Shown here: piece by piece, positions 1-35,383 of the stretch
Layout: each line of letters starts with the position of its first letter
Position numbering within the stretch: the stretch's first letter is position 1
NCBI GenBank assembly: GCA_018698135.1
Contig: JABINZ010000221.1
Coordinates: forward strand, 1-35,383
Length of the DNA stretch: 35,383 nucleotides
Direction of reading: 5' to 3'
From: Bacteroidota bacterium
Lineage (GTDB): Bacteria; Bacteroidota; Bacteroidia; CAILMK01; JAAYUY01
The notes under the pieces: generated by a model
Told to the model about the DNA's origin: nothing
Seen by the model: the letters and a program-made list of their open reading frames with translations, nothing else
Database searches by the model: none
Translations under genes and position numbers: made by a program

Positions 1-49
1 GTAAATCGCAAATACTGTCTGCCAATGATAGGGCTTTTTGTAATTTCAT
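1..49 (-). CDS. 5' end of a truncated gene leaving the left edge
   Basis: Reading the minus strand from an ATG at 49 gives an open frame to the window edge: MKLQKALSLADSICDL. It starts four bases after an exact TAnnTTTG box (54-61), so its leader would be very short or absent. It diverges from the peptidase gene at 176. Sixteen residues are too few to assign a family. The reading as a real gene rests on the promoter-like box and the plausible N-terminus. Confidence 0.5.
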   Translation of the reverse strand, partial: MKLQKALSLADSICDL

Positions 50-53
50 ACTA

Positions 54-61
54 CAAATATA
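54..61 (-). promoter_or_regulatory. -7 promoter element (TATATTTG) for the truncated left-edge gene
   Basis: The minus strand reads TATATTTG, an exact match to the Bacteroidota -7 consensus TAnnTTTG. It lies four bases before the ATG at 49. A clear -33 TTTG is not visible at the usual distance. Confidence 0.5.
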
Positions 62-175
62 CAATCTATCGCGCTGATTAACAGGTTCTTGGATTCGTTT
101 TTTGCTCGTGTTTATCCACATTTACCATGCAACGGTCTTAAGACTTATTGTAAATTTATTTTTCAAACAAAACCC

Positions 176-949
176 ATGTCCAATTTCGCAATAGCTTATT
201 TATCATATTTTCCAGTACGTAAGGAAGCCGACCACAGGTCAGAGAATATTACGCAACTATTGTTTGGAGAAGTTTATCAAGTGCTTGAAACAAAAGAAAA
301 CTGGCATTTCATTAAAGTTCTATCGGATGATTATGAAGGTTGGATAGATTGTTCAGAAATAAAAGCAATTGATGAAAAGACTTATTTTGAAATCAAAAAA
401 CAACGAACTGTTTATGCTGCAGGTTTCTTTCAGAAAGTTGGAAATGATACAAACCAACATACCATAGGATTTGGAAGCCCTTTACCTTATTGGGATGGAA
501 TCTCTTTTCAAATTGCCGATGAGGAGTTTTTTTTAAGAGGCGAAGTCATACAAGCCAATCCAACATATACGAATGAATTTCTACTGGAACGTGCAAAACG
601 CTTATTGGGCATTCCTTATTTATGGGGGGGAAGAAGCACTTTTGGAATCGATTGCAGTGGATTTGTTCAAAGCCTGTTTAAACTAGCGAATATAGCACTT
701 CCACGAGATGCCTATCAGCAAAAGGAGTTTGGTCATGTAGTGGATTTGAATGAGAGCATAGCTGGTGATTTAGCTTTTTTTGCCAATGAAGAGGGGAGAA
801 CCAGCCATGTTGGAGTCATCATGGAAGATCAAAAAATTATACATGCTTCTGGCAAAGTAAGAATAGATAATCTGGATGAAAAAGGAATTTTTAACAGCGA
901 AAGGGCAATATATACACATCAGCTGGAGTTAATAAAACGAATCAAATAA
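176..949 (+). CDS. NlpC/P60 (C40) cysteine peptidase with N-terminal SH3-like domain
   Basis: A 257-residue probable peptidoglycan-peptide hydrolase, resembling the gamma-D-glutamyl-amino-acid endopeptidases that trim or recycle muropeptides. Residues about 10-65 resemble a bacterial SH3 domain (PVRKE, QLLFGE, GW near its end). The C-terminal part is NlpC/P60: GIPYLWGG, then the catalytic Cys160 in DCSGFVQ, His211 in TSHVG and His223 in IIHASG. The frame is open from a TTG at 89, but the ATG at 176 begins with the sequence usual for this family, so I start there. No clear signal peptide is visible after this start, which would fit a cytoplasmic recycling enzyme. The next gene starts 35 bases downstream on the same strand and may be co-transcribed. 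Confidence 0.88.
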   Translation: MSNFAIAYLSYFPVRKEADHRSENITQLLFGEVYQVLETKENWHFIKVLSDDYEGWIDCSEIKAIDEKTYFEIKKQRTVYAAGFFQKVGNDTNQHTIGFGSPLPYWDGISFQIADEEFFLRGEVIQANPTYTNEFLLERAKRLLGIPYLWGGRSTFGIDCSGFVQSLFKLANIALPRDAYQQKEFGHVVDLNESIAGDLAFFANEEGRTSHVGVIMEDQKIIHASGKVRIDNLDEKGIFNSERAIYTHQLELIKRIK

Positions 950-984
950 ATACACGATTAATCTGAAAATAATTTACACTTCAA

Positions 985-1623
985 ATGACTAAAATAGTAA
1001 GCCTTTTCATACTCTTTTCTACATTTCTGAATTATGGAAGTTTAAAACCACCCGGAACTATAGGTATTTCTGACAAATTATATATGGATCAGACTGAAAT
1101 TTCTAACCTGGATTGGACTGAACACCTTGTTTGGCTAAAATTTAAATATGGATTAGAATCGGAAAAATATCAAAATGCTTTACCTGATCTGGAAATCTGG
1201 AAGGAAGTGTATGGCATTGATTTCAAATTGATACCTACAAACAAAGTCCCCAACAATTACCCAATTGTGGGAATCAGCTATAATCAGGCTATTGTTTATT
1301 GCCAATGGAGAACCCAAGTTGTGAACGAAGTTTATAAGGATAAAATGGAGGTAACATATCGTTTGCCAAGCATTGAAGAATATAAAATTGCTCAAAAGTT
1401 TGAGAAAAAAGACACCGAGGATTATTTCTTTCATGAGCAATACAAGCTCCATCAGTTGCCAAGCAAAACTAAAGGCAAGTTTATGTTGTTCTTATCATCC
1501 AATGTTAGCGAAATGACCAATGAATTGGGAATAGCCTTAACTGCCGAATATGGGAAAACAAAAAATTATTCAAAAGCTGAAAAATGGCTGGGCTTTAGGT
1601 GTGTTGCTGAGATTATTGAATAA
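985..1623 (+). CDS. Short SUMF1/FGE-domain exported protein
   Basis: A 212-residue protein with a hydrophobic N-terminal segment that looks like a signal peptide. The rest carries the hallmarks of the formylglycine-generating-enzyme (SUMF1) fold in order: MDQTEISNLDW, PIVGISYNQAIVYCQWR, YRLPSIEEY, NVSEM and WLGFRC. In Bacteroidota this fold is widely used in non-catalytic surface or gliding/T9SS proteins (GldK and GldJ types). It is shorter than those, about one minimal domain. Only two Cys are seen in the mature part (CQWR and FRC), and I cannot match them to the catalytic pair of true FGEs. The exact role is unknown. Confidence 0.7.
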   Translation: MTKIVSLFILFSTFLNYGSLKPPGTIGISDKLYMDQTEISNLDWTEHLVWLKFKYGLESEKYQNALPDLEIWKEVYGIDFKLIPTNKVPNNYPIVGISYNQAIVYCQWRTQVVNEVYKDKMEVTYRLPSIEEYKIAQKFEKKDTEDYFFHEQYKLHQLPSKTKGKFMLFLSSNVSEMTNELGIALTAEYGKTKNYSKAEKWLGFRCVAEIIE

Positions 1624-1628
1624 AAAGC

Positions 1629-1727
1629 TTACTCTATAATACTTTTGCCCCTTCCTACTTCTCCAATATCCAATTGCACTTTTATTCCATGTGGGTGATT
1701 TGGTGATTTACTCTTAATATGATCGAC
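1629..1727 (-). pseudogene. Truncated ywbE remnant (3' half only)
   Basis: Translating the minus strand from 1727 to the TAA at 1629-1631 gives VDHIKSKSPNHPHGIKV followed by QLDIGEVGRGKSIIE. This aligns without gaps to the C-terminal half of the intact YwbE at 4098-4295; I count 24 identical of 32 residues. The N-terminal half is missing: five bases upstream lies the stop codon of the propeller gene. There is no in-frame ATG in the fragment. It is most simply the tail of a second ywbE copy whose front was lost. Confidence 0.8.
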
Positions 1728-1731
1728 ATAA

Positions 1732-3846
1732 TTATTGTTTGAGAATTCTTCCAGTTGCTAATAATTCAGTTTGAGAATATACTTTATAAAGGTATATACC
1801 ATCAGCAAAATTGCTTAAATCTATTTCTTTTGAAGCATTATGTAATAAAGTTGAAAATATACTTTTACCATAAATATCAAAAATCTCAATTCTTGATGGA
1901 GAAAATCCTCCTTCGAAATGAATCATAAATTTCGAAGAAACTGGATTAGGGTATATTGTGACCTTTTTAAATCTTGTTCCTTCAAATACTTCAGGTGTTC
2001 CTAAAATCACTCCATTAGAGTTATATATTCCAATACCATTTTGAGTTGTTGCTATCCAAGTATTATTGAATTGATCAAAAGCAATATCTTCAATAATATT
2101 ACCAGGAATATTCGAGTTCCAAATATTAAATATTGTCCAATTAGTATTATCAAGAACTGCTAGTCCTTCATGAGTTCCAAACCAAATCCTGTTAGAGTCA
2201 TCAACGTTTATGCTGTAAACGTCATTACTTGCTAAATCCGAATTTATGGTGTCGTAAACCGTCCAACTTGTTCCATTAAATTTCGCTGCTCCATAATTTT
2301 GGAAGCCTACCCATAGATGTCCTATAGTATCAAATGAGATACAATTAACATGCGATCCAGGAATATCAGAATTATATATATCAAATATTTCCCATTTTGT
2401 CCCATTATATTTGGCTAATCCACTATGGTGTGAACCTACCCAAATGTTATTAGAATCGTCTACTTCAATAGATTGATTGCGTCCAAATGCTGGTAGATTT
2501 GTATTTGAATCATTATAAACATGCCAGTTAATACCATCGAACATGCAAACATTGTATTCAGTTATAAACCACATATTACCATGATTATCTACTGCTGCAT
2601 CGCGAACGTATTCTTCTGGTAAATCAGAATTTGAAGCATCGAAAATAGTAGTTTTATTATCCCTAACTCTTCCAACACCATCATATAGGCCAACCCATAA
2701 TGTGTTTTTATCTTGATGTTCTATCCAGCGTGTAGGGGTTTTAATAGTATTCCATTTTTTTTCTTTGAAGCTTACAGTCTGACCAGCAAACTTATAATCA
2801 CCATACTCACTTAACCATATTTTATTGTCAGCACCATAATCGATATCGAATATTTTATTTCCATGCAGAGGATTATTTGTTACTGAGTATTCTTTCCATT
2901 TTGTTTTTTGAAAACGATAGAGCTCCTTCTCTCCCAGAACCCATATATCTCCATTTGATGTAATTTCAATTTGATATTGTCTTGAATTTGGAAGACCAGA
3001 ATGATATGAATAAACTTCCCAATTTATATCATCGAACATAGCAACTTCATAGTTGCAAATAACCCATTTTTCATTTCCAGATATTTCGATATCACCAACA
3101 TTATTGTTTGGTAAACCAGAATTGGAAGAGTTAAACAGTGTCCAATTTGTACCATCAAACTTAACAATACCTTGATTCATTACTGAGAACCACATGTTTC
3201 CAGAATTATCTTCAGCCATACTCATTATTGTATTACCGGGTAAACCAGAGTTACTTGTATTATATATAGTCCATTTACTTCCTTTTATAGAAACAACACC
3301 ACTGTTTCGAGTGCTTACCCATATAGTTCCTAATTTATCAACTTCTACCGAAACGATTTTGTTCTCTGGAAGTAATGAGTTTGAAGAATTGTATACAATC
3401 CAATTGTTCCCATCAAATTTACACAAGCCGTCTTTATATATTAACCAGTAATTTCCATCTAAATCATCTTTAATATCATAAACATTGTTATCTGGAATTC
3501 CAGAGTTAGTTGTATTGTATGTAGTCCACTTCGAACCGTTGTACTTAACAAGTCCACTAAATAAGTTGATAAACCATAAATTCTTATCTTTATCAGCATA
3601 GGAATGTCTTATGTAATTCCAATGAAATTTAGCATTGGCTCTATTAAAATAAGTTTTTTTATCTTTATCTAAATCAATAGAAACCGCTCCTCCATTGGTA
3701 CTTACCAATAAATTATTGTCATATGCAGATATTGATGTTATGGTTTTAAAACTGCTGTAATTAATCCAGTCTTGACTATAAGTAAGAGTAATGGAAAATA
3801 GTATTGTTATAACAGTCAGAGAACTTTTGAGCTTTTTGAATTTCAT
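1732..3846 (-). CDS. T9SS-secreted protein with 14 two-component-regulator-type propeller repeats
   Basis: A 704-residue protein. Residues 1-24 form a signal peptide ending TYSQ. Residues about 25-620 are 14 repeats of about 43 residues on the pattern NSGLPxNxVxxIxxDxxGNxWxxxxxGxxxFDGxxWxxYN (first one divergent, one insertion near repeat 8). These are reg_prop repeats, each one propeller blade. Fourteen equals two seven-bladed propellers, the same architecture as the periplasmic sensor half of Bacteroidota hybrid two-component systems. Here there is no membrane segment, kinase or regulator. Instead residues about 628-704 are a type A T9SS sorting domain (VTIYPNPVSSKF, DIYGK, DGIYLYKV), so the protein is predicted to reach the surface or medium. 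The ligand is unknown. It is flanked by a ywbE fragment and intact ywbE. Confidence 0.85.
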   Translation of the reverse strand: MKFKKLKSSLTVITILFSITLTYSQDWINYSSFKTITSISAYDNNLLVSTNGGAVSIDLDKDKKTYFNRANAKFHWNYIRHSYADKDKNLWFINLFSGLVKYNGSKWTTYNTTNSGIPDNNVYDIKDDLDGNYWLIYKDGLCKFDGNNWIVYNSSNSLLPENKIVSVEVDKLGTIWVSTRNSGVVSIKGSKWTIYNTSNSGLPGNTIMSMAEDNSGNMWFSVMNQGIVKFDGTNWTLFNSSNSGLPNNNVGDIEISGNEKWVICNYEVAMFDDINWEVYSYHSGLPNSRQYQIEITSNGDIWVLGEKELYRFQKTKWKEYSVTNNPLHGNKIFDIDYGADNKIWLSEYGDYKFAGQTVSFKEKKWNTIKTPTRWIEHQDKNTLWVGLYDGVGRVRDNKTTIFDASNSDLPEEYVRDAAVDNHGNMWFITEYNVCMFDGINWHVYNDSNTNLPAFGRNQSIEVDDSNNIWVGSHHSGLAKYNGTKWEIFDIYNSDIPGSHVNCISFDTIGHLWVGFQNYGAAKFNGTSWTVYDTINSDLASNDVYSINVDDSNRIWFGTHEGLAVLDNTNWTIFNIWNSNIPGNIIEDIAFDQFNNTWIATTQNGIGIYNSNGVILGTPEVFEGTRFKKVTIYPNPVSSKFMIHFEGGFSPSRIEIFDIYGKSIFSTLLHNASKEIDLSNFADGIYLYKVYSQTELLATGRILKQ

Positions 3847-4097
3847 AGTAGTTCAATTTTTTTTAATTAATCTAGTATGCAATTTAGCATTATTATCAGC
3901 ATTTATTATAGTACAGATTGATCACTTATTTAATTATGATAAAAAAAAGGATTATTATGTGCTTTTAGCTAGTAAACAATTTTATACTTGAATAAATTTC
4001 TAAATTAATTCATAACTATATTTCATAGGATGATTCTCCTATTAGAATGATCTATATGCATGATTTGGGGGCATTGAGGAGGTTGGAATAGTCTATG
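3847..4097. other. Intergenic region between ywbE and the propeller gene
   Basis: No coding signal is supported in this AT-rich gap. It holds a 6-bp inverted repeat ATAGGA/TCCTAT (4025-4042). A second short inverted repeat, GAATAG/CTATTC (4086-4103), overlaps the ywbE stop. Neither is followed by a U-tract on the minus strand. I found no exact TAnnTTTG box for the propeller gene, and no N-terminal half matching the ywbE remnant. Confidence 0.5.
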
Positions 4098-4295
4098 CTA
4101 TTCAATAATATTCTTCACCCGACCAACTTCTCCTGTATCAAGCAATACTTTTATCCCATGAGGATGATTTGGTGATTTTGTAAGAATTCGTTCTACAATT
4201 CCATTGGTGAGTTCGCCTGTTCGCTGATGCTGCTTTTGCACAATCTCTACTTCCAGACCAATTTGGATGTCCTTTCTATTTGTTCCTATCGTCAT
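4098..4295 (-). CDS. ywbE: YwbE family small protein
   Basis: A complete 65-residue member of the YwbE family (DUF2196): starts MTIGTNRKDIQIG, with the conserved core KSPNHPHGIKV followed by LLDTGEVGRVK. The family is small, basic, cytoplasmic and conserved across bacteria without a firmly established function. It looks like a small beta-barrel nucleic-acid-type fold, which is an inference. The ATG follows the stop of the SulP gene by two bases, so the two are almost certainly co-transcribed. A decayed second copy of its C-terminal half lies at 1629-1727. Confidence 0.88.
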   Translation of the reverse strand: MTIGTNRKDIQIGLEVEIVQKQHQRTGELTNGIVERILTKSPNHPHGIKVLLDTGEVGRVKNIIE

Positions 4296-4297
4296 AC

Positions 4298-5953
4298 TTA
4301 TGAGTCGTTTTTGCTTTCTTGATCATATTCTTTGAGCCATTCAGCACAGGCGTCAATACTTTTAAATAAATATTTTTCAGGAATAATATTCGGGACAAAT
4401 CGGTTTCTTTTAAGTAAATAAAGTGGTTGTGCTTGTGTCATTGTAAAAACGACAACAATGCCCATTTTTTGCATTTCTTTAATAACTTCTTCGAGAGCGT
4501 GTAAACCTGTTTGATCAATAAATGGAACTTGCTTCATCCTGAAAATGATCACTTTTGCATCAGTGGGTATTTTGTTTATACGATCAAGTATTTTAGCCGC
4601 TACACCAAAAAATATAGGTCCATCAAATCGTTTGATATAAACATTTTTCCATTTATTTAAGTCCAGATTTGACTCATCTTCCCAGGCTATTTCTCTGTCG
4701 TATTTGTCAACTTTGTCAAGTGATGTATTATGCTCTACCATATCACTTGCTTTACGCATAAATATGACAGACGCAATCACCATACCTATGCCAACAGCTT
4801 GTAATAAATCGACAAAAACGGTTAGAAAAAGAACCGTAATTAACACAAGTGCATCTGATTTAGGGATAAGAAAAATGCTTTTTAAACCTTTCAAATCAAT
4901 GATACTTATACCAACAGTAATTAAAATACCTGCCAGAGCAGCCAGTGGTATGAATGCAACATATTTTGCTAATCCTAAAACAATTAACAATAATAGCAGA
5001 GCATGTATGACACCTGATAATTTTGAATGACCACCTGATTTAATATTTACTACAGTTCGCATGGTTGCCCCAGCTCCAGGTATTCCACCAAAAAGAGATG
5101 CCAGCATATTACCAATTCCCTGACCAATAAGCTCCTGATTACTTTTATGCTTGGTTCGGGTTATATTATCGGCAACAACTGAAGTTAATAAGGTGTCAAT
5201 TGTACCCAAGCCTGCTAATGTAATAGCAGGTATTAAAATTAAACTTAAATCAGAAAGGTTGATGCCTCCTAAGGCAGATATTTTAATTGAAGGAAGGCCT
5301 GTAGGCATTGTTCCAATTGCAGGAGTTTCGAGAGAGAAAAGAACACTTACAAGGGTAATGATCAGCAATGCAACCAATGTGCTTGGGACGACTTTTGTAA
5401 TTCTTGGGAAAAGGTAAATGATTAAAACTGTTCCTAATGCTAATAATACAGATGTGTTATTGGTGATACTCAAGGCTTGTGGAAGTTCTTTAACAACATC
5501 CATAATTCTGACAGGAGAAGTCAATCCTAAAAGGGGGAATACCTGGAAAATAATAATAATTACGCCAATTCCGCTCATAAAACCCGATAGAACAGGATAG
5601 GGGATGTATTTTACGTATTTCCCAATTTTTAAAATGCCAAAAATAATTTGAAATGCGCCTGCCAACAGAAATGTCAGGATAATGATTCCCCAGGCATGTT
5701 CAATGTCTCCATATTTTGAAATAGCTAGAGCAACAACAGTCGCTGATAATATTGTCATTGGTCCTGTTGGACCACTAATTTGAGTTTTTGTTCCCCCTAA
5801 AATTGAAGCAATCAAACCCAATACAATTGCTCCATATAAACCTGCGCTAGCACCCAATCCTGATTGAACACCAAAAGCCAATGCCAAGGGTAAGGCAACT
5901 ATTCCAGCTGTTAAGCCTCCAAAAATATCTCCTTTTAAATTCGACAACCTCAT
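4298..5953 (-). CDS. SulP/SLC26-family inorganic anion transporter with STAS domain
   Basis: A 551-residue inner-membrane transporter. The N-terminal about 400 residues are strongly hydrophobic with the SulP hallmarks GDIFGGLTAGIVALPLALAF and GPTGPM. A further conserved stretch, GLGTIDTLLTSVVAD, is followed by GNMLASLFGG. Residues about 435-545 form a cytoplasmic STAS domain (DGPIFFGVA, FIDQTGLHALEEV). Family members move sulfate, bicarbonate or other anions with H+ or Na+. The sequence alone does not settle the substrate. It is followed two bases later by ywbE and lies 64 bases downstream of the DEAD-box gene on the same strand, so it may be partly read through from there. Confidence 0.92.
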   Translation of the reverse strand: MRLSNLKGDIFGGLTAGIVALPLALAFGVQSGLGASAGLYGAIVLGLIASILGGTKTQISGPTGPMTILSATVVALAISKYGDIEHAWGIIILTFLLAGAFQIIFGILKIGKYVKYIPYPVLSGFMSGIGVIIIIFQVFPLLGLTSPVRIMDVVKELPQALSITNNTSVLLALGTVLIIYLFPRITKVVPSTLVALLIITLVSVLFSLETPAIGTMPTGLPSIKISALGGINLSDLSLILIPAITLAGLGTIDTLLTSVVADNITRTKHKSNQELIGQGIGNMLASLFGGIPGAGATMRTVVNIKSGGHSKLSGVIHALLLLLIVLGLAKYVAFIPLAALAGILITVGISIIDLKGLKSIFLIPKSDALVLITVLFLTVFVDLLQAVGIGMVIASVIFMRKASDMVEHNTSLDKVDKYDREIAWEDESNLDLNKWKNVYIKRFDGPIFFGVAAKILDRINKIPTDAKVIIFRMKQVPFIDQTGLHALEEVIKEMQKMGIVVVFTMTQAQPLYLLKRNRFVPNIIPEKYLFKSIDACAEWLKEYDQESKNDS

Positions 5954-6017
5954 TTAGTAAATCTTGATTATACTAATAAACCTGATTTCTTTTCTGTTTA
6001 AATATATAAATGAATGT

Positions 6018-7277
6018 TTAAAATGCTCTGGCTCTATTAAATCTCTTTCTGGGTGAACTATTTGCAGTAAACTTTGGATTTGCCTGCACAGGATTACGCC
6101 TTGGAGGACGTGGCTGTTTAATAGCTTTTACAGGATTATGATCTATCAGCGGATAATCATGATCATCAACAACAACTAACTTTTTGGAGATTAATTTCTC
6201 GACATCCTGCAAATAAGGTTTTTCTTCTGCCATACAAAAGGAGATAGCTGTTCCTTTTGCTCCAGCTCTACCTGTTCGTCCAATGCGGTGGACATAGGTT
6301 TCTGCAATATTGGATATGTCATAATTGAAAACAAATTCTAATTCATCAATATCAATTCCTCGGGCAGCTATATCTGTTGCCACTAATACACGCGTTGTTT
6401 GCTTCTTGAAGTTCTTTAATGCATTTTGTCTTGCATTTTGTGCTTTGTTGCCATGAATAGCTTCAGCAGTAATATTACTTCTTTTCAGAACTTTAACCAC
6501 TTTATCTGCACCATGTTTGGTACGAGTAAACACCAAGGCTGTTTTGATATTATCATCCTTTAAAATATCAATCAATAAAGCATTTTTATTCCCTTTATCT
6601 ACAAAGTAAACATATTGCTTGATGATATCTACAGTTGAAGAAACAGGCGTAACACTCACTTTTTTAGGATGATGTAAAATTGTAGCGGCCAACTTTGTGA
6701 TTTCAATAGGCATCGTAGCTGAAAAGAATAGGGATTGTCTGCGTTTTGGTAGTGCAGATATAATTCTTTTTACATCATGAATAAAACCCATATCGAGCAT
6801 ACGATCAGCTTCATCAAGTACTAAAATCTCAACATCTGAAAGACTTATAAAGCCTTGGTTCATAAGATCTAATAATCGGCCTGGTGTTGCAACAAGAATG
6901 TCAACTCCATATTGTAGTGCTCTTGTTTGCGGATTTTGATTGACTCCACCAAATATAACCGAGCAGCGTTGCTGCGTATGTCGTCCATATGCATTAAAAC
7001 TTTCACCAATTTGAATGGCTAGCTCTCTGGTTGGAGTGACAATTAAACTCCGTATGACTCTTTTTTTCTGGTGTGATTTTTTTGTTTTTAATAATTGTAA
7101 AATTGGGATGGCAAAAGCGGCTGTTTTGCCAGTTCCGGTTTGTGCACAGCCTAGCAGGTCTGTTCCTTTTAATATAATTGGGATAGATTGAGCTTGTATA
7201 GGTGTTGGAGTAGTATAACCTTCTTCTTCAACAGCTTTTAAAATAGGTTCTATTATGTCTAATGATCTAAAATTCAT
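6018..7277 (-). CDS. DEAD-box ATP-dependent RNA helicase, RhlE type
   Basis: A 419-residue helicase with a full motif set. It has the Q motif GYTTPTPIQ, motif I AQTGTGKT, Ia PTRELA, Ib TPGRLLD, II DEAD, III SAT, V ARGIDID and [12 protein letters not shown]. After about residue 370 comes a basic, proline- and arginine-rich tail ([18 protein letters not shown]). Such tails bind RNA in bacterial DEAD-box proteins acting in ribosome assembly, mRNA turnover and cold adaptation. The ATG at 7277 precedes the usual N-terminus MNFRSLDI. The leader upstream holds two related palindromes (7311-7326 and 7371-7389). A second, different DEAD-box gene lies at 26294. Confidence 0.93.
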
Positions 7278-7310
7278 ATAATTATTATAATGTTAATGTA
7301 ATAGTTTACA

Positions 7311-7326
7311 AACCAGATATCTGGTT
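7311..7326. promoter_or_regulatory. Palindromic site AACCAGATATCTGGTT
   Basis: A perfect 16-bp palindrome with no loop, 34 bases upstream of the RhlE-type helicase start. The absence of a loop argues for a dimeric DNA-binding protein site rather than an RNA hairpin. A related copy lies 61-62 bases away (centre to centre) at 7371-7389. Confidence 0.5.
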
Positions 7327-7370
7327 TTGTCTTTGTTTTCGTTTTGTTTAAATGATTTGTGTAGCTTTCT

Positions 7371-7389
7371 ACCAAATAATTTATCTGGT
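7371..7389. promoter_or_regulatory. Second palindromic site ACCAAATAATTTATCTGGT
   Basis: A 19-bp imperfect palindrome with one mismatch between arms. Its half-sites ACCAAATA/TATCTGGT match those of 7311-7326. It lies in the shared region between the helicase and the PepSY-like lipoprotein genes, on the far side of the first palindrome from the helicase. Confidence 0.45.
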
Positions 7390-7598
7390 CTTTACACATA
7401 TGCTTCATACATGCAGAAAGACTGATAGTGCAATAATTTAGCAATTAAGGCTACACATAAGGTGTGACTTAAGCGGCAAATGTAGGCAAATTAAGCTTAT
7501 GAATGATATCTGCACTAAAACGTTATTAAATAGCAGTGAATATGAATTAAAATGCTTACTGAAAATAGTTAATAAAGCTATGCCTGCGATTTTAGTCG

Positions 7599-7606
7599 TA
7601 ACTTTG
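7599..7606 (+). promoter_or_regulatory. -7 promoter element (TAACTTTG) of the PepSY-like lipoprotein gene
   Basis: An exact TAnnTTTG box 21 bases before the ATG at 7628. It lies inside the longer open frame that begins at 7499, so it supports the 7628 start. No clear -33 TTTG is visible. Confidence 0.6.
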
Positions 7607-7627
7607 ATCAAACAAATACAAAAAACG

Positions 7628-8152
7628 ATGAAATCATTTAAAGTTATTGCGATCCTATTATTGGGACTTTCATTTTTTTCATGCAGTGAAGGAAATATTT
7701 TTTCAAATGAGGATGAGTCTTCTATTGAAGTTCCAAAAGTAGTATTAGATGCATTTGCAACTAAATATGCTAATGCTAAATCTATTGAATGGGAAAAAGA
7801 AAATACGATTTATATAGCAGAGTTTAAATTAGATAATGTTGAGTTTGAAGCTGAATTCGATATGGATGGATTCTGGATGCAAACCGAGAAAGAAGTAGAT
7901 GTCAAGGATTTACCTGCTGCAGTTATTGCAAAAATAAATACAGATTACCCTGATTTCAAAATTGAAGAGGCTGAGGAAGTAGAAACTTCTGAAATTACCT
8001 ATTTTGAGCTGGAAATTGAAAATGGCGAAATGGAATATGAAATAGGGATTGACAATAGTGGTAAAATCCTTTTTGTTGAAGAAGAAGATGAAGATGACAA
8101 TCAAGATGGTGATGACAATGATGAAGATAACGATGAGGAGCATGAAGATTAG
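7628..8152 (+). CDS. PepSY-like (BLIP-fold type) lipoprotein with acidic C-terminal tail
   Basis: A 174-residue predicted lipoprotein. The start at 7628 gives a signal peptide with a hydrophobic core and an FFSC lipobox at residues about 17-20. It also puts the promoter box (7599-7606) outside the gene. The mature protein has two similar halves, VPKVVLDAFATKYANAKSIEW and LPAAVIAKINTDYPDFKI, as in Bacteroidota PepSY-like proteins (PF11396), whose fold resembles beta-lactamase-inhibitor protein. The last 25 or so residues are almost all Asp and Glu, including DDNQDGDDNDED, which resembles the DxNxDG core of a calcium-binding loop. No function is established for this family. The protein is probably periplasmic or anchored to a membrane. 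Confidence 0.8.
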   Translation: MKSFKVIAILLLGLSFFSCSEGNIFSNEDESSIEVPKVVLDAFATKYANAKSIEWEKENTIYIAEFKLDNVEFEAEFDMDGFWMQTEKEVDVKDLPAAVIAKINTDYPDFKIEEAEEVETSEITYFELEIENGEMEYEIGIDNSGKILFVEEEDEDDNQDGDDNDEDNDEEHED

Positions 8153-8165
8153 ATTCGATTTTGTA

Positions 8166-9398
8166 TTACATGTTAATATAGGGCGATAACTTATTTTCTT
8201 GCCCTAGTTTTTTCCAAATTGCATTTACAGCAACTTCCCATTTCAGGGCAGATACGCCTTCACGCGATCCTATAATCCGATAAGGTTCATTTTTATAATA
8301 GATTTCAAGTCTTTCGTGAACTTGTGGATTAATCGCTTGTAAATCATTGAAATTGAATGTAATTTGCTTGCTATTTTCCTGAAAACACAGATCAATTCTG
8401 TCCATAAACAATTTTACATCTGCCTGACCAATAGATTGCAAATCAGCGTCTTCTTTTCCATAATAAATTTTTGATCCTTTGTCTTCAAACAAGCAATCCT
8501 GATATCCAATTTCAAACTTCTTTTGTATGTCCTCTAAAAGATACTTTTCTTGCCAGTAATACCAATCTCGAATATTATCAAAATGGAGCTTTCCTGTACT
8601 GATTCTTTCAAAGAAACCATAGTCGTTAATGTGTATATCGTAATTGCAATTGCAGCATGTGAAACTATTCCCACCCACTCTGAACGGATCAATAGCATGA
8701 CAATCAGGACAAAGATATAAGGCGTGATTAATATGCTCTGCCTTACGATCTAAATGAATTATGTTTTTGTTTTTCTTTTGATAGGCTACTTCATCATGTT
8801 TTAAGGTGTTTTGTAATCGAGCAAATATTTCTTCTTCCGATAATTTGTGAACTTCTTCTTTATTTAGTAGCAATATGTATTCTACTTCAACTTTCGTTTT
8901 TCTAATTTTCTTCGACCATCTGGGATTGAATAAATTCATTCCTTTTAAGATGGAAACTACTACAGGAACATCTAACAGCTTTATTAATTTGACAATGGAT
9001 TTGTCCATTTTAAAACTTGAACCAGCCCAGTTCCGAACCGCCTCAGGAAAAATACCCACATTCTCACCTTGTTGAATGACTGAAATAATATCACGGATAA
9101 CCTGGGTATCACGCATATTTTTCTTCTTCGCAATGGTACCAAGGCGAGTGAGAAAGAAATTCGTTGTTTTGTGACGAAATGCAGCATCAGAAGATACAAA
9201 ATGAGTGAACTTTGGCAAGAAATGACCTGCAATAAAAGGATCCCAAAAACCAACATGATTGCTCAAAAGCAAATAAGGTGATTTAAGCTTTTTGACCTCA
9301 GAGGGTAATTTCTTTTTGATACGATAGTAAAGAATGAATAAGGAAAATACAAGGTACGTAAGAAATCGAATGTAATATTTTGTCGGATAGGATTTCAT
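8166..9398 (-). CDS. Lysophospholipid acyltransferase (PlsC-like) with C-terminal zinc ribbon
   Basis: A 410-residue protein. Residues 10-25 form one membrane segment. Residues about 40-190 are a PlsC-type acyltransferase with catalytic NHVGFWD (His48, Asp53) and the phosphate-binding GIFPEA (115-120). This family transfers an acyl chain to lysophosphatidate or a related lipid at the inner membrane. After it comes a second part not found in ordinary PlsC: CPDC (230/233) and CCNC (248/251), a zinc-ribbon-like element. About 150 residues without a recognised domain follow. It starts three bases after the LRR gene stops, so the two form an operon. It converges on the PepSY gene with 13 bases between stops. 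Confidence 0.85.
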   Translation of the reverse strand: MKSYPTKYYIRFLTYLVFSLFILYYRIKKKLPSEVKKLKSPYLLLSNHVGFWDPFIAGHFLPKFTHFVSSDAAFRHKTTNFFLTRLGTIAKKKNMRDTQVIRDIISVIQQGENVGIFPEAVRNWAGSSFKMDKSIVKLIKLLDVPVVVSILKGMNLFNPRWSKKIRKTKVEVEYILLLNKEEVHKLSEEEIFARLQNTLKHDEVAYQKKNKNIIHLDRKAEHINHALYLCPDCHAIDPFRVGGNSFTCCNCNYDIHINDYGFFERISTGKLHFDNIRDWYYWQEKYLLEDIQKKFEIGYQDCLFEDKGSKIYYGKEDADLQSIGQADVKLFMDRIDLCFQENSKQITFNFNDLQAINPQVHERLEIYYKNEPYRIIGSREGVSALKWEVAVNAIWKKLGQENKLSPYINM

Positions 9399-9401
9399 AT
9401 C

Positions 9402-10070
9402 CTAAAAAATAATTTTCGTATTGGGTAAGAGGGTTATGAGATTCTTTCTTTCTGCTTCGTTAATTGGATTGAATTGTAGATGCAATTCTTTAAGGTTTTG
9501 CATTTTAACAATACTTTCAGGAAGTGTTTTGATATTGTTTTCAGCCAGCATCAATATTTCTAATTGATCCAATCGACTAAGAATACTTAAAACCTGACGA
9601 GTATTGATGTTTTTATTATAGGATAAATTGATTTGTTTTAAATTCTTAAGCCGTGCAATATCTCTTGGGAGTTGCTTTAGCTGATTATCACTTAAGTCAA
9701 TATTCTCCAATAACTTAAGCTTCACAATCACAGGCATTGCTTTGTTGATGTTTAAATTTCGACTATAGGATAAGCCCAGATATTGTAGCTTTTTAAGTCT
9801 TCCAAGCTCACGAGGTAGTACCTTAAATTTGTTAGAACCCAATTCAAGTATTTGCAAATTCTTAAATTTCCCAATTTCTCTTGGAAGTTCTGAAAGTTTA
9901 CTACGCTTGAGGTTTAGTTTGTGAACTTTTAAAGGCTTGTCAATGGCATCTTTCCAATTCCTATATTCTTTGGCTTTTGCAAGCTCTTTTGGAGATAGAA
10001 TATTCTGGGAATAAATAGGATTATAACAAAGAACAAACACCAGTAATAATGGTAGTAACTTAATTCTCAT
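9402..10070 (-). CDS. Exported leucine-rich-repeat protein
   Basis: A 222-residue protein with signal peptide MRIKLLPLLLVFVLCYNPIYSQ. The ATG at 10070 is preferred over an in-frame GTG five codons upstream. The mature part consists of leucine-rich repeats of about 23 residues on the pattern LPxxIxxLKxLxxLxLSxNx, for example LSELPREIGKFKNLQILEL, LKQLPRDIARLKNLKQINL and IKTLPESIVKMQNLKELHL. Such repeats usually bind proteins. The gene sits three bases before the acyltransferase gene. No enzymatic domain is visible. The location is extracytoplasmic by signal peptide; whether it is periplasmic or on the surface cannot be told. Confidence 0.85.
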   Translation of the reverse strand: MRIKLLPLLLVFVLCYNPIYSQNILSPKELAKAKEYRNWKDAIDKPLKVHKLNLKRSKLSELPREIGKFKNLQILELGSNKFKVLPRELGRLKKLQYLGLSYSRNLNINKAMPVIVKLKLLENIDLSDNQLKQLPRDIARLKNLKQINLSYNKNINTRQVLSILSRLDQLEILMLAENNIKTLPESIVKMQNLKELHLQFNPINEAERKNLITLLPNTKIIF

Positions 10071-10161
10071 GATAAGAAGATTCACGTCTGCTGAACGAAT
10101 TATTAAGAAAGGATAAAAATAGAATTAATGGGTGAATCAGCCTAAAAAAAGCGTGTGAAAT

Positions 10162-10293
10162 TTACATCATTAAAGGTAGCTTGGCTTTGCTGTACATGCT
10201 AATGAACAAAGCTAGAAGACTAACAAAGACCATTATTGTTTTCTGGTCGATGCCCAATTTCTTCAAAAGTGTGATAAGAATTAATGTGATCAA
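10162..10293 (-). CDS. Possible small hydrophobic ORF (weak)
   Basis: The gap between the LRR and asparaginase genes contains a minus-strand frame of 43 residues from a TTG at 10293. An internal ATG at 10233 would give 23 residues. It encodes LITLILITLLKKLGI and MVFVSLLALFISMY, that is, two hydrophobic stretches with a charged break. I see no promoter box or ATG in the right place. It could be a small membrane peptide, a gene remnant or chance in AT-rich DNA. Confidence 0.15.
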   Translation of the reverse strand: MITLILITLLKKLGIDQKTIMVFVSLLALFISMYSKAKLPLMM

Positions 10294-10340
10294 TTCAGTA
10301 AATTTTAATTTTTTGCTCTATTTTAAAACGCGCTAAATAT

Positions 10341-10358
10341 ACAATTATTATCAATTGT
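10341..10358 (-). terminator. Weak hairpin after the rsfS-ftsH-asparaginase operon
   Basis: ACAATT and AATTGT (10341-10346 and 10353-10358) are separated by six bases, just downstream of the asparaginase stop. The stem is AT-only apart from one pair and the following tract is only ATATTTA, so termination here is a weak suggestion. Confidence 0.25.
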
Positions 10359-10361
10359 GTG

Positions 10362-10856
10362 TTAAAAATTATTTAGCTCCTCAAATTCCCCTTTTTGTCT
10401 GTTTTTCTGTACGTTATCATGTGCAAAATATCGGCCATTCATGGATATATATACTCCCTTAGGAAGACATTGAACAAATGCCAAAGAGCTGCCTAAATTA
10501 AAAAGGCCGTCTGAACTTCCAAATTTATAAGGGATCATGGCTCCGGTTAGCACAATGGTCTTTTCTAATTTAGCCTGAGCGAGGAAATTGGCCGTTTCAA
10601 CCATGGAATCGGTACCGTGTGTAATGACAATTTTATCTTCTGGTGTTTTTCTGCAGTTGGTAAGTATGATTTCCCTGTCAGATTCATCCATCTCTAAACT
10701 ATCAATCATCATTAGGGTTCTTATCTGCACATCTACTTTCGATCTACCTAATTCTAGCATTTCCTTTAAATGACTATCCTTGAAATACAAGGTTCCATTC
10801 AATTCGTTGTATTCTTTATCGAAAGTACCACCTGTTATGAATAAGCGAATACTCAT
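10362..10856 (-). CDS. Short asparaginase-domain protein (N-terminal domain only)
   Basis: A 164-residue protein matching only the N-terminal domain of type I/II L-asparaginases. It has TGGTFDK (residues 8-14, nucleophile Thr), THGTDSM (79-85, the Thr-Asp pair) and TGAM with the following YKFGSSDG. True asparaginases are about 330 residues and need the C-terminal domain for dimer assembly. Stand-alone half proteins of this size are known as a separate family, so this is not necessarily a truncation. It starts three bases after the ftsH stop and is probably the last gene of the rsfS-ftsH transcript. The substrate is unproven. Confidence 0.82.
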   Translation of the reverse strand: MSIRLFITGGTFDKEYNELNGTLYFKDSHLKEMLELGRSKVDVQIRTLMMIDSLEMDESDREIILTNCRKTPEDKIVITHGTDSMVETANFLAQAKLEKTIVLTGAMIPYKFGSSDGLFNLGSSLAFVQCLPKGVYISMNGRYFAHDNVQKNRQKGEFEELNNF

Positions 10857-10859
10857 GAA

Positions 10860-12947
10860 TTATTCTGTTTTATCTTCTGATTCAGCAGTTTCAGTAGTTT
10901 CTTCCTTGTTTTCTTCAACAACAACTTCTTCCTGAATTTCCTCTGCTTTCGCTTCTTCTTCTTCTAAATATTCAGCAGTTTCTGCATTTGATCTGTTCTT
11001 TGCTTCTGCTTCTGCTTCTGTTTCAAAAGGTCTACTGCCAATAAGCTTCTCAATATCGCTTTGGAAAATTGTTTCTTTTTCAAGTAAAACATTGGCGATT
11101 TTTTCAAAGGCTTCAACTTTCTCTTTTAACAATGCAAGTGATCTTTGATAGCTTGTTTCAATGATCTTACGTACTTCTTCGTCAATAGTTTCAGCAGTTT
11201 TATCACTATAAGGTTTTTGGAAACTATACTCTTTCTGTGGATCATGGAAAGAAACATGTCCGAGTTTATCGTTCATTCCATAAATCGTAACCATGTCGTA
11301 TGACATTTTTGTTACCCTTTCCAAATCGTTTTGTGCTCCGGTTGAGATTCTTCCGAATTTTAATTCTTCAGCAGCTCTTCCGCCAAGCGACATGCACATG
11401 GTATCCAGAATTTGCTCTGTTGTATACAGATATTGTTCTTTTGGAAGATACTGAGCATAACCCAATGCAGCATAACCTCTTGGGACTATAGATACTTTTA
11501 ATAATGGGGATGTGTGCTCGAGATACCAGCCAATAATTGCATGACCTGCTTCATGATAAGCAACAATTTTCTTTTCTTCAGGAGAAATGATTTTGGTTTT
11601 CTTTTCCAATCCTCCAATTACACGATCGATGGCATCCTGAAAATCCTGCATTGAAACAATGTCTTTATTTTTACGAGCAGCAATTAGGGCCGCTTCATTA
11701 CAAACATTGGCAATTTCAGCACCAGCAAATCCGGGTGTTTGTTCAGCAAGGCGTTCCGATTTAACATTGGTATGCAGTTTTGTTAATGGTTTCAAATGCA
11801 CATTAAAAATCTGGATACGACCTTTTAAATCTGGTCGATCGATGGAAATCTGTCTGTCGAATCGTCCTGGTCTTAATAGGGCAGAATCCAATACATCTGG
11901 TCGGTTGGTTGCTGCTAGTATGATAATACCTGAATTAGATGAGAATCCATCCATTTCTGCCAACAGCTGATTTAAGGTGCTTTCTCTTTCATCATTACCG
12001 CCTGGAGCAATTGTCTTACCTCGTGCTCGACCAATGGCATCAATTTCATCAATAAATATAATGCATGGGGCTTTAGCTTTGGCTTGGTTAAATAAGTCTC
12101 GTACACGAGATGCTCCAACACCAACAAACATTTCAACAAAATCAGAACCTGAAAGTGAATAGAATGGAACGCTGGCTTCGCCTGCAACGGCTTTTGCCAA
12201 AAGAGTTTTACCTGTGCCTGGAGGGCCTACCAATAATGCACCTTTTGGAATTTTACCGCCTAAATCTGTATATTTTTTTGGGTTTTTGAGGAAATCAACA
12301 ATTTCAACAACTTCCACTTTTGCTTCTTCCAAACCTGCAACATCTTTAAAGGTAACGTTTACTTTGGTATCTTTATCAAATAATGTTGCTTTGCTTTTAC
12401 CAATATTGAAAATCTGACTTCCGCCTGCTCCACCACCCTGGAACCTTTTCATAATAAATATCCAAAGTAGAACCATTAATCCAATGGGGATAATCCAGCT
12501 AAACACTTCACGTCCCCAGTTTTCCTTATTCTTATAATAAATTGGAATTTTATCAAGGGTGTATTCTTTTTCTAAATTTTGAACATCAATTTGAAATTCT
12601 TTGGAATCGGGCACATTAAATTTATAATGTGGTCCTTCAGCGCTTTTTCTGATAGCCTTCTCATTGAGTTTGTCATGTCGTTCGCTTTCTAAAGCATCTT
12701 TTTTAATGTAAACCAGTACTTCCTGATTGTTGATGACTTCAAATTTTTCAACGTCTTTATTAATAATCATTTCTTCCACCTGCACCCAATAGGTGTCTTT
12801 TGTGAAATCACTTGGGAAAAAATAAGTACCAAACAAAAGCAAGGCAATCACTGCATAAATCCAATAAAAATTAAACTTCTTAGGGTTTTTTTTGTCCGGA
12901 TTTGTAGGATTAACTTTCTTTTCTGGACTTTCTTGTTTATTTGTCAT
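10860..12947 (-). CDS. ftsH: ATP-dependent zinc metalloprotease FtsH
   Basis: A 695-residue inner-membrane AAA+ protease that degrades misassembled membrane proteins and short-lived cytoplasmic regulators as a hexamer. TM1 is at about 28-44 and TM2 at about 149-167, with a periplasmic domain between. Walker A is GPPGTGKT (241-248), Walker B IIFIDEID (296-303), and the second region of homology contains [19 protein letters not shown]. The zinc site is HEAGH (465-469). The C-terminal about 50 residues are a Glu-rich tail. It lies five bases after rsfS and three before the asparaginase-domain gene. Confidence 0.97.
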
Positions 12948-12952
12948 AAGAT

Positions 12953-13339
12953 TTATATGATAATATTCTCAGATGCATGAACTTCAATTTCGCCATCACC
13001 CCATAATTTTTCAAGGGCAAAAAATTCTCTCTTTTCTTCGCTGAAAACGTGTACAATAATGTCGAAATAGTCGAGCAATATCCATTCCTTATTTGTATAG
13101 CCTTCTTTATGCTTTACTTTCTCACCAGTAGTTTTGAATACTTCTTCTTCAACGTTTTCTGCTATGGCTTCCACTTGTCGATTTGATGTACCGTGGCAAA
13201 CAATAAACAGATCGGCTAAACTGTTGTTTCCTTTTCGCAGGTCAATGCTTGTAATATTACTTGCCTTCTTGTCAAGCATACCCTTTATTATCGATTTTTT
13301 TAGAATTTCTAAATCCTGTTCATTTACTTTACTAATCAT
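12953..13339 (-). CDS. rsfS: Ribosome silencing factor RsfS
   Basis: A 128-residue RsfS/DUF143 protein. Family members bind ribosomal protein L14 and block joining of the subunits when nutrients are short. Diagnostic stretches are ADLFIVCHGTSNRQVEAIAE, EWILLDYFDIIVHVF and the ending FYALEKLWGD type (here FFALEKLWGD). An exact TAnnTTTG box lies 28 bases upstream (13367-13374). ftsH follows five bases downstream, the usual Bacteroidota arrangement. Confidence 0.94.
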   Translation of the reverse strand: MISKVNEQDLEILKKSIIKGMLDKKASNITSIDLRKGNNSLADLFIVCHGTSNRQVEAIAENVEEEVFKTTGEKVKHKEGYTNKEWILLDYFDIIVHVFSEEKREFFALEKLWGDGEIEVHASENIII

Positions 13340-13366
13340 TCACAATAGTTTAGCGTTATTTTGATG

Positions 13367-13374
13367 CAAAAGTA
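13367..13374 (-). promoter_or_regulatory. -7 promoter element (TACTTTTG) of the rsfS-ftsH operon
   Basis: The minus strand reads TACTTTTG, matching TAnnTTTG exactly, with 27 bases to the rsfS ATG. No convincing -33 element is visible. Confidence 0.6.
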
Positions 13375-13496
13375 TTGATTTCCTTATTAATATATTTAAT
13401 CGATAAGATGCAATACTTGTGGATAATTGACTATCAAATAAGAAGACAAAAAGAAAGATGCAGAGAAAAGATGACAAAAAGACAGCATTTGATTGA

Positions 13497-14513
13497 TCAA
13501 CCGTATCTTTTAATAAATTCTTCCGCTAAATCAACCAATTCTGTATTACCTATAAATAGGGGTGTTCGCTGATGAAGATCATTTGGTTGTATGTCTAAAA
13601 TGTTGATGCCTTGTCCATCAGTTGCTTTACCATTTGCTTGCTCAATTAAAAAAGCCATTGGATTATTTTCATAAATCAATCGCAATTTGCCTTCAGGAGC
13701 TTTTACTGATCCTGGATATATAAATATCCCTCCTTTTAATAAATTACGGTGAATATCAGCAACGAGTGTCCCAATATAGCGAGCTGAAAATTTCCCCATT
13801 TCATCCGTAGCATCACTTTTTAAATAGTTAATGTATTTCTTTAATCCTTCCGAGAAGTCTGAAAAATTAGCTTCGTTTAATGAATAAATATTGCCTTTTT
13901 CAGGTAATGTTATTTTTGGGTGAGACAAACAGAACTCTCCAATGGATGGATCAAGGGTAAAACCATTAACACCATTTCCGGTTGTATAAACCAACATGGT
14001 TGATGATCCATAAATTACATAACCAGCTGCCACTATATTTCTGCCTTTTTGCAAACAATCTTCTTGTTTACCACTTCCCTCACCATCTGATACTCTTCTG
14101 TAAATACCGAAAATGGTTCCAATAGAAGCATTCACATCAATATTTGACGAACCATCTAATGGATCGAAAACAACAACATATTTAGCAGGTTGGACATTAT
14201 TCTGTGTAGGAACTTCGACTATATCCTCGTTCTCCTCAGATGCAATTACACAGCAATCTTCTCCAGAGCTTAAAGCAATAATAAGCATTTCGTTGGCATA
14301 CACATCCAGCTTTTTCACTTCTTCGCCCTGAACATTAATTTCATTTGCTGAACCAAGTATATTTACAAGGCCTGCTTTATTTACCTCTCTATTAATAATC
14401 TTAACGGCTGTTGCGATATCACTCAGCAAGCTTGAAAGCTCACCTTTTGCATATTCGAAGTCTGACTGACGTTCTACGATAAACTGATTTAGTGTTTTAA
14501 CCTCTCGAAGCAT
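13497..14513 (-). CDS. fbp: Class I fructose-1,6-bisphosphatase
   Basis: A 338-residue cytoplasmic gluconeogenic enzyme that hydrolyses fructose 1,6-bisphosphate to fructose 6-phosphate. The class I signature is present: the metal site ASEENED, then DPLDGSSNIDVNASIGTIFG with the metal- and phosphate-binding residues. Further family segments are YIGTLVADIHRNLLKGGIFIYP and GKLRLIYENNPMAFLIEQA. The length is normal. It is divergent from the aspartate kinase gene, with 90 bases between starts. A 7-of-8 match to TAnnTTTG (GATATTTG, 14537-14544) lies 23 bases upstream. Confidence 0.95.
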   Translation of the reverse strand: MLREVKTLNQFIVERQSDFEYAKGELSSLLSDIATAVKIINREVNKAGLVNILGSANEINVQGEEVKKLDVYANEMLIIALSSGEDCCVIASEENEDIVEVPTQNNVQPAKYVVVFDPLDGSSNIDVNASIGTIFGIYRRVSDGEGSGKQEDCLQKGRNIVAAGYVIYGSSTMLVYTTGNGVNGFTLDPSIGEFCLSHPKITLPEKGNIYSLNEANFSDFSEGLKKYINYLKSDATDEMGKFSARYIGTLVADIHRNLLKGGIFIYPGSVKAPEGKLRLIYENNPMAFLIEQANGKATDGQGINILDIQPNDLHQRTPLFIGNTELVDLAEEFIKRYG

Positions 14514-14603
14514 TTTTCTTTTTTATTTTTGCACTACAAATATCTCTATTATTTTATCAATTTCGGTGAAATTGTAATTTTTTAAGCATAATACAAGAGG
14601 AGT

Positions 14604-15860
14604 ATGCAAGTATTTAAATTTGGGGGAGGAATAATTCAGGATGCACATGCAATTGAGAAATTACATTTAATCCTGCAGCAGTATCAAAATGAGAAAATAA
14701 TAGTTGTTTTATCTGCAATCAATAAAACAACGAATAGCTTAGAAAAGCTGATAAGTGAGTTTTTGCATGACAAAAAGCAGTTTTATGTTTCTTTGGAAAA
14801 AATAAAAAGTTTTCATTTAGAAGTGATTCAAGCACTGCGGTATACTGACGACCTTCCTATTAAACAAGAGGTCAACAGTTTGTTTGATGAAATATTGAAA
14901 ACATTTGTATCGAATGAAGATAAAGATTTTGATTTTTTATACGATCAAATTGTGTGCTATGGTGAATTGATTTCCAGTAAGTTAATAAGCGAATATTTGA
15001 ACCAAAAAGGTTTGGAAAACACCTGGTTTGATATCAGAGAATATTTAAAAACTTCGAACTTATTCAGAAATGCAGCAATTATTGAGACGCTTTCAAGAGA
15101 AAATGTAGTTGACTTTGTTGCTAGTAGTGAAGCGAATTTAATGATAACCCAAGGTTTCATAGGATCAACAATTGATGGTTTTTCAACTACTCTTGGAAGA
15201 GAAGGATCCGATTACACGGCTGCATTATTGGGTAATTATACGAAATCGGAACAAGTGGTTGTGTGGAAAGATGTGAAAGGAGTATACAATGCCGATCCTA
15301 AAAACTACCCTCATGCACTATTAATTCCTGAGCTTACTTATCAAGATGCACTCGAGCTTACCCAATTGGGAGCCAAAGTTTTACACCATAATTCAATTAC
15401 TCCCTTACAATCCTTAAATATACCCTTAGAGGTAAGGCAATTTGATTTAGCTGCAGAAAAGGGAAGTATAATACATGATTCGGCTGAACCAATTGCCCAT
15501 ATTCCTATTATCATTCATCGATTTCATAAATACCTTTTAAAAATACAGTCCAAAACAAATGAAGAATTATCGGATCCGGAAAAAGAGCAGATTTCCGATT
15601 GCATTCGTGACAATCATATGGTATTAAATTTTCAAGCCACTATCGATCAAGCTCAATATCTTTGTTTAAATAATTTTCCTGAATTGATATTGAAAGTAAT
15701 GGTGCAGTTAAGTAAATATTATCATATTGAAGTTTTCGATCAGGTATGTATGGTGAAAGTGAAAAATGCACAATCGGACATTATAGAGCAGTTAACCCAA
15801 GGAAAAGATTTGTTAATCAGTGATTTGCAGGATAATATTCAATATATTTTCTATTTGTAA
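14604..15860 (+). CDS. Aspartate kinase (monofunctional)
   Basis: A 418-residue amino-acid kinase that phosphorylates aspartate, the first step toward Lys, Met, Thr and diaminopimelate. Evidence: KFGG at residues 5-8, TQGFIGSTIDGFSTTLGRE followed by GSDYTAALL, KDVKGVYNADP, and the helix LTYQDALELTQLGAKVLH typical of aspartokinases. Oddities: the phosphate loop reads KFGGGI rather than KFGGTS or KFGGAS, and GREGSD replaces GRGGSD. Residues about 305-418 are ACT-like but divergent, so feedback control may differ from classical enzymes. A GAGGAG lies one base before the ATG, unusually close for a ribosome binding site. Confidence 0.87.
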   Translation: MQVFKFGGGIIQDAHAIEKLHLILQQYQNEKIIVVLSAINKTTNSLEKLISEFLHDKKQFYVSLEKIKSFHLEVIQALRYTDDLPIKQEVNSLFDEILKTFVSNEDKDFDFLYDQIVCYGELISSKLISEYLNQKGLENTWFDIREYLKTSNLFRNAAIIETLSRENVVDFVASSEANLMITQGFIGSTIDGFSTTLGREGSDYTAALLGNYTKSEQVVVWKDVKGVYNADPKNYPHALLIPELTYQDALELTQLGAKVLHHNSITPLQSLNIPLEVRQFDLAAEKGSIIHDSAEPIAHIPIIIHRFHKYLLKIQSKTNEELSDPEKEQISDCIRDNHMVLNFQATIDQAQYLCLNNFPELILKVMVQLSKYYHIEVFDQVCMVKVKNAQSDIIEQLTQGKDLLISDLQDNIQYIFYL

Positions 15861-15904
15861 CAAATCAATTTGTTATTTAGATCGTAATGTTTGAAAAATA
15901 ATCT

Positions 15905-15912
15905 TATTTTTG
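15905..15912 (+). promoter_or_regulatory. -7 promoter element (TATTTTTG) of the small Lys/Glu-rich gene
   Basis: An exact TAnnTTTG box, 16 bases before the ATG at 15929, with the commonly seen continuation TTTTTGCAC. It separates this gene from the aspartate kinase upstream. Confidence 0.6.
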
Positions 15913-15928
15913 CACAAAATTTTGAGAT

Positions 15929-16240
15929 ATGACTACGAATAGTTTGACTAGGAAAGGGATGAGATTAATGGACAGAATCGCCAAAAGAAAGACATTGCTT
16001 AAAAAGAGTACTGTTAAGGGATTTGTAAAACCTGAAAATTGGGGTCCTGAAGTAAAAGTTGAAAAAGCAGCAAAGGAAGTTGAGAAAGTTGAAGAGGCTG
16101 TTGCTGAAGTAGAAGAAACGATTAAAGAGGTAAAAGAAGAAATCGTTGAAGTAAAAGATGAACCTAAAAAGGAAGTGAAAAAAGCTAAAAAACCAGCTGC
16201 AAAAAAAGTAAATAAAGAAGCTGATTCAGATAAAAAGTAA
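15929..16240 (+). CDS. Small Lys/Glu/Val-rich protein, function unknown
   Basis: A 103-residue protein. Residues 1-43 are basic and not repetitive (MTTNSLTRKGMRLMDRIAKR, GFVKPENWGPEV). Residues about 44-83 are a charged Val/Glu/Lys segment, probably helical or coiled coil. Residues about 84-103 are a Lys/Ala/Pro tail (KKAKKPAAKK) like those of histone H1-like or nucleoid proteins. That resemblance is compositional only. There is no signal peptide or membrane segment. It has its own promoter box and a strong terminator, so it appears to be a single-gene transcript. I do not recognise the family. Confidence 0.75.
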   Translation: MTTNSLTRKGMRLMDRIAKRKTLLKKSTVKGFVKPENWGPEVKVEKAAKEVEKVEEAVAEVEETIKEVKEEIVEVKDEPKKEVKKAKKPAAKKVNKEADSDKK

Positions 16241-16258
16241 TTTAACAGATATATAAAG

Positions 16259-16289
16259 AACCCTGATGTTTTCATCGGGGTTTTTTTTT
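16259..16289 (+). terminator. Rho-independent terminator, probably bidirectional
   Basis: AACCCTGATG (16259-16268), loop TTTT, CATCGGGGTT (16273-16282): a 10-bp stem with one G-T pair, followed by T through 16289. On the minus strand the hairpin is followed by TTCTTTATAT, so it can also end the convergent DUF4294 gene, whose stop is at 16292. Confidence 0.9.
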
Positions 16290-16291
16290 GG

Positions 16292-16858
16292 CTATTCGTA
16301 ACCTAATAATCGAATGGCTGTTTCGATTTCTATTTCTTTGGCTGGATTATAACTTTCCTTCAAATTATAACCAAAAACTCTGGCTAATCCCTGCCAAAAT
16401 GCAGCAGTTAGGCCGCTTCGGTAATCATGAATTATGGTATAAGATGTTTTTCCTGTTTCTCTGTCAATAAGTTTAATGAGGAGTTTCCCTTGAGAAAAAG
16501 TCATTTTTCGAATATCATTTTCAAATTCGCTAATCAGTTGTTGCTCTTGTTCTTTGTAAAATTGTTTTCTTAATTTCTCATCCTGAATGCCCATTAAAGA
16601 TCTGTCAATAGCCAATAAACGTGCACTGGCTAGTTTTGCATAAGGCATGACAACACGCATATTTCGAACAAGTCTGCTATTACGTTTATACCATCTTCTC
16701 ATTTTAGATGACATCCGGGCACTCACATGAAATTCAGGGAGTTGAATGTATGCACATGTATCTCCATTGGAAATAATTGCGGGAAGTATTTTAAATTCTT
16801 GCCCTTTTACGACTGAACTTAAAATTAGAAATATGCTTATGAAAAGAATTCTTTGCAT
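16292..16858 (-). CDS. DUF4294 family exported protein
   Basis: A 188-residue protein with signal peptide MQRILFISIFLILSSVVKGQ. The rest resembles the Bacteroidota DUF4294 family. It has ISNGDTCAYIQLPEFHV, a central basic helix region (RRWYKRNSRLVRNMRVVMPY) and LIKLIDRETGKTSYTIIHDY near the end, then GLTAAFWQGLARVFGYNLK. The family is extracytoplasmic with no known activity. It ends against the terminator at 16259-16289. The barrel gene lies upstream on the same strand with a 47-base gap. Confidence 0.78.
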   Translation of the reverse strand: MQRILFISIFLILSSVVKGQEFKILPAIISNGDTCAYIQLPEFHVSARMSSKMRRWYKRNSRLVRNMRVVMPYAKLASARLLAIDRSLMGIQDEKLRKQFYKEQEQQLISEFENDIRKMTFSQGKLLIKLIDRETGKTSYTIIHDYRSGLTAAFWQGLARVFGYNLKESYNPAKEIEIETAIRLLGYE

Positions 16859-16905
16859 TCTTTTATAAAGTCAAAAGATATGCCATGACAGCCAAATGTT
16901 ATATG

Positions 16906-18582
16906 TTATAAATTCAATTTTGCACCTGCTAAGAAATGAAAACCTCTCAGATTATAATTGTTCCAATAGCTGTATTTATTGTTTAAAATATTGTTGAACT
17001 GAAAGAACAAGCCAAATTTATCTGAGAATTTATAGGTAATACCAACATTGATATCGTTGATTGGCTTCAATAAAATATTAGGTCCAAAAGGAGGAACACT
17101 TAGTGTATTCCAATCCACGGTACTTCTTTGTCCAATTAAGAAATAATCGATGTTAAAATACACTTTATGTTGAATATGATATTTTGCTGAGAATTTAAAA
17201 TCCACATCAGGCATATGCCAAGCTACAAAACTGCTATTTGCTTTATTATATTGGTAGTAATTAACTGCAGCAAATAATTGTAAATTGTTAATGACATTTA
17301 ATTCTATCTCAGCATGTAATTTTATAAGATTGACTGCAGACGAATCATAGAGTGTTAAAAATCGTTCGGAATGAGTTGAGTCATTAATAAACATCAACAA
17401 GTTTTCGATGGTTTGATGAGAGAAACTTGTATTATACCTGAATTTTTCATGCACACTACCCTTTAAACCCGCAAATAGTTCAAGCTTATTATTCGTGTTT
17501 TTCAAAGTAAAATTGGAGGCTATAAACGGATTTTCATAAGCCAGACTTTTATAGGTATTTTCTTGTAGGCCTCCTTTGATTCCGGCAAAACCATAAAGGA
17601 AATTGCTTGCTAATCGTCCTTCAATTTTCAGAATAGGATAGAAGTGTGTTTGAGATCCAATACTGTCTATTTCAGTTGGTGCATCAAAACCTATTTCAGC
17701 GACAAAATTGTCACGGATAAACATGTAGTTTGCGTTTACATCAAAATAGGTTCGCGACAAGCTGGGATTTGAGCTAATAAAATATTGATTAACAGTTGCT
17801 TCAAATCGAATGGGATTTTCTTTGAAATACTGTTCGATTTTTCCATTAAATGATATTGCGCTTTCATTTAATCGTTCGTAATCGCGGAAGTTATAAAATG
17901 AGACATTGGTCCAATATCGGATTTTACTGCGTTTAGTTAGTTCATTGGTCAGATTCAAATGGAAGCCAGCATCTAAAAAGTTCTGCCTTATTTGTTCAGC
18001 ATTTAATGTGTCGAAATCTACATTTTCAAGTGGATCAAAACCATATTGATGGTGTCGATTGTTTTCAACAAACACTTTTCCCGAAAGCGTGTTTTTTCTA
18101 AAATCCTTATGTCCATCAATTTCGAATAATTGCTCTGATACATTGGATTGTTTTACTGTCGCTTTTCCGGAATTATGTAGTGCATGAATACTTAAAGATC
18201 TGTCTCGCAATTTGGTTGTATTAAATACACCTTCTACAATTATATTATTGTAATTGCCAAATCCGCCTTTCAGGTAATAATGGTTTAATTTAACTCGTTT
18301 TGGCCTTACTAATCGCATAGCAGGTAGTTTTTCTATCAGTTCTCTTTCCACAGGAAACAAGGATGATGTTACCCGATAAGTTATTTCTGGTTTATTAATT
18401 TCAACCTTTTCGTTAACGGGTATAACATCTAATTTAATAGCATCCCTGAATTTTGGAATATAATCTCTCACTATCTCTTGTGAGCCTGTAAAAATAGAGT
18501 TACTATCCTGAGCTACAGATAAGAATGGAATAAGAAGTCCAATCAGTAAAACTATCTTCGATATCGGTTTAGTTGTTTTCAT
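16906..18582 (-). CDS. Outer-membrane beta-barrel protein (TonB-receptor-like barrel without plug)
   Basis: A 558-residue protein with signal peptide MKTTKPISKIVLLIGLLIP ending FLSVAQ. The rest is rich in alternating aromatic and polar strands, for example RFEATVNQYFIS, NLQLFAAVNYYQY and KFGLFFQFNNILN. It ends with an aromatic-containing terminal strand, HFLAGAKLNL, as barrels do. I see no TonB box or plug domain. ATGs at 18582, 18588 and 18591 are all possible. The frame open to 18642 would overlap the upstream TPR gene and is less likely. It starts 10-20 bases after the TPR gene stops, so the two are one operon and probably one envelope complex. Confidence 0.8.
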   Translation of the reverse strand: MKTTKPISKIVLLIGLLIPFLSVAQDSNSIFTGSQEIVRDYIPKFRDAIKLDVIPVNEKVEINKPEITYRVTSSLFPVERELIEKLPAMRLVRPKRVKLNHYYLKGGFGNYNNIIVEGVFNTTKLRDRSLSIHALHNSGKATVKQSNVSEQLFEIDGHKDFRKNTLSGKVFVENNRHHQYGFDPLENVDFDTLNAEQIRQNFLDAGFHLNLTNELTKRSKIRYWTNVSFYNFRDYERLNESAISFNGKIEQYFKENPIRFEATVNQYFISSNPSLSRTYFDVNANYMFIRDNFVAEIGFDAPTEIDSIGSQTHFYPILKIEGRLASNFLYGFAGIKGGLQENTYKSLAYENPFIASNFTLKNTNNKLELFAGLKGSVHEKFRYNTSFSHQTIENLLMFINDSTHSERFLTLYDSSAVNLIKLHAEIELNVINNLQLFAAVNYYQYNKANSSFVAWHMPDVDFKFSAKYHIQHKVYFNIDYFLIGQRSTVDWNTLSVPPFGPNILLKPINDINVGITYKFSDKFGLFFQFNNILNNKYSYWNNYNLRGFHFLAGAKLNL

Positions 18583-18601
18583 GTGCATCATGGCTGTAAT
18601 A

Positions 18602-21600
18602 TTAATTGTCGCTATCAATTTCAATTTCGTTTTCATCTTCATCAGGATTTGTTTGTTCCAGACTTTTTTCCAGCCGAATTATTTCGGCAAGTTTGTTTGA
18701 GGCCAATTTGTTTATTCCCTCATCTGGGAAATTGTCAATGATACTTTGCAAAGTAGATTTTGCCTGAAAGAAATCACCCATTTTTACAAAAACATCGGCC
18801 AGCAAAATAAAACCTTTAGCAACATAATAGTCATTATTTGAAAAATCATCTTTCAGCGCTAGTACTGTATTTAAAGCTTCATCGTAATCTTCTTTTAAAT
18901 AAAAAATATAAGCCGTTAGATATTTTGATTCAGCACCAATATTTCCACTGTTATTGCTATATACTTGAGTAAAGGAAGCCATGGCCTTATCCAATTGCGA
19001 CAGCTCCAAATTTGATTTGCCGGAATAATAATGGGCTTCTATTTTGTGATCAATGCTGGCATAGGCTAAATTGAGGACTTTGTCAGCCATGTCGATACAT
19101 TGTTGAAATTCCAGTAATTTATAATGACATCTCATTTGTCCCAATGCAGATAAAAGTACATTTTCCCGGATAACAGCAATTTCCTCTAATTGTCTGAATC
19201 GCATCAAGGCTTTTTCATAATTTGTATTGGAATAGAAGATGATTGCTGCTCCTTTTAATGCTTTTTCAACAAATTCATTCGGACTCATATCGTTAACAGC
19301 TTCGTAATGTTCAAGCGCTAAATCTTTACGACCTTCAGCATTTGCAGAATAAGCAAGGTAATAGTTGGCATTCACCACAAAATAGCCATCAGGATACTGA
19401 AGTAAATAGTTTTCCAATTGTTTTATTGCATTTGCATGTTCATTCTTCTTAACAAAGCTGAATGCCGAATGGTAAATAGTAGAGTCTTTAAATGATTTTG
19501 TAAGACTCGTTTTAGGTGCATATGGAAGTACTTCATCACCTTTTCCCTGATCAATCAGAATTTCTCGTAAAGCATTAAAAGCTTCTTTGGCTTCTTCTGA
19601 GTATGGATATTGATTGATAATCGCTTTAAATTGATCCAGGGCATTATCGATATTATTCAAATTATAGTTGGCTTGCCCTATTTTAAGTAAGGCAGATGTA
19701 TAATATGGACTTCTTGGAAATTCCTGTATCAAGTAATTGAATTTGTTTTGAGACTGTGCAAACTTGCCACTCATAAAAAGCATATTGCCAATTTCAAATA
19801 AAGCATCATCTAAATAAGGTGAGTCTTTGAATCGAACACTCAGGTCTTTTAATGTGGCCAGTTTTTCATCATCTTTGTTTTGAAGGCCCAATATGGTAGC
19901 TTTTTGGAACATGGCATAATCAACTTCCTGCTTGCGGTTGTTGATTGTTTTATTATAATAGTTTATGGCATCAGCATAGTTGGTTTGAGCCATATAGCAG
20001 TCTGCTGTTCGAATAATAGCATCATTATATCGATTCGAATTATTACTTGTCGATTCCAGACTAACATATTTGTCGAAATTTACACGAGCATCATTAAATT
20101 TTTCTTGCTTGAAATAAGTATAAGCAATATTGTAATAAGCAATACTGTAATAAGGAGTTTTTCTTGATTCACTGATCCATAAAAAATTCTTATACTCTCT
20201 TTGTGCAAAATCATATTCCTTGAGTTGGAAATAACTTTCTCCTAACCAGAAATAAGCCAATGCTTTAATCTTTTTGTCTTTATCAGTGCGTATTGATTTT
20301 ACTAAATTGACTTTTGCTTTGTCATAGTTTTTATTTTGGAAAAAAGCCAGTCCATAATAATAGGTTAGTTTTTGATAGGATTTGCCTAAGGCTTCATTTC
20401 GGTTGGAAAGGCTTTCAATAATGGCAATAGCTTCTTTATAGTTGGTTGTGTTTTCAAGGATTTGACTCATTAATGTTTTTGCATCATCTTGATAGGATGA
20501 TGAGGGATAATCCTTGATAAAAGCTTTTAAAGCGGTAATGGCTTCCCTATCAAAGCCCAATTCATAGGATAATTTAGCATAATTGAGAGCAGCAATTTCC
20601 TGTATTTTTTTGTCGAAATTAAGTTTAGCAACAAAACTGTACATATTTCGAGCTTTATACATGTCTTCTGTTGCCAAATAGGCTGTTGCCAATAAATAGG
20701 AAATGTTTTGACCAAATTTAGTTTCCTCGATATTAATGAACGTAAACTCTTTAATGGCTTTGGAAAATTCCGTGTTTTTAAAAAGACAATATCCATAACT
20801 ATAATGATCGCTTTCAGTGAATTTATGATTTGAATTCTTGAGTTCATCATAATATATAATTGCCTTTGCATATTCTTTTTGCTGGAAATAAGCCTCTGCC
20901 ATATATGACTTAATATCTGTTGCACGTTCAACATTTGACATTTTAAGTGCGTCTTCTCCAAATGCGATTGCGTTATCAAACTTGTTCAAACTCAGAAAAA
21001 TATGAGTGATATAGGCTGGGACTATTTTTTTGAAATTATTATCGTCCTGAATAGCTAAAAACTTCTCCAATGATTTATCATATTTTCCATTTTGATAATG
21101 AATATAGCCAATGTAGTAAAGTGCAATATGGCGATAAGCATTTGGTGCATTATCAATTTTATTAAAAGCGGATAAGGCTTTGTTTAAGTTATCATCCCTG
21201 AAATAACAATAGCCAAGCATGTAGTAATATTCAAATAAATCATCCTTGCCTAGTTGCCTTGGATTTTCAAGTTTGACAAGATATTCAAGTGAATTTTCAT
21301 ATTTCTTTTTGTAAAAATAAAACTTTCCCAATTCAAAGAAAACCGTGAAATCCTTGTTTTGTTCAGGATATTTTTCAAGATAATCCAGAAAAAGCTCTTC
21401 GGTATTGGTCATGTTCAACTCCTTGGCGCTCATAGCAATGTAGTATTGCGATCGCGCTTTTAACAGATAATCATCACCATGGTTTAAATAGTTTTTAAAC
21501 TGAACAATTGCCGCATTGAATTTCTTTTGGGTATATAATTCAAATGCATTGTTGTAAATTTCTAATGGATCTGTATCTATTAATGTTTGCTGTGCATGAA

Positions 21601-21664
21601 GGGCCGGGAAAAATAATACGGCAATCAAACATGAAATAATAAACTTACGTAATGCTTTAGTCAT
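18602..21664 (-). CDS. Large exported tetratricopeptide-repeat protein
   Basis: A 1020-residue protein with signal peptide MTKALRKFIISCLIAVLFFP ending ALHAQ. It is built almost wholly of TPR and SEL-like helical repeats of 34-37 residues, recognisable by A-x-x-x-F and Y-x-x-A patterns such as YFYKKKYENSLEYL, YFQQKEYAKAIIYYDEL, GESYFQLKEYDFAQREY and GNMLFMSGKFAQSQNKF. The last 15 residues are acidic. TPR arrays scaffold protein complexes. The signal peptide places it in the periplasm or envelope. It has an exact promoter box at 21697-21704 and is followed by the barrel gene. Pairs of this kind recur in Bacteroidota, but their job is not known to me. Confidence 0.88.
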   Translation of the reverse strand: MTKALRKFIISCLIAVLFFPALHAQQTLIDTDPLEIYNNAFELYTQKKFNAAIVQFKNYLNHGDDYLLKARSQYYIAMSAKELNMTNTEELFLDYLEKYPEQNKDFTVFFELGKFYFYKKKYENSLEYLVKLENPRQLGKDDLFEYYYMLGYCYFRDDNLNKALSAFNKIDNAPNAYRHIALYYIGYIHYQNGKYDKSLEKFLAIQDDNNFKKIVPAYITHIFLSLNKFDNAIAFGEDALKMSNVERATDIKSYMAEAYFQQKEYAKAIIYYDELKNSNHKFTESDHYSYGYCLFKNTEFSKAIKEFTFINIEETKFGQNISYLLATAYLATEDMYKARNMYSFVAKLNFDKKIQEIAALNYAKLSYELGFDREAITALKAFIKDYPSSSYQDDAKTLMSQILENTTNYKEAIAIIESLSNRNEALGKSYQKLTYYYGLAFFQNKNYDKAKVNLVKSIRTDKDKKIKALAYFWLGESYFQLKEYDFAQREYKNFLWISESRKTPYYSIAYYNIAYTYFKQEKFNDARVNFDKYVSLESTSNNSNRYNDAIIRTADCYMAQTNYADAINYYNKTINNRKQEVDYAMFQKATILGLQNKDDEKLATLKDLSVRFKDSPYLDDALFEIGNMLFMSGKFAQSQNKFNYLIQEFPRSPYYTSALLKIGQANYNLNNIDNALDQFKAIINQYPYSEEAKEAFNALREILIDQGKGDEVLPYAPKTSLTKSFKDSTIYHSAFSFVKKNEHANAIKQLENYLLQYPDGYFVVNANYYLAYSANAEGRKDLALEHYEAVNDMSPNEFVEKALKGAAIIFYSNTNYEKALMRFRQLEEIAVIRENVLLSALGQMRCHYKLLEFQQCIDMADKVLNLAYASIDHKIEAHYYSGKSNLELSQLDKAMASFTQVYSNNSGNIGAESKYLTAYIFYLKEDYDEALNTVLALKDDFSNNDYYVAKGFILLADVFVKMGDFFQAKSTLQSIIDNFPDEGINKLASNKLAEIIRLEKSLEQTNPDEDENEIEIDSDN

Positions 21665-21696
21665 TTGATTACAAGGATTTAATTTAATCTAAGGGT

Positions 21697-21704
21697 CAAA
21701 ATTA
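21697..21704 (-). promoter_or_regulatory. -7 promoter element (TAATTTTG) of the TPR-barrel operon
   Basis: The minus strand reads TAATTTTG, an exact TAnnTTTG, 32 bases before the ATG at 21664. Confidence 0.55.
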
Positions 21705-21829
21705 ATGGGAATGCTAAAGGGCTTTCTTTTATTTTATTCACATATTCACATAGAATTTGATGAACTAAGTAATCTAGCTAAATTAGCGGTTCAAATTAGC
21801 ATCCTTTGATTTTGTGTAAATAACGATTC

Positions 21830-22693
21830 ATGTCATTAATTTTAGTAACTGGTTCAGATGGACAGTTGGGTAGATCCATCAAAGTAATTGCAAATCAATA
21901 TCCGAATTTTGACTTTATTTTTACGGATGTAGGTCAACTTGATATCACCAATCAGGATCAAATAAACCAGTTCTTTCATGATAAACGACCAAGTTACCTG
22001 ATAAATTGTGCAGCATATACTGCTGTCGACAAAGCCGAGACAGAAATAGAGTTGGCCAAGCAACTGAATGTGGAGGCTTGCAGGATGTTGGCGAACGCTT
22101 GTAAGGAGTATGAAACAACCTTGATTCATATATCAACTGATTTCGTTTTTGATGGACAAAAGAATCAGCCTTATATCGAAGAAGATGCCACCGAGCCGGT
22201 TTCAGCCTATGGGAAATCAAAATTAGCAGGAGAAAAGACCATTGTTGATAAGTTAGATGATTTTGTCATCTTTCGTACGGCCTGGCTTTATTCAGAATAT
22301 GGACATAATTTTGTTAAAACGATTATGAATAAAGGAGCTGAGTTAGGCAAACTGAAAGTTGTTTACGATCAGATTGGAACACCTACTTATGCACTTGATT
22401 TAGCCAAAGCAATTTGTGATGTTATAAGTACCCCTTGTTTTAGCAGGGGAATATTTCATTTCACAAATGAAGGAGTGATATCGTGGTATGATTTTGCCAA
22501 AGCGATTGTAGAAATAGCTGACATAGAATGTGAAATTCAACCGATACCTTCAGTAGAGTTTCCAACGCCAGCGGTCAGGCCGAAATATAGTGTATTAGAC
22601 AAAACAAGTCTAAAGAGCACCTATTCAATGCAAATCCCTTATTGGCGAGATAGTTTGAAAAAATGTATTAATAATCTTAAGAATATTAAATAA
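21830..22693 (+). CDS. rfbD: dTDP-4-dehydrorhamnose reductase
   Basis: A 287-residue extended short-chain dehydrogenase of the RmlD type. It reduces dTDP-4-dehydro-L-rhamnose to dTDP-L-rhamnose with NAD(P)H for surface polysaccharides. It has an N-terminal nucleotide loop VTGSDGQLGRS, NCAAYTAVDKAE, STDFVFDG, the catalytic YGKSK (Tyr and Lys), FRTAWLYSEYG and the C-terminal RPKYSVLDK. The length is normal. The rest of the rml set is not in the window. The stop TAA is immediately followed by the ATG of the phosphohexomutase gene, so the two are co-transcribed. Confidence 0.94.
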   Translation: MSLILVTGSDGQLGRSIKVIANQYPNFDFIFTDVGQLDITNQDQINQFFHDKRPSYLINCAAYTAVDKAETEIELAKQLNVEACRMLANACKEYETTLIHISTDFVFDGQKNQPYIEEDATEPVSAYGKSKLAGEKTIVDKLDDFVIFRTAWLYSEYGHNFVKTIMNKGAELGKLKVVYDQIGTPTYALDLAKAICDVISTPCFSRGIFHFTNEGVISWYDFAKAIVEIADIECEIQPIPSVEFPTPAVRPKYSVLDKTSLKSTYSMQIPYWRDSLKKCINNLKNIK

Positions 22694-24424
22694 ATGAGTG
22701 CAATCGATAAACAAATAATGGATCAGGTTGATATCTGGTTAAGTGGTAGTTATGATGATGAAACCAAACAAAGCATTCGCCAACAATTAACAACTAATCC
22801 AAATGAAATAATAGATTCATTCTACAAAAATCTTGAATTTGGAACAGGAGGGATGCGTGGAAAAATGGGCCCCGGAACCAACCGAATGAATGTGTATACA
22901 GTAGGGATGGCAACACAGGGTTTAGCCAATTATTTGTTAAAAATGTTTCCAAATCAGGAAATTGCCGTTGCTATTGCATATGATTGCAGGATTAACAATC
23001 ATTTGTTTGCTGATACAACAGCTAATGTTTTATCTGGTAACGGAATCAAAGTATATTTATTTGATGGTATGCGACCAACTCCTGAATTGTCATATGCGGT
23101 CAGACATTTAGGCTGTCAGAGTGGTATTGTTATAACAGCTTCTCACAATCCAAAAGACTATAATGGTTATAAAGTTTACTGGGATGATGGAGCTCAATTG
23201 GTAAATCCTCATGATCAAAATGTGATTGACGAGGTACTTGCCATCAATAGTATAAATGAGGTTAAATCAGAAGGAAATGCAGATTTAATCTATTCTATTG
23301 GAAAGGATATAGATGTAGCTTATTTGGCTGAAGTTGCTGCCCAGGCTTTAAATCCAAATGTAGAAGGAAAAGAAAAGGTGAAAATTGTTTTCACTCCACT
23401 GCATGGAACTGGAGGCGTTTTAACACCACAGTTTTTAATTGACTTAGGTTATACAAATACGGTAGTTGTTGAAGAACAGATGGTTCCTGATGGAAATTTC
23501 CCAACTGCAAAATCTCCAAATCCCGAAGAACCAGCTGCCTTGGAAATGGCTATAAAGAAGGCCAAAGAAGTGGATGCAGATATTGTTATGGCCAATGATC
23601 CGGATGCCGACAGGATTGGTATTGCTGTTAAGGATAGCAATGGAGCTTATGTTTTACTAAATGGAAATCAAACAGGAGCCATATTGGTCAAATACATGCT
23701 GGAAAGTCTAAAAAAACAAAATAAGCTAAGGGGTAATGAAATCACTGTAAAAACAATTGTTACTTCCGAGTTATTGAAAGAAATTTCAGATAGCTATGAC
23801 GTTAAACAATATGATGTATTAACTGGTTTTAAGTGGATAGCTGATATTGTTAGAAAGCAGGAAGGCCAAGAAAACTTTATTGTTGGATTGGAAGAAAGCT
23901 TTGGTTACATGATAGGTGACTTTGTTCGCGATAAAGATTCTGTTTCTGCTGCTTTAATAATCGCTGAAATGGCTGCTGTATCTGCATTAGAAGGGAAAAG
24001 TTTGTTTGATAAATTGATGGATGTTTATTTGGAATATGGCTTCTACAAAGAAGGATTGGTGAATATTGTGAAAGAAGGAAAATCGGGTGCCGAAGAAATA
24101 GTAGCCATGATGAATAATTTTAGAAAAAATCCTCCCAAAGTAATCGCAGGATCAAAAGTTAGTATTATCAAAGACTATGAGGCATTGATTGAGAAAAATC
24201 TATTGAATGGAATGGACAAACAAATTGATTTGCCTCAAAGTAATGTTCTTCAATACATAACTGAAGATGGAAGCAAAATTTCTGTTCGTCCATCAGGTAC
24301 CGAACCTAAGATTAAGTTTTATGTGAGTGTTAAAGAAAACTTAGATCACAAAAAAGATTATGATAAGGTGAATAAGCTGCTTGATGATAAAATCAAAAAT
24401 GTTTTGAAGGATTTGGGACTATAA
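22694..24424 (+). CDS. Phosphoglucomutase/phosphomannomutase family protein
   Basis: A 576-residue alpha-D-phosphohexomutase that interconverts hexose 1- and 6-phosphates. It has FGTGGMRG at about 49-56 and the phosphoserine loop TASHNPKDYNGYK (148-160, Ser150). The metal loop is DPDADRIG (302-309), the sugar loop EESFGYMIGDFVRDKD, and the C-terminal phosphate-binding loop RPSGTEPKIKFY. Length and order fit the longer PgcA-type enzymes. It starts with no gap after rfbD, which links it to sugar-nucleotide supply. Glucose versus mannose preference cannot be read from the sequence. Confidence 0.94.
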   Translation: MSAIDKQIMDQVDIWLSGSYDDETKQSIRQQLTTNPNEIIDSFYKNLEFGTGGMRGKMGPGTNRMNVYTVGMATQGLANYLLKMFPNQEIAVAIAYDCRINNHLFADTTANVLSGNGIKVYLFDGMRPTPELSYAVRHLGCQSGIVITASHNPKDYNGYKVYWDDGAQLVNPHDQNVIDEVLAINSINEVKSEGNADLIYSIGKDIDVAYLAEVAAQALNPNVEGKEKVKIVFTPLHGTGGVLTPQFLIDLGYTNTVVVEEQMVPDGNFPTAKSPNPEEPAALEMAIKKAKEVDADIVMANDPDADRIGIAVKDSNGAYVLLNGNQTGAILVKYMLESLKKQNKLRGNEITVKTIVTSELLKEISDSYDVKQYDVLTGFKWIADIVRKQEGQENFIVGLEESFGYMIGDFVRDKDSVSAALIIAEMAAVSALEGKSLFDKLMDVYLEYGFYKEGLVNIVKEGKSGAEEIVAMMNNFRKNPPKVIAGSKVSIIKDYEALIEKNLLNGMDKQIDLPQSNVLQYITEDGSKISVRPSGTEPKIKFYVSVKENLDHKKDYDKVNKLLDDKIKNVLKDLGL

Positions 24425-24476
24425 TTTGTAAAAGACTTCCTTGTTCAATAATCAGAATTGATTTTTAATGGAACAT

Positions 24477-24505
24477 TGGATATTATACATGCATATTTAT
24501 ATCCA
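24477..24505. terminator. Weak inverted repeat between convergent genes
   Basis: TGGATAT (24477-24483) and ATATCCA (24499-24505) flank a 15-base loop between the phosphohexomutase stop and the stop of the convergent T9SS gene. It could act as a bidirectional end signal, but the stem is short and no long T-tract follows. Confidence 0.3.
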
Positions 24506-24506
24506 T

Positions 24507-26111
24507 TTACTGCCTTTCGAACTTCAGAATTTGTGTGCCCTCTGATGAGTGAAAATGCAGAAAGTATATCCCAGGACGTAAATTAGACACATCTATTTGT
24601 TGTTCTTCGTAATTAGTCATTTTGTAAATGGTTCTCCCAATAAAATCATTCACTAAAATTTCATATTCAATATTTCTGCTGTTTGGCATTTCGATCTTTA
24701 AAATATCACGACAAGGATTGTTGATAATTCGAATAAATTGCTTTGGAATTTCAAAATTTTGAATAGATGTAAAACACAACTGAATTTCTTCTGGTGTTGC
24801 ATCATCACTTTCCCCAGCTGAAACACTTTGCCATATAGGAACTGTTGTTGCAATAGATGAGGTTGCATTGTATGTTGAAATAGAAGGGTTATATATTTGG
24901 GGATTGAAGTTTTTTTGGTTGCAGCCAGAATTTCCTGAAAGATTTGTTTTCACAACATAATACTCATAATCTGCTGTTCGCATAAATTGAGCTAAAGAAT
25001 TTGTATAGCCAGATATGATAATTCGGTTGCTGGACAATAATTGTGTATTGTTTATCTGAGTTCCCTCTTCATCCAAACTTCCATAGGTTGTAAACCAGTC
25101 GAGTGAACCACTCATGTTAAATTTAGCCAAGTATAAATCCCGATTACCTGCACCGAAACTTTCTGTAAAACCTCCCAGGTAATAACCAGAAAAAGAAGTT
25201 TGAAATAAAGACCCGATTATGTCATCTTTGTTACCTCCAAAGGCTTTTGTCCAGATTTCGACTCCATTATTGTCTGTTTTAATCAATAAGTTATCAGCCA
25301 TACCTGCCCCAAACGAGGAAGTCATTCCGCCAATTAATAAATCTCCATTTGCCTCCTGAATAATACAATAAGCATATTCATGAGCATTTCCTCCATAAAC
25401 CTTTGCCCACAAAATATTACCAGATGAACTCATTTTTATTAAAAGGATATCATGCTTTCCAGCTCCAAAAGAATAAGTTGCTCCAACAATAAAATAGTTG
25501 CCGTCATTACTCTCAATTATCATATCTCCCCAATCATTCTGATGAGCTGAAAAAAGTTTTGTCCACATGAGTTTACCATCACTATCTATCTGAATCACAG
25601 CAATGTCTTTTAATCCTGAATTATAATACCTGCTATCTCCTAAAATGATGTAATTATGATCGCTTGTTTCCAATACATACCAATTCAGGTCTTCAGCTGT
25701 TGTACCAAAGGTTTTTTGCCATATCACATCACCCATATGGTCTGTTTTGATCACATATATATCATAATCTCCAACACCAAAGCTTTTTGTATGTCCTCCG
25801 ATCAAAAATCCACCATCTGAAGTGTTAATCAATGACTTTGGATCATCATCGCTCTCACCTCCATAAGTTTTTGACCATAATATATTTCCTGAGCTATCAA
25901 ATTTTGAAAGCATGATATCCATTTCTCCCTGACCAAAACTTGTCGAATAACCAACAATCGCATATCCATTATCCTCCGTTACTGCAAGTGATCGTGGTTG
26001 TTCATCTGCACCTCCTCCATATTTTTTCTGAAATATAGATTGAGCATGATTGATAGAGAAATATAATAAGAAGAATGTACAAAAGGCAAGTCGAGTAATC
26101 ATGACTTTCAT
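24507..26111 (-). CDS. T9SS-secreted protein with seven 52-residue repeats
   Basis: A 534-residue protein with a signal peptide (MKVMITRLAFCTFFLLYFS, ending NHAQ). Residues about 28-395 consist of seven repeats of about 52 residues. Each contains GGxxDD, a DGGYxIxGxTxSFGxG core, DxxLxKxDxxGxxxWxKxYGG and so on. Seven such units suggest a single seven-bladed propeller. Residues about 460-534 are a T9SS type A sorting domain (IINNPCRDILKIEM, NDFIGRTIYK, LRPGIYFLHF). The ATG at 26111 is chosen because the in-frame TTG at 26129 lies inside the promoter box. The substrate or partner is unknown. Confidence 0.85.
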   Translation of the reverse strand: MKVMITRLAFCTFFLLYFSINHAQSIFQKKYGGGADEQPRSLAVTEDNGYAIVGYSTSFGQGEMDIMLSKFDSSGNILWSKTYGGESDDDPKSLINTSDGGFLIGGHTKSFGVGDYDIYVIKTDHMGDVIWQKTFGTTAEDLNWYVLETSDHNYIILGDSRYYNSGLKDIAVIQIDSDGKLMWTKLFSAHQNDWGDMIIESNDGNYFIVGATYSFGAGKHDILLIKMSSSGNILWAKVYGGNAHEYAYCIIQEANGDLLIGGMTSSFGAGMADNLLIKTDNNGVEIWTKAFGGNKDDIIGSLFQTSFSGYYLGGFTESFGAGNRDLYLAKFNMSGSLDWFTTYGSLDEEGTQINNTQLLSSNRIIISGYTNSLAQFMRTADYEYYVVKTNLSGNSGCNQKNFNPQIYNPSISTYNATSSIATTVPIWQSVSAGESDDATPEEIQLCFTSIQNFEIPKQFIRIINNPCRDILKIEMPNSRNIEYEILVNDFIGRTIYKMTNYEEQQIDVSNLRPGIYFLHFHSSEGTQILKFERQ

Positions 26112-26126
26112 CTTAAATTGTTTTCT

Positions 26127-26134
26127 CAAATATA
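26127..26134 (-). promoter_or_regulatory. -7 promoter element (TATATTTG) of the second T9SS gene
   Basis: The minus strand reads TATATTTG, an exact TAnnTTTG, 15 bases before the ATG at 26111. An in-frame TTG overlaps the box, so that TTG cannot be the translation start. Confidence 0.65.
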
Positions 26135-26293
26135 CAACATATTTGAATCGAGCTTGCTTGTAAGTGCAAATTTATTTTGTTTATAGCACTCTCAATTGTG
26201 GTTGTAAATTGCTGTAATTTAGTTATTTCTGTATGATATGTGCTGGGTCATTCTGATAGTTGATAATAATCAAACCCAAATTTGCAAAAAGCC

Positions 26294-27511
26294 TCAATTT
26301 TTACCTCTGTAGCTCTTCTTCTTTTTGTAGTAATTCCTTTTGGAGGTTGATTTTGGTTTTCGGTCTTCCCAAATCGGTCCAGGACCAATATCAGCTGGAA
26401 GTTCAAGCTTTGGAATAGCGTATTCAATCAATTGTTCAATTCTTCTAAACTTGTGCATATCCTTCGGATTTACAAGTGTTAATGCCTCTCCTTTTGCATT
26501 TACTCTGGCCGTTCGTCCAACTCGGTGCACATAATCTTCTGCATCATGAGGAACATCAAAGTTAACAACCAAATTAATCTCCTTCACATCTATTCCACGA
26601 CTCATTACATCAGTAGCTACTAATATCCGAATTTGTTTGGCCATAAATCCTCGGAGTACACTCTCTCTGCTAGCTTGATCTAAATTTGATGAAATACCTT
26701 TTGCAGCAAGTTTAGCTCTATTCAATGATCTGACGATTTCATTCACCATGCTTTTGGTGGACGTAAATATAATAATGCTGTCGAAATGCTTACGTTCAAC
26801 AATTAATTGTGTTAAAAGGGCTACTTTTTGTTCATCATAACAAACATAAGCCTTATGATCTATTCCTTCAGCAGGTTTTGAAATGGCCAATGATATTTCA
26901 AGTGGATTACGTAAAATCTTTTTTGCTAATTGCCGAATATTGTTAGGCATAGTTGCGCTAAACATCAAAGTCTGTCTGTCTTTTGGCAAATGCATAATGA
27001 TTTTTTGGATATCATCAATGAAACCCATATCAAACATCCGATCGGCCTCATCCAAGACCAAATGCTTCAGATTATCAAATTTGGCATTTCCTGATTGTAA
27101 GTGCGACAACAAACGTCCTGGAGTGGCAACAATAATGTCTGTCCCATTTTGTAAAGCATCTTGCTCTATAACCCAATCTTTTCCATCTCCACCGCCATAT
27201 ACGGCAATTGAACCTACTGGGATAAAATAGGAGAGCCCTTGTATTTGTTGTTCAATTTGTACTGCTAATTCTCGTGTTGGTACGATGATTAATGTATTGG
27301 TTGTATTGTTATTCTGACCACTTAGTTTATTGAGTATTGGTAATACGAAAGCAACTGTTTTTCCTGTACCAGTTTGTGCGCATGCTATTAAATCGCTGTT
27401 TTCTAAAATCAAGGGAATGGCTTTCTCCTGAATAGGTGTGGCTGTATCAAAGCCCATATAAGAAATGGCTTCCAAGAGAGGTTCCTCAAGATTAAATTCA
27501 GAAAATTTCAT
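26294..27511 (-). CDS. DEAD-box ATP-dependent RNA helicase (second copy)
   Basis: A 405-residue helicase. Q motif GFDTATPIQ, motif I AQTGTGKT, Ia PTRELA, Ib TPGRLL, II DEAD, III SAT, V SRGIDV and VI HRVGRTAR are all present. The tail is short and strongly basic (KRNYYKKKKSYRGKN). It is clearly diverged from the helicase at 6018 throughout. Translation from 27511 (MKFSEFNLEEPL) is preferred over the frame open to 27559, whose start lies within the promoter box at 27557-27564. Its leader carries a perfect stem-loop (27530-27548) close to the predicted mRNA 5' end. Confidence 0.93.
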   Translation of the reverse strand: MKFSEFNLEEPLLEAISYMGFDTATPIQEKAIPLILENSDLIACAQTGTGKTVAFVLPILNKLSGQNNNTTNTLIIVPTRELAVQIEQQIQGLSYFIPVGSIAVYGGGDGKDWVIEQDALQNGTDIIVATPGRLLSHLQSGNAKFDNLKHLVLDEADRMFDMGFIDDIQKIIMHLPKDRQTLMFSATMPNNIRQLAKKILRNPLEISLAISKPAEGIDHKAYVCYDEQKVALLTQLIVERKHFDSIIIFTSTKSMVNEIVRSLNRAKLAAKGISSNLDQASRESVLRGFMAKQIRILVATDVMSRGIDVKEINLVVNFDVPHDAEDYVHRVGRTARVNAKGEALTLVNPKDMHKFRRIEQLIEYAIPKLELPADIGPGPIWEDRKPKSTSKRNYYKKKKSYRGKN

Positions 27512-27529
27512 GTAATAATTTAATTTGCG

Positions 27530-27548
27530 ATGTTCTATCACAGAACAT
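27530..27548 (-). promoter_or_regulatory. Stem-loop in the 5' leader of the second DEAD-box helicase
   Basis: ATGTTCT (27530-27536) and AGAACAT (27542-27548) are perfect 7-bp arms around a five-base loop. The promoter box at 27557-27564 lies just upstream on the minus strand, so the transcript would begin within a few bases of this hairpin. It may protect the 5' end or regulate the message. It could also be an operator. Confidence 0.45.
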
Positions 27549-27556
27549 TTGAAATA

Positions 27557-27564
27557 CAAAATTA
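27557..27564 (-). promoter_or_regulatory. -7 promoter element (TAATTTTG) of the second DEAD-box helicase
   Basis: The minus strand reads TAATTTTG, an exact TAnnTTTG, 45 bases before the ATG at 27511. Confidence 0.55.
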
Positions 27565-27833
27565 ATACTATTTAATTTGGATGCACTCATTTGTTTTATA
27601 CAGTTCATAACTAGTGAAATAAAACATATTGATTTCATGACCTCTGGTTACAATTAAACAATTATTAAAACAGCAATTACATCTTTTTAGATTTACAAAA
27701 ACTTATATTTTGATTAATGCTGAGATTACAGAAATGAATCGCGATAAATGAATTCTATTTCTCCTGTAAAAAACATAATTTTTGTTCAAAGAAAATACGA
27801 AATTTATATTCTCAGCCGGAATCGCTTCGCTTT

Positions 27834-27888
27834 TACATGATTTTTTTTCATTTGTCTGTAGGTAATTTCAAAGAAAAAAAATCATGTA
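27834..27888. repeat. Long perfect inverted repeat abutting a promoter
   Basis: Left arm TACATGATTTTTTTTC (27834-27849) and right arm GAAAAAAAATCATGTA (27873-27888) are perfectly complementary over 16 bases. Inside them TTTG (27851-27854) can pair with CAAA (27869-27872) after a one-base bulge, leaving a 14-base loop. The right arm shares two bases with the TATATTTG box at 27887-27894, so the structure covers the -33 and spacer region of that promoter. No T-tract follows on either strand, so it is not a typical terminator. Confidence 0.75.
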
Positions 27889-27894
27889 TATTTG
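27887..27894 (+). promoter_or_regulatory. -7 promoter element (TATATTTG) of the unknown exported gene
   Basis: An exact TAnnTTTG box 23 bases before the ATG at 27918. It overlaps the end of the right arm of the inverted repeat. The only -33-like sequence at the right distance is TTTC (27866-27869). Confidence 0.6.
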
Positions 27895-27917
27895 ATTATA
27901 AATCAAAGTCTGCAATC

Positions 27918-29294
27918 ATGAAAAAAATAGCTTTCTTACTCATATGTTTGTTAGCAATTCTTGGATCTGAAGCCAAGGATGTTTCCATCAGTTTGGTAAA
28001 TGAAAACAATTTGCCATTAACTATTTGGATGGGATCCATACCCTCAAAGGATAATATTTATTCGGATGACGAAATTGTCCAACTGAGTGAGCAACTCAAT
28101 ATTACTGCTTATAAGCGAAAAATGGGAGAGGGACGCAAGCTTCAGGTAAGTAAAAAAGGATTACCCAATAATCACGTTTTAATTATTTATGGAAAATTTG
28201 ATGGAGGAAGTCGAACTGCCGTTCAACGATTTTATGTTAAGGAGCTAGGTGCTAAATTGACAACTACTTTTGAAGAAATCAAGATTTATCGTCCAAATAA
28301 ATCCTATTTTAACATTGTGAAGGATTTAGAAAGCAGCGGTGATGCTGTGGAAGGATTTGCTGTTAAAAATGCCAACTTGGTTGGAATGTTTTTTTTATAT
28401 GACGTACAATCAGATACTTATTCCGATGTATTTGTTTTTGATCCAAGCATTAAATTACCAATCGAAGAGCTTGAGCAAAACAGTAATGAGGTAAGTGATT
28501 TTATATCAAAAAATGCTACAGCACCTTTTCATAATCTTTCAGGAAAATTGGTTCGTAAAATTCCAGAAGAAACAGATGAGGTATTTACTGAAGTGGTATT
28601 TCCTGGATATACCCAAAGAGAACAGTTTTTTGGTGATAAAGATTTTAAATTTTTGACATGGTCTATTACCAATAGTCAGGAAGTTCAAACCAAACTTGAT
28701 AAACAGCAATTTTTACCGCTTTACAATTCATGTAGTTTAGCAGATAAGAATGATGTGACTCGAAAATTTATGCGTCAGGTTAATAAGGATGTTGAAGCAA
28801 ACTATCATTTATTCTATATTACAGGAATTCGTAAGTCGGATAAAGTAGAAGTTTTTTCTTCTGAATTTGATGCATTAAACGATTATGATGAACTTTTAGA
28901 TAATGATATTAAAACGAAAACTGGAGCTTTTCGTTTAAATGAAAACACTGAAGTTGTCTTTAGTCAGGAAAACATGGTTAGTTACATCAAAGGGCATGAT
29001 ATAACGCCACTATTATACTTTATGATTGGTAAAAATGAGAGATTTGACGAAACAGAGTTTGATGCCGAGAATTTGGTAGGTATTTACAGAGAATTAGGAA
29101 ATTATATCCAATTACCTGAACTGGATGGTGAAATTGAGGCACTTTATGAACCTGATTTAACCATCTCAACAATCAAGAAAAATCTGCAGGATCCAAAAAT
29201 ATTAGAATCGATTGAAAATCGCTTAAAGGAAGATTTACCAGTTTCAATACCAGCAAAGGCTATTATTGCTGCTGACAAAAAAAACGGAGAGTAG
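27918..29294 (+). CDS. Exported protein of unknown function
   Basis: A 458-residue protein with signal peptide MKKIAFLLICLLAILGSEAK. The start at 27918 is chosen because an in-frame ATG 27 codons earlier lies upstream of the promoter box and inside the hairpin. I do not recognise a domain. The N-terminal about 110 residues look like a beta-sandwich by pattern (VSISLVNENNLPLTIWMGS, HVLIIYGKFDGG). The rest is mixed and acidic with few Cys, and there is no T9SS sorting domain. The MBOAT gene follows after 89 bases on the same strand, so co-transcription is possible but not shown. Confidence 0.75.
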   Translation: MKKIAFLLICLLAILGSEAKDVSISLVNENNLPLTIWMGSIPSKDNIYSDDEIVQLSEQLNITAYKRKMGEGRKLQVSKKGLPNNHVLIIYGKFDGGSRTAVQRFYVKELGAKLTTTFEEIKIYRPNKSYFNIVKDLESSGDAVEGFAVKNANLVGMFFLYDVQSDTYSDVFVFDPSIKLPIEELEQNSNEVSDFISKNATAPFHNLSGKLVRKIPEETDEVFTEVVFPGYTQREQFFGDKDFKFLTWSITNSQEVQTKLDKQQFLPLYNSCSLADKNDVTRKFMRQVNKDVEANYHLFYITGIRKSDKVEVFSSEFDALNDYDELLDNDIKTKTGAFRLNENTEVVFSQENMVSYIKGHDITPLLYFMIGKNERFDETEFDAENLVGIYRELGNYIQLPELDGEIEALYEPDLTISTIKKNLQDPKILESIENRLKEDLPVSIPAKAIIAADKKNGE

Positions 29295-29383
29295 ATAGGT
29301 TCCAGATCCTCTTATTTAGGGATTATTGTGATTTTGAATATATGTGATTTCATTCCACTGCATTAGTTCCATTGTGAAAACCT

Positions 29384-30865
29384 ATGTTGTTTAATTCCTT
29401 CCATTTCCTAGTTTTTTTTCTTGTATTGAATTTCTTGTTTTTTACTCTTCCCAAAAAACATAGGTGGCTTTTGCTCTTAGTGGCATCTTATGTTTTCTAT
29501 ATGTTTTGGAAACCCTCCTATGCCATATTATTACTTATAAGTACAATCACTGTTTATTATTCGGCTCTTTTGATGTCGAAAACTGCAGAAAAGACGAAAA
29601 GAAAAAAGTATATATGGATTAGCATTTTTGTTAACCTTGGGATTTTATTTTTCTTCAAATATTTCAATTTCTTTGCTGATTCACTGGTCGGGTTTACTAG
29701 TCTTTTTGGTGCAAATTTCCAATCGCCAAGCTTGAAAATATTATTACCAGTTGGGATATCTTTTTATACGTTTCAGGCAATTGGTTATTCCATTGATGTG
29801 TACCGTGGGAACCAACAAGCAGAAAGGCATTTTGGGCGTTTTGCCCTTTTCATTTCCTTTTTCCCCCAATTGGTTGCTGGCCCCATTGAAAGATCAAAAA
29901 AATTGTTACCACAACTGAATAAGTTGGATGCGACTTTTGACTATCCCCGAATTTCTGCAGGCTTGAAACTGATTTTGTGGGGGTTTTTCAAAAAGGTAGT
30001 TATAGCCGATAATCTGGGCATTTTTGTTAATGAAATATACAACCAACCTGAATTGTATGGTGGTTTTCAATTTGTTTTGGCAAGCGTTTTATTTGGATTT
30101 CAAATCTATTGCGACTTTTCCGGTTATTCAGATATTGCTATAGGAATTGCCCGCATCATGGGTGTAAAGCTCATGATCAATTTCAAAACACCATTTTTTG
30201 CTAAATCAATTTCTGAGTTTTGGAATAGGTGGCATATATCGCTCTCCAGCTGGCTAAGGGATTATTTGTTTTTACCCTTAGCATGGAAATTCTCAAATCG
30301 ATTGAAACAAGAATCCTATGGATATTTCAAATCAACTAGTCTAATTTATACAGGAGCAGTTTTGATTACTTTTGCATTAACCGGATTATGGCATGGTGCA
30401 AATTGGACATTTGTCATTTGGGGAATTCTTCATGCGCTTTACCTTTTGCTTGATTTTTATAGCAAAAAAGCACGGAAAAAGTTTTTCAAGTCGGTTGGAA
30501 TAAAGAAAAAATCGAAAGGCTTAAGGGCTATTTCCCTAATCCTGACTTTTGTTTTGGTTTCTTTTGCTTGGATATTTTTCAGAGCAAATAGCACTTCTGA
30601 TGCTTTTTTTATTATTCAGAAATTATTTAGTGCATGGGATAATTATTCAATTCCCGAATTAGATAAAATATTTTATGTAATAGGGGGTGTTGTTGCTCTT
30701 GTACTCATGATAATTATAGAAATTGTTCTTAAGAACAAGCAAATTGAAAGCTTGTTTGAAAACCATCCACGCATCATTAGGTGGTCATTTTATTACTTAT
30801 TAATTGCATTTATATTTGTTGTTGGTTATTTTGGCGATGTTGCTTTTATTTATTTTCAATTTTAA
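29384..30865 (+). CDS. MBOAT-family O-acyltransferase (AlgI/DltB type)
   Basis: A 493-residue polytopic inner-membrane protein of the membrane-bound O-acyltransferase family. Relatives AlgI and DltB pass an acetyl or D-alanyl group across the membrane for modification of alginate, other glycans or teichoic acid. Family features are LLPVGISFYTFQAIGYSIDV (about 120-139), FFPQLVAGPIER, FWNRWHISLSSWLRDY (279-294) and the catalytic His337 in GLWHGANW. The stop overlaps the next ATG by one base (TAATG), showing tight coupling to the SGNH protein, the usual partner that performs the periplasmic transfer. The acceptor polymer is unknown. Confidence 0.92.
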   Translation: MLFNSFHFLVFFLVLNFLFFTLPKKHRWLLLLVASYVFYMFWKPSYAILLLISTITVYYSALLMSKTAEKTKRKKYIWISIFVNLGILFFFKYFNFFADSLVGFTSLFGANFQSPSLKILLPVGISFYTFQAIGYSIDVYRGNQQAERHFGRFALFISFFPQLVAGPIERSKKLLPQLNKLDATFDYPRISAGLKLILWGFFKKVVIADNLGIFVNEIYNQPELYGGFQFVLASVLFGFQIYCDFSGYSDIAIGIARIMGVKLMINFKTPFFAKSISEFWNRWHISLSSWLRDYLFLPLAWKFSNRLKQESYGYFKSTSLIYTGAVLITFALTGLWHGANWTFVIWGILHALYLLLDFYSKKARKKFFKSVGIKKKSKGLRAISLILTFVLVSFAWIFFRANSTSDAFFIIQKLFSAWDNYSIPELDKIFYVIGGVVALVLMIIIEIVLKNKQIESLFENHPRIIRWSFYYLLIAFIFVVGYFGDVAFIYFQF

Positions 30866-31872
30866 TGGCACTTTTTTTTAAACGAATATTGATTTTTTCA
30901 GGCATAATTATTATGCTTTTTACTTGTTTGGAAATTTGGTCGAGGAGGGTTTTTCGGACTGAAACTGATTTGTATTTGAAATTCAGGTCTTTGGAAAGAG
31001 TAAAGGATAGTGTAGAAATTTTGATCATTGGCAATTCCCATTTAGAAAAAGGAATCAACCCACAATATTTAAGTCAAAAAGCATTTAATTTAGCTTTCAG
31101 TGCACAAGATTTATATTATGATCATGCTGTATTTAATCATTATTTAAACGAATTACCCAAACTGAAAACGCTTATTATAGGTGTTGATTATTTCTCTTTT
31201 GGATATGATGAAAGCAAAACATCCATGTACTATGTGAGGGATTATCATAAAGAATTAAAGATTAAGCCACAAAACGGAGTATCCTATTTGTATCTGCTAA
31301 ATCATTCAATTTTTTGGATTTACAGAGCCAAGTTTATGAAATATTTGCTGAGTGGATTTCCACCCATAAACCCACACCCTTTTTCTGAGCAATTGGAAGT
31401 GCCCTTACAAAGCGAATTTGATCAAATGCTTATGTCAACAGGTTATCGCGCGACTTGGACAATTATGAATGATGAAGAATTAGAGCAGGATGCAATGACA
31501 ACAAGCAGCCGCGGACTTAAACTTTACAATTCAGAACTTGAAGAAGGATTAACTCACTACCTAAAAGAGATTATTGAATTATCACTCGAAAAAAGCATAC
31601 AGGTGTTTTTGGTAGATGCACCAGTAAGTCAGTATTATCAAAGTGCATTAACAGAAGAAACTAAATCAACGTATAGCGATTTATTGAAGCAAATTCTAGC
31701 AAACTATAGTGAGGTTGAATATATAGATGCCAAATCAATTTTCAATTCTAACAATGAATTGTTTTATAACTCAAACCATTTAAATGTCAATGGTTCTGAG
31801 CGCTTTACACTTTATCTGGATTCGGTAATTTCGAAAAATCAGGCACTTTTCCCGTATAATTATGCGGACTGA
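30865..31872 (+). CDS. SGNH-fold partner of the MBOAT acyltransferase (DltD/AlgX-like)
   Basis: A 335-residue protein with one N-terminal membrane segment (residues about 8-23), the rest predicted periplasmic. Block I is IIGNSHLEKGI (catalytic Ser58, with Asn replacing Asp of GDSH). The His block is NSNHLNVNG with His305. The usual Asp three residues before this His is Asn302, so the triad may be a dyad. The start at 30865 overlaps the MBOAT stop; the longer frame from 30781 is rejected. Context suggests it transfers the acyl group to an extracytoplasmic glycan. Its last 22 codons overlap the 3' end of purB on the other strand. Confidence 0.82.
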   Translation: MALFFKRILIFSGIIIMLFTCLEIWSRRVFRTETDLYLKFRSLERVKDSVEILIIGNSHLEKGINPQYLSQKAFNLAFSAQDLYYDHAVFNHYLNELPKLKTLIIGVDYFSFGYDESKTSMYYVRDYHKELKIKPQNGVSYLYLLNHSIFWIYRAKFMKYLLSGFPPINPHPFSEQLEVPLQSEFDQMLMSTGYRATWTIMNDEELEQDAMTTSSRGLKLYNSELEEGLTHYLKEIIELSLEKSIQVFLVDAPVSQYYQSALTEETKSTYSDLLKQILANYSEVEYIDAKSIFNSNNELFYNSNHLNVNGSERFTLYLDSVISKNQALFPYNYAD

Positions 31873-33181
31873 TTCGTTTCATATACGATTTCAATTCCTC
31901 GTCAAGCGCTAATCCATCGATAAATTCGTGTAATTCATCTTTGCCAATTTTTTTATTTTTCCTGGTCAGTTTTTTCAAGGCTTCATATGGATTTGGATAA
32001 GAAACCTTTCTTAAAATAGTTTGGATAGCTTCAGAAACCACCACCCAATTATCTTCTAAATCGGAGTGTAATTTGTCTTTATTAAGTTCTAATTTTCCAA
32101 ATCCTTTTTTCAATGATTTTAAAGAAAGCAAGGTGTGGGCAAAAGGAACACCTATATTTCTTGTTACTGTAGAATCTGTTAAATCACGTTGTAATCGAGA
32201 TATGGGCAGTTTTGAACTCAAATGCTCAAATGCAGCGTTTGCTATTCCAAAATTTCCTTCTGCATTCTCAAAATCTATTGGATTTACTTTGTGAGGCATA
32301 GCTGAAGAGCCTACTTCTCCTTCTTTAATTTTCTGCTTGAAATAATCCATCGACACATAGGTCCACATATCTTTTGACAAGTCCAGCAAAATGGTATTGA
32401 TTCGCTTCATGATGTCAAACATGGCTGCCATGTTATCGTAATGCTCAATTTGCGTAGTAAATTTTTGACGTTCTAATCCAATTTTATCCAAAAACATACT
32501 GGCAAAAGCAATCCAGTCAGAATCTGGATAGGCGGCATAATGTGCATTAAAATTACCAGTAGCTCCACCAAATTTACCTTGAATCGGTATATGTGATAAG
32601 AGTTTTAATTGTTCCTCTATACGTTCTACAAATACTTTAATTTCTTTTCCTAAAAGGGTAGGGCTGGCAGGTTGACCATGTGTTTTAGCTAGCATTGGAA
32701 TGTGTTGCCATTCAAGGGCTAAATCTTGTAAAATATGAGTCAGGTTAGTAAGCTCAGGTAAGTAAACATTAAATAATGCATCCATTAACATCAGTGGACC
32801 AGCTGTATTATTGATATCCTGAGAGGTTAATCCAAAGTGAATGAACTCCTTGTGTTTTTCCCAGCCGTTTTCTTCAAATTTCTCTTTGATAAAATACTCA
32901 ACTGCCTTCACATCATGATTGGTAATTGCTTCAATTTCCTTGACCTTGATAGCATCATCAATAGTAAAATTTTGATGAATATTTCGAAGGGAAGCAAAGT
33001 TCTTTTTATCAAATGCTTCCAATTCATCTAAGAAATTGCATAGAGCAATGAAATACTCAATCTCAATAAAAACCCGATATCGAATTAAGGCATATTCAGA
33101 AAAGTAGGTTGATAGTTCACTCACCTTTGGTGCATAGCGTCCATCAATGGGAGAGATCGCTTGAAGATTATAACTTTTCAT
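31805..33181 (-). CDS. purB: Adenylosuccinate lyase
   Basis: A 458-residue cytoplasmic enzyme of purine synthesis. It cleaves fumarate from SAICAR and from adenylosuccinate. It matches the longer E. coli-type PurB end to end: LQAISPIDGRYAPKV at the start, ITNHDVKAVEYFIKEKF, HFGLTSQDINN, KTHGQPASPTLLGKE, then the signature GSSAMPHKVNPIDFENAEGN with the mobile-loop Ser. It ends RISPHNYTGKVPDF plus a short tail. An exact promoter box lies at 33224-33231. The 3' end overlaps the convergent SGNH gene by 68 bases. Confidence 0.96.
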   Translation of the reverse strand: MKSYNLQAISPIDGRYAPKVSELSTYFSEYALIRYRVFIEIEYFIALCNFLDELEAFDKKNFASLRNIHQNFTIDDAIKVKEIEAITNHDVKAVEYFIKEKFEENGWEKHKEFIHFGLTSQDINNTAGPLMLMDALFNVYLPELTNLTHILQDLALEWQHIPMLAKTHGQPASPTLLGKEIKVFVERIEEQLKLLSHIPIQGKFGGATGNFNAHYAAYPDSDWIAFASMFLDKIGLERQKFTTQIEHYDNMAAMFDIMKRINTILLDLSKDMWTYVSMDYFKQKIKEGEVGSSAMPHKVNPIDFENAEGNFGIANAAFEHLSSKLPISRLQRDLTDSTVTRNIGVPFAHTLLSLKSLKKGFGKLELNKDKLHSDLEDNWVVVSEAIQTILRKVSYPNPYEALKKLTRKNKKIGKDELHEFIDGLALDEELKSYMKRISPHNYTGKVPDFSKLPNPDKV

Positions 33182-33223
33182 TTTAATTCAATAAAGGATT
33201 AAATATATCAATTTTTAAGGATG

Positions 33224-33231
33224 CAAATTTA
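33224..33231 (-). promoter_or_regulatory. -7 promoter element (TAAATTTG) of purB
   Basis: The minus strand reads TAAATTTG, an exact TAnnTTTG, 42 bases before the purB ATG. I see no purine-riboswitch-like leader; the leader is too short for one. Confidence 0.55.
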
Positions 33232-33405
33232 GGAATTTCTATTCAGACCTGATTGAATGATAAGCGATTGATGCTGTTTATGAAATAGAAATAATTTCAA
33301 AACAGTTAGAAGGTTATAAAATTCAAACCTTACATCATCTTGTCTAAAGAGTATAGAATTGTATCCTTCTACACTAATTTCTAGTATAGATAATTTAAGG
33401 CTTAA

Positions 33406-34317
33406 TTAAAACTTATAGGAAAATCCGACTCCAAATAATTCCTTGAACTGCACTCTAGGTTCTTTATCCGTGCTATTTTCAATATCAAATAAAACATCCT
33501 GATCCCAAATTAGTAGGGTATTGATATTCACAGAAATGTATTTGTTGATTTTCATGGCCATTAATACTTCCCAGTTCACGTCTACTTTTTCAGGATTTTC
33601 CAAATAATTTGTAAACAAATCCAGTTTAGTAAGAAGGTTAATATTTTTACCCAGATCTTTCTTGTAGATGAATTTTACATAAGCACCAAATTCAAATCTT
33701 ATAGTTTGTCCTGGAGTTATGATATTACCTCCAACATCTAGAACTGCAGGAGTAACACCGAATTTTCCTGCATCAGCTAATTCCTGTGCCATAACGAAAG
33801 TTGTTTTCCCAGTTAATGGAGAAATTAATAAGCTAAAGTTGTCGTTTGGTTTGAAATCCATACCAATTGCCGCAGTCAGATAGGCAGGAGCAAACAAAGA
33901 GGAAATACGTACGGAGTCGTTAGGATATTTAAAGCCGTCATTCATTTGAGTTTTAAAACTCAAAAAACCACTATAATACCAATGTTTAAAAGCATATTGT
34001 CCATATTTAGATGTTAATTCAATTCGGTCGTCTGCTTTTCGCAAATCGGTTTCACCTTGTTTGATTAATCCATAAGCAATATCCAATGTATTATCCCAGC
34101 TCGTGCGGTCTTTCTTATAATTGGCGAATAGGTTAAACATGCCATTAACAGAAATTGAATTTTCACCTCCTGCAGCCCAATTGGTTAAGGTTAACTGATT
34201 TACCATTAATGATCCTGAACCACCTTTTTTCCAGTTTTTTGTTGAATCAACTGCATCTTGAGCTTGCATTAAACTAAAGCAAAACAAGGTCATAATTAAC
34301 AATATAACTTTTTTCAT
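33406..34317 (-). CDS. DUF3078 family outer-envelope protein
   Basis: A 303-residue protein with signal peptide MKKVILLIMTLFCFSLMQAQ. It matches the DUF3078 family of Bacteroidota: NWKKGGSGSLMVNQLTLTNW, AAGGENSISVNG and SWDNTLDIAYGLIKQGE. Later parts alternate as beta-strands (FEFGAYVKFIYKKDLG, ISVNINTLLIWDQDVLFD) and end in an aromatic terminal strand (FGVGFSYKF), so it is probably an outer-membrane barrel. No function is known. It lies 14 bases after the MscS gene and is likely co-transcribed with it. Confidence 0.85.
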   Translation of the reverse strand: MKKVILLIMTLFCFSLMQAQDAVDSTKNWKKGGSGSLMVNQLTLTNWAAGGENSISVNGMFNLFANYKKDRTSWDNTLDIAYGLIKQGETDLRKADDRIELTSKYGQYAFKHWYYSGFLSFKTQMNDGFKYPNDSVRISSLFAPAYLTAAIGMDFKPNDNFSLLISPLTGKTTFVMAQELADAGKFGVTPAVLDVGGNIITPGQTIRFEFGAYVKFIYKKDLGKNINLLTKLDLFTNYLENPEKVDVNWEVLMAMKINKYISVNINTLLIWDQDVLFDIENSTDKEPRVQFKELFGVGFSYKF

Positions 34318-34331
34318 CTGTTTGATTTTAA

Positions 34332-35144
34332 TTATTTCTGGACGTGAACATCCATTTGAGGATAAGGAATTGATATCTTATTCGCATCTAAAGCTTTCTT
34401 CACCTTCTCAGTCATATCAAAATATACTGCCCAATAATCTGCACTATTAACCCAAATTCTGAAGGCAAAGTTTACTGAGCTATCAGCCATTTCAGAAACA
34501 AGAATATCATACATTGGATCTTTTAAAACTCGAGTATCTTCATCAGCTAATTTTGCTAATACTTCACGTGTTTTGTCAATATCATCATTATAGCCAATAC
34601 CAACAGTCAGATCAACACGTCTTTGAGGCTTGGTTGTTTTGTTCACAATAGTTCCAGTTGATACCGGTGAGTTAGGAAGTATTATAGTTCGACCATCAAA
34701 TGTTTCAAGTAATGTACTAAAGATCTGTATTTCTTTTACAACACCACCTTCACCTTGTGACTCAATATAATCGCCAACTTTAAAGGGTTTCAAAAGTAAG
34801 ATAACCACACCTCCTGCAAAGTTTTGTAAAGTTCCAGATAAGGCCAATCCAATTGCCAAGCCAGCTGCTGCAAGAATGGCAATAAATGAAGCCATCTGAA
34901 TACCGATCATTGAAGCTACACTAATAATGAGTAAAATTCTAAATACTACACCAATCAAGGATAATAAGAATGGACTAAGTGATTCGTCCAGTTTCTTTTC
35001 TTTGAAAGTTTTCCCTAGTATTTTAATAAAGTGCTTTATAATCCATAAGCCAATAAGTAATGTAATTATGGCTAAAATAAATTTTGGAGCATATGTCATT
35101 AATAACTCCATTCCTTTTTCTGTGTATTTGTCTAAATCTCCCAT
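34332..35144 (-). CDS. Small-conductance mechanosensitive channel (MscS family)
   Basis: A 270-residue inner-membrane channel close in length to E. coli MscS (286). It opens under membrane tension to release solutes on osmotic downshift. Transmembrane segments are at about 18-40 and 60-83. The pore helix TM3 follows with Gly/Ala packing (AAAGLAIGLALSGTLQNFAGG, about 91-111). The beta domain after it contains PFKVGDYIE, VKEIQIFSTLLETFDGR and LPNSPV. The C-terminal alpha/beta domain ends IPYPQMDVHV. A promoter box lies at 35198-35205, and the DUF3078 gene follows. Confidence 0.94.
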   Translation of the reverse strand: MGDLDKYTEKGMELLMTYAPKFILAIITLLIGLWIIKHFIKILGKTFKEKKLDESLSPFLLSLIGVVFRILLIISVASMIGIQMASFIAILAAAGLAIGLALSGTLQNFAGGVVILLLKPFKVGDYIESQGEGGVVKEIQIFSTLLETFDGRTIILPNSPVSTGTIVNKTTKPQRRVDLTVGIGYNDDIDKTREVLAKLADEDTRVLKDPMYDILVSEMADSSVNFAFRIWVNSADYWAVYFDMTEKVKKALDANKISIPYPQMDVHVQK

Positions 35145-35197
35145 TTTATTTTCATTCTTTATTTTTGATTTTTCATTCTTTTAGGTCATTATTATGC

Positions 35198-35205
35198 CAA
35201 AAATA
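35198..35205 (-). promoter_or_regulatory. -7 promoter element (TATTTTTG) of the mscS-DUF3078 operon
   Basis: The minus strand reads TATTTTTG, an exact TAnnTTTG, 53 bases before the ATG at 35144. Between box and start the leader holds two copies of AAAGAATGAAAA (35149-35160 and within 35168-35181). Confidence 0.5.
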
Positions 35206-35383
35206 ATAAATATTATAAAAACACTATTAATCGAATTATAACAAACATAATAATTAAGTTTATTCATATTTTTTTCGGACTTTCGTACTGAGATTTTCTC
35301 CTTTCTGGAATTATTCTTAATATTGACACTCTCAAAATAGGTAAATAGTTTTCATTGATTGTCAAACAAATTTAAATAATTAC
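35206..35383. other. Right-edge intergenic sequence
   Basis: AT-rich sequence to the window edge with no open frame or strong repeat that I can support. It includes the upstream part of the mscS promoter region. Confidence 0.4.

Follow-up and report, generated by a model that had tools for sequence, protein, structure and literature searches.

The window analysed here is the whole stretch of 35,383 nucleotides, and its part of interest lies in front of a plus-strand gene for a putatively exported protein to which no Pfam family could be assigned (Table 1). Further upstream, positions 24507-27559 carry a helicase-like gene and a gene of 540 aa (both read by eye), which separate a phosphoglucomutase-like gene from the exported one and are absent from the corresponding place in the sister species.

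A long hairpin in front of the exported gene

Upstream of the exported gene, two arms, TACATGATTTTTTTTC (27834-27849) and GAAAAAAAATCATGTA (27873-27888), pair perfectly over 16 bases. Beyond this stem come a bulged A at 27850 and four additional pairs, formed by 27851-27854 and 27869-27872, which enclose a loop of 14 bases; exactly this geometry was described in an earlier sequence-only reading of this DNA. The arms include a T8 run (27841-27848) and an A8 run (27874-27881), and the right arm overlaps the first two bases of TATATTTG (27887-27894), a -7-like box. The promoter-like position ascribed to the hairpin by the same reading has also been borne out. The hairpin is confirmed, and its length greatly exceeds what chance would give: within the whole window it is the only perfect stem of at least 14 pairs with a loop shorter than about 40, and when the window was resampled 12 times with a first-order Markov model, the longest perfect stem reached 10-12 pairs. 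The RNA fold of region 27757-27897 has an energy of -25.9 kcal/mol (z = -2.48), and 3 of 200 shuffled sequences were equally stable.

An intrinsic terminator was dropped as a candidate, given that the hairpin is not followed by a 3′ T-tract, as had been noticed before. A search against Rfam returned six sub-threshold matches, all of them to eukaryotic RNA families and judged to be due to chance. The hairpin takes up no more than the right-hand portion of a block of 139 bp (27757-27895) that occurs repeatedly, and the components of this block are collected in Table 1.

Table 1. Features at the locus (positions in the window)
Feature	Position	Strand	Basis and remarks
Left flank (target side), TCTATTT	27754..27760	+	flank consensus TAnnTTT, empty sites
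Core of the putative mobile element, 133 bp, CTCCTG...CATGTATATTT	27761..27893	+	copy alignment, five filled/empty comparisons
Left-end palindrome	27775..27807	+	consensus 11-bp stem ATAAATTTTGT/ACAAAATTTAT, 12-base loop; window copy decayed
Possible small middle hairpin, CGGA...TTCG	27817..27829	+	weak, seen by eye; C80 copy altered here
Right-end palindrome with T8 and A8 runs	27834..27888	+	stem search, fold, copy alignment
-7 promoter box, TATATTTG	27887..27894	+	TATATTT is the right end of the element; G lies outside, as judged from empty sites
Downstream gene, 458 aa	27918..29294	+	signal-like start (by eye); sister orthologue 58% identical

Copies and structure of the element

Copies were sought by a DNA search with positions 27780-27950, by upstream extension of the query and with a covariance model. 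The first DNA search of the own genome (G000) revealed copies on ten other contigs, and extension of the query shifted the left limit of the element to about 27757. Altogether, the own genome bears 14 copies. Ten of them, counting that in the window, are full length (139-141 bp); the nine others of this size show 88-95% identity to that in the window and lie in unrelated flanks. The recurrence expected of a small mobile hairpin, which had been put forward earlier as a check, has thus been found. The covariance model gave 24 matches in the own genome, namely the 14 copies, nine opposite-strand self-matches of the palindrome and one weak hit. When it was applied to four genomes of the family, with 150 of 4,664-8,847 first-look candidates per genome scored, the total besides the copies came to nine opposite-strand self-matches and three weak hits (E 0.099-0.92).

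Two diverged copies are present in the one sister species compared (G001), and among 40 genomes searched for the element only G000 and G001 match; no match was obtained in phage and plasmid collections. A pattern scan over a collection of 84,980 species, with a pattern so strict that diverged kin could escape it and with the window's own genome possibly outside the collection, detected only two copies, both in one Bacteroidetes MAG (isolate BS150m-G14) and letter-for-letter equal to the two copies of the sister species. The element of about 133 bp has so far been found in one bacterial genus only.

The element encodes no gene and carries a palindrome near either end, with stems of 11 bp on the left and 16+4 bp on the right. 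The left-end palindrome has 91.7% of its cells paired in the copies that possess it, being gapped in C80 and G1b. Covariation in the hairpins is weak: a single pair is double-changed, which is matched by 63 of 500 shuffles, and the control slid by -2 scores above the hairpin register. There is no terminal inverted repeat: in the alignment, as judged by eye, neither of the consensus ends CTCCTGTAAA and CATGTATATTT is the inverse of the other. A likeness between the left and right palindromes was considered and dropped as not significant (507 of 1000 shuffles were equally good).

Several copies are incomplete. Copy C80 is shortened to 116 bp by an internal deletion; C186, located 12 nt before a gene start, is only 63 bp long, keeps both ends and is devoid of the hairpin, its core having seemingly been lost between AAAATT repeats; and the right end is missing from both C72a and C114. 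Locus C271 bears two full-length copies as a direct tandem pair, with the second located at the TATATTT end of the first.

Filled and empty sites within promoter-like boxes

Orthologues in the sister species were sought at six loci (the window gene, C54, C192, C80, pssA, and C287); C271, C72b, C98, C251, C164, C186, C72a, C114, and the first G001 copy were outside this comparison. An orthologue was found at five of the six loci, and in all five cases one species is filled while the other has a plain TAnnTTTG at the same point (Table 2). The direction is reversed at pssA, where the element belongs to the sister species and the empty site to the own genome. At C287, the gene next to the element, which looks OsmC-like by eye, could not be matched in the sister genome, hence no empty site there.

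Table 2. Filled and empty sites at five orthologous loci (a slash marks the junction)
Locus	Empty site	Filled site	Remarks
C54	TTAAATTT/GAT	TTAAATTT/CTCC...TATATTT/GAT	
C192	TTAAATTT/GAT	TTATATTT/CTCC...TATATTT/GAA	read directly from sequences
C80	TTAAATTT/GTC	TTAAATTT/CTCC...TATATTT/GAG	
pssA	TTAAATTT/GAA	CTAAGTTT/CTCC...TATATTT/GAA	element in G001
Window gene	GTAGATTT/GAT	TTCTATTT/CTCC...TATATTT/GAT	

The five filled/empty pairs place the insertion point between TAnnTTT and the G of TAnnTTTG; the left flank at the window locus is less certain because the upstream genes differ between the two species. In all 17 left flanks, taken from copies or left ends and including that of a single weak hit (E 0.92), the last three bases are TTT, and 14 of the flanks read TAnnTTT, the TA being absent from the window copy, C164, and C72a. 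The right flank is GA in 12 of the 13 copies with an intact right end. The flank sequence shared by both ends amounts to at most 3-4 bases (TTT), and a duplication of three bases, TTT, is indistinguishable from none. An inverted-repeat MITE was dropped as a candidate for want of a terminal inverted repeat; no duplication beyond TTT was seen either.

At the five compared loci, the element sits inside a -7-like box, and its last seven bases, TATATTT, regenerate this box beside the gene, whereas everything upstream of the regenerated box is replaced by element sequence. Bacteroidota promoters consist of TTTG at -33 and TAnnTTTG at -7. For Bacteroides fragilis, the -7 region is given as TANNTTTG or TAnnTTTG (PMC9330008). 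Among the 13 aligned copies, TATATTTG is present in 11, and the -33 part of any new promoter is degenerate, being occupied in most by TTTC, not TTTG.

The right end is intact in 13 copies, and for 11 of these a start codon on the same strand, opening a reading frame of at least 100 aa, follows 8-72 nt downstream (in ten cases, at 8-36 nt). The two others are C251, which precedes only an ORF of 67 aa, and C287, without a same-strand start codon within 120 nt. The genes downstream are mixed: they encode a nucleoside-recognition (Gate) protein, a Na/sulfate symporter, PKD and sorting-domain proteins, a lipocalin-like DUF4923 protein, a peptidase S9, a CDP-alcohol phosphatidyltransferase, and three products without a Pfam match.

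Location of 11 of 13 copies at promoter distance before genes is what would be expected of a regulon, i.e., of a shared regulated promoter that does not move and is kept alike by selection. Such a regulon is nevertheless highly improbable in view of about 139 bp conserved at 88-95% identity with sharp ends, of the presence or absence of this sequence at orthologous genes of the two species and of the mixed functions of the genes concerned.

The placement before start codons was compared with a background of TAnnTTTGA sites in 130.7 kb of the own DNA, made up of 28 stretches chosen around elements and transposases. The 75 sites found there comprise 7 recognised element ends, 38 coding sites, 15 sites lying at most 60 nt ahead of a start codon and another 15 located elsewhere between genes; after subtraction of two further element ends (C186 and C287), 14 sites before starts, 14 other intergenic and 38 coding ones are left. 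With the 60-nt limit, 10 of 13 copies precede a start codon, which corresponds to a binomial probability of 3e-5 against all sites and 0.046 against intergenic sites. The excess before start codons is thus modest against intergenic TAnnTTTGA sites, and, with only 0.046 in that comparison, the placement before genes can largely be accounted for by loss of genic insertions. A firmer sign of target choice than the placement is the constant register at TTT/G. The corrected background weakens only this side argument, because the filled/empty pairs do not depend on it.

The lengths of the two runs bear on the proposal of the sequence-only reading that the hairpin could serve as a switch of expression, driven by slippage or by a cruciform and special to the exported gene. 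In 13 hairpin-bearing copies, the T-run comprises 6-8 bases, the A-run 7-9 in nine copies and 4-6 in four, and the distance from TTTNAAA to TATATTT is 21-23. The switch could draw on the A8/T8 runs near the box and on this variability of run length and spacer (21-23), which is, however, observed between paralogous copies; the run-length differences are variation between such copies, not within a population. In the two species, the structure or its relics also precede ten genes besides the exported one, which makes 11 of 13 copies in total (that at C186 being hairpinless) and leaves a dedicated switch very improbable. As the same structure precedes other, unrelated genes, the hairpin was not built for the exported gene, and the end of a mobile element accounts for what had been taken for its private switch. 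The A-tract would then belong to the stem of the hairpin as well as to the new spacer.

Likely mode of movement and known relatives

Most probably, the hairpin represents the palindrome at the right end of a mobile element that is about 133 bp long, non-autonomous, moved in an IS200/IS605-like manner and retained in promoters. Insertion sequences of the IS200/IS605 type and their transposase-free relatives are described as lacking inverted repeats and target duplication, bearing a hairpin at each end and inserting 3′ of a fixed tetra- or pentanucleotide (PMC7290912, PMC3119063). By analogy, the element would move as single-stranded DNA under a trans-acting HUH transposase of the IS200/IS605 kind, inserting 3′ of TAnnTTT and being cut at its right end at the target-like TATATTT. 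In the IS200/IS605 family, the right-end cut site resembles the target, and this likeness would explain both the TATATTT end and the rebuilt -7 box. Insertion would leave a working -7 box and supply a new upstream half, and for this reason the element may be kept in promoters.

Whether the target word is the -7 promoter box itself, with the right-end cleavage site again a -7 box, so that each insertion would split a promoter but provide the gene with a mended -7 box and a new upstream half bearing the hairpin, and promoters would be colonised in register and the control of genes rewired with little harm, is a further proposition, the chances of which we consider to be about even. Among the matches listed from the open-licence literature, none was seen to describe in-register targeting of the -7 box by an element.

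The same element and target could also be ascribed to site-specific recombination, in which a CTnDOT-like tyrosine recombinase moves a circle, the left TAnnTTT copy coming from the target and the right one from the element. CTnDOT recombination uses a GTANNTTTGC-like core at both partners, and the CTnDOT-type conjugative transposons of Bacteroides are large and encode their own integrase, unlike the gene-free element of 133 bp; the CTnDOT attachment core presumably resembles the -7 box. Indeed, both ends as well as the empty sites show the TAnnTTT word, and the tandem junction at C271 equals a circle junction. Still, the end palindromes are unneeded for this route and the CTnDOT core had no match in a literature search, so we regard it as unlikely. 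Even less credit can be given to a mini-element of the IS110 type or of another enzyme class with TTT as a short shared core and a structured non-coding end. A short shared core and a structured non-coding end are characteristic of the IS110 type, in agreement with the TTT common to both ends, the structured non-coding DNA and the circle-like tandem junction, but DNA searches of the own genome revealed no longer element with these ends, and this origin is very unlikely.

Returning to the IS200/IS605-like mode, genes of the corresponding class (Y1_Tnp, HUH) are available in both species: 13 in the own genome (C120, C194, C192, C237, C163, C35, C160, C278, C225, C255, C180, C11, and C91) and four in the sister species. 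A profile of the element run with nhmmer against the 17 Y1_Tnp loci of the two draft genomes gave only weak matches (best E 1.1), and no full copy flanks any of these loci; neither an autonomous relative nor a cognate transposase was found among them, and no longer element with the same ends was seen in DNA searches of the own genome. In its behaviour the element seems to resemble palindrome-associated elements that an IS200/IS605-type (HUH) enzyme moves, while membership in the IS200/IS605-derived class is not claimed because no cognate transposase has been found.

Many of the Y1_Tnp genes of the own genome look RAYT-like by eye, and many Y1_Tnp genes are flanked by other palindromes (by eye), e.g., CGCGCAAAATGCGCGC after the C192 gene. 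Mobilisation by the identified RAYT-like genes was dropped, as no flank carries the element. In the sister species, about 60 bp resembling the left end (G001 C78:11440-11506, E 0.92) lie directly upstream of a RAYT-like gene.

Among the closest known systems are the palindrome-associated transposable elements (PATEs) of Haloquadratum and Halanaerobium, which share with the element the absence of terminal inverted repeats and of a clear target duplication, near-terminal palindromes, a length too short for a transposase and core loss between repeats (PMC3119063, PMC7290912); such core deletions are reported for PATE-like elements (PMC3119063). In contrast to PATEs as portrayed there (PMC3119063, PMC7290912), the element has no IS200/IS605 parent among the 17 Y1_Tnp loci of the two draft genomes, its target is a -7-like promoter box, and its right end rebuilds this box.

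The REP/RAYT system is similar in that REPs are extragenic hairpin repeats, and the own genome has 13 Y1_Tnp genes. According to PMC3733652, however, REPs are 20-40 bp long and tagged with GTAG at one foot, while the element has 139 bp and no GTAG at the foot of the hairpin, the only GTAG of the window copy being in the loop. Unlike REPs (PMC3733652), it was not found flanking a RAYT gene and is located upstream of genes in a fixed register. Promoter-carrying MITEs, such as the Correia element and BrickBuilt of Porphyromonas gingivalis, are also small gene-adjacent repeats that may bring promoter sequence (PMC10969869, PMC4596501), but MITEs are defined by terminal inverted repeats, and the element lacks these and enters the -7 box of its target in register.

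Insertions near genes usually damage promoters or alter them at random. If the proposed reading is true, an element that enters the -7 box and restores it in a fixed register would represent a natural promoter-swapping module, and it would show how a transposase, through its choice of target, can turn promoters into a harmless place to live. How the element affects transcription could be measured directly on the five pairs of orthologous genes, one member of each having the element and the other lacking it.
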